Assembly (NCBI GenBank): GCA_017743475.1
Contig: JAGHYV010000034.1
Span: forward strand, 1 to 47,526
DNA length: 47,526 nt
From: Roseiflexus sp.
Lineage (GTDB): Bacteria; Chloroflexota; Chloroflexia; Chloroflexales; Roseiflexaceae
Reading direction: 5' to 3'
A model generated the notes under the pieces. It was not told the DNA's origin. It was given only the letters and a program-made list of their open reading frames with translations, and searched no databases. This document shows positions 1 through 47,526 of the stretch, piece by piece. A program made the position numbers and the translations under genes. Positions within the stretch are counted from its first letter, which is position 1; each line of letters opens with the position of its first letter.

Positions 1-52
1 ATTGAAACGCAAAAAGTATGCTGAAAATCAAAGTAAACATTGATAAAGTCTA
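1..52 (+). mobile_element. 3' end of a truncated IS element (transposase tail)
   Basis: Bases 2-43 read in one frame as the last 13 codons of a transposase (LKRKKYAENQSKH, stop TGA at 41-43), closely matching the tail LKRKEYSENQSEP of the transposase encoded on the minus strand at 30570. The nucleotides also match: reverse-complementing 30561-30612 gives nearly the same sequence, ending in the same AAGTCTA. The window therefore opens inside a second copy of the same IS family, whose end lies at about 50-52. The rest of this copy is outside the window. Family assignment (IS5-like, DDE_Tnp_4 type) is inferred from the copy at 30563-31582. Confidence 0.85.
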
Positions 53-375
53 CTGACCTGCTCACTGCCGTCCTGGAGCGGCAGGCGGCCTGGCAGGCGG
101 CGCTCGATCCCTGGCAGGACCCGCTGCAACCGCCGCCTGTTCCTGCCTGGCAACCGTGGGCGCTGCGGATCGGCAGGGGTGGGCTGGTGGTGCTGCTGGC
201 GGGACTGTCCGGCGCAGTGACGGTAGCGCTGGCCGGCGCCGGGGATGCGGTAATGGCAGCGGTGTTGCCCGTCCTTCAGGCGCAGCCGTGGTGGGTAGGG
301 GTTGGGCTGGTGTTTGTGCTGGCAGTGCTGGCCACGCTACTGGGCTGGCTGGTGGATGCGGTGCGAAAAACGTAG
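40..375 (+). CDS. Small membrane protein fragment, probably truncated by an IS insertion
   Basis: The open frame can start only at a TTG (40) that lies inside the IS end; real gene sequence starts at about 53. The protein part has a Gln/Trp/Pro-rich soluble stretch of about 45 residues, then two hydrophobic helices (about residues 48-80 and 84-106) and a short basic tail. I do not recognise the family; the C-terminal part of an anti-sigma factor or another small membrane protein would fit. No convincing ribosome-binding site precedes the TTG. The likely explanation is that the IS inserted into the gene and the true N-terminus lies upstream of the window. Confidence 0.45.
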   Translation: MIKSTDLLTAVLERQAAWQAALDPWQDPLQPPPVPAWQPWALRIGRGGLVVLLAGLSGAVTVALAGAGDAVMAAVLPVLQAQPWWVGVGLVFVLAVLATLLGWLVDAVRKT

Positions 376-496
376 CTGTGGAGATAAATGTGCCTCTGAC
401 AGGGACGGGTGAGTGCTGACCAAACCGGCGCTGATCTGTTGTGGCTGTGGCGATGCGAGAAGTCTCGCATTCACCATGGAGTAGGGGCAGATTGGA

Positions 497-1213
497 TTAC
501 GTAGTTGAACATTGATCCGGCAATTCGCGCTTACGTTCCTTTTCGTCGCCTACCCATTCGGCAGCACCGTCCGCCCAGTATTCCTTCTTCCAGATCGGCG
601 CTATTTCTTTGATGCGGTCCATGATCCATGCTGCCGCCTCGAAAGCTTCGCGACGATGCGGCGCCGCAACTACAACCAGCACCGCTGTTTCCCCGATCTC
701 TAGGCGACCGATCCGATGATGAACAGCAATTCCGCCGATATTCCAGCGTGTGCGCGCTTCCCTGGCGATTTGCTCCAGCACTGCCTCTGCCATACTGGTG
801 TAAGCTTCGTACTCCAGAAATGCGGTTTTGCGACCGCCAAAGTGATTGCGTACTATGCCAGCAAATGTAACGACTGCGCCCATATCGGGCGATTGCACGA
901 GCGCAACCAGTGGCGCAGGATCGAGCGGGTCAGGAGTGACGACGAAGGCACGGGGAGCGCCGCCGCTCACTGGAGGAATGAATGCAACTTCATCGCCGTG
1001 GTGCAGAACCTGGTCGGGTGTGGCAAACTCCTGATTGACTGCAAACAGCAAGCGACCACTATATCCCGCCAGGCGCGGGTAGCGTTCGGTCAGCATCGTC
1101 CAGAGCACCCTAATGGTTGTTCCCTGCGCGACAGTCAGCGTTTCGTCGTTGCACCCGGTTATCTCTCGGTGCGCGGCAAAGTAACGCACAACAATCGTTA
1201 TTGTGTCGGTCAT
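497..1213 (-). CDS. moaE: Fused molybdopterin synthase MoaD-MoaE
   Basis: Molybdopterin synthase converts precursor Z (cPMP) to molybdopterin, with sulfur carried on a C-terminal Gly-Gly thiocarboxylate of the small subunit MoaD. Here both subunits are in one 238-residue chain: residues 1-85 are a MoaD/ThiS-like ubiquitin fold ending in PPVSGG, and about 86-238 are MoaE, with the catalytic lysine region PIWKKEYW and the following ADGAAEWV. The start chosen is the ATG at 1213; a GTG six codons upstream lies in a repeat and has no better ribosome-binding site. It is the last gene of the minus-strand his block. Because Gly-Gly is internal, cleavage after it, or a separate MoaD elsewhere, would be needed for the usual chemistry. 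Confidence 0.9.
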   Translation of the reverse strand: MTDTITIVVRYFAAHREITGCNDETLTVAQGTTIRVLWTMLTERYPRLAGYSGRLLFAVNQEFATPDQVLHHGDEVAFIPPVSGGAPRAFVVTPDPLDPAPLVALVQSPDMGAVVTFAGIVRNHFGGRKTAFLEYEAYTSMAEAVLEQIAREARTRWNIGGIAVHHRIGRLEIGETAVLVVVAAPHRREAFEAAAWIMDRIKEIAPIWKKEYWADGAAEWVGDEKERKRELPDQCSTT

Positions 1214-1277
1214 ACCGTTCAACGTTCCCACGTTCTAACGTTCAACCTTCAACTTTCGTCACCCCAACCTTCAACCC
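1214..1277. repeat. Degenerate TTCAACC / ACGTTCAAC heptad repeats
   Basis: The whole gap between hisF and moaDE is built from short variants of TTCAACC and ACGTTC (for example ACGTTCAACCTTCAAC around 1238-1253 and AACCTTCAACCC around 1265-1276). A cleaner array of the same heptad lies at 20013-20037, between two convergent genes. It looks like an interspersed low-complexity intergenic repeat rather than a promoter. Confidence 0.7.
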
Positions 1278-2054
1278 TCACAGTCGCACCGGCACCCCAC
1301 GTTCTGCCAGATACCGCTTGACATCTCGGATAGTATAGACGCCGAAATGGAAGATCGACGCCGCCAGCACCGCATCGGCGTTCCCCTCGACGAGACCGGC
1401 ATACATATGTTCCGGCGAACCGGCCCCGCCAGAGGCAATGACAGGAACGTCGACCGCTTCAGTAATAGCCCGAAGCAGGTCAATGTCGTACCCGCCGCCA
1501 ACGCCGTCTGCGTCCATACTGTTGATCACAATCTCGCCAGCACCCAGTTCCACGCCGCGACGCGCCCATTCCACCGCATCGAGTCCGGTGGGGCGTGGAT
1601 TACGTCCGGTATGGGTAAAAACCTGCCAGCGGGGTGGTTCATCCGGCGCGTTGATCCGTCGCGCGTCGATCGAAAGAACGATACACTGACTTCCGAAGCG
1701 ACGTGCGCCATCCTCGATCAATTGCGGATTAAGCACAGCTGCGGTGTTGATTGACACTTTATCGGCGCCTGCACGCAGCATGCGGTACATATCCTCGACA
1801 CTGCGCAGCCCACCACCAACCGTGAGCGGGATAAACACCTGTGCTGCAGTGCGCTCGACCACATCGACCATAATCGCGCGTTCATCACTACTGGCAGTAA
1901 TATCGTAGAACACCAGTTCATCAGCGCCTCCGGCGTCGTATGCGGCAGCAAGTTCAACTGGATCGCCAGCGTCACGATGGTTCAGGAAGGCAACCCCTTT
2001 GACGACCCGACCCGCTTTCACATCGAGGCATGGAATAATGCGGCGTTTCAGCAT
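1278..2054 (-). CDS. hisF: Imidazole glycerol phosphate synthase, cyclase subunit HisF
   Basis: HisF forms imidazole-glycerol phosphate and AICAR from PRFAR, using ammonia passed from HisH, in histidine biosynthesis. The 258-residue product is a complete beta/alpha barrel. It starts [20 protein letters not shown], which contains the catalytic Asp of CLDV, and has the phosphate-binding [10 protein letters not shown] and VIASGGAGS loops and NSMDADG with the second catalytic Asp. The ATG at 2054 is preceded by GGAGAGAC and is preferred over a GTG eight codons upstream. It lies 25 bp after the coiled-coil gene, in one unit with hisH and hisA. Confidence 0.97.
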
Positions 2055-2079
2055 CGTGTCTCTCCGAACGACGAGCATC

Positions 2080-3192
2080 TCACTGATCCTGTGGCGCGCG
2101 ACCGCGTTCTACCTGCTCAGCATGGATTTCATCCGCCTGCGCGCGGAGCGCCGCCAGTAATGTTTCGATCAGGCGCACATCCCGACGTTCCAGATCGGCG
2201 AGATACGCCAGACTCTCGCGTTGAACATGCTCAAGATGGCTGGATGTGCGATTCTGACGCTGTTCCAGTTCACGCAACCAGGCATCAATGCGATCAAGCC
2301 ATGTGTGTATCTGACGCATATGCTGCTCTTCGGTTTCCGCAAGTGACGCGATCTTTTCGTCCTGCTGCTGACGTATCTCTTCCAATCGTTCCTGATTCAT
2401 CAGGAACCGTTCAGTCGAGATGCGTTCGACCCGCTTAATCTCGCCGGGGATTGCATTCAGGCGTTCGTTGAGTGCGGCTATCTGTTGCGGTAGTTGCTCG
2501 GCAAACAAATCGATATGCTGACGAACTTCGTCGAGGCGGTTGAGACGACTGGCATGTGCCTCAAGGGTGGGGTGAATGTCGGCAATTAATTGCTGCGCTT
2601 CGACTACCTGACGGCGTAGACTCTGCTTTTCGATTTGCAGGTCCTCGCTCAACCGCCGCATCTCGTCGCGCAGCGCCTCATCGGCGGCAGTGAAGTCGTT
2701 CAGACGAGCCTGGAGAGTGCGATGTCGTTCTTCAGCTTCTTTGATCTGTGCGTTCCAGGACGTGATACGCTGCTCCAGGTCATCGATGCGCGGAAAAAGC
2801 GGCGCAATCGCGTCGCGATCCTGACGTCGTGCCTCGCCAAGTTGCTGAATCTGCGACTGCATTTCGCGCATCGGGCGCAACCCTTCGTCGATTTTGACCA
2901 GCGCACTGGCCACCTCTTTACGCAGTGCTATAATGTCGCGCCGATAACTGTCGAGCGTCTGCGCCATTTCCTGACGCTGGCGGTCGAGCAGTCCCCCAAT
3001 TTGAGAGACGCTTGCTTCAACTCTGCGGATCTGTTCCATCGCCCATGCGTATTTGTTGGACTGTTCTTTCAGCAGGCGGCGCAGTTCGTCTATCTGTCCC
3101 TGAAGGTAGACGAACTGCGATTGTTCGGCGGCGCGGAGGCGCTCTTCCTCGTATTTGCTGGTCGTTTGAGCTGGCTTGCCGGGGTTGGTCAT
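2080..3192 (-). CDS. Coiled-coil protein of unknown function inside the his operon
   Basis: The product is 370 residues, almost wholly charged heptad-type helix (rich in Glu, Gln, Arg, Leu), with no signal peptide or membrane segment. It resembles SMC-like or tropomyosin-like rods rather than an enzyme, and I recognise no catalytic motif. The ATG at 3192 follows a GGAG box (in GAAGGAGTCTGT). The gene sits 10 bp after hisA and 25 bp before hisF on the same strand, so it is almost certainly cotranscribed with histidine genes, with no obvious link to the pathway. A structural or scaffold role is possible but unsupported. Confidence 0.85.
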
Positions 3193-3202
3193 ACAGACTC
3201 CT

Positions 3203-3919
3203 TCACTGCACTGCGGCGAGCGCGTCACTCAGCGAGAGGTCGCCAGTGTAGAGCGCACGACCGACAATCGCGCCCTCGACGCCAACCTCCGCCAGGCGAC
3301 GCAGGTGGTCGATCGTGCTGATCCCGCCTGATGCGATAATGGCAGGACCGCCAGGACGCACAAGCGCACGAGTGGTTGTAATATTTGGTTCCGAGAGTGT
3401 GCCATCGCGTGCGATGTCGGTGTAGATCACGCGCCGCACCCCTAGCGCTGCCATGTGTTCGACCAGATCGACGGCGCTGATAGCAGCAGTTTCAGTCCAC
3501 CCGGCAATGGCTACCATACCGTCGCGCGCATCGACAGCGATAGCAATGGCATCGCCGAACTGCTGCACCAGTTGCCTGATGAGTTCCGGGTCGTGAACGG
3601 CGGCTGTACCGAGGATGACACGCTGGACGCCAAGTTCCAGCGCACGCTCAACTGCCGCAATGCTGCGTAGTCCGCCACCGAGTTGCACTGGCACATCGAC
3701 CGATTGCACGATCGCATGGATGATGTCGGTGTGGACTGGATGACCGCTGCGCGCACCATCGAGATCGACGAGATGCAGGCGTTGCGCGCCCTGTGTGACC
3801 CAGCGACGCGCAACCGCGACTGGATCATCGTCGTATACAGTGACACGCTGAAAATCGCCCCGGTACAGGCGCACACATCGCCCATCGTGCATATCGATGG
3901 CGGGAATGATTTCCATCAT
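3203..3919 (-). CDS. hisA: Phosphoribosyl-formimino-AICAR-phosphate isomerase HisA
   Basis: HisA isomerises ProFAR to PRFAR, the fourth step of histidine biosynthesis. The 238-residue barrel shows [20 protein letters not shown] with the catalytic Asp, VQLGGGLRS, the second-half catalytic Asp in [10 protein letters not shown], and IIASGGIS phosphate-binding loops. It starts at ATG 3919, whose ATGA overlaps the hisH stop; a second ATG at 3916 is an alternative, and GGCAGGAGTG lies upstream. The overlap implies translational coupling with hisH. Confidence 0.97.
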
Positions 3920-4539
3920 GACACTCCTGCCCATGCGACGAAGTTCGTCAGCAGTTGCAATCCGCAGCGACCACTCTTTTCAGGATGGAACTGCACTGCT
4001 GCCAGATTGTTGCGAATGAGCACACTCGGGAACGAGACGCCGTACTCTGTCACCGCAGCGGCATCGCGTTCATCCACCAGATCGCAGTAGTATGAATGGA
4101 CAAAATAAAAGTCGCTGCCGTCGTTGATGCCGGTGAACAGCGGATGCCGCGCTGCGTGAGGCGTATAATGCACCTGATTCCACCCGATCTGCGGCACCTT
4201 AAGACCGGATGGCAGGCGTCGCACTACGCCGCCGACAATGCCGAGGCAGGAATGCAGTCCAAACTCCTCGCTCTGTTCGCAGAGCACCTGCATTCCCACG
4301 CAGATGCCAAGAAATGGCGTCCCTCGTGCAATAACATAACGAATAGCAGCGACAAGCCCCAGGCGTTCCAGGTTCTGCATGGTATCGCGGGTCGCTCCAA
4401 CCCCGGGCAGTATAACCGCTGGCGCGTCGATCACAACATTCGGGTTGCTGGTGACTTCAAGTGGGGCGCCGATTCGCTGAAGCGCCCGCATGACGCTGCG
4501 CAGGTTACCGGCGCCATAATCAATGACTGCAATGCTCAT
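3916..4539 (-). CDS. hisH: Imidazole glycerol phosphate synthase, glutaminase subunit HisH
   Basis: This is the class I glutamine amidotransferase that feeds ammonia to HisF. Its 207 residues contain the oxyanion strand ILPGVGA, the nucleophile Cys in GICVGMQ, and the His/Glu pair in FHPEKSG near the C-terminus. Length and motifs are normal. It lies 18 bp downstream of the deacetylase-like gene and overlaps hisA by four bases, so it appears to be the first histidine gene of this unit. hisB, hisC and hisI/hisE are not in the window; hisG and hisD are about 10 kb away on the other strand. Confidence 0.96.
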
Positions 4540-4557
4540 AGGGGTACCATTTTTTGT

Positions 4558-5592
4558 TTATCCGGCAAGTAGCGGATGATTCTGGCGCATGCGAGCAATC
4601 AGCGCCGAAATATCTGGCTCCGGCTCGTTTGATGGTCCGAACGGGTCACCGACAGTATCATCGTTCGCCAGAACTCCCAGGCATGCCAGAACACTTGCCG
4701 CCAGCGCTTTCAGGTTGTAGCCGCCCTCGAGCACCAGTACAATACGCCCATGACAGACCTCTTCAGCCGTTTCCTTCAGGCGGCGCGTTAGTGCAGCATA
4801 CCCGGCGACCGACAATGTCAACGGTCCAAGTGGATCAGCCCAATGGGCATCGTAACCAGCGGATACCAGGATCAGCTCTGGGCGATAGCGATGCAGCGCT
4901 GGAATGACGACATCATCGAACAGGCGGGCAAACCCGGCATCGCCAACACCGTGAGGGAGCGGAAGATTCATTGTTGTGCCGTATCCTCTGCCCGAACCAA
5001 TCTCGCGTTCGGCACCGGTGCCCGGGTAGAGTGGCGAAGCATGGGTTGAACAAAAGAAGACCCGATCGTCATCGTAGAAGATATCCTGTGTCCCATTACC
5101 GTGATGCACATCAAAATCGATGATCGCCACCCGCGTGATTCCCAGATGGTCGATAGCATAGCGCGCAGCAATAGCAACATTGTTGAACAGACAAAAGCCC
5201 ATGGACTCGGCGTGCGTCGCGTGATGACCGGGCGGACGAACTAGCGCAAACCCGTTCTGCGCCGACCCATTGACGACTGCATCAACAACCGCCAGGGTTG
5301 TGCCAGCGGCCATGAGCGCCGCGTCCCAGCTTGCCGATGTGGTGTACGTGTCGTGATCAATCCACGACCTCGGGCGTGTCGCCGTCCAGCGCACCAGTTC
5401 GATCATTTGCTCGGTGTGGACAGCGCGCAGTTGCGCCTCAGTCGCCGGACGCGCCGGAACTTCAAGCAGCACCGAACGCAGATCACTGGCGTTCAGTGCG
5501 GCATTAATCGCGTGCAGACGCGCCGCCCGCTCGACGTGCCGCGGCTCGTCATGGGCAGCATGATGCGGATTGATGGCAATGGCTGTTCTCAT
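4558..5592 (-). CDS. Histone deacetylase / acetylpolyamine amidohydrolase family protein
   Basis: This is a zinc-dependent deacetylase of the arginase/deacetylase fold, 344 residues. The diagnostic motifs are present: the charge-relay histidines in VRPPGHHA, the zinc ligands Asp and His in IDFDVHHGNGT, the third zinc Asp in VSAGYDAH, and the C-terminal LVLEGGYN. Bacterial members hydrolyse acetylated polyamines or other small amides, or deacetylate proteins such as acetyl-CoA synthetase; the substrate cannot be read from sequence. It is the first gene of the minus-strand unit that continues into hisH, an unusual partner for histidine biosynthesis. Confidence 0.92.
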   Translation of the reverse strand: MRTAIAINPHHAAHDEPRHVERAARLHAINAALNASDLRSVLLEVPARPATEAQLRAVHTEQMIELVRWTATRPRSWIDHDTYTTSASWDAALMAAGTTLAVVDAVVNGSAQNGFALVRPPGHHATHAESMGFCLFNNVAIAARYAIDHLGITRVAIIDFDVHHGNGTQDIFYDDDRVFFCSTHASPLYPGTGAEREIGSGRGYGTTMNLPLPHGVGDAGFARLFDDVVIPALHRYRPELILVSAGYDAHWADPLGPLTLSVAGYAALTRRLKETAEEVCHGRIVLVLEGGYNLKALAASVLACLGVLANDDTVGDPFGPSNEPEPDISALIARMRQNHPLLAG

Positions 5593-5683
5593 GGCTCTGC
5601 ATTATAGCACAGGTGCTGCGCTGCTTATGGCGCAACCTCTGCCTGTCAAAATGTGCGCGCTTCTTTGTCCATCACCGACGCCT

Positions 5684-6640
5684 TCACTCCTCCGGGAGTC
5701 GCACCCCGTTGCCATGCCACACGACTAATCCATCGCGCACTAACCCGTTGAGGAGGGCTACCAGCCAGGCTTCATCATTCGGAGTATAATCAGGGCGCAC
5801 TTGTGGTCCAAGTTCTGCCAGATCAAGAGCCGTGCCAGGAGGCAATGCGCGGAGCGCAGCAATAGCACGCCCGCGAAAGTAGCGATTCGATCCGACGAAC
5901 GGACGATCACGACGTTCAGCAATACGTTTGCGCACCGGCGTCGCTTCAAGACGCTCGTCCGACGCGCGGCGCCCGGCATAGTCGCAGCACAGATCGCGTA
6001 GGGGACAGCGCCAGCATGCTGGCGAGTCGGCAGTGCAGATCAATGACCCCAGTTCCATCAACGCCTGGTTCCACATCCAGCTGCGCCCAATCGGGAGCGC
6101 TGACTGTGCCAGCGCCAGCAAATCTCGGTCTTTAACCGTTACTGCAGGATCGGTCAACGCACGGCGAATAACGCGCCGGATGTTAGTGTCCATGAACGCC
6201 ACATCCTGTTCAAAGGCGAAACAGGCGATAGCGCCAGCAGTGTAGGGTCCGATGCCCGGAAGCGTGAGCAGCGTAGCAACATCGCGCGGAAAAACGCCAT
6301 CGAAGCGTTCGACGATTTCACGTGCCGCACGTTGCAGATTGACCGCCCGGCGATTGTAACCAAGCCCAGACCATAGACGGATGACCTCCGCAGTTGGTGC
6401 GTCTGCCAGCGCCTGAAGCGTTGGAAAGCGCGTAATGAACGCTTCGTACTTTGGCAGCACGCGATCAACCTGTGTTTGCTGAAGCATCACTTCTGCAACC
6501 ATGATGCAGTACGGATCGCGGGTGTGGCGCCAGGGAAGATCACGCGCCGCCTTACTGAACCAATTCATCAGTGCATGATGGAAACTGGTAAACACCGATA
6601 TATTTTCGTTCTTTTGAATGATACTCTTACGTGTTGTCAT
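5684..6640 (-). CDS. mutY: A/G-specific adenine glycosylase MutY, short form
   Basis: MutY removes adenine paired with 8-oxoguanine. The start has RDLPWR, then the catalytic Glu in AEVMLQQTQV, the helix-hairpin-helix LPGIGPYTAGAI, the catalytic Asp in FMDTNIRRV, and an iron-sulfur cluster loop with Cys spacing C-x6-C-x2-C-x5-C (CTADSPACWRCPLRDLC). From ATG 6640 the protein is 318 residues. After the cluster there is no NUDIX-like domain that recognises 8-oxoG in classical MutY, only about 80 residues that look like a small winged helix. The frame stays open upstream to 6877, but that part overlaps the divergent kinase. ATG 6670 is an alternative start. Confidence 0.88.
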   Translation of the reverse strand: MTTRKSIIQKNENISVFTSFHHALMNWFSKAARDLPWRHTRDPYCIMVAEVMLQQTQVDRVLPKYEAFITRFPTLQALADAPTAEVIRLWSGLGYNRRAVNLQRAAREIVERFDGVFPRDVATLLTLPGIGPYTAGAIACFAFEQDVAFMDTNIRRVIRRALTDPAVTVKDRDLLALAQSALPIGRSWMWNQALMELGSLICTADSPACWRCPLRDLCCDYAGRRASDERLEATPVRKRIAERRDRPFVGSNRYFRGRAIAALRALPPGTALDLAELGPQVRPDYTPNDEAWLVALLNGLVRDGLVVWHGNGVRLPEE

Positions 6641-6690
6641 AGCGGTATCTTCGTAGTACAGGGTTACCATGAAAAACTTTTGAACTTCCA

Positions 6691-8409
6691 ATGCATCCAT
6701 TTTCTGCCAGACCGTCTTCCGCTTTCGACGCCAGCCAACCGACTTCGCGGTGGGTCGTTGCGGGGTGGATGGCGATTGTTCTTGTGGTTCCGTCCGCTCT
6801 GGCGCTTGAGCGCATATTCCCAGCTCTGGATCGTCCGTATCCTTTAGCGTCGCCGCTCTACTTTGCAGGGATTGCAAGCACTGCGGCGATCATCGGAACG
6901 TTGGCGCTAGTCATCGTCATCGCGGCATGGCAGGCGCTCGACAATCGCGCGCTGGCAGTTGGTCTGGGATTGCTGGGAGGTGCTGCAACGTCTCTGGTGC
7001 ATGCGCTATGGGCGGTATCACAGCCCGATGCAACACCTGAATGTCCCATCATCAGCCTTGCCGTCGTCAGCATATTCATTTTAGCCAGCGCATTCGAGGC
7101 ATCGTCCGCCGCTCAGGATCGGCGGCGGCGTGCGCGCCAATACATGGCGCTTTTTTCCGTGCTTCTCGCATTCAGTATCGGATGGCTATTCGTCCCTGCA
7201 CCACCGGGTATCGACGCTCTCTTCCATCTCGCAACCGTGGTCGCCTGCGGTTTTGCGCTCTGGCGGTACATTCAATTATACCGTCGATCATCGATCCGTC
7301 TCTCGCTTGCGTTCCTGGCTGCTCTTGCATTGTTGGGAGAAGCAACGACAATCCAGCAGATCGCCGCGCCAGTATACAATCTCTCGTTCTGGTTGTCCCA
7401 TGCTGCGGGCATTGCCGCGCTTGCATTGGTGGCATACGCTGCATTTCTTGAGTTACGTGATCAAAGGCAGCGTAGCCTTATGGATCGCGCTGCCTTCGAA
7501 CTGGTGCGTCCGGCAATGGTAGAAGCCATAGATGCGTTGATTGAGTCGCTGGAGCGGCGTGAACCGCTTTCGGAGGAACTGCGCACCCGGCTCCAGCGCG
7601 ATACCAGCCTGTCTCCCATTCAGATCGATGCGCTGGAGAACCTTGCCATCGCTGCCGCACGCGAGCAACGTCAGCGTGAAGAGTTGGAACAACTCGACGC
7701 AATGCGTCAGCAGAGCGAACGCAACGTTACATTACTGGCACAGATGGTCATCCACGATCTCAAGAATCCGTTGACAGCATTGATCGGATTTCTTGAATTA
7801 TTGAGCACAGGTACGTTGAACGACCCGCAACGCGCGCTGATCGAGAGTGCGTTGCGCACCGGACGCAACCTGGCGGGATTGGTCGACGATCTGCTCGATC
7901 TAGCGCGTTACAACGAAGGTCGTCTGCGCCTGCGTCTGAGCGATGTATCACTTCCCGATCTCTGCGCTGAGTGTGCCATCGAACTTTCCGGATGGCTGGC
8001 ATACGAGTCAAAAACCCTGATCCTTGATGTGCCACAGACACTTCCAAAGATTCGCGCTGATAGTCGTTTGCTGCGCCGGGTTTTGCTGAATCTGCTCTCG
8101 AACGCGCTCAAACATACCCCCTACGGAACGACGATTACGCTACGCATCTGGCGTGAGCCGCATCCTGACGGCGGCGAGCAGACGGTTATCGAGGTTACCG
8201 ATACCGGCCCAGGCATACCCCCCGATCAGATCGAACGGATATTCGAGCCATTTGCTGGGACTGGTGAGAGTCGCCCTGCTCGTCAGAGCAGCACCGGGCT
8301 GGGGCTTGCCTTCTGTAGGATGGCGGTCGATGCCCATGGCGGAACCATCGAGGTCAGCAGTTTTCCCGGCGATGGCGCAACGTTCCGCATCAGGCTGCCT
8401 GATCGTTGA
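6691..8409 (+). CDS. Membrane-bound sensor histidine kinase
   Basis: This is a two-component sensor of 572 residues. About residues 20-255 form a multi-pass membrane domain (seven to eight hydrophobic helices, no recognised sensor fold). A charged linker with coiled-coil character (about 260-345) follows, then a HisKA dimerisation domain with the phospho-acceptor His355 in VIHDLKNPLTAL. The HATPase domain has an N box around LLNLLSNALKH, DTGPGIPP and STGLGLAF. No response regulator is adjacent, so it is an orphan here. It is divergent from mutY with about 50 bp between starts. The signal sensed is unknown; the membrane part may detect lipid or membrane state. Confidence 0.93.
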   Translation: MHPFSARPSSAFDASQPTSRWVVAGWMAIVLVVPSALALERIFPALDRPYPLASPLYFAGIASTAAIIGTLALVIVIAAWQALDNRALAVGLGLLGGAATSLVHALWAVSQPDATPECPIISLAVVSIFILASAFEASSAAQDRRRRARQYMALFSVLLAFSIGWLFVPAPPGIDALFHLATVVACGFALWRYIQLYRRSSIRLSLAFLAALALLGEATTIQQIAAPVYNLSFWLSHAAGIAALALVAYAAFLELRDQRQRSLMDRAAFELVRPAMVEAIDALIESLERREPLSEELRTRLQRDTSLSPIQIDALENLAIAAAREQRQREELEQLDAMRQQSERNVTLLAQMVIHDLKNPLTALIGFLELLSTGTLNDPQRALIESALRTGRNLAGLVDDLLDLARYNEGRLRLRLSDVSLPDLCAECAIELSGWLAYESKTLILDVPQTLPKIRADSRLLRRVLLNLLSNALKHTPYGTTITLRIWREPHPDGGEQTVIEVTDTGPGIPPDQIERIFEPFAGTGESRPARQSSTGLGLAFCRMAVDAHGGTIEVSSFPGDGATFRIRLPDR

Positions 8410-8413
8410 TTAC

Positions 8414-8442
8414 TTGTGATGCTGTGCTGGATCGGGTACAAT
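8414..8442 (+). promoter_or_regulatory. Sigma-70-type promoter for the HisRS-like gene
   Basis: TTGTGA (8414-8419), a 17-base spacer, then TACAAT (8437-8442). It lies just after the kinase stop codon, and predicted transcripts would carry a leader of about 170 nt before the GTG at 8620. Confidence 0.55.
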
Positions 8443-8481
8443 GCCGACGATATTGCTGTATTTCTCAGGGGCAAGGAAGCA

Positions 8482-8508
8482 CACAGGCGCTCGCGCTGGA
8501 CGCCTGTG
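8482..8508 (+). other. Hairpin in the leader of the HisRS-like gene
   Basis: CACAGGCG (8482-8489) pairs perfectly with CGCCTGTG (8501-8508) around an 11-base loop, followed by a T/G-rich stretch rather than a clean T run. It could be a terminator for the kinase gene or a leader attenuator. I do not see the conserved T-box sequence in the leader. Confidence 0.45.
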
Positions 8509-8619
8509 CTCAAGTTTGTTGTGCGTTGCAGCAGGCAGATCATATCGCCTGGGCAACGTAGGTTGGGAAATGAACCCCTCCGGGCTTGTGTCTTCCTGTT
8601 CGGATGGAGTGACCGATCT

Positions 8620-10074
8620 GTGGGATCAAGTATCGATGCTGTGCGCGGTATGCGCGATGTCCTGCCGTCTGAAGTGACGGTATATAGATCAACAGCTGCG
8701 GCGATCGAGCGAGTACTGGGTGCGTATGGCTACGAACCTATTGATCTGCCGATTATCGAACAGCGCGACCTTTATTTGCGCAAACTGGGTGAAGAACTGG
8801 TCGGCAAGGTCTATGAGTTCACATTCAACGGTCGTGACCTAGCGTTGCGACCAGAGTGGACGGCTTCAGTCCTGCGCGCCTATGTCGCGCGTATGCAGGA
8901 TCAACCGCTGCCCCTGCGCCTGCGTTATGCTGGCCCGGTCTTTCGGAATGAGCGACCGCAGCGCGCCACCTATCGTCAGTTCACCCAGATCGGCGTTGAG
9001 TTGATCGGCGGCGCGGCACCGCGCGCCGATGCCGAGTGTCTGGCACTGGCGTGCGAGGGGTTGGTTGCGGCAGGCGTGACGCGCTTTACAGTGCGCATTG
9101 GTCATATTGGTCTGATTCGCTCGCTGCTTGCATCGCTGGGGTTGAGTGAACGAACTCAGGGCAGGCTGGTGTGGCGACTGGAACGCCTCCGTGAGCACGG
9201 GGTCGCAGCAGTGCGCGCAGAACTGGACGCGCAACCCGCCACGTTCTCTGTTGATCCAGCGCTTCTCGATGGGATCGACGATCAGCGTGCCGAAGCATTG
9301 CTGCTGCATGCGCTGCGTGAAATCGGGGTCAACCTGCGTTTCGGCACTCGACCGCCGGAAGCGATCGTTGGTCGCCTGGTGCGCAAATTGCGACGCAGTG
9401 AGTCGCCCGATCAGATTGACCGGGCGCTCGAATTGCTCGACCGGTTGTGTCGTATCGAAGGCGGACCTGACGAGGCGCTGGCATATGCCGGATCATTGCT
9501 GCGCGATTATCCTGTGACTGGTCTCGAGGAGTTGCATGCAATCCTGCGTCTGGCTACAGCGCATGGCGTGGCACCAGAGTGCATGAAGCTCGATTTTGGG
9601 CTGGGACGTGGGTTGCACTATTACACTGGTATGATCTTCGAGATCTACTCCGACGACGGCTTACAGTTGTGTGGCGGCGGGCGCTACGATGATCTGGTAA
9701 GCGCGCTGGGTGGACGTCAACCGACACCGGCAGTTGGTTTTGCATACGGGTTAGAACGGGTCGTGGCTGTGGCATCGCCTGCCGCCCCTCTTCCCTGTCC
9801 GCCGGTTGTGATGGTGGTGGCAACCGACGATGGCAGTTATCCGTATGCGCTGGAAGTGGCGCGTCTCCTGCGGGCGCGCGGCTATACAGCGATGACCGAT
9901 GTGCGCATGCGCGGCTTAAGTAGCAACCTGCGCGACGCTGATCGCCGGGGTGTACGTTTCGTTGCCGTGGTCGGCGCCGATGAGCGTGCGCAGCGGTGCA
10001 TTTCCTGGCGTGATCTGGAGCGGCGCGAAGAGACGCTCATTGCTCTGACGGATATCCCGCCGATCGAAAGGTGA
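8620..10074 (+). CDS. hisS: Histidyl-tRNA synthetase-like protein (HisS paralogue or HisZ-like)
   Basis: The product is 484 residues with the class II synthetase core: GMRDVLP near the start, motif 2 in FRNERPQRATYRQF, and the histidine motifs GLGRGLHYYTG and CGGGRYDDLV. A C-terminal domain of about 90 residues resembles the HisRS anticodon-binding domain. HisRS normally has RPEGT and RGLDYY; here these are RPEWT and RGLHYY. So it may be a divergent HisRS, a paralogue, or a HisZ-type regulator that kept the anticodon domain. HisZ is less needed because the HisG in this window is the long form. Start GTG 8620 follows GGAGTG; in-frame upstream sequence lacks HisRS similarity. Confidence 0.75.
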   Translation: MGSSIDAVRGMRDVLPSEVTVYRSTAAAIERVLGAYGYEPIDLPIIEQRDLYLRKLGEELVGKVYEFTFNGRDLALRPEWTASVLRAYVARMQDQPLPLRLRYAGPVFRNERPQRATYRQFTQIGVELIGGAAPRADAECLALACEGLVAAGVTRFTVRIGHIGLIRSLLASLGLSERTQGRLVWRLERLREHGVAAVRAELDAQPATFSVDPALLDGIDDQRAEALLLHALREIGVNLRFGTRPPEAIVGRLVRKLRRSESPDQIDRALELLDRLCRIEGGPDEALAYAGSLLRDYPVTGLEELHAILRLATAHGVAPECMKLDFGLGRGLHYYTGMIFEIYSDDGLQLCGGGRYDDLVSALGGRQPTPAVGFAYGLERVVAVASPAAPLPCPPVVMVVATDDGSYPYALEVARLLRARGYTAMTDVRMRGLSSNLRDADRRGVRFVAVVGADERAQRCISWRDLERREETLIALTDIPPIER

Positions 10075-10089
10075 TCTATGTCGTAGCAT

Positions 10090-10686
10090 ATGCGTCAGCG
10101 GCTTGCAGGGTGGTTGGTCGTTTCGCTTGGCGCGCTGATAGTGCTGGCTGCAAGATCGCCATCGGTGATTCTGGAGGCGGGCAAGCCATTTCCCTACGAC
10201 CTCTTTGCACCGCCTGCACTGGCGCGCAGCGCTGCAACTGGCGCGCTGATCATCAGAAGGGGACGGCTGGGTGTTGTTTTGCTGACACTGAGACTATTCG
10301 TTGTGGTTATGACCGTCTTCTCGCGCGATTTTCGGCGCTGGCTGGTGCGGAATCTTCATAGCGTATCTGCTCATCATGATGACCGCCTAACGTATGGCGA
10401 GCTTGCACAGCGGCACGACCATTCACGCTGGCGGTTGGCGCAACGTTTATCTTACTGGCTGAAACAATGGCTGCACGCGAGCGTGTCGAATTGGGTGTCG
10501 CTCGCCAGCGTATTGCAACCGGCATGCATGATCGACGCGCTGCAGTATGTTATCGATTTTCTTCGTGCTGGCACTGATTCGCACCGCCCGCGTCGCAGCA
10601 TATTCCTGCAACGTGGCGAGTCAGCGCTCGATATTGATCCGGATCAGATTGTTGCCGCCGTTGAGCGTCTTGCACGCGGCGATTGA
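10090..10686 (+). pseudogene. Decayed membrane protein gene at the head of the MoxR/DUF58 operon
   Basis: The frame opens with ATGCGTCAGCGG and a strong signal-anchor (WLVVSLGALIVLAA), then about 180 residues of poorly organised sequence with a second hydrophobic stretch (LLTLRLFVVVMTVF). Such operons usually begin with a DUF4350 protein whose central soluble domain lies between two membrane helices. Here that centre appears to be missing, as if internally deleted. The stop at 10684-10686 is followed at once by a decayed moxR. Assignment to DUF4350 rests on gene order and topology only, so it is weak; a short intact protein of unknown function remains possible. Confidence 0.4.
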
Positions 10687-10701
10687 TCGTGAGTGAACCG
10701 T

Positions 10702-11660
10702 ATGCCAGGGCAGTATACCGATGTCACCCTTCTCGGTCAACGTGTGATCGAACAGGTTGAACATGCTATTGATTGTTGGCAAGCGGGCTGTCCTTGAGCG
10801 GATTACGGCGGTGACACTCGCTGGTAGGCATGTGTTGATCGAGGATTACCCCGGTCTGGCAAAGACACTGATTGCACACAGTTTTGCGGCGACGCTGAGT
10901 CTTGAGTTCCGGGTATTCAGTTCACGCCAGATCTGTTGGCCAGGGGACATTACTATGCGGTTATGTCTACAACCGTGCTGCTGATCGCTTTGAGTTGCAA
11001 CGGGGACCAGTATTTGCCAATATTGTTCTGGCGGACAAGATCAACTGCGCCTCGCCGAAGACCCAATCGGCGTTACTGGAGGCAATGCACGAGCGCCAGG
11101 TGACACTCGAAGGCGAGACAATGCCGCTGCCGGAACCGTTTCTGGTGCTGGCGACGCAAAACCCCATCGAGCACGAGGAACCTTTCCGCTTCCCGAAGCG
11201 CGACTTGATCGCTTTTTGATGAAACTTTCGATTGGATATCCTTCGCTAGAAGAAGAGCGTGAGATCCTGTGGCGGCGACGTGAGCGTTGGCGCGATGACG
11301 CCGTGATCGAGCAGGTGACCAGCGCCGAAGAATTGCTAGCAATGTGCGATGCTGAGGTGTATGTCGATGCCGACATTGAGGAGTACATCGTGCGGTTGGT
11401 GGCAGCCACGCGCAGTGATGCACGTGTGGCAGTCGGCGCCAGTCCACGCGGATCGCTGGCGCTGCTCAAACTGGCGTGGGTGCGCGCTGCGCTCGACGAA
11501 CGCGATTTTGTCATTCCCGATGATGTCAAAGTTTTTGTTCGCCCGGCGCCGGCGCACCTCTCATTTCATTCTGACGCCCGATCTTTGGATGCAGCGTCGC
11601 GCCGCAGAGGAAATCCTGTCCGCGGTGCTTCAGGCGATTCCGGCACCGGTTATGCGATGA
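10702..11660 (+). pseudogene. Decayed MoxR-type AAA ATPase gene
   Basis: Pieces of one MoxR ATPase lie in order in three frames: MPGQYTDVTLLGQRVIEQVE (10702 on), then GKRAVLERI...VLIEDYPGLAKT (Walker A), then [14 protein letters not shown]...LATQNPIE, then [19 protein letters not shown], then [16 protein letters not shown] ending at TGA 11658-11660. A four-base duplication ATTG-ATTG at 10768-10775 shifts the first frame. More indels fall near 10910-10965. A missing G near 11203 turns LDRFLMKL into a stop, and another shift falls near 11540-11570. The Walker B Glu of LADEINRA has become Lys and its Arg Cys. Intact homologues are chaperone-like ATPases paired with DUF58/VWA proteins. Confidence 0.9.
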
Positions 11661-12917
11661 GAGCAACACTCGACTACTGCAACCTGATCGCACTCAGTGC
11701 GCTGGTATTCAGGTTGGTGCTGTCCGGTCTTGCCACGCTCAACAGTGCGTTGATCGTGCTAGCAATCCCACCGGTCATCTTCATTGGCGCTGCACTGCTC
11801 GATATGCCGGACGTTGTACAGTTCAGGCGACGCGTACATTGAGCACAGAACGCGCATCGCCGGGCGCGACAATCAATGTGAGCGTCACGGTTACAAACGA
11901 TGGAATGCGCACTGTGCCTGTTGCGATCAAAGATGTGCTGCCCGCAGGATTGGAATTGATCGCAGGGTGTCCCACGTGCGTGGCGCTACTCACGCCAGGT
12001 TCGTCGGTGACAGTTGCGTACACCGTTCGCGGCGCGCGCGGGTTTCACCATTTCAGCGGCGTGCAAGCGATAGTGAGTGATTATCTCGGTTTGTATCGTT
12101 GCCAGATCGAAGTCGCAGCGCCAGGCAAGATTCTGATTGTACCGGAGGTCGTGCGGTTGACCCGTCTCGCGGCATTCACTCTCGGCGCATGTGCATCTAC
12201 TCCAGGACGATCACGGCGCGCCAGGGCAGGGCAGGAGTCAATTCCTTAGAGTACGCGAGTATCGGGCAGGCGACTCGATGCGCTGGATCAATAATCGTGC
12301 CGATGCACGTTTCCCCGGGTCACTCTATGTCAACGAGTTCGAACAGGAGCGTGTCGCAGACATTGGTATCACCCTCGACGTGCAGCGCGCGATAGCGATG
12401 TGCAGGGCAACCGTCATATGCTGTTCAAGTATAGTGCAGGCTGCTGTCGCGCTGGCAGATGCCCTGATAGGGCAGGGCAATCGGGTTGGGTTGCTGATCT
12501 ACGGACATGCCATCGAGTGGACGTTTCCCGGCTACGGCAAAATCCAGCGTGAAAAGATATTACGCGCGCTGGCACAGGCGCGCACCGGAGACCGCGCTGC
12601 CCTCGCCAGCCTCGCCGATATTCCAACGCGCCTCTTTCCGGCGCGCTCACAAATCATTCTGATCAATCCGCTGCAACCGGGTGATGCTATTCCTATTTCT
12701 GCATATGCACGCGCACAGCTACGAAGTGCTGGTTGTCAGTCCCGATCCGGTTGCCTTCGAAGCGAACGTTTTCGGACCCCAGGCGGCTCTCGCCGCGCGG
12801 ATCGCACGCATCGAACGTCAGGCTCTGCTGCAACGTCTTTATCTGGCTGGAGTGCGTGTTGTCGACTGGAATGTGGAGACGCCGCTGGCGCAGGCGCTGG
12901 CGCGTATGCAGCGCTGA
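11657..12917 (+). pseudogene. Decayed DUF58 protein gene
   Basis: It starts at ATG 11657, overlapping the moxR stop as ATGA. An N-terminal membrane pair ([30 protein letters not shown]) runs to a frameshift near 11825-11840. The next piece (ERASPGATINVSVTVTNDG) is in another frame, a third shift falls near 12185-12200, and the DUF58 signature FLRVREYRAGDSMRWINNRA follows. A fourth shift near 12695 leads to the last piece, ending at 12917. HWRA, typical of the family, has become NNRA. An intact DUF58 gene is at 45273-46559, so function may not be lost from the cell. Confidence 0.9.
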
Positions 12918-13085
12918 TGAATGTCGCAATTCTGTGCTATACTGTGATTCCCGCAATAATGAGCTGATTAAGCCGCAAACCGTGCAGCGGTGCGATGGTT
13001 GCGGGCGACGGCAGGAACGAAATGACGCGGGGCGGCGTTACGCTGGAGCATACTCTTGCGCCACGCACGGGAAAGGGGAGCGACG

Positions 13086-13839
13086 ATGAGTGTATCGATA
13101 CCCACAGCGAATCCAGCGATTACCCGGAAAGCGATGGACAGCCGATAGCGGACAACACGCTGCAATTTCGCTGGATTACGGTGGTGCAGGGCAATCTGGC
13201 AGCGCTCTTCGCCGACCGACCAGATGTGTCCGTGGCGGGTGACCTGTTGTGGTATCCGGTGGAAGGGCACCCCGACATTCGTCGCGCGCCGCATGTGATG
13301 GTCGCCATGGCCGCCCGAAGGGAGATCGCGGCGCGTATCTACAGTGGGAGGAAGGGGGACAGCCGCCGCAGGTGGTGTTCGAGATATGGTCGCCGGGCAA
13401 CACTGCGGGCGAAATGGAGCACAAGCACGAGTTCTATGAGCGGTACGGGGTGAGCGAGTACTACCTGATTGACCCGCAGCAGTGCAATGCGATGGGATGG
13501 GTACGGCAGGGGGAGCGGTTGCACACGATTGACGAGATGAACGGGTGGGTCAGTCCGCTGTTGGGGGTGCGGTTCGCGGTGACGGAGGAGGGCGTGAGCC
13601 TGTTCTACCCGGACGGTCGGCCGCTTCTGACGTTCGAGGAACTGGTGCGGGCGCGGGAAGCAGCGGAGGAACGGGCGCGAGCGGAAGCGGTGGCGCGGTT
13701 GGAAGCGGAGGAACGGGCGCGAGCGGAAGCGGTCGCACGGGAAGCGGAAGCGCGGGCACGAGTGGAGGCAGAGGAGCGGCTCCGCGCTCTGCGCGAGCGT
13801 CTACGGGCGCTGGGGATCGACCCGGACAATGTTTCATGA
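13086..13839 (+). pseudogene. Decayed Uma2-family (DUF820) endonuclease gene with charged C-terminal repeats
   Basis: Two single-base deletions split one Uma2 gene over three frames. MSVSIPTANPAITR (ATG 13086) needs one more G near 13127 to run into ESDGQPIADN. A missing G near 13305 separates the VMVAM strand from GRPKGDRGAYLQWEEGG. The rest is good: VVFEIWSPGN, EFYERYGVSEYYLIDP, then a coiled tail of about 60 residues rich in Ala/Arg/Glu containing a near-exact 29-base direct repeat (about 13663 and 13705). The PD of the PD-(D/E)XK core is PH here (APHVMV), a third lesion. Uma2 proteins form large paralogous families in this phylum; their role is unsettled. Confidence 0.88.
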
Positions 13840-14522
13840 TGCGTCAGCAGCTTTTCATCAACGAGGATAAGCGCGTTGAACGGAAAACACACGGATGGAG
13901 GAAGAATTGCGTCGCCTGCATTGCAGCAAGCGATAGCGCTGCTGCAAATGATGCAACCCATTCGGATGGAGGGAGAATTGCGTCGCCTGCATTGCAGCAA
14001 GGGACTGTACATCCAGCGCACTCCAGCGGATCGCTGGCAGTTGTGAGCGCGATTGTCCTGGCAACTGCATTGCTCGCAGGTGGACTGATTGCAGCGGGTG
14101 AGACACTCTTTGCACTGGTGCCAGTTGCCTTTGGCGATTTGTGGGCAACCGGTGCGATCCTTCAGCGTGACTGGACGCGCACGATTACCGTGCCTGGTTT
14201 GATCGTTGTTGCTGCTGGTGCGACATTTACTCAGGTCGCGCCACTTGTTCCGCTCGCTGGTCTGGTTACGATGCTGGTTGCCTGGCGTCTCGCCGATCTT
14301 GATCGGCGTCTGGCGCTGACCGATATGATTGTTGATGAACGATCACTGCGACGTGCCCATTTCGCCCGTTTACTGGCGGGGGTGGCGTTTGTGCCCGGCA
14401 GCCTGGCGACTGTTGTGCGTATCGAAATCGGTGCAATCGGAGCGTTGATTGCTGGCGCGCTGGCAGTGGCCGGTCTCAGTCGTCTTGTTGTCTTCCTGCG
14501 TCGTATCATGCGCGACGTGTAG
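13839..14522 (+). CDS. Membrane protein of unknown function
   Basis: From ATG 13839 the frame codes for 227 residues, but the first 60 or so consist of repeat-derived sequence (13892-14001) read in two different frames. The true start is thus probably later, for example GTG 14043. The remainder has three or four hydrophobic segments (LAVVSAIVLATALLAGGLIAA; VPGLIVVAAGATFTQVAPLV; LAGVAFVPGSL; GALIAGALAVAGLSRLVVFL) and a basic C-terminus. I do not recognise the family. It lies between the decayed MoxR/DUF58/Uma2 cluster and hisG (57 bp gap) and could be a surviving accessory gene of that cluster. Confidence 0.6.
   Translation: MRQQLFINEDKRVERKTHGWRKNCVACIAASDSAAANDATHSDGGRIASPALQQGTVHPAHSSGSLAVVSAIVLATALLAGGLIAAGETLFALVPVAFGDLWATGAILQRDWTRTITVPGLIVVAAGATFTQVAPLVPLAGLVTMLVAWRLADLDRRLALTDMIVDERSLRRAHFARLLAGVAFVPGSLATVVRIEIGAIGALIAGALAVAGLSRLVVFLRRIMRDV
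13892..14001. repeat. Two 39-bp direct repeats with an internal hairpin
   Basis: Copies at 13892-13930 and 13963-14001 begin CGGATGGAGG and end GCATTGCAGCAAG, with a single A/G difference between them. The first copy ends in a hairpin: TTGCAGCA (13921-13928) pairs with TGCTGCAA (13940-13947), extended by a GCG/CGC pair. The unit lies inside the apparent N-terminus of the membrane protein. Confidence 0.85.
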
Positions 14523-14579
14523 TAGGGCGGGATTGTCGGTTTCCAGAGAGATGGCAACTCTCCAGAGAAGTGAAGTGAT

Positions 14580-15599
14580 ATGACGTTGCGTTTTGCTATA
14601 CCGTCGAAGGGCAGTTTGTACGACGGCACAATCGCCTTTCTTGAGAGCGCCGGATTGCGCGTGGCGCGCCCGAATCCGCGCCGTTACACTGCTTCCATTC
14701 GCGCACTCCCCGGAGCAGAAGTGCTGCTCCATCGACCGACGGATATTGTCGAAAAAGTGGCGGCGGGTGAAATCGATCTCGGTATTAGCGGTCTCGATCT
14801 GGTCGAAGAACTGCGTGGCGACCGTGATGATCTGATCGTTTTGTTTGATGATCTTGGCTATGGCGCTGCCGAACTGGTCGTCGCCGTCCCGGAGACCTGG
14901 ATCGATGTGACTGCCTGGCACGATCTGGCGGATCTGGCAGTGGAGTTGCACGGTCAGGGTCGGCCGCTGCGTATTGCGACCAAATATCCATCGCTGACCC
15001 GCCGTTTCTGTTATGCGAATGGCATTAACTACTTCCGTCTTGTTGAGTCGCAGGGAGCGACTGAAGCAGCGCCGGGGCTTGGGTACGCCGACATCATCGT
15101 GGATATTACAGAAACCGGCGTGACGCTGCGCGACAACCAGTTGAAGATCGTTGGCGAGCCGATTCTCCGTACCCAGGCATGTCTGATCGCGAGTCGTCGC
15201 TGTTTGCGCGCCAATCCTGCGGCGCTGGCAGCAACCCGTACCGTGCTAGAACTAATCGAGGCGCGGCGGCGCGCGCGTCGTTTCGTGCAGGTGACAGCAA
15301 ATATCGCTGGTGAGTCGGTGGAAGATGTGGGGCGTCGTGTGGCGGTCCGCTCTGACCTTGCCGGTGTGCAGGGACCGACAATAGCGCCGGTCTGGCCCAG
15401 CACGTCGCGCGCTGCGGGTGCACCCGGATGGTATATGGTCACGCTGCTTATACCACAGGATCGAGTGCTCGATCTGACGGCGCACCTCCGTCAACTCGGC
15501 GGCGACACCATTACGGTCGTACCGGCGCAGTATGTGTTCGATGCAACCTGCAGCAGTTATCATCGTTTGCTGGAGTTGCTCGAGGAACAGACACCATGA
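14580..15599 (+). CDS. hisG: ATP phosphoribosyltransferase HisG (long form)
   Basis: HisG joins ATP and PRPP, the first and feedback-regulated step of histidine synthesis. It has 339 residues and starts [17 protein letters not shown]. Substrate-binding strands such as [10 protein letters not shown] and the PRPP loop in [18 protein letters not shown] are visible. Beyond about residue 275 a C-terminal segment ([13 protein letters not shown]...[13 protein letters not shown]) matches the ACT-like regulatory domain of long HisG, which binds histidine and works without HisZ. Its stop overlaps the hisD start (ATGA). Confidence 0.95.
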
Positions 15600-16927
15600 C
15601 CATTCCTGTCTTCGAAGATCTTTCCATTGCTCGTCGCACCATTCTGAGGCGTGTTCCCTTCGATGAGATCGATGTTCCTGTATCGCTGCTGAATGCTATC
15701 GAGGAGCGCTTTGGCGCACGGTTGACTCCTGCCGAAGCAGTTGATCGGATCCTGCGCGATGTGCGCGAACGAGGTGATAGTGCGTTGCGTGATTGGGCGC
15801 AGCGTCTCGATAATTACGCCGGTCCGCTGGAGATTGCGCCGGAACATTGTGCTGCGGCGCTGGCTGCGCTCGATCCTGCACTGCGGGAAGCGATCAATCT
15901 GGCGATAACCGGACTCACGCGCTTCCATCAACGCCAGGTGCGCACCTCCTGGGTCGAGTTCGATGCCGAAGGTGCGCTCGGGCAGATCATCACACCGTTG
16001 CGACGAGTCGGCATCTACGTTCCGGGTGGCGCCGCACCGCTTCCATCGTCTCTCCTGCATGCCGCAGTTCCAGCGCGTGTCGCCGGTGTTGAGGAGATTA
16101 TCGTCTGTACACCGCCGCAGCGCAACGGCGAGGTCGACCCAACAGTGCTCGCCGCTGCGGCTGCCGTGGGGGTTTCACAGGTGTTCGCCATTGGCGGCGC
16201 GCAGGCGATTGGGGCAATGGCGTATGGCACAGCAAGCGTGCCGCGTGTTGATAAGATCGTCGGTCCTGGCAATCTCTTCGTGGTGCTGGCAAAGCGTGCG
16301 GTCTACGGTGTCGTCGGCATCGAGTCGCTCCCCGGTCCCACCGAGACGCTGGTCATCGCCGATGCGCACGCCAATCCGCGCCTAGTCGCCGCCGATCTGC
16401 TGGCCCAGGCGGAACATGTGCTTGCGTCCGCGATTCTGATCACGCCTGATCGGGCGCTTGCCACACAGGTTCAGGCAGAAGTTGCGCGGCAACTCGAACT
16501 GCTTCCGACACAGAACGCCGCTGCCGCTGCTACTGCCATGACCGGACGTGGCGGTGTCGTGCTGGTTCCCGATCTCGATACCGCCTTTGAGATCGCCAAT
16601 GAATACGCGCCGGAACATCTCTGTCTGTTGATCGATGATCCCTGGCGCCATGTTGGAAAGGTACGTAACGCGGGTGGCGTGTTCCTCGGCGAACGTTCCT
16701 TCGAGGTGCTTGGCGACTACGTGGCCGGACCATCGCATATCATGCCGACCGGTGGAACCGCTCGCTTTGCTTCCCCGGTCAATGTGGACGATTTTCGTAA
16801 AATCATCTCGCTCGTGGCGCTGAACGACGCAGCATTGCGCCGGATTGGACCGGCTGCGGCGCGTCTGGCGGATGCCGAAGGTCTGGCGGCGCACGCGGCT
16901 GCGGTGCGGGCAAGATTGGAAGGTTAA
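15596..16927 (+). CDS. hisD: Histidinol dehydrogenase HisD
   Basis: HisD oxidises L-histidinol to L-histidine with two NAD, using zinc. It has 443 residues from the ATG at 15596, which shares ATGA with the hisG stop. Visible marks are [15 protein letters not shown], the NAD-binding [22 protein letters not shown], zinc ligands Gln and His in LAQAEHV, Asp in NVDDFRK, and the C-terminal His in [10 protein letters not shown]. The usual AGPSE is LPGPTE here. The frame is open upstream to 15428 within hisG, but the overlap and the protein start favour 15596. Confidence 0.96.
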
Positions 16928-16946
16928 GGGTAAGGTCTGGTATAAT
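16916..16946 (+). promoter_or_regulatory. Possible promoter for the yggT gene
   Basis: TTGGAA (16916-16921) and a perfect TATAAT (16941-16946), with a 19-base spacer that is longer than ideal. It overlaps the end of hisD and lies 42 bases before the yggT start. Confidence 0.45.
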
Positions 16947-16988
16947 GCTGGTGTTCTGAACAGATGCTGCGTGAGGAGGCGGGCAGGT

Positions 16989-17246
16989 ATGCCGTCGAGT
17001 TTTATCGAAAGTTTCATCTTCCTCCTGATAGAAGTGCTGTCGCTGGCAATTCTTTTTCGCGTGCTGCTCTCATGGGTCGATCCGCTGGGCAATATGCGGA
17101 TCACGCAGATGCTTCGCGATCTGACGGAACCGATCCTGGCGCCAATCCGCAGCATCCTGCCACAGACAATGATGTTCGACTTTTCGCCGATCATTGCAAT
17201 GTTATTGCTACAGGCTATCAGCATGCTGATCCGCTCTGCATTGTGA
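16989..17246 (+). CDS. YggT family membrane protein
   Basis: A small protein (85 residues) with two membrane helices (SFIFLLIEVLSLAILFRVLLSW and FSPIIAMLLLQAISMLI) flanking the YggT-type segment DLTEPILAPIRSILP. Members are found near cell-division and cell-envelope genes and are linked to membrane or osmotic homeostasis; no reaction is known. ATG 16989 follows GAGGAGGCGGGCAGGT, a strong ribosome-binding site. It is followed closely, possibly with a TGATG overlap, by the spermidine-synthase-like gene. Confidence 0.9.
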   Translation: MPSSFIESFIFLLIEVLSLAILFRVLLSWVDPLGNMRITQMLRDLTEPILAPIRSILPQTMMFDFSPIIAMLLLQAISMLIRSAL

Positions 17247-17338
17247 TGATCATTCATTGCCTGATCGGGCAGGATACGCCGGCAGAGGATCAGGTTGTCC
17301 TCGAACCGGTCAGGACTGATCCCTGGAAAGTCTGGTCA

Positions 17339-18985
17339 ATGAACCAGGAGGTCATCGTCACATCGTCAGAAATCTCTCGGACGACGTCCTACTCTGCACG
17401 TGTGTTGCTCAGCACCGTCTTCCTGTGCGGTGTCGGCACGTTGGGCGTCGAGATGATCGCCTCACGCCTGCTTGCCCCCTATTTCGGCACGTCGCAGCCG
17501 GTCTGGGCTGCAATCATCGGTCTGACGCTGGTCTACCTGGCAGTCGGGTACCACTTCGGCGGGCGTCTCGCCGACCGCCGTCCTGATGAGCGGGTCCTGT
17601 ACTGTATTGTTCTGCTATCGGGAGTTGCGACAGCACTGATCCCGCTCCTTGCCGCCCCCATTCTTGGTTTCGCGCAGCGCGCCGTTGCTGAACTCGCAGT
17701 TGGCAGTTTCATCGGCGCGCTGTTTGGCGTGCTGGCGTTGTTCGCTGTGCCGGTCACGTTGCTGGCAATGGTCGGACCATTTGCAGTGCGTTTGCAGTTG
17801 CATCGCGCGGCAGCCGGTGTGCAGGTTGCCGGCGCTGCCGCCGGAACGGTCTCTGCCATCTCGACCATTGGCTCAATCGTGGGGACATTCCTCACCGTTC
17901 TGGTGCTTATTCCCGCAATTGGCACCACAGCCACGACGTATGTCTACGCTGGTTTGTTGACCGTGCTCGGCGCGGTTGGTGTGCGCAACTGGAAGGCGCT
18001 GGCGGCGCTGGCGCTCACAGCAGCGCTCTCAGGGTATGCGCTTTTAAGGCCGGGACCGGTGAAGGAAGCCGGGTGCGCCGGATGCACCCTGATCGCCGAA
18101 TACGAATCGCCCTACAATTATATTCAGGTTGCGACGCGCCGCGACCCGGAGTATGGGCAGCAGGTCGTGCTGCTGCTGAACGAAGGTCTGGCGATCCACT
18201 CGATCTACAATACCGCTTACAATGGCGATCCACTCGATACGCTTACCGGCGGCGGACCATGGGACTATTTTGCGATTGCGCCGTTTGTTGTACCAGGGCG
18301 TGATCCGACGACGGTGCGCAGCCTGGCAATGCTTGGCTCGGCGGCGGGAACGACGCCAGCGCAGTTTCTGGCGATCTATGGACCTGAGACGCGCATCGAT
18401 GCAGTGGAGATCGATCCCAAAATCATCGAAGTGGGACGACGCTTCTTCAACATGCGCGATGCCTCGACCGGTCCGGATCATCCGAATTACCACGTTTACG
18501 CCGAAGACGCACGTTTCTGGCTGGCGACGCGGGGCGGCATCTACGATGTGATCGGCATGGATGCCTATCACCAACCCTACATCCCCTTCCATCTGACGAC
18601 GGTCGAGTTTTTTCAGTTGGTGCGACAACATCTTGCTCCCGATGGCGTGGCAGTCGTCAATGCCGGGCTGGGTCCCAATGGCGACGACCGCCTGAGTCAG
18701 GCGATTGTTGCGACTATGGAGCAGGTTTTTCCTCAGGTTTTCGTGATCGAAACGGCGCGTCTCAGCAATCAGATCATCATTGGCGTGAATCGCAATGTCG
18801 GCGACGGATACGCCAATCTGCTCGATGCGTATGAGCGTATCGAACATCCAGCATTGCGACGCACCCTTGAACGGGTGTATATTCCAACGCGCCAGTCTAC
18901 GGCAACCTTCGCGCCTTTCACCGATGATCGCGCACCGGTTGAGCGTCTGGTCGATCTCCTGATTTTCGATACGTTGATACGTTAG
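17339..18985 (+). CDS. Membrane-fused spermidine-synthase-like protein
   Basis: The 548-residue product has two parts. Residues about 17-235 form seven or eight membrane helices, and the rest is a Rossmann methyltransferase-like domain of the spermidine synthase family with LGSAAGTTPAQFL (glycine loop), IDAVEIDPKIIEVGRRFF (acidic residue for the adenosyl ribose) and VIGMDAYHQPYIPFHLTT. Such fusions usually lack proof of polyamine activity, and the substrate is unknown. The start could instead be ATG 17246, which overlaps the yggT stop; 17339 has a GGAAAG box. The neighbouring deacetylase-like gene, if an acetylpolyamine hydrolase, would be a thematic partner, but that is speculation. Confidence 0.88.
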   Translation: MNQEVIVTSSEISRTTSYSARVLLSTVFLCGVGTLGVEMIASRLLAPYFGTSQPVWAAIIGLTLVYLAVGYHFGGRLADRRPDERVLYCIVLLSGVATALIPLLAAPILGFAQRAVAELAVGSFIGALFGVLALFAVPVTLLAMVGPFAVRLQLHRAAAGVQVAGAAAGTVSAISTIGSIVGTFLTVLVLIPAIGTTATTYVYAGLLTVLGAVGVRNWKALAALALTAALSGYALLRPGPVKEAGCAGCTLIAEYESPYNYIQVATRRDPEYGQQVVLLLNEGLAIHSIYNTAYNGDPLDTLTGGGPWDYFAIAPFVVPGRDPTTVRSLAMLGSAAGTTPAQFLAIYGPETRIDAVEIDPKIIEVGRRFFNMRDASTGPDHPNYHVYAEDARFWLATRGGIYDVIGMDAYHQPYIPFHLTTVEFFQLVRQHLAPDGVAVVNAGLGPNGDDRLSQAIVATMEQVFPQVFVIETARLSNQIIIGVNRNVGDGYANLLDAYERIEHPALRRTLERVYIPTRQSTATFAPFTDDRAPVERLVDLLIFDTLIR

Positions 18986-19074
18986 TCATCTTTCCGTCTC
19001 GATGATGGACGATGGGGTGCGTTTGCGCCCTGCGGGGATTGTTTTGTGCATTGCACCGCCGATGGATGGGTTGC

Positions 19075-20001
19075 ATGTTCATCGTTTCGGCTTTCATAGA
19101 AGTCCTCCTCCCGGTGACGGTGATCGTAGTGTGCGGATATGCGCTGCGACGCCGCTTCGAACTGGATCTCCCATCGCTCAATCGCTTAAGCATGTATGTT
19201 CTTAGTCCTGCATTGATCTTCACCACGATTGTGCGGATCGATGTGACCGGCGACGAGGCAGCGCGCATCATTGCCGCGTCCGTGGCACTGTGTCTGGGAA
19301 TCGGGGTCGTCGGGCTGATTGTCGGTGCGCTTATGCGCCTGGATCGTGGCAGCCTGATGGCATTGCTTCTCTGTGTGATGTTCATGAACTCGGGCAACTA
19401 CGGTTTGCCGACAACGCGCTTTGCGTTTGGTGAAGCCGGTTTTCAGCGCGCACTCCTCTACTTCATCGCGCAGACAATTCTGGCGCAGACGCTGGTAGTG
19501 CCGATCGCCAGCGCCGGACGCGGCGATCTCAGGAGCGCGGTGCGGCAGATGTTTGCCATGCCGCAGATCTATGCGGTCGCAGCGGGTTTGCTGGCACGCT
19601 TCAGCGGCATCGATCTGCCGTATCGCGGAGATGCGCTAGGCAGTGCGTTTCGTGGCGTGGCGCTGATGGCTGATGCCGCATTGCCGCTCTTACTGCTTCT
19701 GCTGGGCATGCAACTGGCAAATGGAACCACGGTGGAAGACGTTCGGTTGACCATGGTGGTTGCCGGGTTGCGGTTGGGGGTTTCACCGCTCATGGCGTAT
19801 GGTCTGGCGCGCGCGCTGGCGCTCGATGACCTGGCGCTGCGGGTGGTGGTGCTCGAAGCCAGTATGCCCACAGCCGTCAATATGGTGCTCTACTCGCTCG
19901 AATTCAACGCCCGTCCGCGCTTCGTTGCAGGGGTGGTGGTCGTCACGACGCTGATGAGCCTGGTGACACTGACGCTGCTGCTGAGCGTGTTGCGTCGATG
20001 A
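19075..20001 (+). CDS. AEC family transporter
   Basis: A ten-helix carrier of the auxin-efflux-carrier/malate-permease family, 308 residues from ATG 19075. The N-terminus (LLPVTVIVVCGYALRRRF) and mid-protein FMNSGNYGLPTTRFAFG, the conserved N-x-G-N-x-G-x-P element, are diagnostic, as is the second-half EASMPTAVN. Substrates in bacteria are usually malate, malonate or similar acids; none can be assigned here. The frame stays open 63 bases upstream, but that stretch is unlike the family. Confidence 0.92.
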   Translation: MFIVSAFIEVLLPVTVIVVCGYALRRRFELDLPSLNRLSMYVLSPALIFTTIVRIDVTGDEAARIIAASVALCLGIGVVGLIVGALMRLDRGSLMALLLCVMFMNSGNYGLPTTRFAFGEAGFQRALLYFIAQTILAQTLVVPIASAGRGDLRSAVRQMFAMPQIYAVAAGLLARFSGIDLPYRGDALGSAFRGVALMADAALPLLLLLLGMQLANGTTVEDVRLTMVVAGLRLGVSPLMAYGLARALALDDLALRVVVLEASMPTAVNMVLYSLEFNARPRFVAGVVVVTTLMSLVTLTLLLSVLRR

Positions 20002-20012
20002 TGGATTGATGA

Positions 20013-20037
20013 CGTTCAACCTTCAACCTTCAACCCT
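20013..20037. repeat. TTCAACC heptad array between convergent genes
   Basis: Three perfect TTCAACC units follow ACG (GTTCAACCTTCAACC, then TTCAACCC). The same heptad fills the hisF-moaDE gap at 1214-1277. It lies between the stops of the AEC transporter and the minus-strand membrane protein; no stem-loop with a T run is visible. Confidence 0.75.
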
Positions 20038-20040
20038 TCT

Positions 20041-21915
20041 CTACTCCCGCACCACCAGATACCCGATGAGGAGAATCAATTGAAAGACAACCGGGATCAA
20101 CCCCCCGCCGATGAGTTGTCCGCCGCGCCATTCGTACAGTGCGCTCCACAACCCTGCCGCCAGCCAGAATGACCACCCGATTGCCCCCAGCCACAGAAGC
20201 GCCGCAAGCGGTTGAGCGCCGACAAGAAGCACAACCAGCGCTGTCAGCATGAGGAACAGGCGTGGTTGCTGAACCCGTGGATAGAGGTATAGCGGACGCG
20301 CTCCCTCCTCACCGCCGCCGCTCATCTCGTCGAGCGCAGCTGTGGCCAGTGATACCAGGGGCCACTCGAGGAGCGCCAGGAGGGTCATAATGAGTGAAGC
20401 GACAATCAGGCGTCCATCCGGGGGAATATGCTGAACGAGTGAGCGATCGGCGAGCAACATTAGCGCAGGAAATACTGCGATTCCGAGCGCAGCTGGCAGC
20501 GTTTGCAACAGTCGTCCGACGACGATCTGCTGAGTGGTGGGGTCGGCGCGACTCTCCTCGACAAGGCGAGTGGCGGCTGCAGTCGACTGAACGCTCAGCA
20601 GCAGGAGATCTGATCGCGCATCACTCTGGAACGGAGGCGCCTGTGTATCGCCGGTTTCCCCGTGATGCCGCATAACCTCCAGCACAATGCGCTGGAGTAA
20701 CGCATCGGCGTTGCTGATAGCTGTGGTGATCAGGATGCCAGGGGAGAGCGAACCATCGTAGAGAAAACTCACGATTCGTGCATCGACTGGCAATCCACCT
20801 GTAACCTGTATCAGCACGACCTGGCTGTTTTCGGAGAATTCGGTCACCTTCATGACGCGCAGACATGACCATGGGAGCGTGTATGTGCGCCACAGGCGAC
20901 GGATAGTCAATCCCTCGCGGTGCGCCTCAAGCGCTGGCAAAAGATGGTACACAACCGATGCGACGCCGAGCAGGAAGAGCAGGACGATGTGCGCTTCGAC
21001 TAGCAGCCACCATGGCGCTGGAAGAAGTCGCAGGTCAAGTTGATTGAAGACTGGCAATCGACGTAAGGCAGGAAATGTCATCGCCAGATAGGTCATGATC
21101 AGTGTCAGATACCGCAGGATCGCAACTGCTGCAACGAACGCTGCCGTCCCCGTCAGGGTGGCGCGAATGCGTCGCGGATACTCGCCGGTTACAACATCGC
21201 CAGAGATGGCAACCGCAGGCGGTGCATCATCGCGCCGGGACGAGCGTTGCGCAAAAAATGACAACGGGCTGAGCAACAGGCGGAACAACGGTGAACTTGC
21301 CCCCTCCTGCAACTCGACCTGTCGTCCGGTCGCCATGGTGCGCGCTGCACGGTCAGCTTCGCTGAGGAGCGTCTTGACCAGGTCATCGAACTCACTGATC
21401 TGTGATGTGATCAGAAACGCGGGGCGGAAACCCAGGCGATAGATGAAGCTGTACCAGCGATGCCATCCGGTCAGCCAGCCACGGTCGGTTTCGACCAGCA
21501 ACACATAGCGATCACCGGCTTCGGTGACTTTGATAGTGCGGATATTTTCCCAGGGCACGGGCAGCCAGTCGTTGACAAATGCCACCAGCATGCCGCGTGC
21601 GCTGGTGCGCACCATCGGCAGACTGTTGCGCAGCAGAAGCGCCGCCAGCAACGCCAGCGCCAGCCAGAGCAGTGCGGGCAAGAGGTCCGCCGGTGTGTTC
21701 GGCGCTGGCGGATCGGCAGTGTTGATCGCCTGCACGAGATCGTCGAGCCAGGGAAGTTGAGCGAACAGCGTCGTATCGACTGAATAGATCGACCAGAGCA
21801 GGCGCAGCACATCACGCCCCAGACGCACCAGCGCCAGGGTGACAGCAACCGCCGACAGGAGTTCTATGGCAACGATCAAACGGAGGGGGTAGCGATGAAC
21901 TTTTTCGATATTCAC
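20041..21915 (-). CDS. Polytopic membrane protein with a duplicated PH-like soluble module
   Basis: The 624-residue product begins GTGAATATCGAA at 21915; the GTGA overlaps the xseB stop, which fixes the start. About ten membrane helices are interrupted by two similar soluble segments: VPWENIRTIKVTEAGDRYVL...FRPAFLITSQISEFDDLVKTLL and LPWSCLRVMKVTEFSENSQVV...SPGILITTAISNADALLQRIV. Each resembles a bacterial PH (bPH2-like) module beside a pair of helices, so the protein seems to be an internal duplication. Function is unknown. Overlap with xseB suggests it is translated with exonuclease VII, although no functional tie is known. Confidence 0.82.
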   Translation of the reverse strand: MNIEKVHRYPLRLIVAIELLSAVAVTLALVRLGRDVLRLLWSIYSVDTTLFAQLPWLDDLVQAINTADPPAPNTPADLLPALLWLALALLAALLLRNSLPMVRTSARGMLVAFVNDWLPVPWENIRTIKVTEAGDRYVLLVETDRGWLTGWHRWYSFIYRLGFRPAFLITSQISEFDDLVKTLLSEADRAARTMATGRQVELQEGASSPLFRLLLSPLSFFAQRSSRRDDAPPAVAISGDVVTGEYPRRIRATLTGTAAFVAAVAILRYLTLIMTYLAMTFPALRRLPVFNQLDLRLLPAPWWLLVEAHIVLLFLLGVASVVYHLLPALEAHREGLTIRRLWRTYTLPWSCLRVMKVTEFSENSQVVLIQVTGGLPVDARIVSFLYDGSLSPGILITTAISNADALLQRIVLEVMRHHGETGDTQAPPFQSDARSDLLLLSVQSTAAATRLVEESRADPTTQQIVVGRLLQTLPAALGIAVFPALMLLADRSLVQHIPPDGRLIVASLIMTLLALLEWPLVSLATAALDEMSGGGEEGARPLYLYPRVQQPRLFLMLTALVVLLVGAQPLAALLWLGAIGWSFWLAAGLWSALYEWRGGQLIGGGLIPVVFQLILLIGYLVVRE

Positions 21916-22145
21916 ACGTCCGCCTCCGCAGCGGCAGGCGACTGATCTCCCATCAGATTGCGCACACGCAGCGCTGCCTGATCGAGCAGACGTTGACACG
22001 CTTCGGCAGTTGCGACGCCTTCTTCGTAGAGCGCCAGCGCCCGTGCGAGCGGGAGATCGCCGGTCTCAAGCTGCTCGACAATCTGTTGCAGACGGATGTA
22101 CAGAGTCTCGTATTCTTCACCTGGAACAGGTTCGTTTGCGGACAT
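21912..22145 (-). CDS. xseB: Exodeoxyribonuclease VII small subunit XseB
   Basis: This is the small subunit of the single-strand-specific exonuclease VII. Its 77 residues contain the family signature, YETLYIRLQQIVEQLETGDLPL followed by LALYEEGVATAEACQRLLDQA, in two helices. Its stop overlaps the next gene by four bases and it lies 84 bp downstream of xseA on the same strand. Confidence 0.93.
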   Translation of the reverse strand: MSANEPVPGEEYETLYIRLQQIVEQLETGDLPLARALALYEEGVATAEACQRLLDQAALRVRNLMGDQSPAAAEADV

Positions 22146-22229
22146 AGCGTTTGATTCGGGATTATCAGGCGATTCTATCTCTACATGAACGATGAGCAGA
22201 ACAGGAATTGCATACAGGCGAGAGATGTA

Positions 22230-23411
22230 CTATTTGACACGGGCGCGGAAACTGCCACGGCGCACTGTGACCTCGATGCAATCATCAGGTGCAACCAGAG
22301 ACGCATCGGTGATCAACGCTCCGGTTGTTGATTGCACCACAGCATAGCCACGGTCAAGCGTCGCCAGGGGGCTGAGCGCCTGGAGGCGACCGCGCACGCC
22401 ATCAAGATGGGCGTGCGCCAGCGCGATACGTCGTTCGAGCATGATGGTTGCGCGGCGGATCAGGTCATCGATATACTGGCGGTCGCGTCGGATTCGGCGT
22501 TCAGGCGAACAGAGAGCCAGGCGCCTGTTCAGATGGGATACTTCATCGCGTGCACCGGTCAATCGCTGCGTCATCGCCGCGTCCAGGCGGTTGCGCAACT
22601 GGCGAATATCGTCGATTAGTTCAGTCATATCAGGAGACACCAGTTCGGCTGCTGCGGAGGGGGTTGGTGCGCGTACATCGGCGACAAAATCAATAAGCGT
22701 GGTATCGGTTTCGTGCCCAACACCGCTGACGACCGGCACTGGACTGGCAAACACAGCGCGCGCCAGCCGCTCGTCGTTGAATGTCCAGAGATCTTCGGCG
22801 GCGCCGCCACCGCGCGCCACAATGATAACATCGACATCAGTCTCATAGAGCGCATAGAGCGCCTCAATAATTGTATCGACAGCGCCAGCGCCCTGCACCT
22901 GGCAGGGCGCGAAGATCACTTCAGCGAGCGGATAGCGACGACGCAGAATGTTGAGCATATCCTGAAGCGCCGCGCCCGTCGGTGATGTGACAATACCGAT
23001 CCGGCGCGGCAGCGACGGTAATGGGCGTTTCCGCGATTGATCGAACAGACCTTCTGCAGCAAGACGCTCCTTCAGGCGTTCGAACTGCGCCTGGAGCACG
23101 CCGATGCCTGCCGGTCGCAACGTATCGACATACAGTTGCACCTGACCACGCACCTCATAGAATGCCACCCGCCCATGGGCAAGCACAGCATCACCGTTAG
23201 CAGGCAGCGTCGCCATACGTGCCGCGACCGACTTCCACATCACTGCCCCGATCTGCGCATCGCCCTCTTTCAACGTGAAGTAACAATGACCGGAAAAGTG
23301 ACGATTAAAACTCGAAACTTCCCCCTCAACCCACACATCGTTTAACAGATCGTCAGCGTCGAGCAAGTCGCGCAGGTACGTGTTGAGTTGCGAGACAGTC
23401 AAAAACCGCAT
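22230..23411 (-). CDS. xseA: Exodeoxyribonuclease VII large subunit XseA
   Basis: This is the catalytic subunit, 393 residues. An N-terminal OB fold (VWVEGEVSSFNRHFSGHCYFTLK) is followed by the nuclease core with GIVTSPTGAALQDMLNILRRR, VIIVARGGGAAEDLW, SGVGHETDTTLIDFVAD and RAPTPSAAAEL, then a shortened helical C-terminal part. The ATG at 23411 is well supported by the conserved start. With XseB it degrades single-stranded DNA ends in mismatch repair and recombination. Confidence 0.96.
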   Translation of the reverse strand: MRFLTVSQLNTYLRDLLDADDLLNDVWVEGEVSSFNRHFSGHCYFTLKEGDAQIGAVMWKSVAARMATLPANGDAVLAHGRVAFYEVRGQVQLYVDTLRPAGIGVLQAQFERLKERLAAEGLFDQSRKRPLPSLPRRIGIVTSPTGAALQDMLNILRRRYPLAEVIFAPCQVQGAGAVDTIIEALYALYETDVDVIIVARGGGAAEDLWTFNDERLARAVFASPVPVVSGVGHETDTTLIDFVADVRAPTPSAAAELVSPDMTELIDDIRQLRNRLDAAMTQRLTGARDEVSHLNRRLALCSPERRIRRDRQYIDDLIRRATIMLERRIALAHAHLDGVRGRLQALSPLATLDRGYAVVQSTTGALITDASLVAPDDCIEVTVRRGSFRARVK

Positions 23412-23466
23412 GGCAATAAACTGACGGGCGTTCCTCGTCGACGTGTGTTGAGGGATAGCACGTTCG

Positions 23467-24015
23467 TTACAGCGGCTCGATAACCATTAATGGCTGCCCA
23501 TACTCCACTGGTTGCGCGTTCTGAACCAGAATACGTACGACCCGACCAGCAAACTCGCTCTCGATCTCGTTCATCATCTTCATCGCCTCGATAATGCCGA
23601 CCCGATCACCGACATTAATGATGTCGCCTTCCTGCACGTAGGGCGGATCCTTCGGTGACGGTGCAGCATAGAATGTTCCGACCATTGGCGCGGCAATGAT
23701 TTTGCCTGGTGGGAGAGCGTCCGGCTCTGGTGCGGGTGTTACTGGCGGCGGCGTCTGCACCGGCGCCTGAACAATACCGATCGGCGGCGCCGAAGATTGC
23801 ACGTTTGCGGCAATCGATGGTGTAACGAACATCGGCGCTGGCGTATGGGGATGCAGCGATGGACCTCGCTTGATATGCAGGCGTGTCGTGCCGCGCTCAA
23901 TCGAGATCTCATTCACATCCGTGTTGCTGATCATGCGCAGTAGTTCGCGCACTGCGCTCAAGCCGAACTCGTCCTCGATCGACTGCACAGTGTGATCGCG
24001 CTCACCTTCGCTCAT
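23467..24015 (-). CDS. accB: Biotin carboxyl carrier protein of acetyl-CoA carboxylase (AccB)
   Basis: AccB carries the biotin carboxylated by AccC for malonyl-CoA synthesis. It has an N-terminal helical region, a Pro/Ala-rich linker (about residues 65-105) and a C-terminal biotinyl domain with APMVGTFYAAPSPKDPPYV, the biotinylated Lys in IEAMKMMNEI, and a closing GQPLMVIEP. I chose ATG 24015 (182 residues), where AGGAAGTGAG lies upstream; the frame also allows GTG 24063. accC is not adjacent. In Roseiflexus-type phototrophs the same carrier could serve the 3-hydroxypropionate cycle (established for the group, not shown here). Confidence 0.92.
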   Translation of the reverse strand: MSEGERDHTVQSIEDEFGLSAVRELLRMISNTDVNEISIERGTTRLHIKRGPSLHPHTPAPMFVTPSIAANVQSSAPPIGIVQAPVQTPPPVTPAPEPDALPPGKIIAAPMVGTFYAAPSPKDPPYVQEGDIINVGDRVGIIEAMKMMNEIESEFAGRVVRILVQNAQPVEYGQPLMVIEPL

Positions 24016-24205
24016 AGTGCTGCTCACTTCCTGCTCTGGCGGTGCATATGAGAGACTTTTCACAACGCATTATAACATGCAGCGGTACGATGGAATGCAC
24101 GCATCATCTCTCCGGGTTTTGCGGTACACTCATGATGAGGGTGCACACAGAATGGCAGGCGCCAATTGTCAAAAGAACTTTTTTCATCGATGACTTTGCT
24201 GCAAA

Positions 24206-24345
24206 AACGAACCGCTGAGACGCCGAGGGCGCAGAGAATCCAAAAACGAATCGTGACGGATCGTGGTGAAGCGTGTGGGGGCATGACGCGCTATGGAATC
24301 CGTCTCTGCGAACACTGCGCCTCTGCGGTGACATCCCCTTTTTGT
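24206..24345. repeat. Imperfect inverted-repeat element in the accB upstream region
   Basis: The stretch of about 317 bp between accB and the SIS gene has no gene. It carries two arms: 24210-24240 (ACCGCTGAGACGCCGAGGGC, then GCAGAGAATC) and 24296-24330 (GAATCCGTCTCTGCG, then CACTGCGCCTCTGCGGTG). The second is roughly the reverse complement of the first. Between them AAAAACGAA and CGTGACGGATCGTGG occur. It resembles a small dispersed palindromic element rather than a promoter. Confidence 0.6.
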
Positions 24346-24380
24346 AGTGGATTCAACGATCTATCCGGGGAGGACAGTTC

Positions 24381-24947
24381 ATGATTGTCGACAAGTATCT
24401 TGCTTCGCTGGCTGAAACGCTTGCAGCCGTTCCCCGTGAGCCGCTGCGCGCGATCGAAGAGACATTGTGGCAGACGTATCTCCGCGACGGGACGATTATT
24501 ATCTGTGGGAACGGCGGCAGTGCCGCCACTGCGTCGCATTTTGCATGCGACCTAGCGAAGTGGACGATTTCCGACGGGCGCCGCCGTCTGCGCGCGCTTG
24601 CGCTGACCGACAATGTGCCATTGATGACGGCATGGTCGAACGACACAGCGTATGAGCGCGTGTTTGTTGAGCAGGTCATGTCGCTCTACCGTTCTGGCGA
24701 TACGCTGGTAGCCATTTCAGGGAGCGGCAATTCACCGAATGTGCTACGCGCGGTTGAATGGATGGCGTCGCAAGGCGCCGCAACGATTGGACTGACCGGC
24801 TTCGACGGTGGGAAGCTGGCAACGCTGGCGCAGATTGCGGTCGTTGTTCCCAGCCATTTTATGCCCGAAGTTGAAGATGTGCACATCGCTATTTGCCACA
24901 GCCTGGCAGTGGCATTGGGTGAGCGGATTGGCGCCGAATGTCTATGA
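24381..24947 (+). CDS. SIS-domain phosphosugar isomerase (GmhA-like)
   Basis: A sugar isomerase domain protein of 188 residues resembling sedoheptulose-7-phosphate isomerase. The loop IICGNGGSAATASHFACDL and the second phosphate loop VAISGSGNSPNVLRA are diagnostic, as is the C-terminal VEDVHIAICHSLAV helix. GmhA makes glycero-manno-heptose 7-phosphate in lipopolysaccharide heptose synthesis. Since this group lacks a typical LPS outer membrane, the product may instead serve other glycans. GGGGAGGAC lies before the ATG. It overlaps the ROK kinase start (ATGA), so the pair forms a sugar-phosphate module. Confidence 0.85.
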   Translation: MIVDKYLASLAETLAAVPREPLRAIEETLWQTYLRDGTIIICGNGGSAATASHFACDLAKWTISDGRRRLRALALTDNVPLMTAWSNDTAYERVFVEQVMSLYRSGDTLVAISGSGNSPNVLRAVEWMASQGAATIGLTGFDGGKLATLAQIAVVVPSHFMPEVEDVHIAICHSLAVALGERIGAECL

Positions 24948-25882
24948 CACTCGTCCTTGGTCTCGATTTTGGTGGCACGAAACTTGCCGCCGGGCTGGTT
25001 GATCTTCAACAAGGCAGCGTGCTGGCGCGCCGCTCGATGGCAACGCCGGTGTCCGGCGGCGCGTCTGCCAGTCTCCAGGCAATGCTGGCGCAGGCGCAGG
25101 CGTTGATCGCAGTTGCGCCTGCGCCTGTGCAGGGCGTCGGTATCAGTTTTGGCGGACCGGTTGCGGCGGATGGGCGCACCGTGCGTCTCTCGATGCACGT
25201 TGCCGGATGGGATCAGGTCCCGCTGGCGACGCATGTCGAGGAAGCGCTTCAGCTGCCTGCTATCGTTGCCAATGATGGTGATGCGGCAGCGCTGGCGGAG
25301 TACCATTTCGGCGCCGGACGGGGCGTGCGCAATCTGCTGTATCTGACCGTCAGCACCGGTATTGGCGGCGGCATAATCATCGACGGGCGCCTGCATCGTG
25401 GCGAACGCGCCTGGGCAGGCGAGGCGGGGCATCAGGTGCTGAAGCCCGACGGTCCACCCTGCCCGTGTGGGCGCAACGGCTGTCTGGAGGCGCTAGCGTC
25501 GGGATTGTCGATCGCACGCGAGGCACGGTTGCGGTTGCGGGGACCCGATGGCGCAACCAGCGCGCTGGCTACCATTCCGCCCCACAAGTTGACCGCGCAG
25601 CACGTTGCAGAAGCGGCGGCGGCCGGCGATGCTCTAGCGCGCGCAGTGTGGAACGAGGCGATGGGATGGTTGGGAATCGGCATTGCTTCAGCCGCGAACC
25701 TGCTCAATCCCGGGCGTGTCGTGCTTGGCGGCGGGTTGACCCGCGCTGGTGCGCTCCTGTTCGACCCCGTGCGCCACGTGGTTGCGCAGCGCGTGATGGA
25801 TCCAGAAGTAAGCGTTGTACCTGCCGCGCTTGGCGATGATGTCGGCATCCTGGGGGGTGCGGCGCTGCTGCGCGAACCTTGA
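24944..25882 (+). CDS. ROK family sugar kinase
   Basis: An actin-fold sugar kinase of 312 residues, starting MTLVLGLDFGGTKLAAG. The phosphate-1 loop DFGGTK, the catalytic Asp in VANDGDAAALAEY, the TVSTGIGGGIIIDG loop and the zinc-binding ROK signature GEAGH plus CPCGRNGCLEAL are all present. There is no DNA-binding domain, so it is an enzyme rather than a NagC-type repressor; glucose is the commonest substrate for such proteins. ATG 24944 shares ATGA with the upstream stop; ATG 24938 is an alternative. Its stop codon lies within the tRNA promoter. Confidence 0.92.
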   Translation: MTLVLGLDFGGTKLAAGLVDLQQGSVLARRSMATPVSGGASASLQAMLAQAQALIAVAPAPVQGVGISFGGPVAADGRTVRLSMHVAGWDQVPLATHVEEALQLPAIVANDGDAAALAEYHFGAGRGVRNLLYLTVSTGIGGGIIIDGRLHRGERAWAGEAGHQVLKPDGPPCPCGRNGCLEALASGLSIAREARLRLRGPDGATSALATIPPHKLTAQHVAEAAAAGDALARAVWNEAMGWLGIGIASAANLLNPGRVVLGGGLTRAGALLFDPVRHVVAQRVMDPEVSVVPAALGDDVGILGGAALLREP

Positions 25883-25907
25883 CAGCGCCCGGCGTGGGTG
25901 CTAGAAT
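25879..25907 (+). promoter_or_regulatory. Consensus sigma-70 promoter of the tRNA-Arg gene
   Basis: TTGACA (25879-25884), 17-base spacer, TAGAAT (25902-25907), 12 bases before the mature tRNA 5' end. The -35 box overlaps the stop codon of the ROK kinase gene. Confidence 0.85.
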
Positions 25908-25919
25908 GCGAGTGGTGAT

Positions 25920-25996
25920 GGCCCCGTAGCTCAATTGGATAGAGCGGCAGCCTCCGGAGCTGCAGGCTACTGGTTCGAGCCCAGTCGGGGTCACCA
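25920..25996 (+). tRNA. tRNA-Arg (anticodon CCG)
   Basis: A 77-nt cloverleaf with CCA encoded. Acceptor GGCCCCG pairs with CGGGGTC (one G-U), D arm GCTC/GAGC, anticodon stem GCAGC/GCTGC around loop CTCCGGA, so the anticodon is CCG reading CGG (Arg). The T arm is ACTGG-TTCGAGC-CCAGT, the discriminator is A73, and then CCA. Confidence 0.97.
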
Positions 25997-26046
25997 ACAA
26001 CACGTTCAGCCCCGCTTCAGCAATCTTCAGGAATCTTCGGATCTCT

Positions 26047-26811
26047 TTACGACGCTGTCTTTGTCCGCAAACGTCGCAGGATGTGCGCCAGCGTCAGTAG
26101 CACCTCGCGTCGGTACCCTGCGACAGCCTCCGTATCCTTGAGTTCCAGGCGATCATAAATAGCATCAATATATTTGCGCACGGTCGTTACCCTGATTCCG
26201 AGTTGATGGGCGATTGCCTCGGTGGTGCACGCCATCCGCTCCGCGACCGCGCGTTGTTGCGGTGTCAGGTCGTCGAAGCAGTGCGCCAGTTTGACGACGA
26301 TTGCCGCTACCGCCGGTTCAAGCGCGTCCAGAAACATCTGATCCCACGAGTCGGTCGCTGCGTGGTCGATGCCGGGCTGGAAAAACACATCCTGGCGCAG
26401 CGCGTGGGTGATCGCATTGTGCAGCACCTCTTCCGGACTACCTTTCGCCACATACGCCAGACCGGTATAACCGCTGGTCAGCAGCGGCAATATCGGTGCA
26501 ATCGTGCCGCCATAGGCGCTCCAGATCACCACGGCCACCGCCGGATCGCGGCGCTTCAAGGCATGCACTAGCGTGATGCCGCGTGAGCGCGATTGAGGGA
26601 TTGATTCCGCCGGATTGTCGCGGAGCGCCAGATCGACAATGGCAAGCCGGGGTGGCGGATGCCGGGCAATCAAGGCAGAGGCATCGGTATAGGTCTCAGC
26701 AGCGAGCACCGTAAACCGGAGCGACTCGAGGTACTGACCGAGCGCCCAACGGGCAAACGGGTCATCTTCGATTACAAATGCCGTTGCAGGTCCTGAAATG
26801 GGCACAGACAT
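26047..26811 (-). CDS. Response regulator with LuxR-type helix-turn-helix
   Basis: About 254 residues. The receiver domain (about 10-135) shows the acidic pair in VIEDDPF, the phospho-acceptor Asp in LAIVDLALRD and the Lys in AYVAKGSPEE. After a linker a NarL/FixJ-like HTH follows: LTPQQRAVAERMACTTEAIA, then HQLGIRVTTVRKYIDAIYDRL. The recognition region is a few residues shorter than in standard LuxR domains between the AERMA helix and EAIA. No kinase is adjacent; the orphan kinase at 6691 is a distant candidate partner. The start could be ATG 26823 or 26811. Confidence 0.88.
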   Translation of the reverse strand: MSVPISGPATAFVIEDDPFARWALGQYLESLRFTVLAAETYTDASALIARHPPPRLAIVDLALRDNPAESIPQSRSRGITLVHALKRRDPAVAVVIWSAYGGTIAPILPLLTSGYTGLAYVAKGSPEEVLHNAITHALRQDVFFQPGIDHAATDSWDQMFLDALEPAVAAIVVKLAHCFDDLTPQQRAVAERMACTTEAIAHQLGIRVTTVRKYIDAIYDRLELKDTEAVAGYRREVLLTLAHILRRLRTKTAS

Positions 26812-26823
26812 ACAGTGCTCCAT

Positions 26824-27579
26824 AGCGATCTAGGACCAGTACGAGCGTTCGAGCGCCGGAACTTTCCGTGATGGTCAGAGCAACCAGAGCAGAAGGATTG
26901 CGCACTGTCTCACCAGCGCTGCACAATCATACCATAACCCGGCGCCCTCGTATGCAGATGAACCTGCCGGCATCGCCGGATCCCTGTCTGACATTCCGTA
27001 ACGCTCTCGTATGTGGGTACACGAAGCAAGCAGGGGCGTATCCGATCGGTGATCACGGCAATGTTGCCATAGAAGAATACCTCATTTTTAGGATTGTGGT
27101 GAATGGGGAGATGCGTATGACTGTCTAGAGGAAGTAAAAACAAGTGCGTGCTCTCTGTGCGAGACTTGCAACTTCGTGAGCGTGCCGCACATCTCAGCAG
27201 GAAAGAGTGTGTTTACCCGTTTTGTCCCCGGTGGTTGTTGGGACACTCCTCCGCTTCCAGCCACCGACGCCGAACCGGTACAGGCAACGGCGCGATGAAC
27301 ACAGAGACGCGGCAGCGTCCCAACTGCCGACGCGGTTGAGGCGCATTGCTGCTGTACTGCTTGTCGCTGCACGGGTGATATTCCTCATCTGATTATGACA
27401 AGTTAACCGAAAAAGAACCGAAAGTGGGGTGATATACTGCAGGTAGGGGAAAGACTGTGGCGGAGCATTAGTGATAATATCAAGCCTTATAACGAGTGTA
27501 TCAAGTCAACAGCCTTCGAGCCTTCGGCGCGCGTTCATATGGGTGGGTTTGTCTGTGGTGAATTCTTGTGAGGCTTATC
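26824..27579. other. Gene-free stretch at the island boundary
   Basis: About 750 bp with only short overlapping frames on both strands, none with recognisable similarity, consistent codon use or a good ribosome-binding site. AT content rises toward the end. AACCGAAA occurs twice near 27405-27422, ahead of TATACT (about 27432), which could be a -10 box. I see no RNA gene. Confidence 0.5.
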
Positions 27580-28288
27580 ATGACAGATATTGCTAGAAAA
27601 GAGCCATCACAAGCTAAAGGACCGTCTCAAGCTAGAGAAGCACCATCACAACGATCTAGCGACTTCCGTCGGTCAGTTCTGTTGATCGAAATTCCGGTCG
27701 GCTTTTTATTTTCCCCGTTTAACTTTGATGGTTTTATGCGTTTTGTGGCACGTCATTATGTGCTTGACGTCAATCAGTCTTTATCAGAATGGATAATCGA
27801 TTTTTCTTATCTTCTCCGTTACATCTATGCTATGCTACATCAAACAGAGGTCAACCTTTTTATCTTCCTACTCTGTCTCGCCTTGTGCAGTCTGTGTATT
27901 TACTTTGCTTTATTTCTTCTCTCTTCATTTAGAGAGGAGTATTCGATGGTATTTTTGGTGGTTCGGGGAGATTAATCGTCGGTTCTTTAGTTTGCCTATT
28001 TTAGTCCGGACTATTTTCTCATCCTTGCTTTTCGTGTTTACAATCATCAATTTCTTTGCTGAGTTACCGGCGAAGCTATTCGAATGGCTTATCCCACTCC
28101 TGACCATTTTGTACTACATAGGATTGATATTGTTGGTGCTCTGGTCGGTTTTGTTAACTGTTCGAGCTTTATGGGAGCGTTACGAATGGAGTGCAGTCAT
28201 TACAGCGGTATTGATGGTGATAGTTGCTTATCTGTGGGAAAACCAATTTTCCGTTTTTATTAACCGACGTTCTCCAGCCCACCCCTAG
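27580..28288 (+). pseudogene. Frameshifted polytopic membrane protein gene, AT-rich
   Basis: Two overlapping frames join into one plausible protein. From ATG 27580 there is a Ser/Gln/Lys-rich start with PSQAKGPSQAREAPSQ, then hydrophobic helices up to LLSSFREEYS, with this frame ending at 27975. The second frame is good from RWYFWWFGEINRRFF onward, with three more helices ending at INRRSPAHP. The shift must fall around 27925-27960, near a T run. Codon use is clearly more AT-rich than in the neighbouring core genes, suggesting foreign origin. I do not recognise the family. Two separate overlapping small membrane proteins are the alternative. Confidence 0.5.
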
Positions 28289-28352
28289 TTTACTGATGAT
28301 ATAGCATCTTTAGGTGCCATTTTAGATTCTTCGGCAAGTTTTCTCGGAAAAA

Positions 28353-28484
28353 ATGTTGCTTATCCTCGTTGCTAGAACGCTTATCCTCGTTACCGGAATC
28401 GGTATTATTGCTTTATTCGGGCACCTGCTTATTGACCAGTACAAGGCCGCTTGGGAGAGCGGTAGTGGTAGCAAAGGTTATTAG
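28353..28484 (+). CDS. Very small single-helix membrane protein (43 residues)
   Basis: The frame MLLILVARTLILVTGIGIIA continues into LFGHLLIDQYKAAWESGSG and ends SKGY. One membrane helix is followed by a short polar tail, a plausible shape for a small membrane protein. It overlaps the next tiny frame by 20 bases. The ribosome-binding site is weak (CGGAAAA). It may equally be a remnant in this decaying region. Confidence 0.35.
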   Translation: MLLILVARTLILVTGIGIIALFGHLLIDQYKAAWESGSGSKGY

Positions 28485-28581
28485 TAAGGAAGCTTTAGTT
28501 TTGGTTCTCGCGGCACCTATAGGCATATTTCTGCTTTTTTTCAGGCAATTGCACCAAAGGAGGATTAGAATGCTATTATAG
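28465..28581 (+). CDS. Very small single-helix membrane protein (38 residues)
   Basis: It starts at GTG 28465 behind GGGAGAG and reads VVAKVISKEALVLVLAAPIG, then IFLLFFRQLHQRR. One hydrophobic helix precedes a basic tail. It overlaps the preceding tiny frame, as coupled genes do. I do not recognise it, and confidence that it is expressed is low. Confidence 0.3.
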   Translation: MVAKVISKEALVLVLAAPIGIFLLFFRQLHQRRIRMLL

Positions 28582-28740
28582 GAATATGACCAGAAACTGT
28601 ATTCCTAGCTTGTTGATGCTATCGCATTGCGCGGGTATCGCCATACGATGAGGATTGAGCGGTTATGTGCGTAAATAAACGCAGAATCTGAACTGAAGGT
28701 GCCATCACCTGCACTCTTAACGCTCATCTGCCGAGATGCC

Positions 28741-28770
28741 TTGACTTAGAGAATGTATGGAGTGCATAAT
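28741..28770 (+). promoter_or_regulatory. Promoter candidate for the WXG100 locus
   Basis: TTGACT (28741-28746), 18-base spacer, CATAAT (28765-28770). Downstream at 28808-28819 is the perfect palindrome CTATCTAGATAG, a possible operator, then GGGAGG before the ATG at 28882. Confidence 0.45.
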
Positions 28771-28881
28771 CCATCCGTAGACAAGATACCACATTTCAAC
28801 TACTTGTCTATCTAGATAGATAGCATCACGGTTGAAACATACAGAACAACTCACCCGGAGTATGCACAAGGGAGGTATCCA

Positions 28882-29152
28882 ATGCCACGTGTTGATGTCG
28901 AGCCCGAAGAGTTGCTGCGCTTTGCAGCCGAGCTGAAAGCGTTTAACGAACAGCTCCGCGAACGTACCTCTCGTCTTCGAGTAGGTTTTAAGCAAATTGG
29001 GCGAAAAATGGCGCGACCAGGAACGCAAAAAGTTCGCCGGGGAGTTTGAGAAAACAAAAGGCTCGTTAGAGCAATTTATCCGCATCACCGACGAGCACGT
29101 TTCTCACCTTCAAAAGAAAGCCAGGAGTCTTGATAGATATTTTCAGTCTTGA
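28882..29152 (+). pseudogene. WXG100-like small helical protein gene with a frameshift
   Basis: From ATG 28882 (GGGAGGTATCCA upstream) the protein starts MPRVDVEPEELLRFAAELKA and continues as a helix to SRLRVGFK. At about 28993 one extra base moves the reading to the frame of KLGEKWRDQERKKFAGEFEK, which ends in KKARSLDRYFQS, stop 29150-29152. Joined, it gives about 89 residues as two helices separated by a turn with Trp (W at 29009), the size and pattern of WXG100/ESAT-6-like proteins that type VII systems export. The initial frame instead runs to a stop at 29047-29049. The gene looks inactivated unless frameshifting rescues it. Confidence 0.65.
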
Positions 29153-29160
29153 TGGATATT

Positions 29161-29189
29161 TTCGACGAGATGCTCTTGTTCTCGTCGAA
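29161..29189 (+). terminator. Perfect 10-bp stem-loop after the WXG100 gene
   Basis: TTCGACGAGA (29161-29170) pairs with TCTCGTCGAA (29180-29189) around a 9-base loop. There is no T run, so intrinsic termination is uncertain. Just before it the phrase GTCTTGATRGATATTTTC occurs twice in tandem (about 29128-29163). Confidence 0.5.
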
Positions 29190-29319
29190 GTATCATGAAC
29201 ACGTATCAAATCCCGGATTCTACCGAGCAACTAACTACGCTCGTTGCGTAGAGTGTGGTATTTTTGTGCAAAAGTTTCCGGGCAGGCTCTAGAGTGCTTT
29301 AGACGAGAGGATAGCTTGA

Positions 29320-30338
29320 ATGACTCCTGCACGTGTAAGATCAATCGATAAACTGGAAGAGTTCAGGGTAAACCTGATCCGTTTCAAAGCCCAGATGCTG
29401 GAGGTGCTTGATAGTCCCGAAACCGCAATCCGCTTCATGGAGGAGTTGCTCCAGGATCAAATGAATTACCGGCGTAGGGAGGTGCTCCGACGGAGGGAAA
29501 TACTTGATCGGAGCTCACGAGAGTCGCGCTTAACTGCACAACGTGATCTGAAAAGGGCAGACGCCGATTTACTCGAGATCATGAAGTGGAGACGCCTGGT
29601 ATTGGAACAGGCCAAGGAATATCGCCGTCAGGCACGGCAGCTCAAAGCGTGGCTGGAAGATGAATGTCCGACGGCAAACGCATTTCTGGAACGCAAGATT
29701 GACACATTGCAACGCTATGTGGCAATAGGGGCGTCCTCTAGCGGCTATGCCACGGTATCGCCGACGGTCGCGAGCGTAACCTTTGCTGCTCCTGTCGGTC
29801 AAACAGGGGTGAATGAAGCCCTGTCTGCTGCTGTCGAACTTGCCCGCCGATTGGTCAACGACATTTGTGGCAAGCTAGACGCAACCAGGACAGACCTTGC
29901 GGCGCACCTGATAAGCGGTGAATACCCCAACTTTCAAGAGCGACCTCATCCAAATATGGCTTTCATCGTGTCTTCACGGCGCCTGACGTGCCGCTTATTG
30001 TACTGGAGGAATCCAACCTGTCTTCAACCGGGCAATCCTACCGCGGCCTAACCTGGCGCGGCGAGCGGGAAGCTCCAGGACGGATCGAAGCTCGGGTGGA
30101 GAAAAAGGAAATTCCGGCCTCGACTCAATGGTCTTCAACTGAAGAGCGTATCGCTTCGTTGGTGAAGGATGTGGGTTTTGACCATCCTCCTGCGGTTGCT
30201 GTCGTCATTCATCGTGAGCGTTCGCAGGCTGATGTGTATGTGCATTCTGCCGGTAGCAATACCTGGCAGCTTCCGTCGCAGGAGGTTGTATCGACGGAAC
30301 AACTGCAGACACCTTCCCTGCTGGAGTCAAAAGTGTGA
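29320..30338 (+). pseudogene. Coiled-coil protein of the WXG100/FtsK locus, frameshifted near its C-terminus
   Basis: It begins MTPARVRSIDKLEEFRVNLI and continues as long helical, Arg/Glu-rich sequence for about 140 residues, then a more hydrophobic helical part (GVNEALSAAVELARRLVNDI). The frame ends at 30051, but from about 29940 another frame continues sensibly (SSKYGFHRVFTAPDVPLIVL, then EESNLSSTGQSYRGLTWRGE) to the stop at 30336-30338. One protein of about 340 residues with a frameshift explains this best. It resembles helical partner proteins encoded beside WXG100 genes; I cannot give a function. Its stop overlaps the next start (GTGA). Confidence 0.6.
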
Positions 30339-30562
30339 TACCCATATCCCAGAGTGCACCAACGAAAGGTCTCTTCCAGGATATTCCACTTGATCAGATT
30401 GATTGGGATGACGTTGGCAAGCTAACGCCTGCGGATTATCGCAAGGTTTCTTGTGAGGAGATGCAAGAAGGTTTGCACAAACTTATCCATGTTGTGTGAC
30501 TGGCAGTTGAGAGAGGGGCAACTGCAGATTATTTCGACCAGATGGATCAAGCGCAGGGATTA
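30335..30562 (+). pseudogene. Truncated gene fragment, possibly ParB-like, cut by the IS
   Basis: GTG 30335 overlaps the preceding stop as GTGA and has GGAG upstream. The product reads MIPISQSAPTKGLFQDIPLD, then IDWDDVGKLTPADYRKVSCE and EEMQEGLHKLIHVV. An in-frame TGA (30497-30499) interrupts it, and the frame then continues LAVERGATADYFDQMDQAQG up to the IS at 30563. The style (stepwise DIPLDQIDWDD, then helices) resembles the start of a ParB-like or nuclease-like accessory protein, but this is memory-based inference. The rest of the gene is missing on the other side of the IS. Confidence 0.5.
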
Positions 30563-31582
30563 GACTTCATCAAGGTTCACTTTGATTTTCAGAATACTCT
30601 TTGCGTTTCAACCGAATTCGGAAGTTGTTCAACCCGCAACGCGTTTCCATGACCTTATCCCGAAATTCGGAACAACCGGAACGTATGATCTCACGAATGA
30701 TTCGATACCGCTTAACTTCGCCGATAACATGTTCAATGCGCACGCGAACCGATGATATACGCCGATTATTCGCCTTTTCTTGCGGCGTGAGCCTTCTGTG
30801 GCGCGGCTTCTGCTTCGGTTGAATCACCAGCATGCCATGCACGTCAAATCCTTGGAACCCGGCGTCTTGATAGAGCAGACTTGCTGTCGGAGGGGTATAC
30901 TTCGCTTCATCCGCGATACTCTTGTCATGCACTCTTCCTTCATACGTATCGCTCAAAAAGTGAATAGCGCCGAATTCATCAACAATAAGAACATTCTTGA
31001 GCGTATGCCGTTTCTTCTTGCCGCTGTAATACAATTCTCGGTCAACTTTATCACTTGGACGATAAATGGGACGTTCTACGCCGTCATGGATAAAAGGGAG
31101 GTCGGAGCCGCCGTTGGCGGCGGTTCCTCCTGCAATCGCTGCGCCAGTCCGTCGGCAGTGTGCGCCGGAAGGAGATGTTGCCGTGATAGCGCGTAGTTGA
31201 GCGCTCCATGCAACAGATGCACCCATTTACTCACGTTTGACTGACTCATATGGAAGATCTATCCGTACATCGCGTGTGTCGGATTTTGTTTGAGATACGT
31301 CAAAATAAAAAGCAATGTATCCTCCGTGGTCGGAAGTGGCGAGTTTGCATAAGAGACGGAGCGACGGCAATACCGGACATGACCATCAATCGTGTGACAT
31401 TGCATATATGCTTCAAATGCGGCGTGAAAGATCGGAACCAGTGCGTGAAACTCGTCAGCGGTCAGTCCAGTCATAGAACGTCATTTCGTCGGGTTTTCGA
31501 TGATGGATCGATACTTGCAATCGCGTCTCCCTCTATTTCAGCTCGTATAAAAATAGTATACCAATTAAACCTTGATGAAGTC
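30563..31582 (-). mobile_element. IS5-like insertion sequence, complete ends, dead transposase
   Basis: The ends are GACTTCATCAAGGTT (30563-30577) and its exact reverse complement AACCTTGATGAAGTC (31568-31582), a 15-bp perfect terminal inverted repeat. TA flanks both sides (30561-30562 and 31583-31584), the likely target duplication. Length is 1020 bp. It carries one transposase gene on the minus strand. A closely related end opens this window at 1-52. The sequences on the two sides do not form one gene, so an adjacent deletion probably accompanied or followed the insertion. Confidence 0.88.
30570..31474 (-). pseudogene. IS5-like (DDE_Tnp_4 type) transposase, inactivated
   Basis: The N-terminal part (ATG 31474) reads MTGLTADEFHALVPIFHAAF and goes on to LPTTEDTLLFILTYLKQNPT, the HTH_Tnp_4-type region. 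It stops at TAG after HAMYG; the frame continues IFHMSQSNVSKWVHLLHGAL, so TAG probably replaced CAG. A frameshift near 31090-31130 follows. The C-terminal part then has the catalytic Asp in FIHDGVERPIYRP, YYSGKKKRHTLKN, the second Asp in LSDTYEGRVHDKS and the late Glu in SVRVRIEHVIGEVKRYR. Just upstream of 31474, PTK-TGA-RSMTGLT suggests another nonsense codon. The copy cannot transpose by itself. Confidence 0.88.
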
Positions 31583-34299
31583 TACTGCAAATGGTTGGAA
31601 CTCGTTGATTATCATGCTGAAGCGCGCCGCGCCGAAGCGCAGCAGGCGTATCAGCAAGTGGTTGATGCAGCCCAACGACAATAAGATGAAATTATACAGC
31701 ACGTGCAACCCATTCTGCCTGGCCACATCAGCCTGGCCGACCAGCTCGCCCCTCCCTGGCAGAGCGACGTCTGGCAACACTGGCAGCCTGGAACGCTAAC
31801 ACCTGGTCGGATGGGTACATTCGCGCTCGGTTCCATACCCGCACTCTTCGCTTTCCCAGCGGGAAGACCGCTGGTCTTCAAAGACTCAGGTAACGGGAGG
31901 GCCTACGGCATTGCCAGCATTCAGTCTCTCCTGCTGCGCCTGCTCGCTTCCGTCCCGCCCGGCAAACTCCGCTTTATCTTCATCGACCCTGTCGGTTTGG
32001 GGCAGCATGTCGCACCCTTTCTGCATCTGGCAGATTATGACGATCAACTGATTACCGGCAAGGCCTGGTCGGATCCGAGGCACATTGAACAGCGCTTGGC
32101 TGAGCTGACCGAACATATGGAGAACGTCATCCAGCAATATCTGCGCAACCAGTACGCCACTATTGAGAACTATAACGCTCACGCGGGCGAGATCACTGAA
32201 CCGTACCGTGTGCTGGTCGTCTTCGACTTCCCGGTCAACTTTAGCGAGACGGCGGCACGACAGCTGGTCAGCATTGTCCAGAACGGTTCCCGCGCGGCGT
32301 TTATACCGTTATCCTGATAGCCTCTGATAAACCCCTGCCCTACGGATTCAATCTCAACGACCTGACGCAGCACACGGAGGTCATCAGGTTCTTGCATAAC
32401 GAGCATTGGTGGGGTTGGTCAGATGGGACGAAAGAATACTGGCTGGCATTAGATAAACCGCCAGACACTGCGCTCTTCAACCGTATCGTATTCGACGTCG
32501 GCGCGGCGGCGAAAGCTGCCAGCAAGGTGGAGGTGCCCTTTGACTGTATCGCGCCAAAGGAATACTGGAAGGGCAATAGCAGTGACGGCATCCGCGTGTT
32601 CTTGGGTCCATCCGGCGCCCGCACGTTCCAGGAACTGGTGTTGGGCGACGGTACAAAGCAGCATGTTTTGATTGCCGGACGAACCGGCTCCGGCAAATCG
32701 ACCCTCCTCCATACCCTGATCATTAACCTGGCGCTCACCTGCAGCCCCGATGGAGTGGAAATCTATCTGGTCGACTTCAAAGAAGGTGTGGAGTTCAAGA
32801 TTTACGCCACCCATCAACTGCCCCACGCTCGCGTGGTGGCGATTGAGAGCGAGCGCGAGTTTGGTCTGAGCGTGCTCGAGGCGCTGGAAGCCGAACTCAA
32901 TTATCGTGGCAAGCTCTTCCGCGAGGCTGGCGCAGCGAATATCTCTCAGTACCGCGCAAAAACCAGGCAGAAACTGCCGCGTATCCTGCTGCTGGTGGAC
33001 GAATTCCAGATCTTCTTCACTGAAGACGACTCCATTGCGTCTAAGGCTGGGCGAATTCTAGATCTGCTAGTACGGCAGGGGCGCGGTTTTGGCATGCACG
33101 TGCTGCTCGGTTCACAAACCCTCGCCGGGGCGTATACGCTGGCGCGCAGCACGATAGACCAGATGGCTGTGCGTATCGCCTTGCAGTGCTCGGAAGCCGA
33201 CTCGCGCCTGATCCTGGCGGACGACAACCCTGCTGCCCGCCTGCTCTCCCGCCCCGGTGAAGCCATCTACAACGACGCTAACGGGCGGGTGGAGGGTAAC
33301 AGCCGTTTCCAGACGGCATGGTTGCCCGAGGACCAGCGCAACGCCTATCTGACGCAGATTGCGGAACTGGCAAAACAGAATGGGTATCGCCCGTCGTGGT
33401 CACAAATCGTCTTTGAAGGCAACGCTCCGGCTGAGGTGAAGAAGAAGAACGACAGGTTACGCGATCTGCTCACGGCTCCGGCATGGTCAGCGCCGACACA
33501 CCGCGAGCAGTTTGCCTGGCTGGGCGACCCGATTGCCATCCGCGATCCGGTTGCCGCTTCCTTCTGCCGTCAAAGCGGGAGCAACTTGCTCGTAGTCGGT
33601 CAAGACGAAGAGGCGGCACTGGGCATGATGGCAGCGGCGCTCATTAGTCTGGCGGCGCATCTCCCGGTCGGAAGCAGGAGTGAGGGTGAGAATGGTGCCG
33701 ACTTCTACGTGCTGGACTTCAGTGCAGTGAATACTCCCTATGCCGGGCTGTGGTACACCCTGGCTGGCATCCTGCCCCACACGGTCAAAGTAGGACGGCG
33801 CATTCAGTTGCCTGGATTAATCGCTGAACTGGCTGCCGAAGTACAGGCGCGGCTCAATAGCGAACGTTCGAGCGTCTCGTCACGTTACCTCTTCCTCTTT
33901 GGTCTGCACCGGGCGCGTGATCTGGATCAGGATGACATGGGCTATAGCAGCTATGGTGAGGACTCAACAGATTCCAATCCAGCCCGGCAATTCATGACAA
34001 TCGTGCGCGAAGGGCCAGACCTGGGCATCCATACCCTGGTCTGGTGTGATACGAAGGCCCATCTGGATCGCAGCCCGGATCGCCGTACCCTGCGCGAGTT
34101 CACGATGCGCGTTGCCCTGCAGATGAGTGAAACGGACTCGGCTGATCTGCTGAATTCATCGCTAGCGAGTAAACTCGGGCCGTACCGGGCATTATTCTAT
34201 GATGAGGGAGAAAATCGGTTGGAGAAATTCCGACCGTATCGGTTACCGTCGGCAACGTGGCTGGAACAGGTGAAGCAGTGGTTCAAAGCCAGAAGCTGA
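31583..34299 (+). pseudogene. FtsK/SpoIIIE ATPase of EccC/EssC type, broken in three
   Basis: Three reading segments form one large ATPase. (a) 31583-31684 is coiled coil (YHAEARRAEAQQAYQQVVDA) up to an in-frame TAA. (b) 31685-32317 is the first FtsK-like module without Walker A (LRFIFIDPVGLGQHVAPFLH). (c) After a missing G near 32296, which restores GVYTVILIASDKPLPYGFNL, the frame runs to 34299. This last part contains an active-looking module (Walker A GRTGSGKST, FKEGVEFKIYATHQLPHARV, Walker B RILLLVDEF, LGSQTLAGAYTLARSTIDQM) and a third module lacking Walker A (LLVVGQDEEAALGMM). Three tandem modules with one good site resemble type VII secretion ATPases. The start was lost at the IS boundary. 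Confidence 0.88.
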
Positions 34300-34528
34300 T
34301 ACTGTCCGGTATGTTCATCGTAGCCGGCGCTGCCTGAAAGCGTGATTCGGAAACTACAGACTTCATCAGGAGGCTCGATTTTCTTCCCATCAGAACGCCA
34401 TGTCCACCATCGATAGATGCCACAAATCCGGGTTTCTGATCGCGCTTCTTCATCACCCCCACGACCAGAGCGCCCAACCTTCACCCGGTGTGCGGCAGCG
34501 ACCGGTGAGGCGTTTCGACCGGCGTCGC

Positions 34529-36520
34529 CTAGCGTGTTTGTCGTTCGAGGGCGACGAGGAGCAGCGCAACATCGGCGGGGTTGATCCCTGCCAGGCGCGC
34601 CGCCTGCCCGATGGTCGCCGGTCGAAAGCGCTGCAATGTCTGCCGCGCCTCGTTGCGCAGCCCGCGCAGCGCGGCGAAATCGAAGTCGGGCGGGATGCGC
34701 CGCGACTCCATACGGCGCAATCGTTCGACCTCGCGCTGTTGTTTGAGCAGGTAGCCGCTGTACTTCGCTTCAATTTCGACCTGTTCGGCAACATCAGCTT
34801 CGCATACTGGCAGATCGAGCGTCGACTGGAGTTGCCAGTATCGTACCTCAGGGCGGCGCAGCACTTCTTCGGCGCTCATCTCACTGGTGAGCGGCGCAAT
34901 TCCGGCAGCGCTCAGACGGGCGTTGATCGCTGCTGACGGGTACAGGCGTTTGCCGCGCAACAGGGCAAGCAGGCGCTCCACTTCTTCGCGTTTGCGCTCG
35001 ACGGCTGCCACACGTTCACGGTCGACCAACCCCAGCTCGCCTGCCAGCGGCGTCAGGCGCAGGTCGGCGTTATCGGCGCGCAGCAGGAGGCGATGCTCGG
35101 CGCGCGAGGTGAACATACGGTACGGCTCGCGGATCTCTTTTGTGACTAGGTCGTCGATCAGCACGCCGATATAGGCTTCATCACGACGAAGAAGAACAGA
35201 CGGCTTCCCCTGAACGAAACGCGCAGCATTGATGCCGGCCATCAACCCCTGCGCAGCCGCTTCTTCGTACCCTGTCGTACCGTTGATCTGACCTGCGAAG
35301 AACAACCCCGGAGCGCGGCGTGACGACATATCGGCGGCGATCTCGCCGGTTGCGAGCGCATCATATTCGATGGCGTACCCGGCACGCATCAGTTCGACGC
35401 GGCGGAGCGCCGGGATGCTCCGCAGCATCGCCCACTGCACATCTTCCGGCAGCGACGTGTTGCATCCCTGCACGTAGACCTCGTGCGTCGACCAGCCTTC
35501 GGGTTCGAGGAACAGCCCGTGACGCTCCTTGTCGGCGAAGCGCACGATCTTATCCTCGATGGAAGGGCAGTAACGTGGACCGACCCCTTCTATGATCCCG
35601 CTGAACAGCGGCGCGCGATCCAGGTTGCGCCGTACGATCTCGTGAAACTCCGGCGTCGTATGCACCAGGTAGCAAGGCAACTGCGGTCGCCAGGCATCGA
35701 GGAACGGTTCAGGATACGCGCTGGCGGGAGGACCGCCGAATGCCGGTTCGGGAGGCGCTTCGTTCAGGGCGCGATAGTAAAAGCCGAAGAACAGCGGGGT
35801 TGAACTGCCGTGCTGCACGCTTGTGAGCGAAAAATCGATTGTGCGCGCATCGATGCGCGGCGGCGTACCGGTCTTGAGCCGCACCAGCGGAAAGCCAAGC
35901 GCAGCGAGATCTTCACCGAGCGCAGTGGCAGGCGCTTCGCCCGCCCGCCCTGCGCCCCAGATCGCGTCGCCAGTGATCGCCCTGCCACGCAGAAACGTGC
36001 CGGTTGTCAGCACCAATGCCCGACACTGGTAGATCCGTCGGGTATGGGTCACGACTGCGTAGTGACCGGGGCAAAGCGCTTCCGCATCGTCGGTATCGCT
36101 GCCATTGCGATTGATTGGTCGCGGAAGAATAATACGCTCGATCATCGCCTGGCGGAGATCAAGGTTGGGGATCGTTTCGAGCGTCTCTTTCATCACCTTC
36201 GCGTAGAGGCGCTTATCCGCCTGAGCGCGCGGCGCCTGCACCGCCGGACCCTTGCTCTCGTTAAGCAGACGGATCTGGATGAAGGTGCGATCGGTCACGC
36301 GCCCCATCAGTCCGCCCAGCGCGTCGATCTCACGGACCAGATGCCCCTTTGCCGGGCCGCCGATCGACGGGTTGCACGACATGTGCGCCAGTTTATCCAG
36401 ATCAATCGTCAGTAGCAGGGTACGACACCCCATGCGCGCTGCGGCATGCGCCGCTTCGCATCCGGCGTGCCCTGCACCGACAACAATGACATCGTAGATA
36501 TATGGATGGATACTGTGCAT
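34529..36520 (-). CDS. mnmG: tRNA uridine 5-carboxymethylaminomethyl modification enzyme MnmG (GidA)
   Basis: MnmG is the FAD protein that, with MnmE, installs the (carboxymethyl)aminomethyl group at U34 of certain tRNAs. It has 663 residues. The FAD motif VIVVGAGHAGCEAAHAAARM lies at the start, then CNPSIGGPAKGHLVREIDAL, NESKGPAVQAPRAQAD, the redox Cys region in QGCNTSLPEDVQ, INGTTGYEEAAAQGLMAGIN, and a helical C-terminus ending in INPADVALLLVALE. Length is slightly above the usual 620-640. mnmE is 7.4 kb away on the plus strand. It lies at the edge of the accessory island. Confidence 0.97.
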   Translation of the reverse strand: MHSIHPYIYDVIVVGAGHAGCEAAHAAARMGCRTLLLTIDLDKLAHMSCNPSIGGPAKGHLVREIDALGGLMGRVTDRTFIQIRLLNESKGPAVQAPRAQADKRLYAKVMKETLETIPNLDLRQAMIERIILPRPINRNGSDTDDAEALCPGHYAVVTHTRRIYQCRALVLTTGTFLRGRAITGDAIWGAGRAGEAPATALGEDLAALGFPLVRLKTGTPPRIDARTIDFSLTSVQHGSSTPLFFGFYYRALNEAPPEPAFGGPPASAYPEPFLDAWRPQLPCYLVHTTPEFHEIVRRNLDRAPLFSGIIEGVGPRYCPSIEDKIVRFADKERHGLFLEPEGWSTHEVYVQGCNTSLPEDVQWAMLRSIPALRRVELMRAGYAIEYDALATGEIAADMSSRRAPGLFFAGQINGTTGYEEAAAQGLMAGINAARFVQGKPSVLLRRDEAYIGVLIDDLVTKEIREPYRMFTSRAEHRLLLRADNADLRLTPLAGELGLVDRERVAAVERKREEVERLLALLRGKRLYPSAAINARLSAAGIAPLTSEMSAEEVLRRPEVRYWQLQSTLDLPVCEADVAEQVEIEAKYSGYLLKQQREVERLRRMESRRIPPDFDFAALRGLRNEARQTLQRFRPATIGQAARLAGINPADVALLLVALERQTR

Positions 36521-36710
36521 AGATATGTTGTGGAACGGTTATCCGACAATACCGGTCAAAAGCACACGTTTTGTTGCTACGAACGCTGGTTTTGCCAGCC
36601 TGTTCATCATTGCAGTCGCTGTGAAGACGCTAGCTCAGTTATCTGGATAGACCTTTTCAATTATACAGCGTTTTGAAGAGAAGATCAGGGTCATATGCTA
36701 CAATGAGGAC

Positions 36711-37289
36711 ATGATGAACCACTGTGCTTCGCAACCTACCGGCGTGCTTCTGCGCGTTCCACTGTGTGTGGCATGCGTCGTACTCATGCTCATGGGATGT
36801 ACAACTGTTCCCGCGACGGAGGAACCGCAGGCGGGCGGCGGATTTTCGCCAGAAGTTGTGACCGAGAGTTTTTTCGAGGATCTGCAGCGCGCATTGCAGG
36901 ACCCGAATCTGCAACAGGAAGAAACGCGCAGTTTCTGGGCGGAGCGTTTATCGGGGTACTTTGCCCCGGCGGAGCGTGACACGCAACGCCTCGCCTTGCG
37001 GCGTGCGCTTGCATCGTTTGCAGCCGGCCTGCGTCAACTGGCGGACGATGAGACTGCCATATTCGAGTTTCGTGATTTTGAGCCGGTGGAAAAGATCGCC
37101 GACGATGGTGAGCGGGCGCTGGTGCGTCTGCCGTCGGCTACGATTTCAATGATGCTGATACGCACCAACGAACGCGGTTCATACGTTTTCTATGAGCAAA
37201 CCATTAGTCTCAGCCAGGTCATCGGGCGTCCTGATGGCACCGTGCCGGTTATCAATATTGATGGACGGTGGTATTTGACCGAGGGATGA
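36711..37289 (+). CDS. Putative lipoprotein of unknown function
   Basis: 192 residues. The N-terminus RVPLCVACVVLMLMGCTTVP has a hydrophobic core and the lipobox LMGC, so it should be lipid-anchored at Cys30 and face outward. The mature part is mixed helix and strand with a C-terminal INIDGRWYLTEG, reminiscent of NTF2-like or DUF4878-type extracytoplasmic domains, though this resemblance is weak. It lies 6 bp before the CRP-ferredoxin gene and is probably cotranscribed with it. Confidence 0.78.
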   Translation: MMNHCASQPTGVLLRVPLCVACVVLMLMGCTTVPATEEPQAGGGFSPEVVTESFFEDLQRALQDPNLQQEETRSFWAERLSGYFAPAERDTQRLALRRALASFAAGLRQLADDETAIFEFRDFEPVEKIADDGERALVRLPSATISMMLIRTNERGSYVFYEQTISLSQVIGRPDGTVPVINIDGRWYLTEG

Positions 37290-37295
37290 GTAGCA

Positions 37296-38744
37296 ATGGG
37301 GGCAAAGACTGCGCCATTTGATCAGCAACGCAAGCCTGCATCTTCGAGCGATACGGCGGTACGTTATCGAGAACGGCGTCAACAGCAAATGCAGGCGCTG
37401 GCGCAACTCGACTGTCTGAAAGGCGTCACGCCCGATACCCTGGCGCGCCTTGCGGCGTGCGCAACATTGCGTGCATTCGTGCCGGGCGCAATCATTGTGA
37501 ATGAACAGCGTCCCATCACGTTTCTCTCGTTCATTCTTCGGGGTTCTGTCAGTCTGACGCTCCATGATCGGGCAGGGCGTCAGGTGTTGATTGGCGTTCT
37601 CAGTCGTGGTGATTGTTTGGGGGTTGCAACGCTGTTTGGCGACCGTTTTCGCGGAGCGACAGTACGTGCTGAAACCGTCTGTTATCTGGTGCAGGTCCCG
37701 CTGACAGAAGTTCGCGCGATGCTGCCCGGTTCACCGGAACTGGAACGGGCATTGCGCCAGATCTATCAGCAACGCCTAGTCGAGAGCACGCTGGGTCGCG
37801 TACCGCTCTTCAGTCGTCTGTCGCCGACTGAACGCACCCATATTGCCAGAGTGTTGCGCCCGATGCAGTATAGTCGTGGCGCAATCGTGCTCCGGCAGGG
37901 GGCGATCGGTGATGCGCTGTATATCGTCATGTCGGGTCAGGTGGTTATCGAGCAGAACGGTCATGTGATCGCCTATCTTGAAGAGGGCGATTTCTTTGGA
38001 GAGATGTCGCTGCTGACCCATCAACCGCACAATGCGGACGTGCGGGCGCTGACGCCGGTAGAGGCACTGGCGCTGCCGGTCCAGGATCTGGAGGCGCTGC
38101 TGGCGAGTCGTCCCGAACTGGCGATGCAACTGCGCGAAGTCGTCGAGCAGCGCAAAGCCGCGAGTCGGGCGATCCGCAGCGATGCAGAGCGTCAGGCGCA
38201 ATTATCGGCGATGCTGGAACATGGATTGCGCCGGGGAACCCACATTCTGGTGCGCGACCTGAGTCTGTGCAAGCCCGAGTGCAGGATTTGCGAAGATGCC
38301 TGTGCATCACGTCACGGCACCGGGCGCATTCACTTTTCCGGTTTGACCCTGAACGGTATCGAAATTGCTGATGCATGTCGGCAGTGTCGTGTGGGAGCAG
38401 AGTGTGTCGAAGCCTGTCCCGAGGATGCCATTATCTGGAATGAGAGTGGCGCACTGTTCATCAGCGATGCGTGCAACGGGTGTGGCGCGTGTGTGCCAGC
38501 GTGTCCTTACCATGCTGTGGACATGCGTTCCATCGCTCCGCCGCATCAGTCGCCGCTCTGGGGATTGTGGCAGCGATTGCAGCGCTGGCGCACGCCGGTC
38601 ATTCCGCTGGAAACAGACCGTCAGACGCAACAACGGGCAAACAAGTGCGACCTGTGCCACGGATACAACGATCTGGCATGCGTCAGCGCCTGTCCGACCG
38701 GCGCCCTGCGGCTTGTGTCGGTTGAGGAAGTGTTCCCATTATGA
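37296..38744 (+). CDS. Two cyclic-nucleotide-binding domains fused to a four-cluster ferredoxin module
   Basis: 482 residues. Two CRP-type cNMP domains follow each other (about 30-135 and 165-280; the second has LRQGAIGDALYIVMSGQVVI and YLEEGDFFGEMSLLT). No HTH follows; instead, after about 315, there are 16 cysteines in four ferredoxin-like sets: CKPECRICEDAC, CRQCRVGAECVEACP, CNGCGACVPACP, and CDLCHGYNDLACVSACP. That pattern matches HycB/DmsB-type electron-transfer subunits with four [4Fe-4S] clusters. It may be a soluble or membrane-associated electron carrier gated by nucleotide binding. It precedes pucC by 114 bp, suggesting a role in phototrophic redox metabolism, but no partner enzyme is adjacent. 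Confidence 0.88.
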   Translation: MGAKTAPFDQQRKPASSSDTAVRYRERRQQQMQALAQLDCLKGVTPDTLARLAACATLRAFVPGAIIVNEQRPITFLSFILRGSVSLTLHDRAGRQVLIGVLSRGDCLGVATLFGDRFRGATVRAETVCYLVQVPLTEVRAMLPGSPELERALRQIYQQRLVESTLGRVPLFSRLSPTERTHIARVLRPMQYSRGAIVLRQGAIGDALYIVMSGQVVIEQNGHVIAYLEEGDFFGEMSLLTHQPHNADVRALTPVEALALPVQDLEALLASRPELAMQLREVVEQRKAASRAIRSDAERQAQLSAMLEHGLRRGTHILVRDLSLCKPECRICEDACASRHGTGRIHFSGLTLNGIEIADACRQCRVGAECVEACPEDAIIWNESGALFISDACNGCGACVPACPYHAVDMRSIAPPHQSPLWGLWQRLQRWRTPVIPLETDRQTQQRANKCDLCHGYNDLACVSACPTGALRLVSVEEVFPL

Positions 38745-38758
38745 GCCGGGTTGTTCGC

Positions 38759-38787
38759 TTGACATGACCATACCGGCGCGTTATGAT
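38759..38787 (+). promoter_or_regulatory. Consensus sigma-70 promoter of pucC
   Basis: TTGACA (38759-38764), 17-base spacer, TATGAT (38782-38787): near-perfect boxes. The predicted start leaves a leader of about 65 bases before ATG 38859, which has the strong ribosome-binding site GAGGAGG. Confidence 0.8.
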
Positions 38788-38858
38788 GGCGCTGTATCTA
38801 TCCATGACACGGTAACGGTGGTGCTGCATATTAGCGCATAACTCCTTGAGGAGGCGCG

Positions 38859-40283
38859 ATGGCGACTGGAAGCCAGGGTGTGTCCGATCTGGCACAGCGC
38901 GTGAGTGGCTGGTTCAGCGATCACCAGGCGATTGCCTGGTGGATGAATGTACTACGTCTCGGCTTGTTTCAACTGGGCTTGGGGGTCGCACTGGCACCGA
39001 TCACCGGCACGCTCAATCGTGTGTTGATCGGCGATATGCACATTTCGGCTGCTCTTGTCGCTTCATTAATGGCGATCCACTACTTTGTCTCACCAGTACG
39101 CGCAGTCTTCGGTTATCGGTCGGATGTAGAACGGGCGCGAGGGCGCTGGCGCATGCCCTACGTGGTATTGGGCCTCATGCTGACCTATGGCGGGCTGGCG
39201 ACTGCGCCGTTCTCGTTGATCCTGCTGGGTCCCAATGACTCGATGCCGTTCACAATCGCGCTCATTATCTGCACTGCGATTTTCCTGGCGTATGGCGTCG
39301 GCGTCAATATCGTCGAAACCACCTATCTGGCACTGGTCAGCGATATTACTCCACCGCGCGATCGCGGGAAAGTGCTGGCAGTGCTGTGGATGATGCTGGT
39401 AGTTGGCACTATCGTCAGTTCGATCATCATTGGTGCAATCCTCGAACGATATTCGCCAGTGCTGTTGATCCAGGTAATGCAGGGTTCGGCGGTCATCTTC
39501 GCTGTGCTGGCGACTATATCACTGTTGGGACGTGAGCAACTGCGTCCTGATGGAACCCTTGTCAACCATACCGATGATATTCGTGTGCGTTTAACGCTGG
39601 TTGAGCAACTCCGTGTAGTCTGGCAGCAACCGGGGTTGCGTGCGTTGTTTGTTGTGCTGTTTGGCGGCACGCTGGCGCTCGCCACGCACGATGTGTTGCT
39701 CGAACCGTATGGCGGTCAGGTACTCGGCATGAGCGTCGCTGCCACAACGCGGTTGACGGCGTTGTGGGGCGTGGCGATGATCATCGGGATTACTGCCGCA
39801 GGTCTGGCGTTGTGGCGTGGATACTCTCCTATTGGAGTGATCATCGGCGGGTGCATTTCCGGCGCGCTTGGGTTCCTGGTAGTCATTCTAGCAGGCGGAA
39901 GCGTCGATGTGAATATGTTCCGCAGCGGTGTGATGTTTATTGGTATCGGTCGCGGATTGTTCATCGTTGGTTCAGTGGCGTTGATTATGGCACTTGCCGA
40001 TCGTGCGCACGCTGGATTGTTCATTGGTCTATGGGGTGTGACGCAGGCGCTGGCGCAAGGTTTCGGCACAGTGGGCGGCGGCCTGGCGCGCGATATTGCG
40101 CAACAGCAAACCGGTAGCATCCTGCTCGGATATACTGCGGTTTATGTCGCAGCACTGGTTATTCTGCTTCTTACCCTGGGGTTGATTATAGTGTTGCGTC
40201 TCGGGCGTCAGTTGCGCGAGGGCACCGTCCGCTCACCCTGGTCGGGGTTGCAGGATCTGCCCGGTGATCAGATACTCTTCTAA
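38859..40283 (+). CDS. pucC: PucC/BCH family (bacterio)chlorophyll-associated transporter
   Basis: A twelve-helix MFS protein of 474 residues. The N-terminal region LRLGLFQLGLGVALAPITGT followed by LNRVLIGDM, then HYFVSPVRAVFGYRSD, is the PucC/BCH2 hallmark, as are GVNIVETTYLALVSDITPPRDRGK (split over the second loop) and LLEPYGGQVLGM. Family members act in the assembly of light-harvesting complexes, perhaps handling bacteriochlorophyll. Its presence is the main sign that the organism is phototrophic. It has its own consensus promoter and is probably separate from the upstream ferredoxin-like gene. Confidence 0.93.
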   Translation: MATGSQGVSDLAQRVSGWFSDHQAIAWWMNVLRLGLFQLGLGVALAPITGTLNRVLIGDMHISAALVASLMAIHYFVSPVRAVFGYRSDVERARGRWRMPYVVLGLMLTYGGLATAPFSLILLGPNDSMPFTIALIICTAIFLAYGVGVNIVETTYLALVSDITPPRDRGKVLAVLWMMLVVGTIVSSIIIGAILERYSPVLLIQVMQGSAVIFAVLATISLLGREQLRPDGTLVNHTDDIRVRLTLVEQLRVVWQQPGLRALFVVLFGGTLALATHDVLLEPYGGQVLGMSVAATTRLTALWGVAMIIGITAAGLALWRGYSPIGVIIGGCISGALGFLVVILAGGSVDVNMFRSGVMFIGIGRGLFIVGSVALIMALADRAHAGLFIGLWGVTQALAQGFGTVGGGLARDIAQQQTGSILLGYTAVYVAALVILLLTLGLIIVLRLGRQLREGTVRSPWSGLQDLPGDQILF

Positions 40284-40588
40284 CATCAAATCCTGATAAT
40301 CTCGCCTGCCCATGGATGTTCTAGAATGCTCCTGGCTTGCTGAAACAGAGCACGTCTTCGCACTGCCTGGGCATACAGGTGTCTCACCTGCACGCAGCGA
40401 TATTGACCTATCATGTCATGGGAGTGAGGACCTTGCCCTTGGCCGCTGCGCGACGGCAAGATGCCCTCGCTCCGGGTAACCGGCTTGGATGGTGAACAAA
40501 CACTGGTAGACCGTATGTCGTGTTCTACCACTGTTTGATAGAAGATATGCGATCCACGTCATGCTCTGATCCTAGATAGAGTTGCTCC
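40284..40588 (+). promoter_or_regulatory. pucC-puhE intergenic region with an imperfect hairpin
   Basis: 305 bp with no gene. AAACACTGGTAGA (40498-40510) pairs with TCTACCACTGTTT (40524-40536) with a single C-C mismatch around a 13-base loop. It is about 50 bases before puhE, so it could be a leader structure or an operator-like dyad. There is no T run after it. Other short inverted stretches (CTTGCCCTTGGCCGCTGCG and GACGGCAAG) are weaker. Confidence 0.45.
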
Positions 40589-41347
40589 ATGATCCGCTAT
40601 GTTGTACCGCTGATCTACGCGCTGGTTCTCTGGTGGGTGTCGACTGCTATTATTATTCTGCTCTATCGATTGCCGCAGCGCACCTATCGCCTGAGTTTCG
40701 CTGTGCTCACGGCAATCGGGCTGGCGTCGCTCTACGGAGTGTGGCTAGCGCGTGACGACACCAGTATACTGGGAGCATATCTGGGATTTACCTGTGGAAC
40801 GCTCATGTGGGGGTGGCAACTTGCCGGTTTCTACATGGGGTTCGTTACGGGACCGCGTCAGGAGCCATTGGTCTGGCACCCTAACAGTTTCGTTCGGTTC
40901 GGGCAGGCGGTGCATGCGAGCCTGCATCACGAACTGGCTGCCCTTGCTGGCGCTGTCGTTGTGGCAGTGCTCAGCTGGAATGCTGCGAACCAGACAGGCT
41001 GGTGGACGTACCTGTTGCTCTGGCTCATGCATCTGGCTGCCAAGATTAATATCTTTCTAGGTGCGCGCAATTTTCACGTCGGATTACTGCCGGATCACCT
41101 GCGTCACCTCGGCATTTTCTTTCGCTATCGTCCAATGAATCTGTTCTTCCCTCTTTCCGTCACTGCTGCTATTGTGGTGGCGACGTTGCTGGTGCGATGG
41201 GCGCTCCGCCCTGATGCGACCGATTTTGAAGCGGTTTCTGGAACGCTGCTCAGCTTTCTTACCCTGCTGGGCTTGCTCGAAATCTGGTTGCTGATGATCC
41301 CGCCAGTGGGTGCCATGTGGGGCGAACGCTGGTTGGACGTCGGGTAG
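40589..41347 (+). CDS. puhE: PuhE-type photosynthetic complex assembly protein (DUF3623)
   Basis: 252 residues with about seven membrane helices. It begins VPLIYALVLWWVSTAIIILL and has the family marks FYMGFVTGPR, FGQAVHASLHHELAAL, the conserved NIFLGARNFHVGLLPDHLRH, and FFRYRPMNLFFP. In purple bacteria PuhE is needed for normal photosystem assembly. Here it lies alone, 305 bp after pucC and not beside reaction-centre genes, consistent with scattered photosynthesis genes in this group. It is convergent with the next gene, with only 5 bp between the two stops. Confidence 0.88.
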   Translation: MIRYVVPLIYALVLWWVSTAIIILLYRLPQRTYRLSFAVLTAIGLASLYGVWLARDDTSILGAYLGFTCGTLMWGWQLAGFYMGFVTGPRQEPLVWHPNSFVRFGQAVHASLHHELAALAGAVVVAVLSWNAANQTGWWTYLLLWLMHLAAKINIFLGARNFHVGLLPDHLRHLGIFFRYRPMNLFFPLSVTAAIVVATLLVRWALRPDATDFEAVSGTLLSFLTLLGLLEIWLLMIPPVGAMWGERWLDVG

Positions 41348-41352
41348 GCGTA

Positions 41353-42342
41353 TTACCAGTAATGAACCAGTGGTATATCGGTCATACTCAGCAATCCGGA
41401 TTCGGCTCTGCGAATGCTAGCAATTGCATTGACCGCGATAGCAGCAGTCGCACTATCTCCATGGATGCCGCCCGGAATCGTCATACGCAACGGAGGATCG
41501 CCGTCGATCTCAACTGTATCCTGCGGATCGGGCGCACCAACGTACATCTGCAATTCGAGGGCAATCACCTCGCGCTCACCAACGTAGCCGCGCGCAATCT
41601 GACGCACGCCAGCAACCTGCCCGACGGCGACGGAAACATGTTCAGTGGCAATTGCGTGTTCAGCAAGGACGGGCATAATCGTGTCATCGCCAGCGTCGAG
41701 TTGCCACCCAAGTGCCGCTGCGATCATGTGCAGAGACTCAGGCAATCCAATGTGGCGCACTGTGCCTTCATGCACACGTTGGGCGAATTCGTCGGGTGTC
41801 AGCCCGGCGCCAATCTTGCGCTGCAACGGAGCGCGTCGCTGCGCTGCATCAACAATGCGCAGCACGCGAATGGCGCGCACCTCAGCGCACGCCGCCGTCA
41901 GCATAATCGGCAACGCATCCATTGCATAACCAGGGTTGACCCCTGTACCGAGCACGGTAACGCCAGCAGCGCGCGCCGCAGCGTCCAGATCCGCTGCTAT
42001 CTGTGGTTGGGTGCTCCACGGGTAGGCGAGTTCCTCGCACGTCGAAATGACATCAGCGCCAGCGGCGATACATTCCTGCAACTGCGGTACAGCGGCAGCG
42101 AGCGACGAAAGAGTGGCATGCAACACAACATCGGGGCGTGTGTTTCTCAACGTCGTTGCAGCATCAGCACCGACGAAAATGCCGGTCGCGCCAATGCCCA
42201 ACAATTCGCCCAGATCACGACCGGCTTTCTGCGGGTCGATGTCAACGGCGCCGACGACCTGAATGCCAGACCGTGCGCATGCGAGACGTGCAATACTCAG
42301 ACCGATTGGGCCGAGTCCGTAACAAACGACGCGTGTCGCCAT
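41353..42342 (-). CDS. NAD(P)-binding dehydrogenase, diaminopentanoate-dehydrogenase/DapB-like
   Basis: 329 residues. The Rossmann fold begins VVCYGLGPIGLSIARLA and has GAVDIDPQKAGRDLGELLG, an arrangement shared by 2,4-diaminopentanoate dehydrogenase and DapB-like N-terminal domains. A middle motif LGTGVNPGYAMDALPIMLTA matches the dehydrogenase substrate region, and LRIVDAAQRRAPLQRKIGAG follows. Length fits the family (about 320-340). ATG 42342 follows AAGGAAGAAACG. The family acts in ornithine degradation, but many annotated members have other, unknown amino acid or keto acid substrates; I would not fix one here. Confidence 0.82.
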   Translation of the reverse strand: MATRVVCYGLGPIGLSIARLACARSGIQVVGAVDIDPQKAGRDLGELLGIGATGIFVGADAATTLRNTRPDVVLHATLSSLAAAVPQLQECIAAGADVISTCEELAYPWSTQPQIAADLDAAARAAGVTVLGTGVNPGYAMDALPIMLTAACAEVRAIRVLRIVDAAQRRAPLQRKIGAGLTPDEFAQRVHEGTVRHIGLPESLHMIAAALGWQLDAGDDTIMPVLAEHAIATEHVSVAVGQVAGVRQIARGYVGEREVIALELQMYVGAPDPQDTVEIDGDPPLRMTIPGGIHGDSATAAIAVNAIASIRRAESGLLSMTDIPLVHYW

Positions 42343-42414
42343 ACGTTTCTTCCTTATGCAATGGATACTGGTCATGCTATAATAGCGCGCCGTTAGAAGC
42401 AATGTCAATTTCTC

Positions 42415-43776
42415 ATGAAAACTCCAACCATCCTGATTATTGATGATGATGTCACGTTGCTGGCGCGGCTGGCGACACAACTCAAAGATGCCGGATATGA
42501 ACCCGTCCAGGCGACGAGTGTACATCAGGCGGAATGTGTCCTTGACAGTGTAACAGTTGATCTGGCGTTACTGGAGCCAGCTATTGATCGCCAGGCTGGC
42601 TGGGAGTTTCTGCCCCGCCTGGCAGCACGTACACTAACCATTGTGATCAGTGGCGATGGTCTCGAAGAGGATGTTGTGCGTGGACTCGATGCTGGCGCCG
42701 TTGATTATCTGACCAAGCCGTTTCGCACCGGTGAGTTGCTCGCTCGCTTGCGTGCACATTTGAAATCGCGATCGACTCACGAGATTGTTCCTTCCCAGGA
42801 CACGTCTTCTACCACTTCTACCGCGTCTGTAGCATCGCTGGCAACCGCGTCCAGGGTGATCGATCTGGGTGACGATGACGACACTGCCGATGATGCAACT
42901 GCTGCTGTCGCAAACACGCACGACCGCCATTCAGAGTCTGGGGGTTCTACGAAGCGCCTGAGTCGTGCACATCCTTCCGACGACGAAGAAGAGGCAGTCT
43001 TTATCACGCATGCCGAAGAGCGTGGCCTGATCGCCGATCACACGTCAATGCCGGTCGATGAGTTGCGGGTCGCCGAACTGGAGCGGTTGCCGCTTGGCGC
43101 ACGCCTGCGCGCAGCGCGTCAACGGCGGCGCATTACACTGGTGCAGGCGGAACTCGATACGAAAATCCGCATGTCATATATCCAGGCGATGGAGGAGGAG
43201 AAGTTTTCCCTGCTGCCGCACGGTGCGATGACCGAAGCGATGGTGAAGACATATGCCGCTTACCTGGGATTGAATGTGACACATGCGCTCGAAGAGTATC
43301 GTCAGCGCCACTACATTGCACCGGTCGAGCCTCTGTTCGCCCTGGGAGGATCGTCGCTGCCGCGCTCTGCGCCACCCTGGTGGGCCTGGGCTGCGGTGGT
43401 GCTGCTGGCGCTGGTGATCGGCATTGGTAGCATTCTTGCGATCGACCCGGCAGGTGTTGCGGCGCTTGGCGAACGGGCACGCATCCTGCTTGCTCCACCG
43501 ACTGCGACCCCAACGCCAACCCTGACGCCAACCTTCTCGCCAACAGCAACATTCACGCCAACTGCGACACTCAGCCCGACGCTGACGAGCACTGCGACGC
43601 CAAGCCTGACTGCTGAACCAACGGCCACGCTAGAGCCAACTGCCACGCCGTCTCCAACGAAGCGTCCGACGGTACGCCTGCAACCGACACCCGCGCCGCC
43701 GACGCCTGAACCGCCAACACCCGAACCGCCGACACCCGAACCGCCGACACCCGAACCGCCACCGGCTCAACCGTAA
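42415..43776 (+). CDS. Receiver domain fused to RodZ-like HTH, membrane helix and Pro/Thr-rich tail
   Basis: 453 residues. A response-regulator receiver domain (1-118) has acidic residues 10-12 and Lys101 (YLTKPF), but the phospho-acceptor position is Glu54 (LALLEPA) instead of Asp. An acidic linker of about 100 residues follows, then a RodZ/HTH_25-type DNA-binding-like domain (LGARLRAARQRRRITLVQAE, then DTKIRMSYIQAMEEEKFSLL), one membrane helix (WAWAAVVLLALVIGIGSIL) and a 100-residue external tail of PT and PEPPT repeats. RodZ anchors MreB in rod-shaped cells. A receiver in front would tie it to signalling, but Glu mimics or prevents phosphorylation. Confidence 0.88.
   Translation: MKTPTILIIDDDVTLLARLATQLKDAGYEPVQATSVHQAECVLDSVTVDLALLEPAIDRQAGWEFLPRLAARTLTIVISGDGLEEDVVRGLDAGAVDYLTKPFRTGELLARLRAHLKSRSTHEIVPSQDTSSTTSTASVASLATASRVIDLGDDDDTADDATAAVANTHDRHSESGGSTKRLSRAHPSDDEEEAVFITHAEERGLIADHTSMPVDELRVAELERLPLGARLRAARQRRRITLVQAELDTKIRMSYIQAMEEEKFSLLPHGAMTEAMVKTYAAYLGLNVTHALEEYRQRHYIAPVEPLFALGGSSLPRSAPPWWAWAAVVLLALVIGIGSILAIDPAGVAALGERARILLAPPTATPTPTLTPTFSPTATFTPTATLSPTLTSTATPSLTAEPTATLEPTATPSPTKRPTVRLQPTPAPPTPEPPTPEPPTPEPPTPEPPPAQP
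43696..43755 (+). repeat. Four tandem 15-bp coding repeats (PPTPE)
   Basis: Unit CCGCCGACACCCGAA occurs four times without gaps at 43696, 43711, 43726 and 43741; the last two are identical, the first two differ by one or two bases. It encodes PPTPE units in the external tail of the receiver-RodZ protein. Such repeats can change copy number by slippage in multiples that keep the frame. Confidence 0.9.
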
Positions 43777-43885
43777 TGTGTCCAGTGCTTGCTTTCTCGG
43801 CACAGTCGAGCAAGATCCGGTACAATGACACCAGAATCTTGCATTGGCAGGATGCATTCCCGCTGGAGTAGCCTGGTTCTGTTGT

Positions 43886-45271
43886 ATGCTGTATGACGAC
43901 ACAATTGCAGCCATTGCTACTCCGCCTGGTGAGGGCGGTATTGGAATTGTGCGCATAAGCGGAAGAGATGCGCTAAGGATTCTGGAGCGCATCTTTGTGC
44001 CAGTGCGACCTGGTCGGTGGAAACCCTACCAGATGCGTTATGGTCATGTAGTTGACCAGAACGGCGCAGTCGTGGATGAGGCGCTGGCAGTTTTCATGCG
44101 CGGTCCACGAAGCTTTACTGCTGAAGACACTGCCGAGATATCAGTTCACGGAGGTCCCCTGGTCGTCGAGCAGGTGCTGAAACAGGCGCTGGCAGCGGGC
44201 GCACGGATGGCCACTCCCGGCGAGTTCACCATGCGCGCTTTCTTGAATGGGCGGATCGACCTTGCTCAGGCGGAAGCGACGCTTGATATTATCACAGCGC
44301 AAACGACGACAGCACTGGCGCTTGCAGAGGCGCAGTTGGGTGGATGGCTCTCGCAAGAACTGCGTCGCATCCGTGACCTGTTGATGGATCCACTGGCATA
44401 CTGTACAGCACTGGTCGATTTTCCCGAAGACGAGGTCGAGCCGCAGGACATTGACCCCCCCCTGATGGCAGCGGTTCAGGCGCTCGATGCGCTGGTTGCG
44501 TCAGCACAGCACGGAATTGTCTATCGCCAGGGCGCACGCGCTGTGTTGATCGGGCGTCCGAATGCTGGAAAGTCGAGCCTGTTGAACGCACTGCTGCGCG
44601 TTGATCGGGCAATTGTGACGCCGATCCCCGGCACGACGCGCGATACGCTTGAGGAAACTGCTAGTCTGGGAGGCGTGCCTGTGGTGTTGACGGACACCGC
44701 AGGGATCGTAGAAAGTGACGATCCGGTCGAGCGTCTTGGCGTGGCGCGGAGTCGTCGGGCGGTGAGGCTGGCAGACCTGGCGCTGCTGGTCGTTGATGTG
44801 TCACTCCCGGTTGCTGACGATGACCGCGAGATTGTAGCGTTGACCGAAGAGAAACGCACGATTCTGACGCTCAACAAAATCGACCTGATTGACGCCGATC
44901 AGTCGCTCATCGCAGCGCGGCAGCGTGAATATGAACAGATCCGTGGCAAGGCATTCGACGCGATAGCAGCTGTCTCGGCGTTGACCGGGCAGGGTCTTGA
45001 AGAACTCGGCGCAACAGTAGCGCGTCTATTACTGGGCGCGCCATTAGCGACGGATGGGCGTCTGGTAACCAATGCACGCCATCGTGATGCTCTGGCGCGC
45101 GCAGCGGATCATGCACGCGACGCGCTCACTGGTTTCCGGCGGGGTGTCTCTCCCGATCTGCTGACGGTTGACCTGACAGCGGCAATCAACGCTATTGGTG
45201 AGGTGACTGGCGAGTCGGTTGGAGAGGATCTGCTCCACGCCATCTTCAGCCGGTTTTGCATCGGAAAATGA
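43886..45271 (+). CDS. mnmE: tRNA modification GTPase MnmE (TrmE)
   Basis: MnmE is the GTPase partner of MnmG in wobble-uridine modification. 461 residues from ATG 43886: start MLYDDTIAAIATPPGEGGIG, folate-binding N-terminal domain with TPGEFTMRAFLNGRIDLAQA, then a G domain with Walker A IGRPNAGKSS, PGTTRDTLEE (switch), LTDTAGI (G3), LNKIDLID (G4) and VSALTGQG (G5), and the C-terminal FCIGK with the conserved Cys. All functional motifs are intact. TACAAT at 43821-43826 may be its -10 box, without a clear -35. Confidence 0.97.
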   Translation: MLYDDTIAAIATPPGEGGIGIVRISGRDALRILERIFVPVRPGRWKPYQMRYGHVVDQNGAVVDEALAVFMRGPRSFTAEDTAEISVHGGPLVVEQVLKQALAAGARMATPGEFTMRAFLNGRIDLAQAEATLDIITAQTTTALALAEAQLGGWLSQELRRIRDLLMDPLAYCTALVDFPEDEVEPQDIDPPLMAAVQALDALVASAQHGIVYRQGARAVLIGRPNAGKSSLLNALLRVDRAIVTPIPGTTRDTLEETASLGGVPVVLTDTAGIVESDDPVERLGVARSRRAVRLADLALLVVDVSLPVADDDREIVALTEEKRTILTLNKIDLIDADQSLIAARQREYEQIRGKAFDAIAAVSALTGQGLEELGATVARLLLGAPLATDGRLVTNARHRDALARAADHARDALTGFRRGVSPDLLTVDLTAAINAIGEVTGESVGEDLLHAIFSRFCIGK

Positions 45272-45272
45272 T

Positions 45273-46559
45273 ATGCAGTGGCAACGCCTTGAACGAGCCC
45301 TGCGTCCCTTCAGTCTTGTGCTGCTGGCGGCGTTGACCTTTATTGCAGCGCAGGGCACGGGGATCGAACTCTTCTTTCATCTCAGTTATCTGCTGATCAG
45401 CGTCGTAGTGGTGGCATATCTGTGGGCATGGCTCAATCTCCATGGTCTCAGTGTACGACGTGAGACGTTCTCGTACCGGGCGCAGGTCGGCGACATGGCA
45501 CGCGAGCGCGTGACGCTGATCAATCACTGGTTTCTGCCTCGACTCTGGGTTGAAGTGCTGGATCACTCGAATCTACCATTCCACAGTGCAGGGTTCGTCG
45601 CCTATCTGCCGGGCAATGATCAGCAACGCCGGGTCATGCGAACTCCCTGTACAATTCGGGGAAAGTTCCACCTGGGTCCGATGACGCTAGCGAGCAGCGA
45701 CCCACTCGGATTGTTTCGCCTGCAACGCGATGTTGCTGGCGCAACTGATATTTTGGTCTACCCGCGAACCGTTCCGTTGCCGGAGTTTGTACTGCCTGGC
45801 GCAGAATTGCCCGGTGGTCAGAATCTTAGGAGACGCACGCACCATATGACGCCGAATGTTGCTGCGCTGCGCGAGTATCAACCAGGTGACAGTTTCAATC
45901 GGATCCACTGGCGCAGCACGGCGCGTCTTGGCAGATTAATGGTGAAAGAGTTCGAACTTGACCCAACTGCCGAGGTGTACATTCTGCTTGACATGAACGA
46001 GCACGTACAACAAGCGCTGCGTCAGACGGAATCAGTACCCGTCGCGCGTGATCAACGGACTGCTGAGTCTACCGAGGAATATGCAGTGCATGCCGCAGCG
46101 TCGATAGCGCGGCATGTGCTGGATCAGAACCGTGCCGTGGGGTTGATCGCCTGGGGGCAGCACCGTGAAGTTATTCCGCCAGAACGCGAAGTGCGGCAGT
46201 TGTACAAGATCCTGGAGGCACTAGCGGAGCTGCGCGCATACGGCGCGACCTCGCTGGCAGAGGTGCTAAGCGCGGAAAGCGCGCGCTTTGGACGCAATTG
46301 CACGCTGGTGGTGATTACTCCCTCGCTCGACGAGCACTGGGTGACCGGTGTGCAACGTCTGCTCTGCCGTGGTGTGCGTATCGTTGCTATCCTGATCGAT
46401 GCACATTCGTTTGGCGGCGGGCGCAGCAATCAGACGATCCGTATGCGTCTGGCAGAACTGCGTGTGCCGACCTATGTGTATGGTCGCGGGCAGACGCTGG
46501 CAGCGGCGCTTGCTCGACATGCTCCTGGCGGTCGGCAGCATGTCAATGGGATGACCTAG
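45273..46559 (+). CDS. DUF58 domain-containing membrane protein (intact)
   Basis: 428 residues starting at ATG 45273, 1 bp after the mnmE stop. Two N-terminal membrane helices (FSLVLLAALTFIAA, LLISVVVVAYLWAWL) precede the soluble DUF58 region with ALREYQPGDSFNRIHWRSTA, followed by LMVKEFELDP and a VWA-like strand VYILLDMNEH. DUF58 proteins usually pair with MoxR ATPases; no moxR adjoins this copy, and the pair at 10702-12917 is dead. Its DUF58 signature is intact (HWRS), unlike that of the decayed paralogue. Confidence 0.9.
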   Translation: MQWQRLERALRPFSLVLLAALTFIAAQGTGIELFFHLSYLLISVVVVAYLWAWLNLHGLSVRRETFSYRAQVGDMARERVTLINHWFLPRLWVEVLDHSNLPFHSAGFVAYLPGNDQQRRVMRTPCTIRGKFHLGPMTLASSDPLGLFRLQRDVAGATDILVYPRTVPLPEFVLPGAELPGGQNLRRRTHHMTPNVAALREYQPGDSFNRIHWRSTARLGRLMVKEFELDPTAEVYILLDMNEHVQQALRQTESVPVARDQRTAESTEEYAVHAAASIARHVLDQNRAVGLIAWGQHREVIPPEREVRQLYKILEALAELRAYGATSLAEVLSAESARFGRNCTLVVITPSLDEHWVTGVQRLLCRGVRIVAILIDAHSFGGGRSNQTIRMRLAELRVPTYVYGRGQTLAAALARHAPGGRQHVNGMT

Positions 46560-47526
46560 TGCGCTCTCATCAGGCAGGATAAGGTGTGTAGTGCACTCTC
46601 CTAACATCACGCCGGCACTATACCTGATAAGGGACGAGGTGAACCGACGCTTCCGCAAGGGTAACGACCCAAACGAGGCGCGCCGCCAGCATGTCTTCTG
46701 GCAGTTTCGCGGGTCGCTGCCTGGATGGCAGAGCAATAGGGTAGGGCCAATCCCCAGGCAACGTGGTCGGGTGTATCTACGGTCGTTGGGCTGTACCCTC
46801 CGTTGCTGGCAGCCGTGCCACGTCATAGCCGCTGCCTCTGAGGAGCATGCAGCCTGGAAAAAACTTGAGTGACGCAGGGACTGCAGCAGCGATGAAGGGC
46901 AGAGAGGTCACTGCCATTTCAAGGTGTTAGCATACTGGCATGCTGGCATCCTATCCTCACGTTAACTGTGTTCTTCCCCGTTGTAGAGTAGTGTGGAGCG
47001 ACCGGGATAAACAACGAGAAGCAACATCGTCTGCCTGTTGTCATTGCTGATTTGCGCTATAGAGCAGCGGCGATTGTATCGTGGCATAGCGCTTTGCAGT
47101 CTGATTGAATCGGCGGCGCGCCTGCTGTTCTCTTTGATCTGGCAGAACCACAGGCATTGGCATATACCACCGCTCCACGTGTGCCGCACGAGGGTGCGCC
47201 GCTTCCGGGGAACGAGGGCGTCCTTGAAAGGGTGGGTTTTTCCGGGAAGCGCTGCATTCCTTTTCTCGTTTCTGGCTTTAGGACATCCAAACTCCCCCTT
47301 CTCCCACAATGGGATAAATGAGGGTTGGGAGGATGGGCGGCGAAAGCGCACAGGAATGCAGAAAATCGCGCATCTCTCACAAGAACTCTACCCCTGAGAT
47401 GCGGGGTGTTTGAGGGCACGATAAGTCTGATGAGATTCGGTCTAGCCTGCGCAGGCGGGTTTTTGCCTTCATAGCCGAGGGCTTATGGTCTTTGAAGTGT
47501 GATACACCATCGCTACGGCTGAGCCA
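46560..47526. other. About 970 bp without a recognisable gene
   Basis: Short frames on both strands overlap one another and none has a recognised motif, good start site or consistent codon use. On the minus strand, 46590-46870 contains several protein-like phrases broken by stops (for example LPGDWPYPIALPSRQR), which may be a very old pseudogene. I see no tRNA or other RNA that I can fold with confidence. CATACTGGCATGCTGGCATC near 46930 is a short direct repeat. A terminator-like hairpin lies at 47443-47465. Confidence 0.5.
47443..47465 (+). terminator. Terminator-like palindrome with T run
   Basis: The 12-base palindrome GCCTGCGCAGGC (47445-47456) is followed by GGGTTTTT. With a 4-base loop the stem is short (4 bp plus A/G flank), so it is only a weak terminator, or a piece of a dispersed palindromic repeat. 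Confidence 0.35.

What the first reader, a model, noticed from the sequence alone, without database searches (positions are those of the whole stretch)
42415..43776. Receiver domain with Glu at the phospho-site fused to a RodZ-like shape protein
The receiver keeps the acidic pocket and Lys101 but has Glu54 in place of Asp, often a mimic of the active state. It is joined to RodZ-like HTH, one membrane helix and a Pro/Thr tail with 15-bp repeats that can change in number. This could link signalling to cell shape in a filamentous organism.
Basis: partly seen in the sequence, partly recalled or inferred. Interest (0 to 1): 0.6.

Follow-up and report, generated by a model that had tools for sequence, protein, structure and literature searches.

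The report
Membrane receiver with switching acidic phospho-site
This gene makes a membrane-anchored signalling protein, found in nearly every complete genome of one bacterial order (Chloroflexales), whose phosphorylation site has switched back and forth between Asp and Glu during evolution; it resembles the cell-shape protein RodZ but lacks RodZ's C-terminal domain and a key contact for the bacterial actin MreB, and the cell has a separate real RodZ.

Summary
ORF 42415-43776 encodes a receiver (REC, Glu54), a RodZ-type HTH_25, one predicted membrane helix and a Pro/Thr tail ending in five 15-bp repeats. The architecture occurs in 74 of 82 genomes of the order and in none of 76 other genomes of the class. 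Site 54 is always acidic but not fixed: 45 Glu and 27 Asp among 72 orthologues. The rooted tree needs two Asp-to-Glu gains (one in the window's own genus) and five Glu-to-Asp reversals. All Glu54 orthologues keep Asp10, Asp12, Ser/Thr79 and Lys101; pocket losses occur only in Asp54 lineages. The cell-shape reading is weak: a separate canonical RodZ exists in the genome, this protein lacks RodZ_C, and the MreB-contact aromatic (E. coli Y64) is kept in 21 of 21 canonical RodZs but in 0 of 72 orthologues here. mreB is present, so it does not discriminate. Best reading: an orphan membrane-tethered receiver-HTH regulator of the known hybrid transmembrane kind, in a phosphate-independent state in Glu species. 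DNA binding, partner and signal are untested. The gene lies between mnmG and mnmE. Moderately interesting; a new variant of a known kind.

The parts
42415..43776 (+). REC - linker - HTH_25 - membrane helix - Pro/Thr tail protein, 453 aa
   Evidence: orthologues
42430..42750 (+). Receiver domain (residues 6-112); Asp10/Asp11, Ser79, Lys101 kept
   Evidence: Pfam PF00072 E 1.8e-16; alignment
42574..42576 (+). Codon GAG, Glu54 at the usual Asp phosphorylation site
43102..43275 (+). HTH_25 (RodZ-type helix-turn-helix), residues 230-287
   Evidence: Pfam PF13413 E 7.5e-17; matches solved RodZ 2wus, 3fym, 4gqm by sequence
43240..43242 (+). Met276, at the position of the MreB-contact aromatic (T. maritima Y57 / E. 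coli Y64)
   Evidence: contact residues from PMC6946637
43375..43443 (+). Predicted single membrane helix, residues 321-343
   Evidence: hydrophobic stretch in the sequence; helix in AlphaFold2 model
43495..43773 (+). Pro/Thr-rich tail, predicted disordered; no RodZ_C domain
43684..43760 (+). 15-bp tandem repeat CCGACACCCGAACCG, 5.1 copies (PPTPE)
41353..42342 (-). Divergent neighbour, DAP_DH_C / 2,4-diaminopentanoate dehydrogenase-like; its likely start is 72 bp from the REC-HTH start
   Evidence: neighbour kept in most Roseiflexaceae loci with enough flank
43886..45271 (+). mnmE (tRNA modification GTPase), downstream neighbour
34529..36520 (-). mnmG; the REC-HTH gene lies between mnmG and mnmE in this genus and directly beside mnmG in Chloroflexaceae

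Best explanation
It is an orphan, membrane-tethered receiver-HTH regulator conserved in Chloroflexales. Shown: the anatomy (REC, disordered linker, RodZ-type HTH, one hydrophobic helix, disordered tail) and its conservation; the acidic-only Asp/Glu switching at site 54; retention of the rest of the phospho-pocket in the Glu54 lineages; absence of RodZ_C and of the conserved MreB-contact aromatic. Inferred: the N-terminus is cytoplasmic and the tail outside; the receiver pocket is a conformational or dimerisation switch for the HTH next to the membrane; in Glu54 species, including this one, Glu54 with Lys101 and Ser79 holds an active-like state without phosphate, while in Asp54 species the same switch can still respond to phosphorylation; the HTH output is DNA or a protein partner other than MreB by the RodZ contact. 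The protein probably descends from a fusion of a receiver with a RodZ HTH-TM module that has lost the RodZ job.
For: Same architecture in 74 of 82 genomes of the order; of those at least 90% complete, all but one. None of 76 other genomes of the class and none of 90 further genomes of the phylum has it. Site 54: 45 Glu, 27 Asp, nothing else, mixed codons GAA/GAG/GAT/GAC. Rooted on a paralogue subfamily (6 of 6 Asp) the best reconstruction is 2 Asp-to-Glu and 5 Glu-to-Asp changes; a reversible model has lnL -30.4 against -52.6 without reversal; P(root Asp) 0.96. Glu54 rows keep Asp10, Asp12, Ser/Thr79, Lys101 and Pro102 in 45 of 45; Asn10, Arg/Leu101 and Met79 occur only in Asp54 rows. Typical Asp-less receivers erode more: the second acidic residue is acidic in 29% (PMC4395418). 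Canonical RodZ is a separate gene with RodZ_C. No kinase or other two-component gene is adjacent in the loci inspected. HTH net charge at pH 7 is +4.0 here (family median +1.9) and -2.2 in the genome's canonical RodZ, weakly in favour of nucleic acid.
Against: DNA binding was not tested, and the RodZ-type HTH is known for not binding DNA in E. coli (PMC6946637). The pocket-retention argument rests on only two independent Glu origins, so the 45 rows are not independent. Reversals could also mean that Asp and Glu are interchangeable and the site carries no switch. In two Asp54 species (L013, L082) the pocket is broken, so the protein can do without phosphorylation there.
Confidence: 0.5

Rival explanations
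1. Pseudo-receiver as a passive dimerisation or docking module: only an acidic residue that shapes the pocket or binds a metal is needed at site 54, so Asp and Glu drift freely and neither phosphorylation nor phospho-mimicry matters.
For: At least 7 Asp/Glu changes in both directions, each a single third-base change; pocket broken in L013 and L082 with the protein retained; no adjacent kinase; pseudo-receivers that dimerise without phosphate are known (PMC12632262).
Against: Lys101, Ser/Thr79 and Asp10 are invariant in all 45 Glu54 orthologues, more conservation than a mere scaffold should need; never Asn, Ala, Ser or Gly at site 54, though these are common in other Asp-less receivers (PMC4395418).
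Confidence: 0.33
2. Signal-controlled RodZ: the HTH docks on MreB and the receiver couples signalling to cell shape.
For: HTH_25 is homologous to RodZ HTH (2wus E 1.4e-4, 4gqm 5.5e-5); same HTH - linker - single TM order as RodZ; mreB in 82 of 82 genomes; RodZ's periplasmic domain is largely dispensable in E. coli (PMC6946637).
Against: Aromatic at the Y64/Y57 MreB contact in 0 of 72 orthologues against 21 of 21 canonical RodZs of the same order; no RodZ_C; a dedicated RodZ coexists in 75 of 82 genomes. The F60/Y53 position is weaker evidence, because canonical RodZs of Chloroflexaceae have Val there.
Confidence: 0.1
3. Regulator of photosynthetic-apparatus assembly: the protein works with PucC and the DUF3623 protein.
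For: In one genus (g8) of the family the gene is the third of a co-directional pucC - DUF3623 - REC-HTH run with gaps or overlaps under about 60 bp; in the window pucC and DUF3623 lie just upstream.
Against: In Chloroflexaceae and in families f2 and f3 the gene has other neighbours; f3 probably corresponds to Herpetosiphonaceae, known non-phototrophs, where it is kept (my inference).
Confidence: 0.07

Closest known systems
Hybrid transmembrane transcription regulators (TTRs), PMC10269533
   Same: Response_reg domain, helix-turn-helix and membrane helix in one chain; the paper reports a high fraction of such hybrids in Chloroflexota
   Different: HTH is of RodZ type, whose E. coli member does not bind DNA; the paper calls hybrid TTRs recent and not conserved at genus, class or phylum level, whereas this one is conserved across an order with conserved gene order in two families
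RodZ (HTH_25 - TM - RodZ_C)
   Same: homologous HTH, juxtamembrane linker, single membrane helix, disordered tail
   Different: N-terminal receiver added; RodZ_C absent; conserved MreB-contact aromatic lost; coexists with a canonical RodZ
Glu-type pseudo-receivers / Asp-less receivers: ChxR, plant PRRs, fungal Rim15 (PMC12632262, PMC4395418)
   Same: Glu at the phospho-site; Rim15 likewise has Glu in Ascomycota and true receivers elsewhere
   Different: rest of the phospho-pocket kept in the Glu members; Asp regained at least five times within one orthologous family
REC-HTH_25-TM short paralogue (L086, L202-L206)
   Same: same domain order
   Different: no Pro/Thr tail, always Asp54, Thr79

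Membership tests
RodZ | HTH_25 (XRE-like) cytoplasmic domain | tested here: met
   Pfam PF13413 E 7.5e-17; sequence matches to solved RodZs
RodZ | single membrane helix after the HTH | tested here: met
   hydrophobic helix 321-343 in sequence and AlphaFold2 model; insertion in the membrane not tested
RodZ | RodZ_C (PF13464) extracytoplasmic domain | tested here: not met
   absent in this protein, present in the genome's canonical RodZ
RodZ | aromatic MreB-contact residue (E. coli Y64 / T. maritima Y57) | tested here: not met
   Met here; 0 of 72 orthologues aromatic, 21 of 21 canonical RodZs Phe
RodZ | binds MreB | not testable with these tools
   no complex prediction or assay on hand
Phosphorylatable response regulator | Asp at the phospho-site | tested here: not met
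   Glu54 in the window; Asp in 27 of 72 orthologues
Phosphorylatable response regulator | acidic pair, Ser/Thr and Lys of the pocket | tested here: met
   Asp10, Asp11, Ser79, Lys101
Asp-less / pseudo-receiver | receiver fold lacking the phospho-Asp | tested here: met
   REC fold: Foldseek matches to solved single receiver domains, most with TMt 0.84-0.92; Glu54
Hybrid transmembrane transcription regulator | two-component domain + DNA-binding domain + membrane helix in one chain | tested here: inconclusive
   REC and membrane helix met; HTH present but DNA binding unproven

The most novel reading that the evidence does not exclude
A single orthologous membrane regulator has switched between a phosphate-responsive receiver (Asp) and a built-in phospho-mimic with intact latch (Glu) at least seven times, in both directions, within one bacterial order: a natural series of 'hard-wired on' and 'switchable' versions of the same protein, carried by a RodZ module that has been re-used for a job other than MreB binding.
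Probability: 0.3. Interest if true: 0.65.

Novelty: new variant of a known kind. Interest (0 to 1): 0.4.

Why it matters
Bacterial pseudo-receivers are common, but how they are turned on and off is described as a mystery (PMC12632262). Here close relatives differ by one acidic residue at the phospho-site with the rest of the pocket kept, so sister proteins (for example L018 Asp and L026 Glu, L021 Asp and L024 Glu) allow a direct test of what Glu does at that site. The family is also a clear case where a RodZ-like HTH should not be read as a cell-shape protein.

Tried and rejected
Compensation between Glu54 and residue 11 (Asp/Glu) or Glu85: no support in independent pairs. A dedicated histidine kinase next door: none in the loci inspected. 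Absence of mreB as a refutation: mreB is present in all 82 genomes. F60/Y53 as evidence on MreB binding: set aside as weak because canonical RodZs of Chloroflexaceae have Val there. Foldseek against PDB listed only receiver-containing structures among the 50 best, so it says nothing about the HTH.

Full report
CHECK. The ORF at 42415-43776 is real and its domains are as described: receiver 6-112, HTH_25 230-287, a single hydrophobic helix around 321-343, and a Pro/Thr tail with a 15-bp tandem repeat of 5.1 copies at 43684-43760. The codon of residue 54 is GAG. AlphaFold2 on 47 orthologues folds the receiver and the HTH with pLDDT above 90, leaves the linker disordered and the tail at low confidence. 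In the window's genome 74 of 76 other receiver domains that I could score have Asp at this site and 2 have Glu, so Glu is uncommon there.

DISTRIBUTION. The same REC - HTH_25 - TM protein occurs throughout the order: 74 of 82 genomes, and all but one of those at least 90% complete. None of the 76 other genomes of the class has it (best matches there are plain receivers), nor have 90 further genomes of the phylum at E 1e-35. Named records place it in Roseiflexus and other Chloroflexales. A shorter paralogue (REC - HTH_25 - TM, no tail) exists in several genomes, including the window's (L086).

SITE 54. Among 72 distinct orthologues 45 have Glu and 27 Asp; no other residue occurs. The paralogues have Asp in 6 of 6. 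On a tree built without this column and rooted on the paralogues, the least number of changes is seven: Asp to Glu in the ancestor of 50 rows and independently in the window's genus, and Glu to Asp in L021, in a clade of six, in L018, L032 and L200. Without reversals 23 separate gains would be needed; a two-rate model prefers reversals by 22 log units. The tree is of the quick kind with some weak branches, and the root branch is long; a careful tree without paralogues gave six changes on 56 rows.

POCKET. Every Glu54 orthologue keeps Asp10, Asp12, Ser/Thr79, Lys101 and Pro102 (45 of 45). Losses (Asn10, Arg101, Leu101, Met79) are found only among Asp54 rows. In Asp-less receivers in general the second acidic position is acidic in only 29% (PMC4395418); here, at residue 11, it is acidic in 41 of 45 Glu54 rows. 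This is what a Glu-Lys-Ser latch would predict, but only two independent Glu origins support it.

NOT A RODZ BY TEST. The genome has a canonical RodZ with HTH_25, TM and RodZ_C, and RodZ_C is found in 75 of 82 genomes of the order. The present protein lacks RodZ_C. The review PMC6946637 names E. coli F60 and Y64 (T. maritima Y53 and Y57) as MreB-interface residues. The phmmer alignment to 2wus puts Met272 and Met276 there. Position 276 is Met, Ile, Leu or Val in all 72 orthologues and Phe in 21 of 21 canonical RodZs of the order. The first position is less telling, since some canonical RodZs have Val. MreB itself is present in 82 of 82 genomes, so its presence neither supports nor refutes the shape idea.

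SURROUNDINGS. In Roseiflexaceae the gene is divergent from a 2,4-diaminopentanoate-dehydrogenase-like gene and, in the window's genus and its nearest relatives, followed by mnmE; in the window mnmG lies 6 kb upstream on the other strand. In Chloroflexaceae it is divergent from mnmG; one locus (L041) has mnmG - dehydrogenase - REC-HTH in a row. The simplest reading is an old position between mnmG and mnmE. In one genus (g8) it follows pucC and DUF3623 closely on the same strand. Family names here are my reading of the group codes f1 and f4 from genome sizes and named records. No kinase gene is adjacent in the loci inspected, so I call it an orphan.

MECHANISM AND RIVALS. The best-supported reading is a membrane-tethered receiver-HTH switch, in Glu species held in an active-like state; next comes a passive pseudo-receiver in which Asp and Glu are interchangeable. 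The MreB reading keeps about 0.1. DNA binding is open: the HTH is more positively charged than the canonical RodZ's (+4.0 against -2.2), which is only a hint.

NOVELTY. Receivers joined to HTH and membrane helix are known as hybrid TTRs and noted as frequent in Chloroflexota (PMC10269533); Glu pseudo-receivers are known, and fungal Rim15 shows Glu in one lineage and true receivers in others (PMC12632262). What I did not find described is the RodZ-type HTH in such a chain and the repeated two-way Asp/Glu switching within one orthologous family; my paper searches were few and cover only open-licence full texts.

Noticed in passing
L086 (G000:C26:11001-11660); L202-L206: Short paralogue REC(Asp) - HTH_25 - C-terminal hydrophobic helix without a tail, in several genomes of the order.
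   Followed up: partly
L058, L060, L069, L073, L075, L076, L078: In genus g8 the REC-HTH gene closely follows pucC and DUF3623 on the same strand, with mnmE divergent; suggests co-expression with photosynthesis assembly genes there.
   Followed up: partly
window 34529-45271: mnmG and mnmE flank a block holding a cNMP-binding/ferredoxin gene, pucC, DUF3623, the dehydrogenase-like gene and REC-HTH.
   Followed up: partly
window 37296-38744: Protein with two cyclic-nucleotide-binding domains joined to several 4Fe-4S clusters, just upstream of pucC.
   Followed up: no
window 26047-26823 (-): Very diverged receiver-like protein just under Pfam's cut-off.
   Followed up: no
window 20041-21999 (-): 652-aa ORF without any Pfam or NCBIfam match.
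   Followed up: no
window 497-1231 (-): ThiS-like (MoaD-type) domain fused to MoaE in one ORF.
   Followed up: no
L055:6051-7337: dCTP deaminase-like gene beside the REC-HTH gene that carries an intein-splicing domain.
   Followed up: no
L181 (G000:C25:5147-5473) and L167 (G000:C158:4425-4760): Two other receivers of this genome with Glu at the phospho-site; in L167 the first acidic residue and the Lys are changed too (Asn, Arg).
   Followed up: no
L013 and L082: Orthologues that keep Asp54 but have Asn10 and Arg/Leu101, i.e. a broken pocket with the phospho-site kept.
   Followed up: no
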